DNA from: a virus | DNA: 37,924 nucleotides | IMG/VR virus record: IMGVR_UViG_3300032217_000122 | Coordinates: 1-37,924 of that record | Strand: one strand, 5' to 3' | Shown: positions 1 to 37,924 of the stretch, in pieces | How positions within the stretch are numbered: the first letter of the stretch is position 1 | How the letters are laid out: each line of letters begins with the position of its first letter | The notes under the pieces: model-generated | What the model was told of the DNA's origin: nothing | What the model saw: the letters and a program-made list of their open reading frames with translations, nothing else | Database searches by the model: none | Translations under genes and position numbers: made by a program

Positions 1-19
1 CAATTATTGCAAACTTTAC
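1..19. repeat. Terminal direct repeat (left copy)
   Basis: The first 19 bases are identical to the last 19 (37906-37924). The reading frame that runs off the right end continues in frame here, so the two ends overlap in one circular or circularly permuted molecule. The short length suggests an assembler overlap rather than a biological terminal repeat. Confidence 0.9.
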
Positions 20-197
20 AGGTAATGGTTCTACAGTTGCATTTACCTTGGCAAGCGCACCAGCGAGTGAAAATGCCACAAACGTGTACATCAACGGTGT
101 GTACCAACAAAAAAATACATACAGTGTTGCTGGCGCTGTTCTCACATTCTCACAAGCACCCCCAGTTACTTCGTCAATTGAAGTCAACTACGTTTAA
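1..197 (+). CDS. Tail adaptor / tailspike head-binding-like protein, C-terminal part (split by the contig ends)
   Basis: In frame from base 3 to TAA at 195-197. It is the 3' part of the gene that starts at 37599; joined over the 19-bp overlap the protein has 167 residues. This part is threonine/valine/asparagine-rich beta-type sequence (motif NVYINGVYQQ) of the kind seen in phage fibre and adaptor domains. The next gene starts 9 bp downstream, behind AAGGA. The N-terminal half (see 37599-37924) carries the recognisable head-binding-like domain. The fusion across the ends is directly visible; the adaptor role is inferred from the family and the neighbouring fibre and tailspike genes. Confidence 0.8.
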   Translation, partial: IIANFTGNGSTVAFTLASAPASENATNVYINGVYQQKNTYSVAGAVLTFSQAPPVTSSIEVNYV

Positions 198-206
198 GGA
201 ACAATC

Positions 207-830
207 ATGGCTGATAAAAAGATTTCCGCGCTTACTGGTGCAACTACTCCGCTTGCAGGTACTGAAGTTTTACCAATTGTACAAAGTAATGCTACGGTAA
301 AAGTTGCAGTGTCCGATTTAACCGCTGGCCGCGCAATTAGCGCAACTCAAATGACTTTAACCACAGGCAACTTGATTGTTGCCAACGGGCAAGGCATTGA
401 CTTTTCTGCCACACCGGGTACAGGTACAAGTGAGTTGCTAAACGACTATGAAGAAGGTACTTGGACACCAGCGGTTTTAGCAACTACCAGTGGGTCCATC
501 ACTTTAAATGCAACAGACTCAAAGTGTTCATACACAAAAGTTGGCAGGATTGTTACTTTGACCGGGTACATCCGTGTAGCTAGTGTAAGTTTACCAGTAG
601 GGTCGATAAGAGTTATTGATGTTCCTTTTACTCCTGCTGGATCAGGCACTGATTATCAATTCAGGTCTGCTGGTTCAATTTACCCAGCAAACTTAGTATC
701 AACTCCAACAAACCCCATTGTCCCAATAATTTTTCCCGCAGACACAAGTTTTTACGTGTTTGGCATACCTGCCGCTGATGTTCAGTCGAACAGTGATTTT
801 ACTTTCTCTGTTACGTACACGGCTGCATAA
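207..830 (+). CDS. Putative tail fibre / tail-associated structural protein
   Basis: 207 residues, ATG preceded by AAGGA. It opens with MADKKISALTGATTPLAGTE, a beginning common in phage fibre/structural proteins, and carries an LNDYEEGTWTP motif near residue 78 that often precedes a beta-rich C-terminal domain in tail proteins. The rest is Thr/Ser/Val-rich and lacks enzyme motifs. It lies between the adaptor gene and the beta-helix tailspike, so the three probably build the receptor-binding apparatus together. It could be a second spike, an adaptor or a trimerisation partner. Family and position support a virion role; the exact role is inferred. Confidence 0.65.
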   Translation: MADKKISALTGATTPLAGTEVLPIVQSNATVKVAVSDLTAGRAISATQMTLTTGNLIVANGQGIDFSATPGTGTSELLNDYEEGTWTPAVLATTSGSITLNATDSKCSYTKVGRIVTLTGYIRVASVSLPVGSIRVIDVPFTPAGSGTDYQFRSAGSIYPANLVSTPTNPIVPIIFPADTSFYVFGIPAADVQSNSDFTFSVTYTAA

Positions 831-842
831 TAAGGATTAAAA

Positions 843-2825
843 ATGTCACTAACTAAAGTTTCATACTCTATGATTCAAGGCGGCGGCGTTTGCGTCTTGG
901 ATTACGGTGCAGACCCGTCTGGAGTCTCAGACAGCACTAGCTCCATTCAAACAGCTATCGACACCGGCAAGTCTGTGTACTTTCCATCGGGGACGTACAA
1001 GGTGACTTCCGCACTGTCGTTCAATCAGACCGATGTTGCTTATTATGGCGACGGTAAGAACAGCAGTTACATCATGTTGTCAGGTTCTGGATTGAAACGG
1101 CTGGGTCAAGTAACCGCCAACCGAATCACGTTTACGGACATGGGGTTCTACGGTGATTCTGGCGCCAATCGACCTTCCATCGACATTGGCGCAATTAAGC
1201 TGACCAACAACGCTAGTGATGTGCGATTCATCAACTGCCTGTTTACTGCATTTGTTGGTAAGTGGGGCACCAATCCAAATCCAGTGCAGGAAAGCACAGA
1301 TGTTTACGCTGTTGAACTGGACGCCAACGGCCTTGGTGGTTTCCGGTTTGAGTCGTGCCGATTCTCTGGCATCACCAACGAAGTTGATCTTGCCCAACCC
1401 GATGGTTTTGGTGGTGGCTTTTGTGGTGGCATTTACCTGTATCAACCCTCGGCCGCGGCTGTAATTAGCCCATCCTTCGGTCAGATCATTGACTGCGACT
1501 TTGTTGAAATTGCAACATTGCGTCCAGATGGTGTGCCGAACTCCAACATTAACCAAACAGACGCTGACGGCATTCGCACACAAGTTGTTGGCGCTAGTGA
1601 CGATGACAAGACCTATAAAGTCAAAATTGCTGGATGCCGTTTTCTGAATGTGCAGAAATCGGCAATCAAAACATCCGGTACTGCCGGGTTTGTAATTGAA
1701 GACACTGAGGTCTATTCACTTCGCACAGATGTGGACATGCAGGCCGCTATACGTGTGCAGTGGACAAAGAGCGCCACGGTACGCAACACGTTCTGCCGTG
1801 GGCGGTTCTATTCGTTGATTGTTGTCATCGGCAAAGACATTGTGGTCGATGGTGTGTACTTCCTCGGTCGTGCAACCACGGATTACTTTTCTTCAACTGG
1901 TGCGGCGCTAATTGTCTCTGACACGGGGTTTACGGAAACCAACTTGATTTTCCGAAACATCTACGTTAACAAGTGCCCTGTTGTGTTCCGGCAGCAATCG
2001 CAACCATCCGGCGATGTGTACGCCAACACAAACCTTCTGTTGGAAAATATTCTTGCAACTTTGTGCGCTGCAATCCCAAGCCCAGATGTTGCCCTGATCG
2101 ACATCACAAAGACCAAACGAGTAACAATCCGTAATGTGCAGGTTGATGACCGCAACACTGGAAACGTGCGTACTGCAATTTTAATGCGTGATTGCGCAGA
2201 GGTGGAAATTTCAGACTGTCAATTGGATTGCACGTATCAAGCTATCTCGGTTGATCGCTTATCTGGACTTTCGCCAACACCATACGACTACAAATTGTCA
2301 AACATTAACGCATGGCGCGGCCAACATGTGTCTGACCCAAACATTGAAGTCATCTCACTCTATACTCGCACAACACCATCGGCACTGAACGTCGATCAGG
2401 TTTCTGTTAACGGGTTATATGTCTCATTATTTGGTACAGCAACGGCAAACAACAGCAAAGCGTTTTTGTTAAAAAATAATCGCGGGGTGGTATCTAACGT
2501 CACTTGCTACGTCCGCTATGACGGCTCAAATAGTAACTTTAACCTTGGGACAGACTTTGTTGGCTGCACTGACATTTCGATCAGCAACGTAAACATGTTG
2601 TTTGAAACTGGCATCTCCCCGTCTGGTAGCGTGACACCCGCTGTTGCCATTGAAAGCGGCTTACGTGTGAAATTAGACAATGTAATGTCTGCATCTGACG
2701 GAGCTTATGTGCTGAACAGCAACCGTGTTGTAATCAGTGATGTGACATGTGCTACCGGGCAAACGCCTGTGGTTGATCTTGGTGGGAACACCAACTTGCA
2801 GACTAGCAACTGCGTGGCGTTTTAA
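843..2825 (+). CDS. Tailspike with pectate-lyase-like right-handed beta-helix
   Basis: 660 residues, ATG 12 bp after the previous stop with AAGGA upstream. Residues about 15-60 hold the classic opening of the pectate lyase superfamily (VLDYGADPSGVSDSTSSIQTAID, written in part, then a YFPSGTYKV turn). The remainder is a long run of short beta-strand repeats rich in Asn, Val and Ile, as in right-handed parallel beta-helices. Such spikes bind and usually cleave host surface polysaccharide. There is no P22-type head-binding domain at its N terminus; that kind of domain is in a separate gene (37599 to 197). The C-terminal part is probably the trimer end. Catalytic residues cannot be assigned by eye. 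Confidence 0.85.
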   Translation: MSLTKVSYSMIQGGGVCVLDYGADPSGVSDSTSSIQTAIDTGKSVYFPSGTYKVTSALSFNQTDVAYYGDGKNSSYIMLSGSGLKRLGQVTANRITFTDMGFYGDSGANRPSIDIGAIKLTNNASDVRFINCLFTAFVGKWGTNPNPVQESTDVYAVELDANGLGGFRFESCRFSGITNEVDLAQPDGFGGGFCGGIYLYQPSAAAVISPSFGQIIDCDFVEIATLRPDGVPNSNINQTDADGIRTQVVGASDDDKTYKVKIAGCRFLNVQKSAIKTSGTAGFVIEDTEVYSLRTDVDMQAAIRVQWTKSATVRNTFCRGRFYSLIVVIGKDIVVDGVYFLGRATTDYFSSTGAALIVSDTGFTETNLIFRNIYVNKCPVVFRQQSQPSGDVYANTNLLLENILATLCAAIPSPDVALIDITKTKRVTIRNVQVDDRNTGNVRTAILMRDCAEVEISDCQLDCTYQAISVDRLSGLSPTPYDYKLSNINAWRGQHVSDPNIEVISLYTRTTPSALNVDQVSVNGLYVSLFGTATANNSKAFLLKNNRGVVSNVTCYVRYDGSNSNFNLGTDFVGCTDISISNVNMLFETGISPSGSVTPAVAIESGLRVKLDNVMSASDGAYVLNSNRVVISDVTCATGQTPVVDLGGNTNLQTSNCVAF

Positions 2826-2874
2826 ACCGTACTGATCCGGATGATCAGATTTTGATTTTGATTGGAGTATCAAA

Positions 2875-3132
2875 ATGGCCTTAGAGAAAATTGAAGTTGT
2901 TGACCGCGTTGAAGTGGTCGAATCAGGTGTCGTCCAAGTACGCACCAAGACTGCCATTATGGAAGATGGCAAACAGATCAGTAGCACGTTCCACCGTCAT
3001 GTCGTTGCCCCAGGTGATGATTACAACACCGAGGACGCAAGGGTAAAGTCTATTTGCAAGGCAACGCATACAAAAGATGTAATAGCAACATATCAAGCAT
3101 CTGTTGCACAATCTAAAAAATCTGTTGCATAA
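2875..3132 (+). CDS. Conserved phage protein of unknown function
   Basis: 85 residues, ATG with TTGGAG upstream. It is short, soluble and charged, beginning MALEKIEVVDRVEVVESGVV and ending in a lysine/serine tail. No catalytic or metal-binding motif is visible. It sits between the tailspike and the scaffold gene in the rightward late operon, so it is expressed with virion proteins. Similar proteins seem common beside structural genes in environmental phages, but I cannot name a function. Confidence 0.6.
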   Translation: MALEKIEVVDRVEVVESGVVQVRTKTAIMEDGKQISSTFHRHVVAPGDDYNTEDARVKSICKATHTKDVIATYQASVAQSKKSVA

Positions 3133-3149
3133 TAGCAGCACAAACCGTA

Positions 3150-3166
3150 TCGGTGAGGTTCACCGA
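3150..3166 (+). other. Intergenic hairpin upstream of the scaffold gene
   Basis: TCGGTGA-GGT-TCACCGA, a perfect 7-bp stem with a 3-nt loop, lies between the 85-residue protein and the scaffold gene and has no T-run. It may be an mRNA processing or stability element. Just before the scaffold ATG at 3188 is an abutting ATG-TAA (3182-3187). Confidence 0.45.
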
Positions 3167-3187
3167 GGAATCGAAGGATTCATGTAA

Positions 3188-3979
3188 ATGACTGAAGAAG
3201 TCCAAACCTTAGCGGAAGTTGACTCCGCGCCAGCATTGGAAGTAACGGCTACTTCTGAAAATGCGATAAATGCGCCGGAAAAAATCGAGAATCAAAACGA
3301 CCAAGCAACAGAGGAAAAAAAGTACTCTCAAGCTGACATTGATGCGATGATCGGTAAACGCCTTGCAAGAGAGCAACGTAAGTGGGAACGAGAGCAAGCA
3401 CAACGTGCTGCGGAAACGCAAATCGTTAAAGCTGCACCAACGGCATCTGTTGATCAATACGAGTCTCCTGAAGCCTATGCAGAAGCATTGGCATACCAGA
3501 AGGCAGAGGAATTGATTGCTAGACGTGAAGCCGCTAAACAGCAGTCGCAAGTTCTTGAAAGCTATCAGGAGCGTGAAGAATCGGCAAGAGATAAGTATGA
3601 TGATTTTGAACAAGTCGCATACAATCCCAAGCTGTCAATTACTAACGTGATGGCTGAGACAATTCAATCTTCGGACATTGGACCAGATTTAGCTTATTAT
3701 CTAGGTTCAAATCCAAAAGATGCGGAACGTATCTCACGCATGTCGCCACTCGCACAGGCAAAAGAGATTGGAAAAATTGAAGCTAAATTAGTTTCATCAC
3801 CTCCAGTTAAGAAAACAACATCTGCGCCAGCGCCAATTTCGCCAGTAACTGCACGATCTTCTGGATCGCCAGCTTTTGACACTACCGATCCACGGTCTAC
3901 CAAGACTATGACGGATTCACAGTGGATTGAAGCTGAACGTGCAAGACAGCGGAAAAAGTGGGAAGCACAGAATCGCTAA
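3188..3979 (+). CDS. Putative capsid scaffolding protein
   Basis: 263 residues. Highly charged and helical: an acidic N-terminal 45 residues, then KKYSQADIDAMIGKRLAREQ and a long Arg/Glu/Gln-rich helix, and a C-terminal basic end (EAERARQRKKWEAQNR). The YSQADIDAMIGKRLARE segment is a hallmark of many phage scaffold-like proteins that precede coat genes. It lies directly upstream of the P22-like coat gene, where P22 has its gp8 scaffold. It should direct procapsid assembly and be released before or during packaging. The basic C terminus is consistent with coat binding as in P22 gp8. Recognised by composition and position. Confidence 0.8.
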   Translation: MTEEVQTLAEVDSAPALEVTATSENAINAPEKIENQNDQATEEKKYSQADIDAMIGKRLAREQRKWEREQAQRAAETQIVKAAPTASVDQYESPEAYAEALAYQKAEELIARREAAKQQSQVLESYQEREESARDKYDDFEQVAYNPKLSITNVMAETIQSSDIGPDLAYYLGSNPKDAERISRMSPLAQAKEIGKIEAKLVSSPPVKKTTSAPAPISPVTARSSGSPAFDTTDPRSTKTMTDSQWIEAERARQRKKWEAQNR

Positions 3980-3998
3980 ATTTTAAGGACTTTTTAAT

Positions 3999-5210
3999 AT
4001 GTCAAACAGTATCCTAACGATCGACATGATCACACGCAAGGCTCTGGAAATTCTGGAGAATAACCTTGTATTGACCCGTAACGTAAACCGTCAATATGAC
4101 GATTCTTTCGCTGTTGAAGGCGCTAAGATTGGTTCTACACTGCGTATCCGTTTACCTGACCGCGCTCTGGTAACTGACGGTGCCGCCCTGCAAGTTCAAG
4201 ACGACAACGAACAGTTCACCACTTTGACCGTTGCTAATCAAAAGCACATTGGTGTTAACTTCACCTCTGCTGAATTGACAATGCAATTGGACGACTTTGC
4301 TGAACGTGTGCTTAAACCACGTATTAGCCAATTGGCATCCAGCATTGACGCTGACGTTGCTAACGCTTATAAAATAATCGGTAACTCCGTTGGTACTCCT
4401 GGTACTACTCCTTCAACTTCTTTGGTGCTGTTGCAAGCCCAACAAAAGCTGAACGAAAACGCTGCTGTAATGTCTCCACGTTACGCTACCGTAAACCCTG
4501 CTGCTAACGCTGGCTTGGTTGAAGGTATGAAAGGTCTGTTTAATCCTACAGACACTATCAGCAAACAGTTCCGTAACGGCATGATGGGAACTGGTGTGTT
4601 GGGTTTTGACGAGATCAATATGTCTCAGTCTATCAAACAACACACCACTGGTTCACGTGACGCTTCTGCTTCTACCTTGGTTAAAACACCTGGTGTAACT
4701 TCTGAAGGCGCGTCTACTATCCTGTTGGAACAAGGTTCTGTAACCACTACTATTAAAGCTGGTGACGTATTTGTTGTTGCTGATTGCTACGCAGTCAACC
4801 CACAAACTCGTGAATCTACTGGTTCATTGTTCCAGTTTGTAGCATTGACTGATGCCACCGCTGTATCTGGTACTTGGACTGTAACCGTTGCTCCAATGTA
4901 TTCTGCTAGTCACGCTCTGGCTACCATGAATGTATTGCCTGTAACTGGTAAAGCCGTTACCTTCTTGGGTGCTGCTTCTAGCCAATACGCTCAGAACTTG
5001 GTTTACCACAAGGATGCTATCACTTTTGCAACTGCTGACTTGTTGTTGCCACAAGGTGTAGACATGGCTGCTCGTGCTGTCCATAACGGTATCAGCTTGC
5101 GCGTTGTTCGTCAGTACGACATTAACAATGACCGTATGCCTTGCCGTATTGACGTACTGTACGGTTACAGCACCATTCGTCCACAGATGGCTTGCCGTAT
5201 TTGGGGCTAA
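3999..5210 (+). CDS. Major capsid protein, P22 coat (gp5) family
   Basis: 403 residues, close to P22 gp5 (430). The N terminus (residues 1-60: ILTIDMITRKALEILENNLV, then VNRQYDDSF, GSTLRIRLP) matches the P22 coat family, which folds as HK97 with an inserted domain. The gene uses favoured-looking codons throughout (CGT, GGT, AAC, CTG), fitting very high expression, and is followed by a UUCG-loop hairpin. The scaffold gene is immediately upstream and probable head accessory proteins follow. A P22-type coat protein usually needs GroEL/GroES, which may explain the phage co-chaperonin gene at 34313. Confidence 0.93.
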   Translation: MSNSILTIDMITRKALEILENNLVLTRNVNRQYDDSFAVEGAKIGSTLRIRLPDRALVTDGAALQVQDDNEQFTTLTVANQKHIGVNFTSAELTMQLDDFAERVLKPRISQLASSIDADVANAYKIIGNSVGTPGTTPSTSLVLLQAQQKLNENAAVMSPRYATVNPAANAGLVEGMKGLFNPTDTISKQFRNGMMGTGVLGFDEINMSQSIKQHTTGSRDASASTLVKTPGVTSEGASTILLEQGSVTTTIKAGDVFVVADCYAVNPQTRESTGSLFQFVALTDATAVSGTWTVTVAPMYSASHALATMNVLPVTGKAVTFLGAASSQYAQNLVYHKDAITFATADLLLPQGVDMAARAVHNGISLRVVRQYDINNDRMPCRIDVLYGYSTIRPQMACRIWG

Positions 5211-5213
5211 TCT

Positions 5214-5233
5214 GATGCCCCTTCGGGGGCGTT
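5214..5233 (+). terminator. UUCG-loop hairpin after the coat gene
   Basis: GCCCC-TTCG-GGGGC at 5217-5230 just after the coat stop; flanking bases can extend it weakly. The following sequence (GTTAATTT) is only a poor T-tract, so it may be a partial terminator or a 3' stabiliser of coat mRNA. Confidence 0.6.
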
Positions 5234-5263
5234 AATTTACATCTTATTTAAAGGAAATTTATC

Positions 5264-5674
5264 ATGGCTTTACCTAATGGCGGCGGCGGTTATCAAGTTG
5301 GTGACGGCAATCTGAATGAAGTTACTTTGGGCTACGGTCCTGCACCTGCTGTTTATACAGCTAATGCAACTGCTGCTCTAACAGTTGCTGATTTAGAAGG
5401 CGGCATAATTCTGTATACACAGACTAACGCTAACAATCTTCAACTCCCTGCTGTAACTGGCGTAGGCGGTGTGGATGCTGAAATCAGCAGCGCTAAAATT
5501 GGCAGTACTTTTGACTTCTTTGTTATGTCTACCAGCACTGGTGTGGGCACACTGACTGTCAATACTGGTTGGACTTTAGTTGGTTCCGGTTTAACTACCG
5601 CTTCTGGTTTTGGTGCACATTTCCGTGCCCGTAAAACTGGTGATGGTACTTACACTTGCTATCGTCTTAGCTAA
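5264..5674 (+). CDS. Conserved coat-adjacent protein, possible head decoration protein
   Basis: 136 residues, ATG behind AAAGGAAA. It begins MALPNGGGGYQVGDGNLNEV, which recurs in a family located next to coat genes in many environmental phages. It contains a beta-rich region with FDFFVMSTSTG and TGWTLVGSG and ends in TYTCYRLS. No signal or membrane segment is seen. Placement between coat and tail genes, with terminator-like hairpins on both sides, suggests a separately dosed virion protein such as a decoration or head-fibre protein. This role is inferred. Confidence 0.65.
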   Translation: MALPNGGGGYQVGDGNLNEVTLGYGPAPAVYTANATAALTVADLEGGIILYTQTNANNLQLPAVTGVGGVDAEISSAKIGSTFDFFVMSTSTGVGTLTVNTGWTLVGSGLTTASGFGAHFRARKTGDGTYTCYRLS

Positions 5675-5681
5675 ACCTAAT

Positions 5682-5701
5682 GGGGCTTCGGCCCCTGTTT
5701 T
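5682..5701 (+). terminator. Intrinsic terminator after the putative decoration gene
   Basis: GGGGC-TTCG-GCCCC (5682-5695) followed by TGTTTT. The stem-loop is the same 14-mer that follows the ssDNA-binding protein gene on the other strand (23127-23140). Confidence 0.75.
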
Positions 5702-5712
5702 AAGGATAAATC

Positions 5713-5991
5713 ATGCCTAATACTAAAGCAATTGGTGTTGCGTTTGCTGACCCATTACTGGACAGCGTAACAGTTACTGGTGCTGCAACTGCTGCTAGTT
5801 TTACTAGCACTGGTGATGCTGCCGCTAGCAACGCTGTAGCTGGAGCGTACTTTTATTCTACCGCAATCACTGCTAACGTCACTACAACTACTGCACCTAA
5901 AGGATCATTTGGCTTTACAAGTAACGCCACTGGTCTAGGTAAAGTGTTTTATTCAGACGGTAGTAAATGGCAAGTAGGTAACGTTACTTAA
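5713..5991 (+). CDS. Small structural protein of unknown function
   Basis: 92 residues, ATG behind AAGGATAAATC. Alanine/threonine/serine-rich with a repeated flavour (VTVTGAATAASFTSTGDAAAS) and a C terminus FYSDGSKWQVGNVT that resembles the end of many phage head or fibre domains. It lies between two terminator-like hairpins downstream of coat. It may be a second decoration or head fibre protein. No enzyme motif is seen and no named family is recognised. Confidence 0.6.
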   Translation: MPNTKAIGVAFADPLLDSVTVTGAATAASFTSTGDAAASNAVAGAYFYSTAITANVTTTTAPKGSFGFTSNATGLGKVFYSDGSKWQVGNVT

Positions 5992-5998
5992 TCCAGTT

Positions 5999-6020
5999 GG
6001 GGGCTAACCACCCCCGTTTT
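5999..6020 (+). terminator. Terminator-like hairpin after the 92-residue gene
   Basis: GGGGG (5999-6003), a 7-nt loop, CCCCC (6011-6015), then GTTTT. It ends only four bases before the ATG of the next gene, so it may also affect that gene's translation. Confidence 0.65.
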
Positions 6021-6023
6021 AAT

Positions 6024-6227
6024 ATGCACATCTATCTCAAGCATCCTATTCATGGAACCAAAGTTGCAATTTCAGATATTGAAGTTGAATGTGATGTAGA
6101 AAATGGCTGGACGATATACAATCCATCTATGCCTTCAATTGCTGAAGAAGTGATTAATACCCTTGCAGTGAAGCGCAAATATACCCGTAAAGTCGCAGAG
6201 GTTGAGGCGACAAACGAAGGAAACTAA
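6024..6227 (+). CDS. Conserved small phage protein
   Basis: 67 residues starting at ATG 6024. A TTG 27 bp upstream would fall on the terminator-like stem and is rejected. No clear Shine-Dalgarno sequence is present because the hairpin immediately precedes the start. The opening MHIYLKHPIHGTKVAISDIE resembles a widespread phage family; the C terminus is basic (KRKYTRK) then acidic. It lies directly upstream of the gp4-like gene (stop one base before its ATG). Function unknown; a head-to-tail or assembly role is possible from position only. Confidence 0.65.
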   Translation: MHIYLKHPIHGTKVAISDIEVECDVENGWTIYNPSMPSIAEEVINTLAVKRKYTRKVAEVEATNEGN

Positions 6228-6228
6228 A

Positions 6229-6945
6229 ATGGCTGTTTATACTGCTGGCGATCAAATTAATCGTGCATTACGATTAATTGGTGTATTGGCTGAAGGCGAA
6301 ACCACGTCTGCATCTGTTATGCAAGACAGTTTGATGGCGCTTAACCAAATGATCGACAGTTGGAATACTGAACGGTTGTCTGTTTTTTGCACACAAGACC
6401 AGATTTTCACATGGCCTGCTGGTTTAATTTCTCGCACACTTGGACCCACTGGCGATTTTATTGGTTTACGTCCTGTACTACTTGACGATGCTACATACTT
6501 TCGTGACCCTGGCACTAACGTTTCTTTTGGTATCAAGTTTATCAATCAGCAACAGTATGACGGTATTGCTGTTAAAACTGTAACCTCGACTTATCCACAG
6601 GTAATCTTTGTAAACATGACGTTTCCAGATGTTACCATGACCATTTACCCACGCCCAACACGTGATTTAGAGTGGCATTTTGTATCGGTGCAAGAACTAA
6701 GTAACCCTGCTACTTTGGCAACTGACTTGTTCTTTCCACCTGGTTATTTACGTGCGTTTACTTACAATCTGGCAATGGAGATTGCACCTGAATTCGGTGT
6801 AGAACCAAGCCCACAAGTACAGCGTATTGCTATGACAAGCAAACGTAATCTGAAACGCATTAACAATCCTGACGATGTAATGTCTATGCCATACGCTATT
6901 GTGGCTACTCGTCAACGATTTAACGTCTACGCTGGTAACTATTGA
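6229..6945 (+). CDS. P22 gp4-like head-to-tail (tail accessory) protein
   Basis: 238 residues. ATG 6229 is chosen over the upstream in-frame start at 6202 because AAGGAAAC precedes it and it abuts the previous stop. The N terminus (YTAGDQINRALRLIGVLAEG, then SLMALNQMIDSWNTE) is characteristic of the P22 gp4 family, which builds the ring below the portal. P22 gp4 is shorter (166), as are many homologues, so the C-terminal extension is a difference. It is followed, with TGATG overlap, by a gp10-like gene as in P22. Confidence 0.85.
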   Translation: MAVYTAGDQINRALRLIGVLAEGETTSASVMQDSLMALNQMIDSWNTERLSVFCTQDQIFTWPAGLISRTLGPTGDFIGLRPVLLDDATYFRDPGTNVSFGIKFINQQQYDGIAVKTVTSTYPQVIFVNMTFPDVTMTIYPRPTRDLEWHFVSVQELSNPATLATDLFFPPGYLRAFTYNLAMEIAPEFGVEPSPQVQRIAMTSKRNLKRINNPDDVMSMPYAIVATRQRFNVYAGNY

Positions 6946-8384
6946 TGAAAACACCCATTCTTGGCTCAACCTACGTCACTCGTAGCGTTAATGCTGCGGA
7001 TGCTCGCATGGTCAATCTGTTTCCAGAAATAATACCGGAAGCAGGTAAAGAACCTGCATTTTTGCAACGTGCACCAGGTTTAAAGTTTCTTCAAACTATT
7101 GGATCGGGACCTATCCGTGGGCTATGGGCGTTTTCCAATACAAGCACAATTGCGTTTGTTGTATCGGGCACTGAACTGTACAAGATTAATACGTCTTACG
7201 TTGCTACTAAATTAGGCGATGTTAGTGGCACTGGTCCAGTTAGTATTGCCGACAATGGTACACAAGTGTTCATAGCTTGTAATGGTCCAAGTTACATTTA
7301 CAACAACACAACCAACGTGTTCCAGCAGATTACCGACCCTGACTTTCCAGGTGCAGTAACAGTTGGATACCTTGATGGTTACTTTGTGTTCAATGAACCG
7401 AACAGTCAACGTATATGGGTTACAAGCCTGTTAGATGGTTTATCAGTTGACCCGCTGGATTTCGCCAGTGCTGAAGGTTCACCTGACGGTGTAGCAGGTC
7501 TAATAATTGATCATCGTGAAGCATGGGTATTTGGTACAAACTCAGTTGAAGTTTGGTACGATGCGGGTACTGCTGATTTCCCATTACAACGCATTCAGGG
7601 CGCTTTTAATGAAATTGGTTGTGTAGCCCCATACTCGATTGCAAAACTTGATAACGGCCTGTTTTGGCTTGGTGCTGACGCTCGTGGACAAGGTATTGTT
7701 TACCGCGCCAATGGATACACTGGTCAACGTATCATCACCCATGCAGTTGAGTGGCAAATCCAGCAATATTCTAATTTGTCAGATGCACTTGCGTACACAT
7801 ACCAGCAAGACGGTCATGCGTTTTATGTGTTGATTTTCCCATCGGCTAACACTACATGGGTGTATGACGTATCTACCCAAGCATGGCATGAACGCGCAGG
7901 GTTTGACAATGGCGCATTTACTCGGCACCGTAGTAACTGCCAAATGTCATTCAATAATAATGTGATCGTAGGTGATTTTGAATCTGGCAACATATACGCT
8001 TTTGACCTTGACACTTACGCTGATAACAGTCAAATTCAAAAATGGTTGCGGTCATGGAGAGCATTACCGACAGGTCAAAACAACCTTAAACGTACCGCAC
8101 AACATAGCTTACAACTTGATTGCGAATCAGGTGTTGGCTTGAACTTAGGTCAAGGTAGTGACCCCGAAGTTATGCTCCGTTGGTCAGACGATGGCGGTCA
8201 CACTTGGTCTAATGAACATTGGGCATCTATTGGTAAAATTGGTCAGTTTTATCGCCGTGTGTTTTGGCGTAGACTAGGTATGACGCTTAAACTGCGTGAC
8301 CGTGTGTATGAAATATCGGGTACTGATCCTGTAAAGATTGCTATTGTGGGTGCTGAATTACAACTCAGCGGAACCAATGCCTAG
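6945..8384 (+). CDS. P22 gp10-like packaged-DNA stabilisation / tail hub protein
   Basis: 479 residues, ATG 6945 overlapping the preceding TGA by one base. The N terminus (TPILGSTYVTRSVNAADARMVNLFPE, in part) and PAFLQRAPGLK are hallmarks of the gp10 family; P22 gp10 is 472 residues. Repeated beta-propeller-like segments run through the middle (for example NGTQVFIACNGPSYIYNNTT). It closes the head after packaging and anchors tailspikes and needle. The gene order gp4-gp10-(needle candidate) matches P22. Confidence 0.87.
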   Translation: MKTPILGSTYVTRSVNAADARMVNLFPEIIPEAGKEPAFLQRAPGLKFLQTIGSGPIRGLWAFSNTSTIAFVVSGTELYKINTSYVATKLGDVSGTGPVSIADNGTQVFIACNGPSYIYNNTTNVFQQITDPDFPGAVTVGYLDGYFVFNEPNSQRIWVTSLLDGLSVDPLDFASAEGSPDGVAGLIIDHREAWVFGTNSVEVWYDAGTADFPLQRIQGAFNEIGCVAPYSIAKLDNGLFWLGADARGQGIVYRANGYTGQRIITHAVEWQIQQYSNLSDALAYTYQQDGHAFYVLIFPSANTTWVYDVSTQAWHERAGFDNGAFTRHRSNCQMSFNNNVIVGDFESGNIYAFDLDTYADNSQIQKWLRSWRALPTGQNNLKRTAQHSLQLDCESGVGLNLGQGSDPEVMLRWSDDGGHTWSNEHWASIGKIGQFYRRVFWRRLGMTLKLRDRVYEISGTDPVKIAIVGAELQLSGTNA

Positions 8385-9219
8385 TCCATTAAACGAAACA
8401 AATATCATTGCACCACGTGTACCGATCATTGATGAACGGTCAGGATTAATCTCGCGTGAATGGTATCGGTTCTTTTTAAACTTGTTTACGTTAACTGGTG
8501 GTGGGCGTAACGATACATCGTTGCTAGACTTGCAGGTTGGTCCACCTACTCAACCTTACGTTGACATACACACGATTGACCCAACACCTGTTAGTTTTGC
8601 TGCTTATGCTGCGGGGTCAACCCAAGAGTCGCAAATAGCAGAATTGCAAAAACAAATCCAAGGGTTAGAAACACAAGTGTGTTGTCAGGTTAGTGAAATA
8701 GCAGAGTTGCAAAAACAGGTAGAAGGTTTGCAGTTGCTACCACCACCACGTCAATTTGCAGCATCTCGCTATGGTTCATTCTACGACACCACTACCCAAG
8801 CAGCTACTGTTATTAACACGGCTACAGCCATTACATTTAACAACACTGACCTAAGTAATGGTGTGGTTTTATCAACAACATCTCGTGTGATGGTGGATAC
8901 ACCTGGTATTTACAACTTTGACACATCGTTTCAGTTAGATAAAACTGCTGGTGGTACAGGATTGTTTTATTTGTGGTTTAGATTGAATGGTGTAGATGTA
9001 CCCGATAGTGCTAGTCAGATTAGAATCCAAGGTAACAACGCTGAAGTGTTTTCTTCGTTAAATTACTTTTTTAATCTAAATGCTGGCGACTACGTGGAAC
9101 TTATATTTTCGGTTGACGATCTTAGTGTTCAGATATTAGCGGAAACCGCTGTTGCGCCGCATCCGGGTATCCCGTCCATCATTCTTACAGTTTCAAATAA
9201 CATTGGGGGTTTTCAATGA
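8377..9219 (+). CDS. Coiled-coil protein with TNF/C1q-like C-terminal domain; tail needle candidate
   Basis: 280 residues from ATG 8377, overlapping the gp10-like gene by 8 bp; an in-frame start at 8338 lies inside that gene and is less likely. N-terminal residues 1-45 contain ISREWYRFFLNLF. Residues about 84-122 hold two heptad repeats, IAELQKQIQGLETQ and IAELQKQVEGLQ, a short coiled coil. The C-terminal 140 residues resemble a TNF/C1q jelly roll (FAASRYGSFYD, GIYNFDTSFQLDK, LWFRLNGV, NAGDYVELIFS). P22 and Sf6 carry the needle gene (gp26) in exactly this place, and the Sf6 needle ends in a TNF-like knob. Equivalence is inference: the coiled coil is much shorter than in gp26. Confidence 0.6.
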   Translation: MPSPLNETNIIAPRVPIIDERSGLISREWYRFFLNLFTLTGGGRNDTSLLDLQVGPPTQPYVDIHTIDPTPVSFAAYAAGSTQESQIAELQKQIQGLETQVCCQVSEIAELQKQVEGLQLLPPPRQFAASRYGSFYDTTTQAATVINTATAITFNNTDLSNGVVLSTTSRVMVDTPGIYNFDTSFQLDKTAGGTGLFYLWFRLNGVDVPDSASQIRIQGNNAEVFSSLNYFFNLNAGDYVELIFSVDDLSVQILAETAVAPHPGIPSIILTVSNNIGGFQ

Positions 9220-9551
9220 CCGTTACCGTTAAAGTTTTAGTACCCGCTAAGATAGTGGAAAGTACACAAACAACTCAGTACACTGCAAACGGTGTTACTA
9301 CCATTATTGACAAGTTCACTGCTACTAACTATAGCGCCACTGCTGCAACAATCAGTGTAAACTTGGTTACTACTTCAGGTAGTGCAGGTAACGCTAATTT
9401 GATTACCAAGACCAAGACGTTACAACCATCGGAAGTATATACATTTCCAGAACTTGTAGGTCAAGTATTGAACGCTGGTGATTTCATTAGTACCATAGCT
9501 GGTACTGCTACGGCAATCAATATGCGGGTTTCTGGTCGTGAAGTTACCTGA
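9216..9551 (+). CDS. Conserved beta-rich phage protein, probably virion-associated
   Basis: 111 residues; ATGA overlap (9216-9219) with the previous gene indicates translational coupling. Thr/Val/Ala-rich, all-beta-looking (TTIIDKFTATNYSATAATIS, then VLNAGDFISTIAG). No catalytic motif or transmembrane segment. It lies between the needle candidate and an acetyltransferase-like gene. I recognise the type from environmental phage tail regions but not its function. Confidence 0.6.
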   Translation: MTVTVKVLVPAKIVESTQTTQYTANGVTTIIDKFTATNYSATAATISVNLVTTSGSAGNANLITKTKTLQPSEVYTFPELVGQVLNAGDFISTIAGTATAINMRVSGREVT

Positions 9552-9876
9552 TGATGTATGGCAAGTCATCAAGGACTATTACCAAACTACCGATGATTTA
9601 CGCAGTATTGTTGAAGAAAAAGCCGAAACGTGTTTGTTTGACGGTGGTGCATTTTTGTCAATAGGAAATGAAATTGACTTGTTTGTTATTCCTGAAAAAA
9701 GAGGACGCTGGCGTATGCGTACAGAAATAACAAAATACCTTGACGCTATGGGTAGACGGTACGGTAAAATTGTTGCGCGAATCAATGAATGTAACAGTCC
9801 TTCGCTACGACTAGCGCGGCATTTCGGGTTTTATGAAGTAAGCCGAGAAAACGGTGTTATCCGACTGGAGAAATAA
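9538..9876 (+). CDS. Small GNAT-acetyltransferase-like protein
   Basis: 112 residues, GTG start at 9538 overlapping the previous gene by 14 bp; the nearby ATGs are out of frame. The C-terminal half (KIVARINECNSPSLRLARHFGF) has the Asn...Ser...LA..FGF pattern that ends the GNAT fold. The N-terminal half includes DGGAFLSIGNEIDLFVIPEKRGRW, which may carry the acetyl-CoA loop in degenerate form (residues RGRWRMRT). It sits upstream of the ejection-protein genes, an odd place for an enzyme, so it may be structural or modify a virion or host target. Moderate certainty for the fold, low for activity. Confidence 0.55.
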   Translation: MKLPDDVWQVIKDYYQTTDDLRSIVEEKAETCLFDGGAFLSIGNEIDLFVIPEKRGRWRMRTEITKYLDAMGRRYGKIVARINECNSPSLRLARHFGFYEVSRENGVIRLEK

Positions 9877-9878
9877 TT

Positions 9879-10664
9879 ATGGGTCAGGCAATAGGTTCGT
9901 TAGTTGGTAGTGCTGCTAATGCGTTAAGTGGCAATTGGATGTCTGCTGCTGCAACGCTTGGTAGTGGTCTATTAGGCGCAAGAAGCGCAGAAAAAGCGGC
10001 TAGTACACAAGCAGATGCGGCAACACAAGCAGCGGATTTACAACGACAACAGTTTGAACGTCAAGTTGAACTACAAAAGCCGTTTCGTGAAGTAGGATTA
10101 CGTGCACTTAATAAATTAGAAGGTGCGTCCGAATACACACCGTTTGGTATGGGTCAGTTCCAACAAGACCCTGGTTATGCGTTTCGACTTGCCGAAGGTC
10201 AAAAAGCACTTGATCGACAAGCTGCTGCTCGTGGTGGGTTAATATCTGGTGGTGCACTTAAAGCCGCGCAACGTTATGGTCAAGATATGGGTTCGCAAGA
10301 ATACCAAAATGCGTTTAATCGTTACCAACTTGAACGTCAAGCTAGACTTGGACCATTGCAAACGTTAGCGGGTGTTGGTCAAACCAGTGCTCAAACATTG
10401 GGTACCGCTGGACAACAATACGCTACTGGTGCAGGTGAAGCTATTGGTGCTGGTGCACAGGCTCGTGCGTCGGGATACATGGGACAAGCAAACACATTGG
10501 CTGGTGGATTGAACCAATATATGAACTATCAAAACCAACAGTCGCAAAACGCATTGTTGCAAAATTATCTTAATCGTAATCAAGATTTCAACTACACACC
10601 TGGTGCTGGTGGGTATAACTACACATATCAGAATCCAGCATCTGTTGGACCAATGCCTAGTTAA
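9879..10664 (+). CDS. Putative DNA ejection (pilot) protein, gp7-like position
   Basis: 261 residues, ATG behind GGAGAAATAATT. The N terminus is Ala/Gly-rich and helical (SLVGSAANALSGNWMSAAAT, then LGSGLLGARSAEKAA), followed by a Gln-rich helix (QRQQFERQVELQKPFREVG) and the segment QQDPGYAFRLAEGQKALDRQ, common in phage ejection/DNA-transfer-type virion proteins. The C terminus is Asn/Gln/Tyr-rich. In P22 three ejection proteins (gp7, gp20, gp16) follow the tail genes; here three genes of rising size do the same. The role is inferred from composition and position. Confidence 0.65.
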   Translation: MGQAIGSLVGSAANALSGNWMSAAATLGSGLLGARSAEKAASTQADAATQAADLQRQQFERQVELQKPFREVGLRALNKLEGASEYTPFGMGQFQQDPGYAFRLAEGQKALDRQAAARGGLISGGALKAAQRYGQDMGSQEYQNAFNRYQLERQARLGPLQTLAGVGQTSAQTLGTAGQQYATGAGEAIGAGAQARASGYMGQANTLAGGLNQYMNYQNQQSQNALLQNYLNRNQDFNYTPGAGGYNYTYQNPASVGPMPS

Positions 10665-10686
10665 TGATTGGTATTAAGGACACAAA

Positions 10687-12192
10687 ATGGCACTAGTAAA
10701 CCCAAACATTGCAATGTCGTTTAAACCAACGACTGAATACCAGCCTATAAACGCATTAGCAGATTACGCACAAATGCAGCAGATTCAAACTGGTGACATG
10801 CAGATGCAAGAGTATCGCAGAAAAAGCGAAGGACTTGAGCGCATACGAACTGCTATCAGTAAAGCGGGTGGTCCTGATGATTTAGAAACCGCAGCGCAAG
10901 AAATGATGAAGGTTCCAGAATACTTCAATCAAGGGTATGAAATATATCAAACCATTAGAGATAAAAAAGCGTTTGAGGAATATTTAAAAGGTAAAGGACA
11001 ACCAGCGGGTACGTCACCAGTTGGTGCGCCTACTGCCACAAGACCTACACCTGCACCGGGTGCATTAGGTTCAGGTACGTTTGACCCAACTGCACCTGCT
11101 GCTAGCTATAGAGTAATGGGTACTGACACAGATCGTCCTCTTATGGACAAAGTGTATCAAATGGGACAATCGGCTCCACTTGATACCAGACAACGTGGAT
11201 TTAGTCCTACAGAACCAACTAACGCATTGACACCTGCTGCACCTGTTGCTGCACCAACTAATGCACTGGTTAATCCAGTAGAAGCTATCCAAGATGAAAT
11301 AATACAACTAAGTCGATTCAAAGACCCTCGCGCACAAGCTAGGGTTAAACAATTACAACAACAGTTAACGGCAATGGAGCCAACTGCTGATGTTAAAACA
11401 ATGAAAGCATTGGGGTATCCTTTGACCGCGCAAGGATATGAACAATATCGTGAAGCGCAACGACAAGACCAGTTGAGTGTTGCTGATCGAATTGCAATTG
11501 CACAAGCTACTCGTGCGGGTGGTGGTGGTGGTGGAAAAGCGCCTAGTGGGTATCGGTTTACACCATTTGGTGAACTAGAAGCGATACCTGGTGGACCTGC
11601 TGATACCAAACCAATGACTGAGTTGCAACAACAAAAAGCCAACAAGGAACGAGTAGCTGAACAACAAGGTGTTCAAGCTGCAAAATCTACAGCAGACGAG
11701 TTGGAAAAATTAACTGATGAATTGGTTGGTAATCCAGAAAAAGGAATACCACAGCATCCAGGTTATTCAAGAATTGTTGGTCTTGAATCAATGTTACCTA
11801 GCATTAAAGGTGGGAATGCTGCACGTGCTGAACAAAAACTAGAAACATTCAAAGGTAAGATTGCAACCCTTGGTCGCCAATTAGCAAGTCAATATGGTAA
11901 ATTAGGTAATATGGCAGTGCAAGAGTGGAAGATTGTTTCAGACAGTGTTCAAAACATTAACCCCGGTGCTGGTAATCTTGATCAACAAATGCGAGATGTT
12001 GTAAGGCAAGCAAGAGGTTTTGAACAATCAATGCAGAATAAATATGATGCTTTGTATGGTGATGAAACTCAACAAGTTACCGCACCTGTAAAACCTAGCA
12101 CAAAAGGTTCTCGTACTGTAACCAGAACGGGTATGCACAATGGCAAGCGTGTAGTTCAGTACAGTGATGGGAGTCTTGAATATGCGGATTAA
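10687..12192 (+). CDS. Putative DNA ejection protein, gp20-like position
   Basis: 501 residues, ATG behind AAGGACACAAA. Alternating helical, Gln/Lys-rich stretches with a Pro/Ala/Thr-rich low-complexity middle (residues about 100-200, e.g. GAPTATRPTPAPGALG) and a Gly run (GGGGGG) near residue 278. No enzyme motif. It is the middle member of the three-gene ejection set. Its C terminus (NGKRVVQYSDGSLEYAD) overlaps the next gene by 11 bp. Such proteins travel in the capsid and enter the cell with DNA; the assignment rests on context and composition. Confidence 0.6.
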   Translation: MALVNPNIAMSFKPTTEYQPINALADYAQMQQIQTGDMQMQEYRRKSEGLERIRTAISKAGGPDDLETAAQEMMKVPEYFNQGYEIYQTIRDKKAFEEYLKGKGQPAGTSPVGAPTATRPTPAPGALGSGTFDPTAPAASYRVMGTDTDRPLMDKVYQMGQSAPLDTRQRGFSPTEPTNALTPAAPVAAPTNALVNPVEAIQDEIIQLSRFKDPRAQARVKQLQQQLTAMEPTADVKTMKALGYPLTAQGYEQYREAQRQDQLSVADRIAIAQATRAGGGGGGKAPSGYRFTPFGELEAIPGGPADTKPMTELQQQKANKERVAEQQGVQAAKSTADELEKLTDELVGNPEKGIPQHPGYSRIVGLESMLPSIKGGNAARAEQKLETFKGKIATLGRQLASQYGKLGNMAVQEWKIVSDSVQNINPGAGNLDQQMRDVVRQARGFEQSMQNKYDALYGDETQQVTAPVKPSTKGSRTVTRTGMHNGKRVVQYSDGSLEYAD

Positions 12193-14464
12193 TCCTAATG
12201 AAGTGCAATGGGATGAAGCACCAAAACAACCCAAGACTGTAAAGATTAACCCCAATGAGGTGCAATGGGATAATGCACCTAAACAATCTGTTACTGCACC
12301 AACACAGCAAGTGTCAGAAGTACCAACTGGTCGCAAATTTAGCCCGTTTGATATTTTGTCTGCACCGTTTGAAATGGGAATGAAAGCAGGTGCTGCGCCT
12401 GCTAATGAACAAATAGCATTAGTACGCCCTACTGTTGAAGCACTAGGTAGTGTTGCAGGAGGTACCATTGGTGCACCTATGGGACCTGCTGGAGTAATGG
12501 GTGGTGCAGGTTTGGGCTATGGTATTGCTAAAGGTGGTCTTGACATAGCAGAACAAGCCCTTGGTTATCGCAAAGCGCCAAGCAGTGCAGCAGAAGCATT
12601 GGGTAGCGCAACCAAAGATGTAATCATTGGTGCATCACTGGAAGGTTTAGGGCGAGGTGTGGTAAGTCCAGTTGCATCTGTTATTGGTAAATACGTTGAT
12701 AAAGTACGAAACGTAAAATTAGACACTTACATAAACGCACTTGAAGGTAAGGGTAACGACATTCTAAATGCGTTAGTTGGTAAACGTGCTGCTGTACCAG
12801 GTGCTGTACCAGGTGCTGCTGAAGTAGCGGCTCCTGCTGGTAGTGTGAAGTTTTCAATGCTTGGTGCAAAATCCGAAAAAGTACCATCATTGTCTTCACA
12901 ATTCGCAGAACAACAAGCGCAAACTACTACAGCACAAACACAACAGCAAGCAAGAGCGCAAACAAAGTTTGACAATGCTGCTGCAAAAGTTCAACAAAAA
13001 ATGGATTCTGCGTTAAACCCGTTGCGTCCAGAAGATGCAGGTGAAGCATTGGCTGCTGGTGCAGAAGCTAAACGACAAGCAATGAAAACTAACGTTATTG
13101 CTCCAGCGTATGAAAATGCTTTTAAAGCTGCTGGTGGTACCAAGATTGATATGTCAGACGTGGTATCAAAAGCAGAAGAAATACTTGGTCGTAAATTATC
13201 TCAGTTTGACCCAAGCACTGCACCACAAACAGTTAGTAAATTGCGTTCTTTGCAAGCTAAATCTGAACCACCTACACCAATAGGTAAAGGAAAGATTAGC
13301 GGTAGGATACAACAAGCACCGGCTGAACCATTGCCGCCAGAAGTTACGTTGCGTGATTTAGACGATATCCGCAAAGCAATTAACTCAGACATTCAATCTG
13401 CTCGTACATCCAACGACCCTAACATTGCAACTCGATTAAGAAACCTGTCGCAGATTCACAGCACCATTGATGATGCTGTAAACCAATCTGGTTTATCACC
13501 TGAAGCAAAAACACTGTATAAAAAAGCATTGGACACATACCGTCAAGAATATGTGCCACGGTTTAGAACTGGTGTAAACGAACAGATTTTCCGCACTACC
13601 GCACTTAATGAACCAAAGATTAAACCAGAAGATGTAATCACAAAGTACTTTCAACCTCGTGGGGTAAGTGAAGCTAAAAACTTTGTTACGTTGTTTGGAG
13701 ATGATCCTAAAGCAATGCAGACTGCTCGTGCAGGTATTGAAGACTTATATTTGCGTGAAGTCAAAGTACCAACACCTGAAGCACACGCAGCATTCTTGAA
13801 AAAGTACGCTGACCCAATTAAGGTGTTAGACGATGCTGGTATGAACGTACTAAGTCGCATTAACGTAGTTGGCACAAATGCAGCACGACTTAAAACAATC
13901 GATGACATGGCTAAAGCAGCCAACATCAAACTATCGGCACCGCTGCCACCTGGTGCAACTGCTGACGCTGTAAATAAACGCATATCAGAGTTGACCAAGG
14001 GTTTAACACCACAGCAACTATCCAACGTAAACGCAGTACGGCAAGATTTGATTCGGCGTGGTGAATATGAACGATTGGTTAAAGCTGGAACAGAAGCAGG
14101 TGTTGACATTAAAGAAATTGGTACAAGAACTGGTGAATCAATTGGTATGCCATTACCCGCATTATTGAATAGAGGGATTACAATATTCAATGCTGTTTAT
14201 AAACGATTGATTACCCATTTGGATGATAAGTTGGCTATGGAAATAGCTAGGGAAATGACCGACCCTGCTTTAGCTGCCGAGTCTGTTAAAAAAGCAATAT
14301 CGTTAACAGAAAAACGAGCTGTTGAAAAATTAGCAGAAAAAACAATGTTGCCTGAACGTGCTGTTACGCAAGGTTTAGGTCAAGAAATGGTAAGACGAGC
14401 TACACCCACACCACGTAATAATCTTGCGCCTCAGCAAGAAAACCAAAACGCATTAGCGAGGTAA
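12182..14464 (+). CDS. Putative DNA ejection protein, gp16-like position
   Basis: 760 residues. ATG 12182 is preferred over starts at 12164/12167 because GGGAG (12169-12173) is well spaced before it. The N terminus has two copies of an INPNEVQWD-x-APKQ motif spaced 19 residues apart, then a glycine-rich helical segment (GSVAGGTIGAPMGPAGVMGG) that could insert in membrane, then long Ala/Gln/Lys-rich helices. No lysozyme motif is seen. It is the last and largest of the ejection-type genes and is followed directly by the lysis cassette. P22 gp16 (609) is of similar class. Function inferred. Confidence 0.6.
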   Translation: MRINPNEVQWDEAPKQPKTVKINPNEVQWDNAPKQSVTAPTQQVSEVPTGRKFSPFDILSAPFEMGMKAGAAPANEQIALVRPTVEALGSVAGGTIGAPMGPAGVMGGAGLGYGIAKGGLDIAEQALGYRKAPSSAAEALGSATKDVIIGASLEGLGRGVVSPVASVIGKYVDKVRNVKLDTYINALEGKGNDILNALVGKRAAVPGAVPGAAEVAAPAGSVKFSMLGAKSEKVPSLSSQFAEQQAQTTTAQTQQQARAQTKFDNAAAKVQQKMDSALNPLRPEDAGEALAAGAEAKRQAMKTNVIAPAYENAFKAAGGTKIDMSDVVSKAEEILGRKLSQFDPSTAPQTVSKLRSLQAKSEPPTPIGKGKISGRIQQAPAEPLPPEVTLRDLDDIRKAINSDIQSARTSNDPNIATRLRNLSQIHSTIDDAVNQSGLSPEAKTLYKKALDTYRQEYVPRFRTGVNEQIFRTTALNEPKIKPEDVITKYFQPRGVSEAKNFVTLFGDDPKAMQTARAGIEDLYLREVKVPTPEAHAAFLKKYADPIKVLDDAGMNVLSRINVVGTNAARLKTIDDMAKAANIKLSAPLPPGATADAVNKRISELTKGLTPQQLSNVNAVRQDLIRRGEYERLVKAGTEAGVDIKEIGTRTGESIGMPLPALLNRGITIFNAVYKRLITHLDDKLAMEIAREMTDPALAAESVKKAISLTEKRAVEKLAEKTMLPERAVTQGLGQEMVRRATPTPRNNLAPQQENQNALAR
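12188..12286 (+). repeat. 57-bp tandem repeat encoding INPNEVQWD-type motifs
   Basis: Two copies, starting at 12188 and 12245 (period 57 bp = 19 codons). The protein motif is nearly identical but third bases differ, so it is maintained at protein level rather than being a fresh duplication. Confidence 0.8.
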
Positions 14465-14466
14465 TC

Positions 14467-14685
14467 ATGGCTTTTGAAGATGGTCAGATAGACCCCGTTA
14501 AATATGGAGTGCTTTGGGAAAGAGTACAGTCTATGGATAAGAAAGTAGACAAAATGGAACGCCAGATGGAAGAACTGCTGGCGCTGGCAAACAAGGGTAA
14601 GGGTGGACTGTGGTTTGGTATGACCATTGTTTCTGCCATATCCGCGCTTGTTGGTTTCATCATTAGTCACATCAAAGGCGGATAA
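14467..14685 (+). CDS. Putative holin / XhlA-like membrane-associated lysis protein
   Basis: 72 residues, ATG behind GAGG. The N-terminal half is an amphipathic coiled coil (RVQSMDKKVDKMERQMEELL). The C-terminal part has one hydrophobic segment (LWFGMTIVSAISALVGFIIS) followed by HIKGG. This layout matches XhlA-type haemolysin/holin-associated proteins. The gene is directly coupled to the endopeptidase (TAATG overlap). It may act as holin or as partner of the 60-residue candidate at 15475. Confidence 0.65.
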   Translation: MAFEDGQIDPVKYGVLWERVQSMDKKVDKMERQMEELLALANKGKGGLWFGMTIVSAISALVGFIISHIKGG

Positions 14686-15065
14686 TGTATACACTTAGTT
14701 CACGGTCATATAAACGCCTTGAAGGTGTGCATCCTGACCTAGTGCGCGTGGTGGAACGTGCCATTGCTATTACTGAAGTTGACTTTGTGGTACTCGAAGG
14801 CTTGCGCTCCAGGGCACACCAAGAGCAACTACTCAAAGCTGGTGCTAGTCGTACCATGAACAGCAGACACATCACTGGTCATGCTGTAGACTTGGGTGCT
14901 TGGGTGAACAAAGAAGTAAGATGGGACTGGCCGTTGTACTCTAAAATAGCAGCAGCAATGAAGCAAGCAGCTACTGATTTAAACGTGCCGATTGTGTGGG
15001 GTGGTTCGTGGGTAAAATTCCGCGATGGTCCGCATTTTGAGTTAGATCGAAAAACATACCCATGA
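14685..15065 (+). CDS. Endolysin: M15 family L-Ala-D-Glu/D-Ala-type peptidase
   Basis: 126 residues, a single catalytic domain. Zinc ligands are visible: S60-R-H62-I-T-G-H66-A-V-D69 fits the SxHxxGxAxD motif, and the third ligand is H117 in GPHFEL. R42 in EGLRSRAHQ is typical of the substrate pocket. Length and motifs resemble VanY/T5-type peptidases that cut peptidoglycan stem peptides. No signal peptide is present, so it needs a holin. It starts inside the stop of the holin candidate and overlaps the endonuclease VII gene by 4 bp. Confidence 0.9.
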   Translation: MYTLSSRSYKRLEGVHPDLVRVVERAIAITEVDFVVLEGLRSRAHQEQLLKAGASRTMNSRHITGHAVDLGAWVNKEVRWDWPLYSKIAAAMKQAATDLNVPIVWGGSWVKFRDGPHFELDRKTYP

Positions 15066-15478
15066 AACAAATTTGTGTTTGTTGCAAAATTGAGAAACCG
15101 ATTTCTGATTTTGAATTTCAAAAAAATCGACCAAACCCGCGCAAACAATGTAAAGTTTGTCGGTACAAAAACCGTGATCGTGAGAAAGAAAAAAAGCGCC
15201 ATCGTGAATACATGAAAGAACGCCGCAAAACTCAACCAGATGTGGTACGTCAAAATTGGGAACGGTCAGTGTATGGTGCAAGCAAAGAAGACCTTAATTT
15301 ACAATCATGTGTCATTTGCGGTTCTACTCGTAGATTGTGCATTGACCATGACCATACTACAGGCAATATACGTGGCATTCTTTGCACAAAATGCAATGCG
15401 GGAATTGGTATGTTTGACGACAACACTACGCGATTACGATTAGCAATTGATTACTTAAACAGGAGTAAGTACCCATGA
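15062..15478 (+). CDS. Endonuclease VII-like (HNH/His-Me finger) nuclease
   Basis: 138 residues. An N-terminal zinc ribbon (C6-x2-C...C-x2-C, VCCKIEKPISDF and CKVCR) is followed by a basic helix (REKEKKRHREYMKERRK) and the recombination endonuclease VII core: C-V-I-C, then LCIDHDHTTGNIRGILC and CNAGIGMFDDN. His-Asp-His in IDHDH is the catalytic/metal site. T4 endonuclease VII resolves Holliday junctions before packaging; related free-standing copies can be homing enzymes. Its place inside the lysis cassette, with ATGA overlaps on both sides, is unusual. Confidence 0.88.
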   Translation: MKQICVCCKIEKPISDFEFQKNRPNPRKQCKVCRYKNRDREKEKKRHREYMKERRKTQPDVVRQNWERSVYGASKEDLNLQSCVICGSTRRLCIDHDHTTGNIRGILCTKCNAGIGMFDDNTTRLRLAIDYLNRSKYP

Positions 15479-15657
15479 ACCCAATACTTATGCAAGCCTT
15501 GATAAGGCACCTATTGACCGCTTTGGGTGGTGGTTTCTTTGCAAGCTATGGCATTAGCGGTGAAGGTGTTGAAGCCCTTGCAGGAGCCGTTGCCACGCTT
15601 GCAGGATTGGCTTGGTCAGTTTACGACAAGCGCCAAAATACCGATAAAACTGAATAA
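15475..15657 (+). CDS. Putative holin
   Basis: 60 residues, ATGA overlap with the nuclease gene. Two short hydrophobic stretches (LLTALGGGFFASYGI and ALAGAVATLAGLAW) separated by SGEGVE, with a charged C-terminal tail (YDKRQNTDKTE). The RHLLTALGG opening and ALAG..WS..DKR end are typical of small phage holins. It is the last gene of the rightward late operon. Together with the 72-residue protein at 14467 it gives two holin candidates; which one sets lysis time is not visible. Confidence 0.7.
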   Translation: MNPILMQALIRHLLTALGGGFFASYGISGEGVEALAGAVATLAGLAWSVYDKRQNTDKTE

Positions 15658-15795
15658 CGTTATCAGTATCATTGCCAACACACCCTTGGCAACCATGCGT
15701 AAATCTTCAGCCCACATGGTGTAATATTCATTTTCACGTGAATAGCTACACTTGACGGGCGCTACTTTTGCAACATCGTTACAATAATTTTTCAT
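15616..15795 (-). CDS. Small single-pass membrane protein (59 residues)
   Basis: Short open frame on the minus strand with an excellent start: AGGAG, then six bases, ATG (15793-15795). The soluble N-terminal 36 residues begin MKNYCNDVAKVAPVK; residues about 37-58 form one hydrophobic segment (KGVLAMILITLFSFIGILAL), then VVN and TGA. Its start overlaps the end of the 160-residue gene (coupled), and its 3' end overlaps the convergent holin gene by 42 bp. It is the terminal gene of the long leftward operon. No family recognised; inner-membrane location inferred. Confidence 0.7.
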   Translation of the reverse strand: MKNYCNDVAKVAPVKCSYSRENEYYTMWAEDLRMVAKGVLAMILITLFSFIGILALVVN

Positions 15796-16261
15796 TTAGT
15801 TCTCCTATTTTACGCATCTTTCGTAATTTAAACTCGTGCTGTACAAGTACCATTGCTTTTTCCATATCGCGTACTGTAACCACGTCCATTTGAGCATCGT
15901 GCAATTCCATTAAGTCATTCATATCAGCGACTTCCTGCAATTTGCACACAAATGTTTGTGTAGGGTAACCACGGGTTCCTATTTGATACAGTGCATCTAA
16001 TCCTTTATTTACTACATCTTTGTAATCACGTCCAAACCCTAGTCGATACAATGCTTCACAAACATTAGCCATGCAAATTAATACGTCCATGTCGTTTACT
16101 GTGGCTTTACCAAACAATAACGCATTCATGGAATCGTGGTTTTTTATTTTCACATCTAGTATGTGACTACCGTATTTGGTTATGGGTTGCACACTTGATA
16201 TGGCATAGGCTATCGGGTCATTGATTATGGTTTTTGGTCTGTATTTGCTTCGTTTTCGCAT
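15779..16261 (-). CDS. Conserved phage protein of unknown function (KRSKYRPK type)
   Basis: 160 residues. It begins MRKRSKYRPKTIINDPIAYA and has an all-helical look (MDVLICMANVCEALYRLGFG, ELHDAQMDVVTVRDMEKAM). I recognise the layout from a protein common in phages and prophages of Betaproteobacteria, with no known role. Its start overlaps the upstream zinc-ribbon gene by 44 bp. It lies at the distal end of the leftward metabolism operon, downstream of ThyX. Confidence 0.75.
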   Translation of the reverse strand: MRKRSKYRPKTIINDPIAYAISSVQPITKYGSHILDVKIKNHDSMNALLFGKATVNDMDVLICMANVCEALYRLGFGRDYKDVVNKGLDALYQIGTRGYPTQTFVCKLQEVADMNDLMELHDAQMDVVTVRDMEKAMVLVQHEFKLRKMRKIGELNEKLL

Positions 16262-16409
16262 TAATTAATTTGCTCCGTTTTAACCAGCATGTTGCACATA
16301 TCCACTTAGTCGGTGCTAAGTAGATACCACCTTCTGGTATTCTTCTTGTTTCACATTTACAACAATGTTTCAATAACAAGTTACACCGATTCGTCATTGA
16401 AAAACGCAT
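16218..16409 (-). CDS. Small zinc-ribbon protein
   Basis: 63 residues from ATG at 16409, or 59 from the ATG at 16397; neither has a clear Shine-Dalgarno site. C-x2-C (HCCKCETRRIPEGGIYLAPT) and C-x2-C (ICATCW) are 20 residues apart, a plausible zinc knuckle. The tail is Lys/Asn-rich. It overlaps the end of thyX by 29 bp and the next gene's start by 44 bp, indicating dense packing. Related small Cys4 proteins are frequent in phage early regions. Function unknown. Confidence 0.6.
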   Translation of the reverse strand: MRFSMTNRCNLLLKHCCKCETRRIPEGGIYLAPTKWICATCWLKRSKLINAKTKQIQTKNHNQ

Positions 16410-17025
16410 TCATGGTTATTGGTGCGATATTACGCAGAATACTCAATATTTCCTCTGCAATTTCTCGATGTTCCTTTTGGGTAGATGGATGCAAACGGCT
16501 TTGCAAATAGTGAATCCAGCTACGCAGGTTTCCATTCATGTACAGTCGCGAAGTGGTTAAACCTTCGGGTAATAACGACCTAGCTTGCTCTTTGGCAATA
16601 CCTTGTTCTAGTGCCCATTGGTAAGCGGTATGCGCTTCTTTTAATATGGTTTGTTGGGCTAGTTCCCATGTTTGAGCCAGCTCATAGTCATCAGTGGCAA
16701 TACTGTTCTGACGGTTCTTGGCATCCTGCAACCGACACTCACGTAATGGTGCATCGGGTAACTTGTCATAGCTTTGGTATCGTCCACTAAATTCTTGAAA
16801 CTGGAATGATCTATGGCGTAAAATCTGCCTACCAATGTCGCGGGTAGTCGTTACCTCAATGCAAGCGTTAGCCATCTCGAAAGGGCTTACATGTCCCTCG
16901 CGCATCATGTACTTTAGCAAGCCTTCAATATTCGGGTTTTTTTGATTGTCGGGATTGGATACCCGCGCAATTTCTGCAATCATCTTGTCTGATTCTGGCG
17001 TAGACCATACTAATTTAACGTTCAT
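16381..17025 (-). CDS. thyX: Flavin-dependent thymidylate synthase ThyX
   Basis: 214 residues. The signature RHRxxSxxxxSxR is present as RHRSFQFQEFSGR at residues 70-82; it binds dUMP and FAD. Other family features are HVSPFEM near residue 45 and NLRSWIHYLQSRL near 165. The enzyme makes dTMP from dUMP with methylene-tetrahydrofolate and NAD(P)H, feeding phage DNA synthesis. ATGA coupling joins it to the upstream 145-residue gene; a candidate promoter lies two genes upstream (17695-17703). Confidence 0.95.
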   Translation of the reverse strand: MNVKLVWSTPESDKMIAEIARVSNPDNQKNPNIEGLLKYMMREGHVSPFEMANACIEVTTTRDIGRQILRHRSFQFQEFSGRYQSYDKLPDAPLRECRLQDAKNRQNSIATDDYELAQTWELAQQTILKEAHTAYQWALEQGIAKEQARSLLPEGLTTSRLYMNGNLRSWIHYLQSRLHPSTQKEHREIAEEILSILRNIAPITMNAFFNDESV

Positions 17026-17459
17026 ACGTTTTTCTCCTTTAGTTTGGCTTCAATGGCGCGGGCAAATGAACGATTCGCCCCCGCGTCATAAGGAGCCCCA
17101 AACAGTTTCTTAGCTATTGCGGAAATTTCCTCCTCTGTCAGACTGTCCCACTCGCGCTGTGGTGGCACGGTGTAAAGTGGTACACAATCGGGGTGGTGCC
17201 TGTGAACGGGGTCGCAGCTTACCGTGTCTTTTTTTGGGTTCCACCACGCCACCGGCTTTTGTTTCGGTTGCTCTGTCATTTCCTTGCAGTAGCAGTATCC
17301 GGGTGCGCATGACGGGTTACATGGCTTTTTCTCTGCCTGCTCCAGTGCTTGGCTCAGGGCGGTTGCTGCCGCGTAGCAATAGAAGTGGTTATCGTCCATT
17401 AATTTAGACCGGCTTAAAGCCTCAAGCGCTTGGCGCGCTGCTTTTTCTAAATCATTCAT
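17022..17459 (-). CDS. Phage protein of unknown function with PVAWW...PLY...PPQREW layout
   Basis: 145 residues. The N-terminal helix (DLEKAARQALEALSRSK) is followed by a Cys-rich segment (CNPSCAPGYCYC), then KPVAWWNP, VPLYTVPPQREW and a C-terminal acidic-helical part (LTEEEISAIAKKLFGAPYDA). The PVAW...PLY..PPQ pattern is frequent in small accessory proteins of proteobacterial phages. It shares ATGA overlaps with both neighbours. The Cys cluster could bind metal. Function unknown. Confidence 0.65.
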   Translation of the reverse strand: MNDLEKAARQALEALSRSKLMDDNHFYCYAAATALSQALEQAEKKPCNPSCAPGYCYCKEMTEQPKQKPVAWWNPKKDTVSCDPVHRHHPDCVPLYTVPPQREWDSLTEEEISAIAKKLFGAPYDAGANRSFARAIEAKLKEKNV

Positions 17460-17665
17460 TTCACACCCCCAGTTGCATCGTGTAAATAAGCGTTTAAGCG
17501 CGTTATTTTGGTTTGATAGTACTCACACATTGCCTCAGCATATTCGCGGCTGCTATGGGCGTTTAACAGTTCCCGCTTGCAGTCCTCAAGCTCACGCAGT
17601 GCGATGGTTTCAGCGCTTGGCGGTTGAAACACGCCACGCATCCAGTTAATAGTGTCACTAAACAT
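17456..17665 (-). CDS. Small helical phage protein, first gene of the thyX sub-operon
   Basis: 69 residues, ATG behind GGAGTAATTGTA. Mostly helical: ALRELEDCKRELLNAHSSRE, then YAEAMCEYYQTKITRLNAYL. This type recurs in phage small-gene blocks as a presumed coiled coil. Its first codons overlap one arm of an inverted repeat (17648-17658), so its start region is also a candidate regulatory site. No function known. Confidence 0.65.
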   Translation of the reverse strand: MFSDTINWMRGVFQPPSAETIALRELEDCKRELLNAHSSREYAEAMCEYYQTKITRLNAYLHDATGGVK

Positions 17666-17703
17666 TACAATTACTCCTAAGTTAATGTGACACTATTGTA
17701 TCA
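17648..17703 (-). promoter_or_regulatory. Candidate promoter and paired operator for the thyX sub-operon
   Basis: On the minus strand TGATACAAT (17695-17703) is an extended -10 (TGnTATAAT with one change); no good -35 is seen. Two 11-bp palindromes flank the start region: TAGTG-T-CACTA (17650-17660) and ATGTG-A-CACTA (17685-17695). They also form a perfect 11-bp inverted repeat (17648-17658 with 17687-17697). The same palindrome type occurs at 26178 and 31131. Confidence 0.55.
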
Positions 17704-18006
17704 CGACTGTTTGACAAATATTCCTTCTTTTGTTAAAAAACCTTTGCGGTCTTTAATTTGCTCATAGGCTCCTGCAAGACACTGGGTCAGGTCTAAATCA
17801 AGCACTGCACACACCATAATCAGCGTAACCACAATGTCACCAATAGCGTCTTTGGTTGCTTCTCTGTCACCTTTGTTCAGTGCGTCGAACAACTCTGTCA
17901 CTTCCTCCAGTGTTTTAATGGCTTGTGACTGCGCTGTTGCGTTCTGCACAATTCCACGGGCTTCACCCCACTGGACAACTTTCATTTCATGTTCTGAATA
18001 ACTCAT
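17701..18006 (-). CDS. MazG-like nucleoside triphosphate pyrophosphohydrolase
   Basis: 101 residues, the size of a single MazG-type domain. The all-helical NTP-pyrophosphatase pattern is visible: TLEEVTELFDAL (EExxE) about residues 32-43, then DAIGDIVVTLIMV (ExxD-like, with D55 and D59 region), the metal-binding helices. Such enzymes hydrolyse dNTPs or (p)ppGpp, and phage copies are thought to tune nucleotide pools or stress signalling. Its ATG overlaps the TGA of the preceding frame (ATGA). Confidence 0.85.
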   Translation of the reverse strand: MSYSEHEMKVVQWGEARGIVQNATAQSQAIKTLEEVTELFDALNKGDREATKDAIGDIVVTLIMVCAVLDLDLTQCLAGAYEQIKDRKGFLTKEGIFVKQS

Positions 18007-18212
18007 TTTTCACCTCTTGCGCGAATCTTATAAGCAATGTCTTGTGCTACTAGTTTTGATGCAGTATTGACTCCCGAGAGATATCGTTCAGGATTACTTG
18101 CGGGTCGTGGGTCATTACCAATATCAGCGATTCTTGCGCATTCCTCGCTCGTATGGCCTTTGCCACTTTGGTTCCGTAAATCTGAATGCCGGTGGGTATG
18201 TGGGTGTCGCAT
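18003..18212 (-). CDS. Uncertain frame, C-terminal half of an EREACA...IRARG-type phage protein
   Basis: The frame is open from an ATG at 18212 (69 residues) or a GTG at 18239. Only the C-terminal half looks like a real protein: EECARIADIGNDP through AYKIRARGEK, which resembles EREACAKLAQ...AKAIRARN in the gene overlapping it upstream in another frame. The first ~20 residues are His/Arg-rich shadow-like sequence. Its stop overlaps the mazG ATG (ATGA), supporting use of this frame at the 3' end. It may be the remnant of a paralogous gene fused out of frame, or be read by frameshift. Confidence 0.4.
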   Translation of the reverse strand: MRHPHTHRHSDLRNQSGKGHTSEECARIADIGNDPRPASNPERYLSGVNTASKLVAQDIAYKIRARGEK

Positions 18213-18355
18213 ACCGTTTCTTGTGCTAGTTTTGCGCACGCTTCGCGCTCGGCAGCAGCGATTAGTGCGGCAAAGCGCACAAGGTTTGAGTGGTAAAGCT
18301 GATCTGAAGGCAAAAGTGCTTCCCGCGCCATACTGATTATCTCAGCTTCGGTCAT
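18050..18355 (-). CDS. Small phage protein with EREACA...AIRAR module
   Basis: 101 residues from ATG 18355, which overlaps the upstream stop (ATGA). The N-terminal 70 residues are typical of a phage small-protein family: MTEAEIISMAREALLPSDQL, RFAALIAAAEREACAKLAQE, VAKAIRAR. The last ~30 residues (from NAQESLILV on) look unrelated and overlap the other frame, so the C terminus may be abnormal. No catalytic motif. Function unknown. Confidence 0.6.
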   Translation of the reverse strand: MTEAEIISMAREALLPSDQLYHSNLVRFAALIAAAEREACAKLAQETVCDTHIPTGIQIYGTKVAKAIRARNAQESLILVMTHDPQVILNDISRESILHQN

Positions 18356-18576
18356 TCCACACCTCCGTTTTGCGCCCATTGAGCGGCTTTACTTGCAAGA
18401 AAAAATGCCTCCGCACAAGTGAGTCTGCTTGACCGTATGTACAAACTCCCATTGGAGTCATAACCACAAATCAGCACATCAGTCAGATGAGTAGACTCAG
18501 CGTCAACCAGTGCAGATTCAAGTGCTTGCTGCGCGGTCATGGTGGTTGACGGTCTAAGGCGAATTAAGTTGGTCAT
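18352..18576 (-). CDS. Small conserved phage protein
   Basis: 74 residues. The N-terminal MTNLIRLRPSTTMTAQQALE, a central LICGYDSNGSLYIRSS (two beta strands) and a C-terminal helix CAEAFFLASKAAQWAQ match a recurrent small family in phages, often beside DNA metabolism genes. ATGA overlaps on both sides. No known function; the mixed alpha/beta fold is inferred. Confidence 0.65.
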   Translation of the reverse strand: MTNLIRLRPSTTMTAQQALESALVDAESTHLTDVLICGYDSNGSLYIRSSRLTCAEAFFLASKAAQWAQNGGVE

Positions 18577-18812
18577 GTGTTACTCCTGTTTCTAATCGCA
18601 GCAGCGCATCGCTGTGCTATGCCCTCAATGGTTGCTTCTGCGTCACACAATTGCGCACACGCCTCACGCTCGTACTTTGCGCCATCACGGAATGACTTAT
18701 CTAATGCTGATGCTGGCTCAAAGCGCATCTTGCATTCAGCGCAATTCCACATCGCCACCTCATTGTTATCCACAAAACGGCGAGTCACAATGTTTTCATG
18801 TTGGCAATTCAT
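18573..18812 (-). CDS. Small zinc-binding phage protein
   Basis: 79 residues. ATG 18812 is chosen over the far upstream in-frame start at 18884 because AAGGAG precedes it and the SNF2 gene ends at 18814. Metal site: C3-x2-H6 (MNCQHENIVTRRF) and C-x2-C (MWNCAECKMRF). It is followed by an EREACAQLCDAEATI...IRNRSN module, the same EREACA...IR helix pair seen in the gene at 18050. Function unknown. Confidence 0.65.
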   Translation of the reverse strand: MNCQHENIVTRRFVDNNEVAMWNCAECKMRFEPASALDKSFRDGAKYEREACAQLCDAEATIEGIAQRCAAAIRNRSNT

Positions 18813-18813
18813 T

Positions 18814-20211
18814 TCATACTCCTTTTGATTGACGATATTGTTTGACTGCATTACGCAGTCCTGCTTGGGTTGTAGCCTTGTCATCCAAAGCCATTGCTTG
18901 CGCTTGGTCTAATGTGTTCTGCATCATTATGCGGTGGCACATTACTGGTGCTCCTTGTCCTTGTCGTCTAACACGGGCGTTAAACTGTTCGTACAGGTCA
19001 AGGCTCCAGTTCAATCCGTACCAGACAAGTATGTGACCATTCTTTTGCAGTCCATCAATACCATGTCCGGCTGATGCAGGATGGCATATCATCAGTTGAC
19101 AATCTCCAGTTTTCCATCGGTGCATCGCATCAACTAATGATGCTTCGGTTTTGCACTCAGTTAGGTTGATTGGTCGTATGGCTTTGAATCGCTCCATGAT
19201 ACGCTGCGCATCACTTCGATAAGCGTAACTACACAACACTGGTGAACCTTGCGCTTCGTCCAGTATTTCCTCTAGTGCATCCAGCTTCAGGTCATGCACC
19301 GGTTCCCATAATGGCATACCTGCTATTGGATACATGGCACCATTGCTGAACTGTAAACACTTGTTGGTCAATGCAGCCTGGTTAAACGCTTCAATCTCTT
19401 TACCACTGTCCAGCACCAAAAAGAACTCCTTTTCTAATCGGTCATACTTGGCGCGTAACTCATCAGGCATTTCAATCTCGATGTTGTTCACAATCAAGTC
19501 GGGGAGTGGATTGTAGTCCTCTGCGCTCATCTCTAAGGTAATGTCACCGATTAACTTTTTGATGGTGTCCTCATACGCCACTTCTTTGTATGGTCCGACT
19601 TTGCGATAAAACCTAGTGCGAAACGCTGTCTTGCTGGTGCCTAAACGTTCACCACGATCTACTACTAAGAACTGTCCATGTAGGTCTTTGTAACCATTGC
19701 TAGCAGGTGTACCCGTCAGTCCGGTAGTCCAATCAAAATGACTAGCTATCTTCTTGTACGACTTCACCCGTTCGGTTGCACTGTTCTTCATCTTGCTTAT
19801 TTCATCCCACACAATGCCATTAAAAGGCATAGGTTTGGACTTCTTAATAAAGTACGTTTGCAGCGTTTCGGCAAGCCAACCAAGGTTTTCATAGTTGATC
19901 ATGTAGATGTCAGCAGGACGCAGTAAGGCGCGTGTTCGCTGGTCTTTAGTACCTGCAACCATGCTAAACTTTAAATGCTTCGTATGCTCCCATTTAGCAG
20001 CTTCTTGTCGCCATACCAGACGGATAACCCGTATAGGCGCAACAATAATTACGCCACGTAGGAACTGAGTTTTAATCAGGTGCGCTAATGCGGTAAGCGT
20101 GATAACGGTCTTTCCCAGTCCCATGTCCAACCAGAGCATAGAGTTGGGGTGGGTACATTGGAAGTTAACCGCTTTCTTCTGGTAGTCGTGGAGTAGGTCA
20201 GGGGTTAACAT
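18814..20211 (-). CDS. SNF2-family DEAD/DEAH-type helicase
   Basis: 465 residues from ATG 20211 (in-frame ATG also at 20223). Superfamily 2 motifs: Q-region HDYQKKAVNF (8-17), Walker A DMGLGKT (29-35), DEIS (136-139) for motif II, TGTPA (166-170) for motif III, and ARVRRQGQ (412-419) for motif VI with arginine fingers. The layout is that of compact phage SNF2-like translocases, usually next to VRR-NUC nucleases as here. It probably remodels DNA in replication or recombination. Overlaps the methyltransferase-like gene by 7 bp. Confidence 0.9.
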   Translation of the reverse strand: MLTPDLLHDYQKKAVNFQCTHPNSMLWLDMGLGKTVITLTALAHLIKTQFLRGVIIVAPIRVIRLVWRQEAAKWEHTKHLKFSMVAGTKDQRTRALLRPADIYMINYENLGWLAETLQTYFIKKSKPMPFNGIVWDEISKMKNSATERVKSYKKIASHFDWTTGLTGTPASNGYKDLHGQFLVVDRGERLGTSKTAFRTRFYRKVGPYKEVAYEDTIKKLIGDITLEMSAEDYNPLPDLIVNNIEIEMPDELRAKYDRLEKEFFLVLDSGKEIEAFNQAALTNKCLQFSNGAMYPIAGMPLWEPVHDLKLDALEEILDEAQGSPVLCSYAYRSDAQRIMERFKAIRPINLTECKTEASLVDAMHRWKTGDCQLMICHPASAGHGIDGLQKNGHILVWYGLNWSLDLYEQFNARVRRQGQGAPVMCHRIMMQNTLDQAQAMALDDKATTQAGLRNAVKQYRQSKGV

Positions 20212-20798
20212 ACAGCACCCCACTGTTTAGCCATAGCATCAGCAATACCTTGGTAAGTCGTACTGCGTAGTTTCCAGCGGTCTTTTGATGGTGGTAATTT
20301 ATTTTGACCGTTGACAGTTTGATTAGCGCGGCGTGTTTTAGCATCACCTGGTAACATATTAGTGGGTTTCAACAATGGTAAACCTTTAAGCCACAAGCAC
20401 GTTTTTTTGCTGGCATCGTGACCAAACCACCACGGTTGAATAATTTGATCTGGTTTACGAATACGACTACTGATAACGCTAATCGGATTTTCAATTGCAA
20501 TATGTTTAATGGGTGCATCCATAAGCAATTGCACAAACAACAAAGCATCTTCTGTAAGTTGCGGGTCACGTAAACCTCGTGTTGTCCAGTGCATACCCGA
20601 AACACTCAGATATGTACAAGGAGGATGTGCAATCATTAAATCCCACCCTTGATCAATAATGTCGAATACATCACCTTGGTAATGCAACCCTGGTGCATCA
20701 CTTGTAAGCAAATCACAAGACATTGCAAAATGACCCATTTTTGTAAATGCGTCACGTACACGACCACTGTACTCACAAGCAACAAGTACCCTCAGCAT
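20205..20798 (-). CDS. DNA cytosine-methyltransferase-like protein
   Basis: 197 residues. The N-terminal Rossmann start VLVACEYSGRVRDAFTKMGH fits SAM motif I in divergent form; CDLLTSD follows for motif II. AHPPCTYLSVSG gives the Pro-Cys catalytic motif IV (PC), and IAIENP resembles motif VI (ENV). The protein is half the length of typical C5 methyltransferases and has no visible target recognition domain. Family annotation of similar phage proteins is cytosine methyltransferase, but activity could differ (other base modification or none). Confidence 0.6.
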   Translation of the reverse strand: MLRVLVACEYSGRVRDAFTKMGHFAMSCDLLTSDAPGLHYQGDVFDIIDQGWDLMIAHPPCTYLSVSGMHWTTRGLRDPQLTEDALLFVQLLMDAPIKHIAIENPISVISSRIRKPDQIIQPWWFGHDASKKTCLWLKGLPLLKPTNMLPGDAKTRRANQTVNGQNKLPPSKDRWKLRSTTYQGIADAMAKQWGAVC

Positions 20799-21076
20799 CC
20801 CATCACCATAAAATCAATCATAGTCTTACCTTCTTCCACGTTGTCAATCACAAACACGTTCACCTTGTGTTGCCGTAGTCGGTGGTGTTCACGCTCTTGT
20901 GCTTCTGTAGGCTTTGCACCTCCACGCTTGAACTCTACAAACCAGATACGCCCATCTGGTCGGATAAACATACGGTCAGGTACAGCGGCACGTGCAGGAC
21001 TGGTAAACTTATATACCAGTACATTCTTGGTCTTTGCGTACTCGCACACTTTGGTTTCTATCTGTTTCTCTAGCAT
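20792..21076 (-). CDS. VRR-NUC domain nuclease
   Basis: 94 residues from the ATG at 21076 (an in-frame start at 21094 lies deeper in the preceding gene). The VRR-NUC signature is clear: PDRMFIRPDGRIWFVEFKRG with D and the ExK of the PD-(D/E)xK core, then PTEAQEREHHRLRQHKVNVF. Such stand-alone phage nucleases are often paired with the SNF2 helicase and may process replication or repair junctions. It overlaps DUF3310 by 68 bp and the next gene by 7 bp. Confidence 0.88.
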   Translation of the reverse strand: MLEKQIETKVCEYAKTKNVLVYKFTSPARAAVPDRMFIRPDGRIWFVEFKRGGAKPTEAQEREHHRLRQHKVNVFVIDNVEEGKTMIDFMVMGC

Positions 21077-21287
21077 TTCTGTTCTCCATCTCAATTAGTA
21101 ATTCAATGTAATGTTTTGCTTTTTCTAGGTCTGCAATACCATTCTTTGCTCTCCAACGGCTCACATATTTGATTACGTTGCCCTCAAAGTACCCTATGGC
21201 GTTAGCATAGATGTACTCCACTGGTTGTATAGGCAGGTCTTTGTAATGGGTTCCTGCAATCTGTTTGGTTAGGCTAGACTCAGACAT
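21009..21287 (-). CDS. DUF3310 family protein
   Basis: 92 residues. The DUF3310 core is plain: HYKDLPIQPVEYIYANAIGY, then VIKYVSRWRAKNGIADLEKA and KHYIELLIEME. These small helical proteins are common in phage replication regions (T7-type nucleotide-kinase-like annotations exist) without proven function. The C-terminal 25 residues beyond the usual end (ETDRNQSVRVRKD) overlap the VRR-NUC gene. Its start overlaps the polymerase end by 19 bp. Confidence 0.85.
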   Translation of the reverse strand: MSESSLTKQIAGTHYKDLPIQPVEYIYANAIGYFEGNVIKYVSRWRAKNGIADLEKAKHYIELLIEMENRNARETDRNQSVRVRKDQECTGI

Positions 21288-23104
21288 AATTTTTCCACTT
21301 CGTTGATGTAGTATTCATAATCAATTGGTAACGTAGCATCGGCAATGTTGTTACATACCTGCACGTTCCAACCACTCTCTACGCCTATCTTGCGCCACAC
21401 TGTAGGCTTCTTGGCTAGTGGAGGCATCCACTTGTTCAATGGCTTACCACCCTTAGCTATGTAGTACCTAGTGGTGTTCTGCACACGGTCAGTACCCCAT
21501 TCCAAGTAACTACTTCTAGGTACTTTGGTGCGTAGCATGAAGTCCATCTTGTCTTGCCACTGTTCCACTGTTTGACGGATAGGTGCACCATCTACCAGCA
21601 CCTTTTCGGCTACCTTTGGTATTACTAATGCACCTGCGTTCTGGTGCCATTGGGTTTTCCACTCATAAGCACCTTTACGCTTGGTGTTACCGTCCTCATA
21701 AACTGCAATGTAGTTGTTCACATCACGAATCATCATGGACTTGTAAACGGCTTCTTCTAGGTTCAATCCGGTGCGCTCTTGCCATGCTGCTCTTGCCAAG
21801 TCAACCAACACCTTGTGGTTACGTGGCACCTTAACAGTTAGACCATCGGTGTTTACTTGGATTAGCTGAAGGCCTGGTATGGTCATTAAACCTTCTGCAA
21901 GTAAACATAGTAGTAGTTGACCATTAAGCGTAATGCTCATGGTAAACAACGGGTCATAGAACACACTGAACTGATTGTTGCTATCACCATACACACCATT
22001 CAGTGCCAGCTTCAACATGGCGCTTTCGGCTGACTTTTTGGAGTATCCTTTACGTTGTTCGAATAAATGCTTGTAGATTGCGACAAATTGCTTACCCAAG
22101 TGGGCTGGATAAAACCCATTGGTGATTGCAAGGTTTGGGTAGTAGCTGGTAACGTCCAGATCAATGATGACATTTTCGTCATCGGATTCGACCACAACTG
22201 ATTCCATTGAGCCATGAATACCTCCAAGACCAAACACAAAAGTAAAACCATTGATAACCGCAGTCAAATCTTCAAACACACCTTTAGTTTCTGTAATCGA
22301 CTGACCTTTAAGCCAGTTCAGCACACGATTGAACTCAGGTTGATCAAAACGTATCCAAGGCAGAATAGCGTCCTTCAAGTGAATTACTGGTCGTTTAGTT
22401 TGTCTTGGTGTACGTCCTTTACTGGAAAAGTCGTAACAGGCAACCCCTGATTCTTCCAGCTTCATAATGAAAAACTCTTTACCAATCTTGGTATCGTTGT
22501 AGTTAATCCAGTCTTTACCAGGGTACATCACATTAAGTTTTTCGCGAAAACTTAACATGTCAAGCGTGTGGTGGTAAAACAGTTTAGTTTGCTTAACATC
22601 GTGTTGGTTGTACTGCTTCAACACTTCACCCTGCTCACGGGTCAATGTAGTACCTACCTTGTATGGCAAGTCCTCAATGGTGTCAGAACGCATATTGAAC
22701 TCTAACGACTTCAAACTGGTGGTACGTGCCTTGTTATCAAAGTGGTGGATCTTGTACAGGTCAACTTGATCCACCATGCGGTCAGTTGGATTGACCATGT
22801 GCGCCCACTTGTCGTTGTCTTGCGCGTCAATGATGGCTTGTGCTTTTTGATACAGGGTGTATGCGTCAGACTTACCCATACGCGCTAGTGTGTGCAGTAC
22901 AGGGTAATCAAAGCCAATGTTGTTAAAACCAACCATGCGCCCACTGGTCTGTTGCAGATATGACAAAAAGCTTATGATCTCCCGCGAGTCGTTACGCCAG
23001 TCACTGATCTCAAACAACCACGATAGGGGTGATTCTGCGTGTTCTACTGCCAGTGTGAATACGTTTGGGAACGTTTCAATATCATAGATGTAGTCGTTAC
23101 TCAT
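21269..23104 (-). CDS. Family B DNA polymerase with 3'-5' exonuclease
   Basis: 611 residues. Exonuclease motifs: YDIET (7-11, Exo I), NNIGFD (61-66, Exo II), YNQHD (165-169, Exo III). Polymerase motif A is DLDVTSYYP (315-323), motif B KLALNGVYG (365-373), motif C NTDG (418-421). A and B are only about 50 residues apart, so there is no room for the TPR1 insertion of protein-primed phi29-type enzymes. It is a compact replicative polymerase, probably using the phage primase (26307) and perhaps the clamp-like protein (30167). SD: GAAGG upstream. Confidence 0.9.
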   Translation of the reverse strand: MSNDYIYDIETFPNVFTLAVEHAESPLSWLFEISDWRNDSREIISFLSYLQQTSGRMVGFNNIGFDYPVLHTLARMGKSDAYTLYQKAQAIIDAQDNDKWAHMVNPTDRMVDQVDLYKIHHFDNKARTTSLKSLEFNMRSDTIEDLPYKVGTTLTREQGEVLKQYNQHDVKQTKLFYHHTLDMLSFREKLNVMYPGKDWINYNDTKIGKEFFIMKLEESGVACYDFSSKGRTPRQTKRPVIHLKDAILPWIRFDQPEFNRVLNWLKGQSITETKGVFEDLTAVINGFTFVFGLGGIHGSMESVVVESDDENVIIDLDVTSYYPNLAITNGFYPAHLGKQFVAIYKHLFEQRKGYSKKSAESAMLKLALNGVYGDSNNQFSVFYDPLFTMSITLNGQLLLCLLAEGLMTIPGLQLIQVNTDGLTVKVPRNHKVLVDLARAAWQERTGLNLEEAVYKSMMIRDVNNYIAVYEDGNTKRKGAYEWKTQWHQNAGALVIPKVAEKVLVDGAPIRQTVEQWQDKMDFMLRTKVPRSSYLEWGTDRVQNTTRYYIAKGGKPLNKWMPPLAKKPTVWRKIGVESGWNVQVCNNIADATLPIDYEYYINEVEKLCLSLA

Positions 23105-23117
23105 TACAAATTACCTT

Positions 23118-23140
23118 CACAAACAAGGGGCCGAAGCCCC
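23118..23140 (-). terminator. Intrinsic terminator/attenuator between SSB and DNA polymerase
   Basis: On the minus strand GGGGC-TTCG-GCCCC (23140-23127) is followed by TTGTTTGTG. It lies after the SSB stop and before the polymerase, so it should reduce polymerase expression relative to the abundant SSB. Confidence 0.7.
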
Positions 23141-23146
23141 ATGTAA

Positions 23147-23815
23147 TTAACCGAAGAACGATGGCAGACCAGCAGGTGCGCCGAATGGTGCAGCAGGCAT
23201 AGCAGGTGCTGCGGGTGCAAAGCCTGGTGCAGCATTTACAGCACCAAACAGTGCAGACGCATCAGCACTACCTTCACCAAACGCTGTATCGTCAGAGGCA
23301 AATTGAATAGCAATCAAGTCGCAACGGATACCACGACCATGTTTGTTATCTTGAATCCAAGGCTTAACAGCAGCATTGACACGGCAACCACCATACATCT
23401 TACGTGCAAGTGCTTGATATGCCATTGTGTTAGCAGGATCAACGGCTTGACCATTATCCTGAATCATCTGTGGTGCGCTATCACGACCAGCAGTAAGAAA
23501 CACATTACCAGCGTAACCATCATAAGGTTGAAAGTTTTTACGATTAACCTTTTCCTCACCTTTACCAAAGCAACGGGTCTTACGATCAGCAAGAATCATA
23601 GCCATAACAGGCTGTGCGTGTTCTTTCCACTTCTCCATTGCCAGTGCACCATAACGAGCCATGAACTGCTGAAAACCAGCGTGTTCTTGCGGCATGATGA
23701 ACTCGCAGTTGTAAGAGATACGGGTTGCACCAGTGGTTTCGTTTACTTGCTTTTGTGGTTCAGCAATGTGTGGGAAAGACAAACGAACATTTGACAGAAA
23801 AATAATATCGGACAT
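23147..23815 (-). CDS. Enc34-type single-stranded DNA-binding protein (DUF2815)
   Basis: 222 residues, ATG behind AAAGG. The opening SDIIFLSNVRLSFPHIAEPQ and the core RISYNCEFIMP, CFGKGEEKV, YDGYAGNVFLTAGRD, KMYGGCRVNAAV identify the Enc34_ssb/DUF2815 family. The C terminus is an Ala/Pro/Gly-rich flexible tail ending PSFFG, rather than an acidic tip. It coats ssDNA at the replication fork. It sits with the Cas4/AddB-like nuclease upstream and polymerase downstream, the common phage arrangement. Confidence 0.9.
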   Translation of the reverse strand: MSDIIFLSNVRLSFPHIAEPQKQVNETTGATRISYNCEFIMPQEHAGFQQFMARYGALAMEKWKEHAQPVMAMILADRKTRCFGKGEEKVNRKNFQPYDGYAGNVFLTAGRDSAPQMIQDNGQAVDPANTMAYQALARKMYGGCRVNAAVKPWIQDNKHGRGIRCDLIAIQFASDDTAFGEGSADASALFGAVNAAPGFAPAAPAMPAAPFGAPAGLPSFFG

Positions 23816-23833
23816 AACAATTACCTTTTGAAG

Positions 23834-25138
23834 TTACATGAGCCAAGATGGCAGGGATTCGGCAGCGGGTGCTACCTCTACAGCACTAAATAATGGTGCT
23901 GCATTCGTTACGATAGCGGGGCGGCTATCAGATTCGGATACGACTGTGGGTTTACCAGCAAGTTTAGATACATACTCTTGCTCTAGTCGTTTCAATTGAA
24001 GTTCGGACAATGTGACTTTAGAACCATCACGCTTTGACCATGAAAGTTTCTCAGCCTTAGCGGGTGATACCAACTTGGTTTCGTAAATGGCACCTTTGGG
24101 AATACCCATCTTGATTAGCTTTTCAGCTATTTCATCATCGGATAAGTTCCAAGCACGACTACCACGACCATTGACCAGTTTTAAACCTGCTATGGCTTTA
24201 CCGGATTGCAGTCTGCGTAGTGCTTCTTTCTCAACGCCTTCAAGTAACTGGCGCATAAGTGGTGCGGCTTCCATGATCTGACGCAGTTGGTCATCATCCA
24301 TGGTAGTTGGGTCTTTGTCTGCGCTTTGTTGCGCTACATCAAGCGTTTGGTTTACGATTGGTTGGAACATGATTCCTACCTCCTTCATTACATTACTTGC
24401 CAACGCAGAGCATGACCCTTTTGCGCGGCAATATTTACATTGACTTTCACCAGGCACCAATGGTGCATTAACAGCATCTGTGGCTAACGCTTCATGAAAT
24501 AATTCATCAGCACGTTCCAGCAAATATGATACAGGAACTATCCATGTCACAATCGGATTTAACCCCCTAAGTGCTAATTTAGGTTGAATAATCGTCATGC
24601 GTACTTCACGCCACGGATACATTTCTGGCATATTCATCGGCAACTTACACTCAGCCAGTTTACCAATGGCATACTGTTCCAACTGTAAGTTGTTCTCAGC
24701 CTCTACCGGAGCCATACCGTCCTTGTAGTCGATAATCTCCAGCACATTACCGCCAATAATCTGAACGTCTACAGTACCCGATAAGTCATCACGACCAGTA
24801 AACCATTTAGGATCTACTCGTGTTTCTGCAATTACCTCAGCCCTACCGAGTTCAATTATGCGTTGTTTAATGTAATCAATAGCAACCTTGACACGGGCAG
24901 CACGAGCAGCATCAACCACAAAATCACCATAATCGTCACCAATTTTTTTACCTATTTGTGTTACTGGGTCAATCATTTCATTTCTAATACAATGTTCAAG
25001 CAGTGTATGGCTGTGAGTACCATCAATAGCAGCAGGATTACTACGTTCTTCGGGGAACTTAGATTCTTCACGGACACTGCCAGGGCATAACGCCCAGCGG
25101 TGCCGTTTAGAGGGTGACAGCTTGGCGTGATCGCTCAT
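23834..25138 (-). CDS. DUF2800 protein, Cas4/AddB-like PD-(D/E)xK nuclease with Fe-S site
   Basis: 434 residues from ATG 25138, which overlaps the upstream stop (ATGA). An N-terminal Cys (RWALCPGS, C18) and a C-terminal cluster CKYCRAKGSC (C234, C237, C243) match the four cysteines of AddB/Cas4 Fe-S nucleases. H44 region THSHTLLE, D124 (GTVDVQI) and D137-Y-K139 (EIIDYKDG) form the nuclease site. The C-terminal 180 residues hold helical DUF2800 sequence and an Ala/Ser-rich tail ending ESLPSWLM, similar in style to the SSB end. Likely recombination exonuclease working with the SSB. Confidence 0.87.
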   Translation of the reverse strand: MSDHAKLSPSKRHRWALCPGSVREESKFPEERSNPAAIDGTHSHTLLEHCIRNEMIDPVTQIGKKIGDDYGDFVVDAARAARVKVAIDYIKQRIIELGRAEVIAETRVDPKWFTGRDDLSGTVDVQIIGGNVLEIIDYKDGMAPVEAENNLQLEQYAIGKLAECKLPMNMPEMYPWREVRMTIIQPKLALRGLNPIVTWIVPVSYLLERADELFHEALATDAVNAPLVPGESQCKYCRAKGSCSALASNVMKEVGIMFQPIVNQTLDVAQQSADKDPTTMDDDQLRQIMEAAPLMRQLLEGVEKEALRRLQSGKAIAGLKLVNGRGSRAWNLSDDEIAEKLIKMGIPKGAIYETKLVSPAKAEKLSWSKRDGSKVTLSELQLKRLEQEYVSKLAGKPTVVSESDSRPAIVTNAAPLFSAVEVAPAAESLPSWLM

Positions 25139-25524
25139 ATGACGATTTTCCAATCCTCGGCCAACATGTCGGTCTGACTTGCAAGCCAAGGCACACGAGC
25201 ACCGGGTGTGTTTTGAGCATCCGCTGGATAGTTCAAGAACACGTAGGGCAACGTCATTTTGCTGTGAGTGTCAGGCGCTTGCAGCTCAAGCCACATGCCT
25301 TTACCGTTCCAGCCTGCGCGGCATACATGCATGCCCTTTTTCAGACACTCCAAAGCAAGGCCGAATGTCATGGCGGCACACTCGTGATATGCCTCCTCAA
25401 ACACATCCTTAGGTGACCACGATTCGTAACCGTCACCGTAGACGACTTTGTAACCTTCGATTCCGTCTTTTGGACTCGCTGCTATTTCAGCGTGGACGAT
25501 TTTGGTTCCAATGTAGCGTTTCAT
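25135..25524 (-). CDS. Two-part protein with a C-terminal Tad2-like (DUF2829) anti-Thoeris domain
   Basis: 129 residues from ATG 25524 (a TTG at 25530 is less likely). Residues 1-48 form a small separate module (KRYIGTKIVHAEI, GYKVVYGDGYESWSPKDVFE). Residues about 52-129 match the DUF2829/Tad2 pattern: MTFGLALECLKKGMHVCRAG, W-N-G-K-G-M-W, LPYVFLNYPADA, VPWLASQTDMLAEDWKIV. Tad2 proteins sequester Thoeris cyclic ADP-ribose signals. The extra N-terminal module is also seen with this domain in other phages as far as I recall, but its role is unknown. Confidence 0.8.
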   Translation of the reverse strand: MKRYIGTKIVHAEIAASPKDGIEGYKVVYGDGYESWSPKDVFEEAYHECAAMTFGLALECLKKGMHVCRAGWNGKGMWLELQAPDTHSKMTLPYVFLNYPADAQNTPGARVPWLASQTDMLAEDWKIVI

Positions 25525-25526
25525 AA

Positions 25527-25964
25527 TCAACCTTTCAGTGCTTCAATACCTTGATGCAATGCGCTGTAGTGTTCAGGCTTCACATCGTTAATGTTCTGGT
25601 ATCCAAGACCAGTTAACACGTTCTGAATCATTGCACCCTTCTGTGCGCCCATTGCCTTGTATGCGCTCATCACGTAGTCAATCAATCCCTTACCATCGGT
25701 AAACGGTGCGCCAGCAGGTGCTGGTGCTGGTGTAACTGGTGCGAATGTAGGCGGTGCGGGCATACTAGAAGGGGACACCGTAACAGGTGCGGGTGCTACA
25801 GCTACCACTGGAGCCGCTACGGGAGCAACAGGGGTAGGTACAACCAAAGGGGCGGGTTGCGCAACAGGTGCAGGTGCGGTTACATTACCAGACTTGGTTT
25901 TGATTACGTTTGTAAGTTCGATTACAGCAGCAGTTAAAGCGGCGATTTGGTTTTCAATTGACAT
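25527..25964 (-). CDS. Conserved phage protein with Pro/Ala linker
   Basis: 145 residues from ATG 25964. An N-terminal helix (ENQIAALTAAVIELTNVIK) is joined by a ~60-residue Pro/Ala/Val linker to a C-terminal domain (DGKGLIDYVMSAYKAMGAQ, NVLTGLGYQNINDV). This layout is common next to SSB/DUF2800 genes in phages, so it may be part of the recombination/replication complex, joining partners through the flexible linker. No catalytic motif. It overlaps the regulator gene by 11 bp and abuts the Tad2 gene. Confidence 0.65.
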   Translation of the reverse strand: MSIENQIAALTAAVIELTNVIKTKSGNVTAPAPVAQPAPLVVPTPVAPVAAPVVAVAPAPVTVSPSSMPAPPTFAPVTPAPAPAGAPFTDGKGLIDYVMSAYKAMGAQKGAMIQNVLTGLGYQNINDVKPEHYSALHQGIEALKG

Positions 25965-26148
25965 ATAAACTTTCAAGATTACGGGTTACAGGAGGGGTAA
26001 TTTTGATACGATCTTCAATGAAGGCATCAATCATTTCACGCAAGACTTCAGATGGTTGACCATACTGTTTAGCCTTATCGCAAAATTTAATACGAGTCTG
26101 ATCAGTCACACGTACAGTCAGAAACGATGTTTTGGGTTTAGGATTCAT
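25954..26148 (-). CDS. Ribbon-helix-helix (CopG/Arc-like) DNA-binding protein
   Basis: 64 residues, the usual size of RHH repressors. A strand TSFLTVRVTDQTRIKF is followed by two helices (KFCDKAKQYGQ, SEVLREMIDAFIEDR), the RHH fold. It is the first gene of the long leftward operon, directly downstream of the overlapping divergent promoters at 26172-26206 and of the palindrome TTGTGCCACAA. The natural inference is that it represses its own operon and the primase gene. Target sites unproven. Confidence 0.8.
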   Translation of the reverse strand: MNPKPKTSFLTVRVTDQTRIKFCDKAKQYGQPSEVLREMIDAFIEDRIKITPPVTRNLESLYVN

Positions 26149-26171
26149 GGTTAAAATTCCTTGCTTGTTAA

Positions 26172-26206
26172 TTGTTATTGTGCCACAACTGAATTACAAT
26201 TGTCAA
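26172..26206. promoter_or_regulatory. Overlapping face-to-face sigma70-type promoters between regulator and primase
   Basis: Leftward: -35 TTGACA (minus strand of 26201-26206, perfect), 18-bp spacer, -10 CACAAT (minus of 26177-26182). Rightward: -35 TTGTTA (26172-26177), 17-bp spacer, -10 TACAAT (26195-26200). The two promoters share nearly the same 35 bp, so polymerase cannot occupy both. A second inverted repeat AATTG-TCAAA-CAATT (26198-26212) overlaps the leftward -35. Confidence 0.7.
26178..26188. promoter_or_regulatory. Candidate operator TTGTG-C-CACAA
   Basis: A perfect 5+1+5 palindrome lying in the spacer of the rightward promoter and on the -10 of the leftward one. The same pattern (TWGTG-N-CACWA) recurs at 17650, 17685 (one mismatch) and 31131. 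The RHH protein encoded 30 bp away is the obvious candidate ligand. Confidence 0.55.
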
Positions 26207-26225
26207 ACAATTTTTAATTATTGTG

Positions 26226-26255
26226 AAAAAAAAGCCATGTGGTTAGCATGGCTTT
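26226..26255 (-). terminator. Leftward-facing intrinsic terminator in the divergent region
   Basis: Stem AAAGCCATG (26231-26239), 7-nt loop, CATGGCTTT (26247-26255). On the minus strand the stem is followed by eight or more T residues (26226-26233 are A on the plus strand). It would stop antisense transcription that comes through the primase gene before it reaches the regulator operon. On the plus strand the hairpin is in the primase leader. Confidence 0.7.
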
Positions 26256-26306
26256 AATTGAGACCTACAGAAATGTCAGCAGAGCAAGCTAACAGGAACC
26301 CATTAT

Positions 26307-28802
26307 ATGACATCGTTACAGACCGTACAATCGCACCCCGCCTCAGTAGACGCATACATTCGTCATGGTTGGAGTCTAGTTCCTATTCCAATGGGTACAA
26401 AGGGACCACGTACACCAAACTGGAATCTTAAAGAAAACGCCCTTAAATCTCAGTCTGAATTACCAGCAGGTTTCGGTATTGGTCTAGCCCATGCCTATAG
26501 TGGCACGATGGCATTGGACATTGATAACTGGTTGATGGCTACCACTGTACTAGCTGATCACGGTATTGACCTGCAAGCCCTATACGATGCACCTGATGCC
26601 GTTGGTATCAACTCAGGCAAACAAGGTCATAGCAAACTCTTGTACGCTATGCCATTCGGTGCTGTACTACCTACAAAGAAGATCACGCATAACAATGTCA
26701 CGGTGTACGAGTTACGCTGTGCCACTGCCAATGGGTTAACAGTGCAAGATGTATTACCACCATCTATACACCCTGAAACTCAACAGTCCTACACATGGGT
26801 AGGTAAAGGACACTGGACACGTTTACCAGTTATCCCCCAAGCGTTACTCGACGTGTGGCAAGGTTTGCTATCCCAAGATAAAGAGCGCACGATTGAGACT
26901 ACGGGCACTCTCGATACATCATGGGATGAAATACACCAAGCAGTAGAGTTTATTCCCGCTGATTGTGCATACGATGAATGGGTTAACGTTGGCATGGCGC
27001 TGCATTGGGCGGGTATACAGACAGACCAAGCAGACCAAGCATTGATTCTCTGGCGTGATTGGAGCGCAACGGCTCAGACCAAGTATGCGGGTGATCATGC
27101 GATCATGGTCAAATGGAGCAGTTTTAGCACCACCAAGTCAACCGCTATCACTCTTGGAACGTTATTCCACCTTGCCCGTAAGCATGGTTGGACTCGCATT
27201 ACGCCCGATGCGTCCGAGTTGTTCAGCAAGGTAGAGTCCAAAATATCACCTCTTGACGTGCTTGATGGTATGCGCCCCAAGCGTCCAGATATGGAGATGG
27301 CAATCTGGCCTAGTGTGTTGTCTACTCGTGCCAATGAAATAGCGGAAAGTGTGGGCTGTGACCCTTTGGTGCCTTTGTATGCTGGCTTAGCGGCTGTTTG
27401 CGGCGTGATTGACGCACGCACCAGGCTGGAACTCATGCCGGGTTTTAAAGTACCGCCGGTACTATGGCTTATGACTGTAGGCGATCCAGCAGACAAGAAG
27501 TCCCCCGGCTCACGTCCCATGTTGTCACCACTGCGAGATATTGAAGCAGAAGATAGACCACGTTACAGCAAGGACCTACTCGACTGGGAAGGGAAAGAAG
27601 CCGCCTATGCCGGCGCTAAGAAATCATTCCTCGAATGGTCAGCATCACCCGATGCACTTATGGGCGCAGACCAAGCGCCAGTAGTACCGGATATGCCACC
27701 TCAACCCGTACCATTGAAAATAACAGTCTCGGACATCACCAGCCAGAAGTTAGTACGACAAGCGGCAGATCGTCCAAGAGGTCTATTGTGTCACCTTGAT
27801 GAGATGAACTCATGGGTACGCAAACTCACCGATAAGGCCAGTGGTGAGGATAGATCGGCATGGGTTGTGTCTTACGAATCAGAGCATTATGAGATGGATC
27901 GTGTAGGTGCTGGTTCTATCCATGCTGAAAACCTCGCAGTGTCCATCTATGGGAATATTCAACCTACCGTATTAAAAACCTCTGCATCATCCCTTTCTGC
28001 CGATGGCTTGCTGCAACGTTTTATACCTGCATTACTCCGACCACGTAAAACCAAACTAGGTCAACCAGTACCGGAATACTTAACCAGTTCGACCGTATGG
28101 GAAAACACCCTTCGCATGGTGTATGCGTTACCACCACAGACCTATAGATTAAGCCCTGAAGCGTTTGATGTGTATCGTGAGTTCCAAGCATGGTACGAGG
28201 ATGCAAAACAAGACGAACGCCTATTGTCTAGTAGTGTTGAGTATATGACTGCATTTGGTAAGCTGGAAGGCTTAACGGGGCGCATGTGCTTAATCTGGCA
28301 TACCATAGAGGCACCATTTAGCCCGACCGTATCGGCAGACCTTATGCGCCGTGTGATTGACCTAGTGCGCGGGTATATCATCCCTGCATATCGTTATATG
28401 TATGGTGAGATTGCCAGTAAAAATACATTCGATGAATGGGTCATTGAGTACATCATCCAAAATAGTGCAGACATGACAACTGTTGACCTGAGAAGCCTTA
28501 AACGGTCAGCTAGGCGCATATATGAAAAGATGCCGAACCTGTCAGAGCATCAAAAAACCCAATTAATGTTGGATGCAATGGACGTACTAGAGGTGTCCAA
28601 GTGGGTTATTAAAGTAGATGAACAGTTACAAAAAGGTCAGGCAATATGGGCAATTAATCCCAACCTACCTACTTTATTTAAAGACTATCGCGAACAGGTA
28701 ATTAAAGCCAAGCAACGCCATGCCGACTACATCTACCGGATAGCCTATGACAAAGGCTATGATCGTAAACTGGTTAAAGGTTATACGCCCGATATGGATT
28801 AA
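26307..28802 (+). CDS. PrimPol-type primase with PriCT-2 and DUF3987 helicase-like domain
   Basis: 831 residues, ATG behind AGGAACCC. Residues 12-175 are the bifunctional primase/polymerase domain (AYIRHGWSLVPIPMGTKGPR, then catalytic D71-I-D73 in MALDIDN and GHSKLLY). Residues about 205-295 match PriCT-2 (ADCAYDEWVNVGMALHWAG, WRDWSA). From about 330 the DUF3987 helicase-like region follows, with VGDPADKKSPGSR resembling a Walker A loop and LLCHLDEMNSW a DE-type motif. It should prime and unwind for the family B polymerase. It stands alone rightward between two leftward operons. Confidence 0.88.
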   Translation: MTSLQTVQSHPASVDAYIRHGWSLVPIPMGTKGPRTPNWNLKENALKSQSELPAGFGIGLAHAYSGTMALDIDNWLMATTVLADHGIDLQALYDAPDAVGINSGKQGHSKLLYAMPFGAVLPTKKITHNNVTVYELRCATANGLTVQDVLPPSIHPETQQSYTWVGKGHWTRLPVIPQALLDVWQGLLSQDKERTIETTGTLDTSWDEIHQAVEFIPADCAYDEWVNVGMALHWAGIQTDQADQALILWRDWSATAQTKYAGDHAIMVKWSSFSTTKSTAITLGTLFHLARKHGWTRITPDASELFSKVESKISPLDVLDGMRPKRPDMEMAIWPSVLSTRANEIAESVGCDPLVPLYAGLAAVCGVIDARTRLELMPGFKVPPVLWLMTVGDPADKKSPGSRPMLSPLRDIEAEDRPRYSKDLLDWEGKEAAYAGAKKSFLEWSASPDALMGADQAPVVPDMPPQPVPLKITVSDITSQKLVRQAADRPRGLLCHLDEMNSWVRKLTDKASGEDRSAWVVSYESEHYEMDRVGAGSIHAENLAVSIYGNIQPTVLKTSASSLSADGLLQRFIPALLRPRKTKLGQPVPEYLTSSTVWENTLRMVYALPPQTYRLSPEAFDVYREFQAWYEDAKQDERLLSSSVEYMTAFGKLEGLTGRMCLIWHTIEAPFSPTVSADLMRRVIDLVRGYIIPAYRYMYGEIASKNTFDEWVIEYIIQNSADMTTVDLRSLKRSARRIYEKMPNLSEHQKTQLMLDAMDVLEVSKWVIKVDEQLQKGQAIWAINPNLPTLFKDYREQVIKAKQRHADYIYRIAYDKGYDRKLVKGYTPDMD

Positions 28803-29015
28803 TTATTTTAAATCATGCGGGTCTAGCTGCATCATGTTTTGAAGATACACGGCGAAGCTAGCCCGTGTATCCTTCTCCAATGGCATCCGGTTAACTCTGG
28901 TTAACACTTCCACTAGTGCACTATTCCAACCGGATAAAAACACGTTCCGCGCTGCGTCATTCTCTGACAAATCCATAGCGCCGTATAAATCCCTAAAGTG
29001 TTCCATTGCGTTCAT
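28803..29015 (-). CDS. Small phage protein (EHFRDLY...NVFLSGWN type)
   Basis: 70 residues, ATG behind GAGGGG. Helical throughout: MEHFRDLYGAMDLSENDAAR, NVFLSGWNSALVEVLTRVN. The layout recurs in small-gene blocks of betaproteobacterial phages as far as I can judge. The stop codon abuts the convergent primase stop with no gap. It lies beyond a strong leftward terminator (29073-29093), so it needs read-through or its own promoter. Function unknown. Confidence 0.6.
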   Translation of the reverse strand: MNAMEHFRDLYGAMDLSENDAARNVFLSGWNSALVEVLTRVNRMPLEKDTRASFAVYLQNMMQLDPHDLK

Positions 29016-29044
29016 TTAAAGCCCCTCTAAGCCGTTTAATACAT

Positions 29045-29062
29045 TAGCGCATACTAGCGCAT
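29045..29062. repeat. Pair of 8-bp direct repeats
   Basis: TAGCGCAT at 29045-29052 and 29055-29062, spaced so that the period is 10 bp (one helical turn). It lies upstream of the leftward 70-residue gene and could be a regulator site. Confidence 0.45.
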
Positions 29063-29072
29063 GTCCAAGCGT

Positions 29073-29093
29073 AAAAAAAGCCCCTATCGGGGC
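29073..29093 (-). terminator. Strong leftward intrinsic terminator
   Basis: On the minus strand GCCCC-GATA-GGGGC (29093-29080) is followed directly by seven T residues (29079-29073). It ends the leftward small-gene operon that starts at 31022. Confidence 0.9.
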
Positions 29094-29111
29094 TGTAACG
29101 GGTTTATAAAC

Positions 29112-29183
29112 CTAGTCTCTGAACCACTCTTCCAATATGCCAATGAACACGGCAACGGATACCGCTACTACAACCGTGATCAT
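29112..29183 (-). CDS. Tiny hydrophobic peptide (23 residues)
   Basis: ATG at 29183 overlaps the TGA of the preceding coiled-coil gene (ATGA) and the frame ends with TAG at 29112, 19 bp before the terminator stem. The peptide is a hydrophobic run (MITVVVAVSVAVFIGI) followed by a charged LEEWFRD end, typical of a small membrane-inserted phage peptide. Coupling and position support it; the length gives little statistical weight. Confidence 0.5.
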   Translation of the reverse strand: MITVVVAVSVAVFIGILEEWFRD

Positions 29184-29401
29184 TGGTTAGCTTCCAATTC
29201 AGCCAGTGCAGAATCAAGCCGGCAGACTTCATTTTGCAATTCAACCTCTCGATCAAACGATTCTTGTAAATCATTCTCTAACTGGTTAACCTTATCTTCC
29301 AAATCTACTATCCGTTTGAATAGTTCCGCCGTACCAGTGAATCCCTCCCAGTATGCTATACGCTCTGCTTCGCTTGCTTGTAATCGTAGTAGATTGATCA
29401 T
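29180..29401 (-). CDS. Small coiled-coil phage protein
   Basis: 73 residues, ATGA overlap with the upstream gene. After an N-terminal MINLLRLQASEAERIAYWEG, residues 27-73 form a continuous heptad pattern (IVDLEDKVNQLENDLQESFD, then VELQNEVCRLDSALAELEA). This looks like an oligomerising coiled coil; in phages such layout occurs in spanin-like or regulatory accessory proteins. No signal peptide. Followed by a tiny hydrophobic peptide gene, with which it may act. Function unknown. Confidence 0.6.
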   Translation of the reverse strand: MINLLRLQASEAERIAYWEGFTGTAELFKRIVDLEDKVNQLENDLQESFDREVELQNEVCRLDSALAELEANQ

Positions 29402-29622
29402 TTTTTAACCTCCTGCATGGCAATACGGATATAAATTAAAAATAGTCGTTTAGTAGCTTCGATATGTTCAACTATGGATTGTGTCGGCTCATACTCCATT
29501 AATCCAATTGGGTCTATCCGTCTATCGCCATCGGCTACTAATTCCAGTATGGTTTGATAGTTTAAGTCGTCGGGGTAATCATCAAGCCAATGGCTTAACG
29601 CGAACTTCTCTGCGGTAATCAT
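29398..29622 (-). CDS. Small acidic phage protein
   Basis: 74 residues from ATG 29622. This start is chosen because it overlaps the stop of the upstream 53-residue gene (ATGA); an in-frame start at 29634 lies deeper in that gene. Sequence features: MITAEKFALSHWLDDYPDDL and a C-terminal helix EHIEATKRLFLIYIRIAMQE. No motif for catalysis. Function unknown. Confidence 0.6.
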   Translation of the reverse strand: MITAEKFALSHWLDDYPDDLNYQTILELVADGDRRIDPIGLMEYEPTQSIVEHIEATKRLFLIYIRIAMQEVKK

Positions 29623-29780
29623 GGTTTGCTCCATGCTTTACAAGCACGTGACGATATGTAATACATGGCCGAAGTATCGGATAACCGATATTCGGCGAGC
29701 ATGGCCCGCGCTTCCTTGTATGTCTCGAATTCGTCTACGGTTTCCAAGTATTTGCCATCTTTGCGTTGTATGTAATGCAT
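29619..29780 (-). CDS. Short conserved phage protein (53 residues)
   Basis: A frame too short for a 60-codon cut-off. ATG 29780 has AAGGAAA five bases upstream. The sequence HYIQRKDGKYLETVDEFETY, followed by KEARAMLAEYRLSD and YYISSRACKAW, looks like a small phage protein type that I recall from other genomes (dietary of charged and aromatic residues in an alpha/beta layout). Its stop overlaps the next start (ATGA). Function unknown. Confidence 0.75.
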   Translation of the reverse strand: MHYIQRKDGKYLETVDEFETYKEARAMLAEYRLSDTSAMYYISSRACKAWSKP

Positions 29781-29790
29781 GATGTTTTCC

Positions 29791-30084
29791 TTAATCTTTA
29801 ATGTTCATTACTTCACGTATACCGCGCATATAAGCATCAATCAATTCCGACAATTGACGCGCGGGAATATGTCCCATGTTGAATATGTCAGATTGTCCGG
29901 TTGATTCGTGCATCTTATGCAATGCAAACCCACCATATTGAGAACTAATTAAATACACACCTTCAACACCTCCAATAATTTTATCGTTCTCATCGTAGGT
30001 GTAAACCTCATCATCAAGTCCAAAAAGCCGGTTAAGGTTGCTTACCTGAGCATTTAAAAATGATCTAGTTATACGTTGTGCCAT
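29791..30084 (-). CDS. Small phage protein of unknown function
   Basis: 97 residues from ATG 30084, with AAGGAC upstream inside a structured leader. An in-frame start at 30120 would begin inside that leader and is rejected. Sequence: AQRITRSFLNAQVSNLNRLF, then EGVYLISSQYGGFALHKMHE and ARQLSELIDAYMRGIREVM. A mixed alpha/beta protein with no known motif. Its leader (30085-30166) is a structural twin of that of the clamp-like gene, suggesting common control. Confidence 0.65.
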   Translation of the reverse strand: MAQRITRSFLNAQVSNLNRLFGLDDEVYTYDENDKIIGGVEGVYLISSQYGGFALHKMHESTGQSDIFNMGHIPARQLSELIDAYMRGIREVMNIKD

Positions 30085-30166
30085 GATAGGGTTGTCCTTA
30101 CAGTTACAGTTACGATGCAAAGCGCATCCATCAAGCCACTACATTACAATGGCTTGATAGTGTGCT
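30085..30166 (-). promoter_or_regulatory. Structured leader B, upstream of the 97-residue protein
   Basis: Reading leftward: stem ATCAAGCCA/TGGCTTGAT (30158-30150 with 30138-30130, 11-nt loop), one G, stem GATGC-GCTTT-GCATC (30128-30114), then GTAACT GTAACT GTAAGG ending in the Shine-Dalgarno, and CTATC before ATG. The order and several sequence blocks equal those of leader A (30725-30813). Could act as mRNA structure, processing site or protein-binding element. Confidence 0.7.
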
Positions 30167-30724
30167 TTAGTACCAAGTTGGAGCGCTTACAACCTCATCA
30201 TACCCGCGCAGGGGCATAACGTAAGCGTGAAAATCATCATTAATTTTGCAATACCCTATACTGTTACCGTTTTGCTGGATTAAGTATGCGAACTTAGTTG
30301 GTCTTATCAACTGCCCGGCTTTATCTACCATTGCATGATAATCCGGATGATAGTGAGATTTTTCACCGGTTTGTTGTGGCGTAACAACCCGGCGCCAGTC
30401 GGGAAATTTGCCATCCAATAGTGGCACGGTTATCCGGCCATTGGAGCTATTCAAGGTGCATTGTGTATTATCTACCTGCACAACATCAATTGATCCCTTG
30501 GCACCCTTTACAACGTTTTCGAGATGCTCACGCGGTACGGTAAAGCTAGCAGGCTCTGCACTGTCACGGTCTAACCTAGCAACGGCCAAACAATGGCCGT
30601 TTGTGGCCACTGCCACGGTGCCAGTGGCAGACTGTTCAAAGTGCACGCCTTTTAAATAGTAGCGTGTTTCCTTTTTAGCTGCGAAGAGCAGGAGGGCTTT
30701 TAGTGTGGTTACATTGATTAACAT
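30167..30724 (-). CDS. Beta-sliding-clamp-like protein (single central-type domain plus extension)
   Basis: 185 residues, about half of DnaN (366). Residues about 8-113 follow the central domain of bacterial beta clamps: LFAAKKETRYYLKGVHFEQS, VATNGHCLAVARLD (VATDGHRLA), FTVPREHLENVVKG, LLDGKFPDWRRVV (LIDGKFPDY.RVIP). The last 70 residues do not match a clamp domain obviously. A ring could form from more copies than in DnaN, or the protein could only bind clamp partners. It is led by structured leader A. Confidence 0.75.
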   Translation of the reverse strand: MLINVTTLKALLLFAAKKETRYYLKGVHFEQSATGTVAVATNGHCLAVARLDRDSAEPASFTVPREHLENVVKGAKGSIDVVQVDNTQCTLNSSNGRITVPLLDGKFPDWRRVVTPQQTGEKSHYHPDYHAMVDKAGQLIRPTKFAYLIQQNGNSIGYCKINDDFHAYVMPLRGYDEVVSAPTWY

Positions 30725-30813
30725 GATAGATTACCTTTACGAGTTACGGGTTACGGGTTACTTGATGCTAAGACAGCATCCACAAGGCCACGCAATGGCC
30801 TTGTAGGGTTGTC
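30725..30813 (-). promoter_or_regulatory. Structured leader A, upstream of the clamp-like gene
   Basis: Reading leftward: stem ACAAGGCCA-TTGCG-TGGCCTTGT (30804-30782), one G, stem GATGCT-GTCTT-AGCATC (30780-30764), then four 7-mers GTAACCC GTAACCC GTAACTC GTAAAGG, the last carrying the Shine-Dalgarno, then CTATC and ATG. No T-run follows the hairpins, so they are not plain terminators. See leader B. Confidence 0.75.
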
Positions 30814-30894
30814 TCACATAGTGGCAAAGTACAAAGCCAACGGCAGGCCAATAATTGCGGCCAGTGTTGCAGCTTCGAGTAGTTGCTGGATCAT
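30814..30894 (-). CDS. Tiny membrane peptide (26 residues)
   Basis: ATG 30894 overlaps the TGA of the upstream 43-residue gene (ATGA) and ends at TGA 30814-30816. Nearly the whole peptide is one hydrophobic helix (QLLEAATLAAIIGLPLALYF). Tight coupling to another small membrane gene under a good promoter supports it. It may form a two-component membrane system with that gene. No family recognised. Confidence 0.6.
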   Translation of the reverse strand: MIQQLLEAATLAAIIGLPLALYFATM

Positions 30895-31022
30895 TTTGTT
30901 ACTCCATGGATTCTGTCTAACATTGCCAGTCGTTCGTTTTGAGCTTTACCAAGCCATGCCAAACCAGCAATAAAGCCAACTACCACCAGTGTGCCAATTG
31001 TGTATAAGAGAACAGTTGCCAT
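30891..31022 (-). CDS. Small membrane protein (43 residues), first gene of the leftward small-gene operon
   Basis: ATG 31022 behind CGGAG; ends at TGA 30891-30893. An N-terminal hydrophobic segment (VLLYTIGTLVVVGFIAGLAW) is followed by a basic, soluble tail (LGKAQNERLAMLDRIHGVTK). The first gene after the promoter TTTACA-16 bp-TACAAT, so probably expressed early and strongly. N-out/C-in insertion is likely from the positive-inside rule. Function unknown; host-membrane effects or superinfection exclusion are possible guesses. Confidence 0.7.
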   Translation of the reverse strand: MATVLLYTIGTLVVVGFIAGLAWLGKAQNERLAMLDRIHGVTK

Positions 31023-31054
31023 TTTAATTACTCCGTTTCGTTGTTGGTATGTTT

Positions 31055-31082
31055 ATTGTAGCACACTTGTGCACGCTGTAAA
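31055..31082 (-). promoter_or_regulatory. Leftward sigma70-type promoter for the small-gene/clamp operon
   Basis: Minus strand -35 TTTACA (31082-31077), 16-bp spacer, -10 TACAAT (31060-31055); each differs from consensus at one base. A palindrome GCACA-CT-TGTGC (31061-31072) fills the spacer and may be an operator. The first gene starts about 33 bp downstream of the -10. Confidence 0.75.
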
Positions 31083-31130
31083 TATAAACATCAAAATAAT
31101 TACATCCTTTTTTAACCGATGTTTCCATGA

Positions 31131-31141
31131 TTGTGACACAA
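31131..31141. promoter_or_regulatory. Candidate operator TTGTG-A-CACAA
   Basis: A perfect 5+1+5 palindrome of the same type as at 26178 and 17650, with a partial copy TTGTGACAA at 31152-31160 and an inverted TGTCACA at 31261. It is about 50 bp upstream of the leftward promoter. Confidence 0.5.
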
Positions 31142-31273
31142 GTGTATTTTTTTGTGACAACTTTGCCTTTTGTTCTGGGTGGTCGATTTTGAGAATCTGG
31201 GAAAAAAAGACGTTTTAGAAAATGGTATTTTTAAAAGGGTCGCCCGCGCAAAGGCGAAGTTGTCACACTGGCG

Positions 31274-31341
31274 TTTATCCGAATTTGCCCGATGTTTTAA
31301 TGGTGTATTTATCCGAATTTGCCCGATGTTTCAATGGTGCA
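31274..31341 (+). repeat. 34-bp tandem direct repeat
   Basis: Two abutting copies (31274-31307 and 31308-31341) differing at two positions; each starts TTTATCCGAATTTGCCCGAT. Such repeats beside terminase genes are reminiscent of terminase binding or origin iterons. Confidence 0.8.
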
Positions 31342-31369
31342 TTGCATGGCACTAATTGACTGATTCACT

Positions 31370-31435
31370 GGCTTCGATGCTCCGGTTTCGGCTCCGGCTT
31401 CAATGCTCCGGCTTGCCGACCCCCCCCCCGCCCCC
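31370..31435 (+). repeat. 26-bp repeat followed by a C10-G-C5 tract
   Basis: GGCTTCGATGCTCCGG (31370) and GGCTTCAATGCTCCGG (31396) are spaced by 26 bp, with additional GGCTCCGG/GCTCCGG motifs. They run into ten C (31420-31429), G, and five C (31431-31435). No other such homopolymer was noticed in the window. Confidence 0.75.
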
Positions 31436-31480
31436 TAGGTCCAAGCGCCAGCAGGTCTAGCGTAGGCAGGCACCACGAAT

Positions 31481-31590
31481 TCCGTGAAAATTTTTTATAA
31501 AATGTCTGCGTGTTACAGCCGTAACACGAATACACAAAATCCTGTAAACTTTTTTTATAATTTTCTCGTGTAACAACGGTCACACAGGAA
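31481..31590 (+). promoter_or_regulatory. Duplicated AT-block plus inverted repeat upstream of the terminase operon
   Basis: Copy 1: TCCGTGAAAATTTTTTATAA (31481), then the perfect inverted repeat CGTGTTAC-AGCC-GTAACACG (31509-31528). Copy 2: TCCTGTAAACTTTTTTTATA (31540), then CGTGTAAC-AACG-GTCACACA (31567-31586, imperfect). The copies are 58-60 bp apart. TATAAA/TATAAT could be -10 elements, but no -35 is present; an activator or host factor may be needed. Likely late-operon control region. Confidence 0.55.
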
Positions 31591-31626
31591 ACATTGAAAT
31601 AAATACCGTGATACCATATCTGCACT

Positions 31627-32196
31627 ATGGAACAAACAAACATTCATTCTGTAGGCACAACTGTCGCAAGTGGTGAGAGCTTACCCAACTGGCTATCTGT
31701 GCCTGACCCAAAACCCATGAGGTTATCCAAGTCTGCAAAAGAACTATTGCACTTGGAATATGAACAAATCTTTGAACGTGTGATTGAAGATATTTACCGT
31801 GGTCGATCACTTCAATCGTTAATTAAAGATGACCATCGGGCTATCTCATACGAAGATTTCTTGCAATGGATTAAACGTGAGCCGCAACGCTACGAACGAT
31901 TCAAAGAAGCGCAGGAGATGCGTACTGAATTTATTGCAAGTGAAATTTTGGAAATTTCCGATGGTGTAGATTCAATTGACCCAACATCAAGCGATACGGT
32001 AAACAGAGACAAGTTGCGGATTGATACGCGCAAATGGTTGATGGGTGCACACAATAAGAAACGATATGGTGAGGTTAAGCAGGTTGAGATTGGTGGGTCT
32101 ATAAGCATTACCGAAGCGTTACAACAAGCGCAGATGCGAGTGATAGAAGCTGAAGTAATGGACGTATCACCAAGACTGGAGAATGACAATGATTAA
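31627..32196 (+). CDS. Terminase small subunit, Sf6-like
   Basis: 189 residues, ATG 31627, no strong Shine-Dalgarno. An N-terminal helix-turn-helix-like part (IFERVIEDIYRGRSLQSLIK, then SYEDFLQWIKREPQRYERFK) is followed by the typical Sf6-type middle (REAQ-like EAQEMRTEFIASEILEISDG) and the RDKLRIDTRKWLMGAHNKKR and YGEV segment. It recognises phage DNA and recruits the large subunit. It is the first gene after the repeat-rich island, which may contain its binding site. Confidence 0.87.
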   Translation: MEQTNIHSVGTTVASGESLPNWLSVPDPKPMRLSKSAKELLHLEYEQIFERVIEDIYRGRSLQSLIKDDHRAISYEDFLQWIKREPQRYERFKEAQEMRTEFIASEILEISDGVDSIDPTSSDTVNRDKLRIDTRKWLMGAHNKKRYGEVKQVEIGGSISITEALQQAQMRVIEAEVMDVSPRLENDND

Positions 32197-32368
32197 GTGG
32201 TTTTGGTGGCATTTTATGAACTGGCTCGGCTATCGTCGGGTGCTGTACACGCCCAGTGACAAGGGGTTGCACATGTCGGACTTCTACGCTTGGGAGTACG
32301 CTCCAAGTCTTGAGAAGCGCGATTACACCGAGCGCAACTTTCCAGTTTCAATGTACTGGGGTAAATAA
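32189..32368 (+). CDS. Small protein between the terminase genes
   Basis: 59 residues from ATG 32189 (a second in-frame ATG is at 32183); GGAG lies upstream. Aromatic-rich: IKWFWWHFMNWLGYRRVLYT, later DFYAWEYAP and FPVSMYWGK. The N-terminal 15 residues could associate with membrane, or be a folded aromatic core. Overlaps terS by 8 bp and terL by one base (TAATG). No family recognised. Confidence 0.6.
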   Translation: MIKWFWWHFMNWLGYRRVLYTPSDKGLHMSDFYAWEYAPSLEKRDYTERNFPVSMYWGK

Positions 32369-33909
32369 TGCAGAAGACTAGATATTCACCGGAAGATGAA
32401 CAGTTGCTAATGAGTCAACTGTGGTCGCCACAACTAAAAGATGACCCTGAAGCGTTTGTACTGTTTGCGTTTCCTTGGGGGCAGAAGAATACACCGTTGG
32501 AGCATTTCAAGTCACCTCGTAAGTGGCAGAGGGAGGTGTTGCGTGAGATTCGGGAGTTTATTAAGACTAACAAAAACAATCTTAGCAACGATCAATTGAT
32601 TGATGCTATGCGGCAAGCGGTATCGTCTGGTCGTGGTGTGGGTAAGTCTGCACTGGTGTCGTGGTTAATATTGTGGATGCTGACTACTCGTATTGGTAGT
32701 TCGGTCATTGTTAGTGCTAACAGTGAAACGCAGTTGCGTAAGGTTACATGGGGTGAATTGACCAAGTGGGTAACTATGGCGCTAAACGCGCACTGGTGGG
32801 AACCAACGGCTACAAGTTTGAACCCTGCACAATGGTTAACAACACTGGTAGAGCGTGACTTGCGTAAGGGTACGCGTTATTGGGGTGCTGAAGGTAAGCT
32901 ATGGAGCGAGGAAAACCCTGATGCTTATGCGGGTGTGCACAACATGGATGGCATGATGGTGATATTTGATGAAGCATCGGGTATACCAGATAGTATATGG
33001 TCGGTTGCTGCGGGGTTCTTTACAGAGAACATCTTGGATAGGTACTGGTTAGCGTTTAGCAATGGTCGGCGTAACACTGGGTACTTTTACGAAGCAGTAG
33101 ATGGGTCTAAACGGGACTTTTGGCGTAGTCGGAAGATTGACGCTAGGGAAGTAGAAGGTACTGATAAGTCGATTTACCAGCAGATTATCAATGAGTACGG
33201 TGAAGATTCAGATGAAGCGCGGGTTGAGGTGTATGGAGACTTTCCGAAATCGGGACAAGATCAATTTATTGCACCAAGCGTGGTAGATGATGCGATGAAA
33301 CGGGTTAAGTACAAGGATATGACTGCGCCAATAGTTATCGGTGTTGACCCCGCGCGCGGGGGTATGGACAGTACTGTGATTGCGGTACGTCAGGGTCGGG
33401 ACATTATTGCCATAAAACGGTTTAGGGGTGACGATACCATGACTACGGTGGGTAATGTGATTGATGCCATAGAAGAATACAAACCTACGTTAACCGTGAT
33501 TGACGAGGGTGGACTGGGTTACGGCATACTTGACAGGTTAACTGAGCAGAAGTATAAAGTACGCGGGGTTAACTTTGGCTGGAAAGCGAAAAACCCGATA
33601 ATGTGGGGTAATAAACGCGCTGAGATGTGGGGTGCAATGCGGGATTGGTTAAAAACTGCATCTATTCCATCGGATAGATTGCTAAAAAGTGATTTAACTG
33701 GTCCAATGAAGAAACCTAATTCAGCAGGTACTATCTTTTTAGAGGGTAAAAAGGAAATGAAAGCGCGAGGTGTTGCTTCTCCTGATGCGGCTGATGCAAT
33801 TGCTGTAACGTTTGCGTTTCCTGTAGCACATCGTGAGTATAATCCACGGACGGTTACTCGTATCAATAGTCAAGGTGGCGGTGTTGCTACTTCTTGGATG
33901 GGTGCATAA
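32368..33909 (+). CDS. Terminase large subunit
   Basis: 513 residues. ATPase: Walker A SSGRGVGKSA (86-95), Walker B MMVIFDE (196-202), coupling motif region LAFSNGRRNTG (228-238). Nuclease (RNase H-like): IGVDPARGG with D327, VIDEGG with D379, and SPDAADAIAV with D473/D476. It pumps DNA into the procapsid and cuts concatemers; with a P22/Sf6-like head a headful (circularly permuted) mechanism is expected, in keeping with the circular assembly. Confidence 0.95.
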   Translation: MQKTRYSPEDEQLLMSQLWSPQLKDDPEAFVLFAFPWGQKNTPLEHFKSPRKWQREVLREIREFIKTNKNNLSNDQLIDAMRQAVSSGRGVGKSALVSWLILWMLTTRIGSSVIVSANSETQLRKVTWGELTKWVTMALNAHWWEPTATSLNPAQWLTTLVERDLRKGTRYWGAEGKLWSEENPDAYAGVHNMDGMMVIFDEASGIPDSIWSVAAGFFTENILDRYWLAFSNGRRNTGYFYEAVDGSKRDFWRSRKIDAREVEGTDKSIYQQIINEYGEDSDEARVEVYGDFPKSGQDQFIAPSVVDDAMKRVKYKDMTAPIVIGVDPARGGMDSTVIAVRQGRDIIAIKRFRGDDTMTTVGNVIDAIEEYKPTLTVIDEGGLGYGILDRLTEQKYKVRGVNFGWKAKNPIMWGNKRAEMWGAMRDWLKTASIPSDRLLKSDLTGPMKKPNSAGTIFLEGKKEMKARGVASPDAADAIAVTFAFPVAHREYNPRTVTRINSQGGGVATSWMGA

Positions 33910-34169
33910 TGGCAACAAAGAAAAGTGTATCGTTAAGTGTAGGGCGCGGCGAAAAATTACCCGTGTCAAAAGGCGCTGGTTTAACGGCTAAGGGTCGTGA
34001 AAAGTACAACCGTGAAACTGGTAGTAATCTTAAAGCGCCAGCACCTAATCCTAAAACTGAAGCAGATAAAGGCCGTAAAGCGTCTTTTTGTGCCAGAATG
34101 GGGGCTGTTGCAGCTAATGCCAAAGATGGTGAACGTGCTAAAGCTGCGTTAAAACGCTGGAAGTGTTAA
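33909..34169 (+). CDS. DUF6321-like small basic protein
   Basis: 86 residues from ATG 33909, one-base overlap with the terL stop (TAATG); an in-frame start at 33894 lies inside terL. The sequence PVSKGAGLTAKGREKYNRET and TEADKGRKASFCARMGAVAA with the end RAKAALKRWKC matches a short basic family often found beside phage terminase genes. It could bind DNA (very Lys/Arg-rich). No known function. Confidence 0.75.
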   Translation: MATKKSVSLSVGRGEKLPVSKGAGLTAKGREKYNRETGSNLKAPAPNPKTEADKGRKASFCARMGAVAANAKDGERAKAALKRWKC

Positions 34170-34178
34170 GGAAACATA

Positions 34179-34316
34179 ATGCCATTGGTTAAATCTTCAT
34201 CTAAAGAAGCATTTCGCAAAAATGTTAAGGCCGAAGTAAGCGCTGGCAAACCCGTCAAACAAGCTGTTGCAATAGCTTATTCCGTTAAACGTGAAACTGC
34301 GAAAAAGAAAAAATGA
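34179..34316 (+). CDS. Short basic protein (45 residues)
   Basis: Too short for a 60-codon cut-off. ATG 34179 has AAGGAAAC upstream; the stop overlaps the GroES-like start (ATGA at 34313-34316). Sequence: [20 protein letters not shown], then [20 protein letters not shown] and a Lys4 tail. This type is common in phage terminase-portal regions; function unknown, possibly nucleic-acid binding. Confidence 0.8.
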
Positions 34317-34588
34317 CTTTTCAACCTTTGAGTAATTGTGTTCTTATTGAACAAGAATTTGAAAAACAAGAGGGTTTGATTATCGTACCCAAGGAAAAAC
34401 TTGCTCAAGGATGGGTTCGTGCTATTGGACCGGGTAAGAAAAACGAGGATGGTACTGTAATTCCAACTGAACTTTCAGTTGGCGATCATGTGCTTTTTGG
34501 CGAACATTCCGGTCAAAAAATTAAACATCAAAACAAAGAATACCTTATGATGCGCGAACCTGACGTAATTGGAGTCTTAAATGGCTGA
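34313..34588 (+). CDS. GroES-like co-chaperonin
   Basis: 91 residues, like bacterial GroES (97). N-terminal [12 protein letters not shown] (PL.DRVLI type), mobile loop region [20 protein letters not shown] in place of the GGI/L loop (EGLIIV), [20 protein letters not shown] (V.A.G.G) and [20 protein letters not shown] (VGD.VLF). It should cap host GroEL during folding of phage proteins, most likely the P22-type coat. It lies between short basic genes and the portal, overlapping the portal start by 8 bp. Confidence 0.88.
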
Positions 34589-36773
34589 CACTACTGGCAT
34601 TGTTGCCGCTGCTAATGTTGCAGCAGGTGGCGGTAAAAAGAATAGCGCATCTGACATATTAACTGTTGCAAGAGCGCGTCTTGATCTAGCGGTATCGGCA
34701 CTATCTGAATCGCGTGAAGATGAAATAGACGATTTAAAGTTTTACGCTGGTTCACCTGACAATCATTGGCAATGGCCCGCTGACGTATTGGCTACTCGTG
34801 GTGCAGTGCAGGGTCAAACCATCAACGCACGTCCTTGTTTGACCATTAACAAACTGCCACAACACGTTCGCCAAGTTACAAACGATCAACGTCAGAATCG
34901 TCCAGGTGCTAAAGTTATACCTGTTGACGATAAAGCCGATGTACAAGTGGCTGAAATATTCAATGGCATGATTCGCCACATTGAATACATTTCCGATGCA
35001 GACGTAGCCTACGATACCGCTTGTGAAAACCAAGTATCGTATGGTGAAGGTTACTTGCGTTTGTTGACTGAATACTGTGATGACAACACTTTTGACCAAG
35101 ACATTAAAATTGGTCGAGTGCGTAACAGTTTTAGCGTGTACATGGACCCCACAATCCAAGACCCAACGGGTGCCGATGCCAAGTGGTGTTTTGTTACCGA
35201 AGATTTAACCAAAGCTGAATACACTCGCATGTATCCAGATGCTGCACCGATTACCACATTGCAGTCTCTTGGTGTAGGCGATCAATCTATCAGCAACTGG
35301 TTAAACGAGGACACGATTCGCATTGCAGATTACTACTACATTGAGTATGACCGCGCTACGTTGAACCTATACCCTGGTAACGCTACAGCGTTTGAGAATA
35401 CACCAGAAGATAAACAACTTCGTGCTATTTACGGTAAACCAAAACGTAGTCGTGAGTCTGACAGTCCTCGTGTAAAGTATTGCAAAATTAACGGTTACGA
35501 GATTCTTGAAGAACGTGAGTGGGCTGGCAAGTGGATACCTGTAATCCGTATTGTCGGTAACGAGTTTGAGGTTGATGGTCGGTTATACGTTAGTGGCTTG
35601 GTGCGTAATGCCAAAGATGCTCAACGTATGTACAACTATTGGGTTTCACAAGAAGCTGAAATGCTGGCGCTAGCACCCAAAGCACCGTTCATTGGTTACG
35701 GTGGACAGTTTGAAGGTTACGAAACCCAGTGGAAAACCGCTAACACTCAAAACTGGCCTTACTTAGAAGTCAATCCAGACGTTACAGACGGTCAGGGTGC
35801 AGTTCTGCCACTACCACAACGGGCACAGCCTCCAATGGCTTCTAGTGGGCTTTTACAGGCTAAGGCGGGTGCTTCTGAGGACATTAAATCTACCACTGGT
35901 CAATACAATGCCAGCTTGGGTATGGGTAGTAATGAACGTTCTGGTAAAGCTATTCTTGCGCGTCAACGTGAAGGCGATGTAGGCACGTACCATTATGGTG
36001 ATAATTTGGCTCGTGGTGTTCGCCATGTAGCGCGTCAATTGGTTGACTTGATTCCAAAGATTTACGATACACAACGTATTGCTCGAATCATTGGTGAAGA
36101 TGGTGAAACCAAAATGGTAAAGATTAATCCTGACCAACAAGAACCAGTTAACAAGATTGTTGACCAGCAAGGCATTGTGTTGGAAAAAATCTACAATCCT
36201 AGTGTTGGTAAGTACGATGTAGTTGCAACCACTGGACCCGGTTATGCAACTAAACGTCAAGAATCTCTTGAAGCTATGGCTCAACTGTTGCAAGGTAATC
36301 CTCAGTTGTGGGCAGTAGCTGGCGACTTGTTTGTTAAGAACATGGATTGGCCTGGTGCACAAGAAATGGCTAAACGGTTTGCTAAAACCATTGATCCTAA
36401 ACTTATGTCAGATGCCGATGAAAATCCAGCGTTGCAAGCTGCACAGCAGCAAATGGAAGCAATGGGTCAAGAAATGGAACAAATGTACCAAATGATCCAA
36501 AACGCCAATAAGTCGATTGAAATGCAAGAACAACGCCGTAAAGATTACGAAGCTGAGATTAAAGCGTACCAAGCAGAAACACAACGCATTAGCGCAGTGC
36601 AAGCGGGTATGACTGAGCAACAGATTCAAGATATTGCTATGGGTGTGGTTGCAGCAGCTATGGAACAAGGTGGTATTCCTGAGATGCGTGAGATGCAGCC
36701 TGAACAACCAGAAATGCCACAGCAAATGCAACCAGAAATGCCAATGGAAGGAATGCCAAATGAAAGTATGTGA
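34581..36773 (+). CDS. Portal protein, P22 gp1-like
   Basis: 730 residues (P22 gp1: 725). N-terminal segment REDEIDDLKFYAGSPDNHWQ, then RPCLTINKLPQHVRQVTNDQ and RQNRPGAKVIP are typical of the family. The middle has DPTGADAKWCFVTEDL. The C terminus is a long Gln/Met/Glu-rich helix (QQQMEAMGQEMEQMYQMIQN) and a Met/Pro/Gln-rich tail, comparable to the barrel extension of P22 gp1. It forms the dodecameric DNA entry ring and docks gp4/gp10-like proteins. Confidence 0.93.
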   Translation: MADTTGIVAAANVAAGGGKKNSASDILTVARARLDLAVSALSESREDEIDDLKFYAGSPDNHWQWPADVLATRGAVQGQTINARPCLTINKLPQHVRQVTNDQRQNRPGAKVIPVDDKADVQVAEIFNGMIRHIEYISDADVAYDTACENQVSYGEGYLRLLTEYCDDNTFDQDIKIGRVRNSFSVYMDPTIQDPTGADAKWCFVTEDLTKAEYTRMYPDAAPITTLQSLGVGDQSISNWLNEDTIRIADYYYIEYDRATLNLYPGNATAFENTPEDKQLRAIYGKPKRSRESDSPRVKYCKINGYEILEEREWAGKWIPVIRIVGNEFEVDGRLYVSGLVRNAKDAQRMYNYWVSQEAEMLALAPKAPFIGYGGQFEGYETQWKTANTQNWPYLEVNPDVTDGQGAVLPLPQRAQPPMASSGLLQAKAGASEDIKSTTGQYNASLGMGSNERSGKAILARQREGDVGTYHYGDNLARGVRHVARQLVDLIPKIYDTQRIARIIGEDGETKMVKINPDQQEPVNKIVDQQGIVLEKIYNPSVGKYDVVATTGPGYATKRQESLEAMAQLLQGNPQLWAVAGDLFVKNMDWPGAQEMAKRFAKTIDPKLMSDADENPALQAAQQQMEAMGQEMEQMYQMIQNANKSIEMQEQRRKDYEAEIKAYQAETQRISAVQAGMTEQQIQDIAMGVVAAAMEQGGIPEMREMQPEQPEMPQQMQPEMPMEGMPNESM

Positions 36774-37122
36774 TTTTGTAGGCACATTGTTTTTAGCTCG
36801 TGATGTGGCTCATTCGGTGCACTTGAACACTCGTTCGTATTCAAAACACAAATCTTTGCGTCATTTTTACGAAAATATTGTAGAATTGGCTGATAAGTTT
36901 TCTGAAGCGTATCAAGGTAGACATGGTTTAATAGGACCGATTGGTTTAATGAGTGCCAAAAAGACCAACAACATTACCGAGTTTCTTCAAGAGTCAATGA
37001 CTGAACTTGAAGGTTGCAGATACGAAATGTGCGATAAAACAGATACCCCGATTCAAAACATCATTGATGAAATTATCGGACTGTACTTGTCCACCTTATA
37101 TAAGTTAAAATTCCTTGCATAG
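36760..37122 (+). CDS. DUF5856-like protein (Dps/ferritin-like helical bundle)
   Basis: 120 residues from ATG 36760, with AAGGA upstream, overlapping the portal end by 14 bp. The pattern LFLARDVAHSVHLNTRSYSK, HKSLRHFYENIVELADKFSE, AYQGRHG and QNIIDEIIGLYLSTLYKLKF matches DUF5856 proteins of phages, which look like four-helix ferritin/Dps-type bundles with His/Glu positions. Function unproven. It opens the receptor-binding gene cluster. Confidence 0.75.
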   Translation: MKVCDFVGTLFLARDVAHSVHLNTRSYSKHKSLRHFYENIVELADKFSEAYQGRHGLIGPIGLMSAKKTNNITEFLQESMTELEGCRYEMCDKTDTPIQNIIDEIIGLYLSTLYKLKFLA

Positions 37123-37131
37123 GAGCTACAC

Positions 37132-37434
37132 ATGGAACTTTTGAATCCTTTGTCCAAAACGGACTACCCTGCTAGATCAGTTGCTTACACTGATTCTGTT
37201 GGTAACACTGATACTTGGGTTGCTGGTCCACAAGGTGTAGTTGTTTGGTCAGACCAAGCCTGTTATATTGAGGTTGGTGAAGGTGCTGTTGCAACAACCG
37301 CTAGCACTCCAGTTCCTCCTTTTACACCAATTCCTTTTAAAGTACCTCAAGGCAACGGTGGACAATGGCGCGTAAGTGCTATTCGAGTTGCAACCAATGG
37401 TACGATTTACTGCAAACCAATAAATTCACAATGA
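37132..37434 (+). CDS. Probable virion protein of unknown function
   Basis: 100 residues, ATG with AGGAG upstream (taGGAGctacac). Beta-rich: RSVAYTDSVGNTDTWVAGPQ, GVVVWSDQACYIEVGEGAVA, QWRVSAIRVATNGTIYC. No enzyme motif; similar short proteins occur before tail fibre genes in environmental phages. The stop overlaps the next start (ATGA). A head or tail accessory role is inferred from position. Confidence 0.6.
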   Translation: MELLNPLSKTDYPARSVAYTDSVGNTDTWVAGPQGVVVWSDQACYIEVGEGAVATTASTPVPPFTPIPFKVPQGNGGQWRVSAIRVATNGTIYCKPINSQ

Positions 37435-37595
37435 GCTACTTTGGCATACCCATCCGTAACGGCATAGCTATTGGTTTAGGTGCCATTATGTCGCTGATAT
37501 CGGGTTATGCCGATGCTACTGTGCAAAGCAACCTGTTAACTGAGATCGGCGACAACCTCGTGCAAGAGGACGGCGGCTTGATCTTGCTGGAGTAA
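37431..37595 (+). CDS. Short conserved protein (54 residues)
   Basis: ATG 37431 is chosen because it overlaps the previous stop (ATGA). It begins MSYFGIPIRNGIAIGLGAIM, a beginning shared by larger phage structural proteins in my memory, then SLISGYADATVQSNLLTEIG and GDNLVQEDGGLILLE. It may be a short version of a longer tail-associated protein. One weak hydrophobic segment (residues 9-25). Stop is 3 bp before the adaptor gene. Confidence 0.65.
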   Translation: MSYFGIPIRNGIAIGLGAIMSLISGYADATVQSNLLTEIGDNLVQEDGGLILLE

Positions 37596-37598
37596 CAC

Positions 37599-37924
37599 AT
37601 GCCTGCTGTATCACTTTCAATTTTTGGCGGCGTTGGCGCTCAATTTTTTAACAATAGCGGTAGTGCACCGTTATCTGGCGGAAAAATATATTCATACGAG
37701 GCTGGCACAACGACACCGCTGGCAACGTACACATCAAGCACTGGCAACACGGCTCATACTAACCCAATTATTTTAGACTCTGCTGGTCGGGTGCCTGGGG
37801 GTGAAATTTGGAACCAGTTGCGTTTGTACAAATTTGTCCTAAAGACAAGCGCGGATGTCACGATTGCCACGTATGACAACGTGGGTAGTAGCTTTAACGC
37901 TACTTCAATTATTGCAAACTTTAC
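37599..37924 (+). CDS. Tail adaptor / tailspike head-binding-like protein, N-terminal part (continues at position 1)
   Basis: ATG 37599; 108 complete codons to the window end, continuing at base 20 of the window. Motif: FFNNSGSAPLSGGKIYSYEA, GTTTPLATYTSSTG, HTNPIILDSAGRVPGG, EIWNQLRLYKFVL. This is the domain widely found at the N terminus of P22-like tailspikes and fibres, which binds the head/tail machine. Here it is a separate 167-residue protein encoded just before the 207-residue protein and the tailspike. Confidence 0.82.
   Translation, partial: MPAVSLSIFGGVGAQFFNNSGSAPLSGGKIYSYEAGTTTPLATYTSSTGNTAHTNPIILDSAGRVPGGEIWNQLRLYKFVLKTSADVTIATYDNVGSSFNATSIIANF
37906..37924. repeat. Terminal direct repeat (right copy)
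   Basis: Identical to bases 1-19. See left copy. Confidence 0.9.

What the first reader, a model, noticed from the sequence alone, without database searches (positions are those of the whole stretch)
30085..30813. Two intergenic leaders share one multi-part architecture (twin leaders A and B)
Seen directly: before the clamp-like gene (30725-30813) and before the 97-residue gene (30085-30166) the minus strand shows the same order: a 9-bp-stem hairpin ending in G, a GATGC...GCATC hairpin, two or three tandem GTAAC-type repeats running into a last GTAA(A)GG unit that is the Shine-Dalgarno, then CTATC-ATG. Loops and stems differ with compensating changes (ACAAGGCCA/TGGCCTTGT versus ATCAAGCCA/TGGCTTGAT), which suggests selection on structure. 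GACAACCCTA also occurs in both, in different places. The shared design implies joint control of two unrelated genes by an RNA element, a protein or a processing event. Inference: translation control, because the repeats merge with the ribosome site.
Basis: partly seen in the sequence, partly recalled or inferred. Interest (0 to 1): 0.75.

Follow-up and report, generated by a model that had tools for sequence, protein, structure and literature searches.

The report
Portable twin-hairpin gene junction in phages
Two gaps between genes of an uncultured lake-type phage carry the same two-hairpin RNA element plus a repeated ribosome-binding site, and relatives keep this element at such gaps while the genes on either side of it are swapped, so it looks like a ready-made connector that lets the phage plug new early genes into an operon.

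Summary
Leaders B (30725-30813) and A (30085-30166), minus strand, are homologous and fill the whole gap between two genes. Each has a 9-bp hairpin directly next to a GATGC/GCATC hairpin, then tandem GTAAC units fused to the Shine-Dalgarno sequence. A covariance model built from nine copies finds two copies in the window and 1-4 in each of about seven related phage contigs. On the 20-row alignment, 11 of 14 pairs change on both sides and 98.9% of cells are paired; sliding the pairing by 1-3 columns leaves 25-41%.

The element is wider than twin leaders. It recurs in uncultured podoviruses related to DSL-LC05, with quite different stem sequences and before unrelated genes. Stem 1 starts about 7 nt after the upstream stop codon. 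The hairpins and the repeat-type ribosome-binding site also occur separately. Clamp gene and leader can be 94-95% and 85-89% identical between two phages while the next gene is unrelated.

Best reading: a portable intercistronic RNA junction, that is, an insulating or stabilising twin hairpin plus an independent ribosome-binding site. It is not in Rfam. The biochemical mechanism is inferred; a protein operator like that of T4 gene 32 is the main rival.

The parts
30725..30813 (-). Leader B: whole intergenic junction between the 26-aa ORF and the clamp gene
   Evidence: cmsearch R1 30808-30734, 77.1 bits; sequence
30782..30804 (-). B stem 1: ACAAGGCCA (30804-30796), loop TTGCG, TGGCCTTGT (30790-30782); the flanking CT..GG can extend the stem by 1-2 pairs
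30764..30780 (-). B stem 2: GATGC TGTCTTA GCATC, separated from stem 1 by one G (30781)
30734..30761 (-). B repeat-type ribosome-binding site: GTAACCC GTAACCC GTAACTC GTAAAGG (Shine-Dalgarno)
30805..30813 (-). B 5' spacer GACAACCCT between stop codon and stem 1, conserved in L003, L004, L005 and L081
30085..30166 (-). Leader A: whole intergenic junction between the clamp gene and the 97-aa gene
   Evidence: cmsearch R1 30162-30095, 69 bits; sequence
30130..30158 (-). A stem 1: ATCAAGCCA (30158-30150), loop TTGTAATGTAG, TGGCTTGAT (30138-30130)
30114..30128 (-). A stem 2: GATGC GCTTT GCATC, separated from stem 1 by one G (30129)
30096..30113 (-). A repeat-type ribosome-binding site: GTAACT GTAACT GTAAGG (Shine-Dalgarno)
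30167..30724 (-). Sliding-clamp-like gene, 185 aa (Pfam DNA_pol3_beta_2), downstream of B and upstream of A
29791..30084 (-). 97-aa protein of unknown family, downstream of A
30814..30894 (-). 26-aa ORF MIQQLLEAATLAAIIGLPLALYFATM ending 9 nt before the 9-bp stem 1 of B (7 nt before the CT..GG extension)
   Evidence: homologue in L005
31055..31082 (-). Promoter-like TTTACA-16-TACAAT with TG extension, upstream of the operon, so leaders A and B would be internal
   Evidence: consensus match only; the region is not enriched over shuffles

Best explanation
A and B are two copies of a portable intercistronic RNA junction used in the early operon of a group of uncultured freshwater podoviruses related to DSL-LC05. 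The junction has two modules. (1) Two abutting hairpins begin about 7 nt after the stop codon of the upstream gene. (2) A ribosome-binding site made of tandem (G/C)UAAC units ends in UAAAGG or UAAGG before the next AUG.

Proposed mechanism: the twin hairpin separates two cistrons on one mRNA. It blocks uncontrolled run-on or re-initiation by the terminating ribosome and shields the RNA ends left by decay. The repeat module gives the next gene its own initiation site. Because everything needed lies between one stop codon and the next start codon, genes can be swapped at either end without disturbing their neighbours, and repeated copies give homology for such exchange.

Shown here: homology, conserved sense-strand structure, separable modules, fixed spacing to the stop codon, gene replacement at the junction ends, and a gene lying between the hairpins and a second repeat block. 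Inferred: the insulating, stabilising and initiation effects, and recombination between copies as the route of spread.
For: Structure: model R1; 11 of 14 pairs with both-side changes, 0 of 500 shuffles reach the observed values, slid pairings 25-41% paired against 98.9% (the first nine copies alone: 5 pairs). Among pairs that are not Watson-Crick in junction stems chosen without favouring either type: G-U 9, A-C 1, other 0, as expected for RNA of the mRNA strand.

Anchoring: stem 1 starts 5-11 nt after the upstream stop in 27 of 28 copies listed, median 7; stem 2 to ATG varies 19-39 nt; reading frame is not conserved.

Two modules: repeat-type sites without hairpins at three DSL-LC05 genes, in G004 (L258) and in L003; hairpins without GTAAC repeats in L279, L143 and L184.

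Portability: clamp 94-95% and leader 85-89% identical while the next gene is unrelated, e.g. L193 against L177, L189, L192, L198. L003 carries an extra gene between the hairpins/repeats and a second repeat block, absent from L004 and L005; its stop codon lies inside the repeat. The 97-aa gene follows the clamp in the window and precedes it in L081, each behind a leader. Related hairpins follow non-clamp genes in L293, L299 and L301.
Against: No expression, probing or decay data exist, and every genome with the element is a metagenome assembly. The repeat region is not predicted to be more open than shuffled sequence, and the Shine-Dalgarno is only about half unpaired (0.27-0.58). Repeats without hairpins in DSL-LC05 show that initiation does not need the hairpins. 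Conserved position after a stop codon fits RNA processing or an operator as well as insulation. The G-U excess rests on few events that are not independent; counting four non-Watson-Crick pairs in copies missed by that search (read) makes it about 11 to 3.
Confidence: 0.45

Rival explanations
1. Translational operator: a phage early protein (for example the Gp2.5-like ssDNA-binding protein at 23147-23815 or the DNA polymerase at 21269-23104) binds the stacked hairpins and spreads along the UAAC repeats over the ribosome-binding site, turning down several early genes together, as T4 gp32 does on its own mRNA or RegA on many.
For: The layout resembles the T4 gene 32 operator: coaxial helices followed by UUAA(A) repeats overlapping the ribosome-binding site (PMC3014915). 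RB69 RegA selects AAUAAUAAUAA and a stop codon UAA inside a ribosome-binding site is discussed as part of its target; the T4 and RB69 gene 43 operator loop is UAAC. The phage encodes polymerase and Gp2.5-like protein.
Against: Stem sequences differ completely between subgroups, so recognition would have to be by shape. Hairpins and repeats occur separately. No conserved loop sequence. No pseudoknot was seen in the folds. The regulated genes differ from phage to phage.
Confidence: 0.25
2. RNA processing site: the twin hairpin is cut by host RNase III or flanked by RNase E cuts, releasing separate mRNAs whose ends are protected by the hairpins.
For: Stable 9-14 bp stems that abut and may stack, between cistrons and just after stop codons. 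Intercistronic RNase E processing near a stop codon and upstream of a structured leader is known for T4 gene 32.
Against: Stems are short for RNase III and no cleavage data exist; the fixed 7-nt spacing to the stop codon is not explained by RNase III.
Confidence: 0.14
3. Transcription attenuator or descendant of an intrinsic terminator between early genes.
For: A sister group has one G+C-rich hairpin followed by a run of T at the same place behind the clamp gene, directly before the next ribosome-binding site, e.g. L148, L153, L162.
Against: No T-run follows either hairpin in the twin elements; the terminator scan finds nothing at A or B.
Confidence: 0.08
4. DNA-level element: the repeats and inverted repeats serve recombination (or are a small mobile repeat) and have no RNA role.
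For: Gene replacement and an inserted gene have their ends at the element; two copies in L003 are identical over the hairpins, repeats and tail.
Against: Orientation is fixed relative to the genes, stop-codon spacing is tight, G-U is preferred over A-C on the mRNA strand, and the element is fused to a ribosome-binding site.
Confidence: 0.06

Closest known systems
PeSL motifs of T4-type phages (Comeau, Arbiol, Krisch 2014; paper not held, known from its title in a reference list, and from memory)
   Same: Repeated composite regulatory element with a stem-loop at junctions where small genes are shuffled
   Different: PeSLs combine an early promoter with a terminator; A and B have neither a promoter-like match nor a T-run, have two abutting hairpins, and carry a repeat-type ribosome-binding site
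T4 gene 32 translational operator (PMC3014915)
   Same: Stacked helices upstream, then UAA-containing repeats running into the ribosome-binding site
   Different: Two ordinary hairpins rather than a pseudoknot; several unrelated genes instead of the ssDNA-binding-protein gene; no known binding protein
RegA targets of T4 and RB69 (PMC3014915)
   Same: One signal class at the ribosome-binding sites of many early genes; UAA triplets in the RB69 selection
   Different: RegA sites lack structure; no RegA homologue was looked for or found here
Intercistronic stabilising hairpins (REP in malE-malF, papA; from memory)
   Same: Hairpin just after a stop codon inside an operon
   Different: Here paired with a repeated ribosome-binding site and conserved across gene replacement
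Intrinsic terminator
   Same: Stable G+C-containing hairpin after a stop codon
   Different: No run of T after either hairpin

Membership tests
PeSL (T4-type mobile regulatory cassette) | Several copies per genome at junctions of shuffled genes | tested here: met
PeSL (T4-type mobile regulatory cassette) | Contains an early promoter | tested here: not met
   No promoter-like match inside 30725-30813 or 30085-30166 (consensus scan for sigma-70 only)
PeSL (T4-type mobile regulatory cassette) | Stem-loop followed by a T-run | tested here: not met
T4 gene 32 operator | Pseudoknot nucleation site | tested here: inconclusive
   Folds give two hairpins in B and one long composite hairpin as the minimum-energy fold of A; pseudoknots were not searched by a dedicated program
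T4 gene 32 operator | UAA-containing repeats overlapping the ribosome-binding site | tested here: met
T4 gene 32 operator | Lies before the ssDNA-binding-protein gene and binds its product | tested here: not met
   Leaders precede clamp and small genes; the only confident R1 hits in the window are A and B. Binding itself not testable
Intrinsic terminator | Hairpin followed by a T-run | tested here: not met
Any Rfam 15 family | Score above the gathering threshold | tested here: not met
RNase III processing site | Cleavage by RNase III in vivo or in vitro | not testable with these tools
   Needs RNA work
Recoding (frameshift or readthrough) stimulator | Conserved frame relation between upstream and downstream gene | tested here: not met
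   Intergenic length mod 3 takes 0, 1 and 2, with in-frame stops in most copies

The most novel reading that the evidence does not exclude
A new family of phage RNA that recruits one phage or host protein by the shape of two stacked hairpins and coordinates whatever early gene is plugged in behind it: a general-purpose, gene-independent regulatory socket that phages exchange together with accessory genes.
Probability: 0.25. Interest if true: 0.75.

Novelty: new variant of a known kind. Interest (0 to 1): 0.5.

Why it matters
It shows in sequence how a phage can exchange small early genes one at a time without breaking the neighbours: the junction RNA is kept and the genes on either side change. 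The slot behind the clamp gene in these phages holds different accessory genes (DUF7249, NinX-like and unknowns), so the junction is also a marker for finding such genes. The element is not in Rfam and gives a testable case of RNA structure conserved across junctions whose flanking genes are replaced.

Tried and rejected
Recoding: rejected, frame not conserved. Intrinsic terminator: rejected, no T-run. Integron attC-like site: considered from the TAAC motifs and dropped on reading, since the expected pair of conserved ends around the hairpin is not there; not tested by a program. Shared GACAACCCTA as a functional motif in both: rejected, the two copies sit in different parts of the element.

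Unusually open repeat region: tested and not supported. The wide first pattern scan returned mostly chance matches; L061, L081 and L099 were the true ones. The first pattern for the sister leaders found nothing because I had dropped a shared G; the corrected one found 14 contigs. Host search by the clamp in bacterial genomes gave only distant hits.

The element was not found in the isolate phages scanned: with the clamp, BcepC6B and Bcep781 (10-kb regions only), VLCpiS13c, 64795_sal3 and EP23; relatives named for DSL-LC05, Rhodoferax phage P26218, Thalassomonas phage BA3 and Vibrio phage VvAW1, and two spring-water genomes. MAFFT misaligned several loops, so the model was built from nine cleanly aligned copies.

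Full report
WHAT IS THERE. The window is an IMG/VR virus record. On the minus strand a promoter-like site (31082-31055) precedes a 43-aa ORF, a 26-aa ORF, leader B, the clamp gene (Pfam DNA_pol3_beta_2), leader A and a 97-aa gene. Leaders B and A fill the two gaps completely. Both consist of a 9-bp hairpin, one G, a GATGC/GCATC hairpin and GTAAC units that end in the Shine-Dalgarno. Shuffles of either leader never gave such a pair of hairpins (0 of 5000 each) and the two leaders align far better than shuffles. The minimum-energy fold of B shows both hairpins; that of A extends stem 1 into a longer composite hairpin, so for A the second hairpin rests on conservation rather than on the energy model.

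RELATIVES. The clamp search found L002 (nearly identical), L003, L004 and L005 at 80-84% identity; a pattern scan added L061, L081 and L099. Printing these regions showed not two but up to four copies per contig, before different genes. A covariance model from nine copies finds all of them with strong scores: window two, L003 three plus a repeat-only site, L004 four, L005 three, L081 two, L061 one, L099 one; L279 was added later. On the 20-row alignment 98.9% of cells pair, 11 of 14 pairs have changes on both sides, and every shuffle and slid control is far below. That alignment was fitted to the structure and leans towards it; the nine-copy alignment, made without structure, gives the same answer for helix 1 (5 of 9 pairs with both-side changes), while helix 2 does not vary there.

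WIDER FAMILY. A profile of the clamp reached 80 further contigs. In many of them the gap before or after the clamp holds the same layout with quite different stems, such as CCTGATGCCGGCTCTGCCGGTATCGGG running into a GCGCGCATTCGCGTC hairpin. In 645 kb of these loci the finder gave 32 hits against 4 in one set of shuffled sequence. In 26 twin-type clamp junctions, which I picked by eye, all have a strong first stem against 8% of shuffles, and 24 start 5-11 nt after the stop codon against 10%; because the set was picked, this describes it rather than tests it. By protein comparison several of these contigs (G004, G009, G010, G012, L188, L192) and phage DSL-LC05 belong with the window phage. DSL-LC05 comes from a lake metagenome, was proposed as family 'Luchaoviridae', and is predicted to infect Enterobacterales (PMC10611076).

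TWO MODULES. Stem 1 starts 5-11 nt after the upstream stop codon in 27 of 28 copies listed, median 7, whereas the distance from stem 2 to ATG varies from 19 to 39 nt. For leader B the script took a longer ORF further upstream; read by eye, the 26-aa ORF ends 7 nt before the extended stem. The repeat-type ribosome-binding site occurs without hairpins in DSL-LC05 (three genes), in L258 and in L003. Hairpins occur without GTAAC repeats in L279, L143 and L184.

RNA, NOT DNA. When the best stem at each junction was chosen without favouring any kind of mismatch, the non-Watson-Crick pairs in the twin junctions were G-U nine times, A-C once. G-U pairs only in the RNA of the mRNA strand. Four further cases in copies missed by that search (read) bring the count to about 11 to 3. 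The events are few and not independent.

PORTABILITY. Between phages whose clamp genes are 94-95% identical and whose leaders are 85-89% identical, the next gene can be unrelated (about 20% identity, random level): L193 against L177, L189, L192, L198. L195 and L199 have a NinX-like gene between the leader and the DUF7249 gene that directly follows the leader elsewhere. In L003 a whole gene lies between the hairpins with their repeats and a second repeat block, and its stop codon is formed by the repeat; L004 and L005 lack it. In L081 the order of the clamp and the 97-aa homologue is reversed, each still behind a leader. L293, L299 and L301 carry related hairpins behind genes that are not clamps.

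MECHANISM. I favour an intercistronic insulator or stabiliser plus an independent ribosome-binding site, kept as a ready-made junction. The 7-nt spacing puts the base of stem 1 close to the mRNA entry of a ribosome stopped at the upstream stop codon (general knowledge of ribosome footprints). This would limit run-on and coupling, and hairpins next to a stop codon also protect RNA ends. None of this has been measured. The main rival is a protein operator of the T4 gene 32 kind, whose layout of stacked helices followed by UUAA(A) repeats is strikingly similar (PMC3014915); the phage has a Gp2.5-like protein and a polymerase that could play that part. Processing by RNase III or RNase E is a further possibility. 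Folding does not show the repeat region to be more open than shuffled sequence, which weakens any argument from openness.

KNOWN OR NEW. No Rfam family matches. The nearest concept is the PeSL of T4-type phages, which I could not read; by its title it is a promoter-terminator composite, and A and B show neither part. The structure is therefore a new RNA family by sequence and layout, and a new variant of the known idea of a regulatory element repeated at shuffled gene junctions.

LIMITS. All genomes with the element are metagenome assemblies and no isolate scanned has it, so host and expression are unknown. Copies are related by descent and by copying within genomes, so counts are not independent events.

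Noticed in passing
window 31104-31341: Gap between the early operon and the terminase genes holds repeats of about 26-34 nt (ATCCGAATTTGCCCGATGTTTTAATG type) and an 18-nt inverted repeat (31153-31170 / 31250-31267), near the promoter-like site: operator- or origin-like.
   Followed up: no
window 30167-30724: The best PHROGs family for the clamp (phrog_3007) is labelled RusA-like Holliday junction resolvase although Pfam gives DNA polymerase III beta; many public annotations carry the resolvase name.
   Followed up: partly
L166, L172, L195, L170, L003 (gene behind the clamp): The slot behind the clamp is hypervariable among relatives: DUF7249, NinX-like and several unknown genes; a TreK-like gene sits behind a further leader in L003.
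   Followed up: partly
L148, L153, L162 just after the clamp stop codon: A sister group has a single G+C-rich hairpin followed by T5-6 directly in front of the next ribosome-binding site, which looks like an intrinsic terminator built into a junction.
   Followed up: no
L278 (DSL-LC05) 33995, 34162, 34712: Three genes share the ribosome-binding site AACCCGTAACCGTAAAGGAACC without hairpins; at two of them the upstream stop codon lies inside the repeat.
   Followed up: partly
L005 upstream of the clamp: An extra small ORF lies between the 26-aa ORF and the leader, so insertion also happens on the upstream side of the junction.
   Followed up: no
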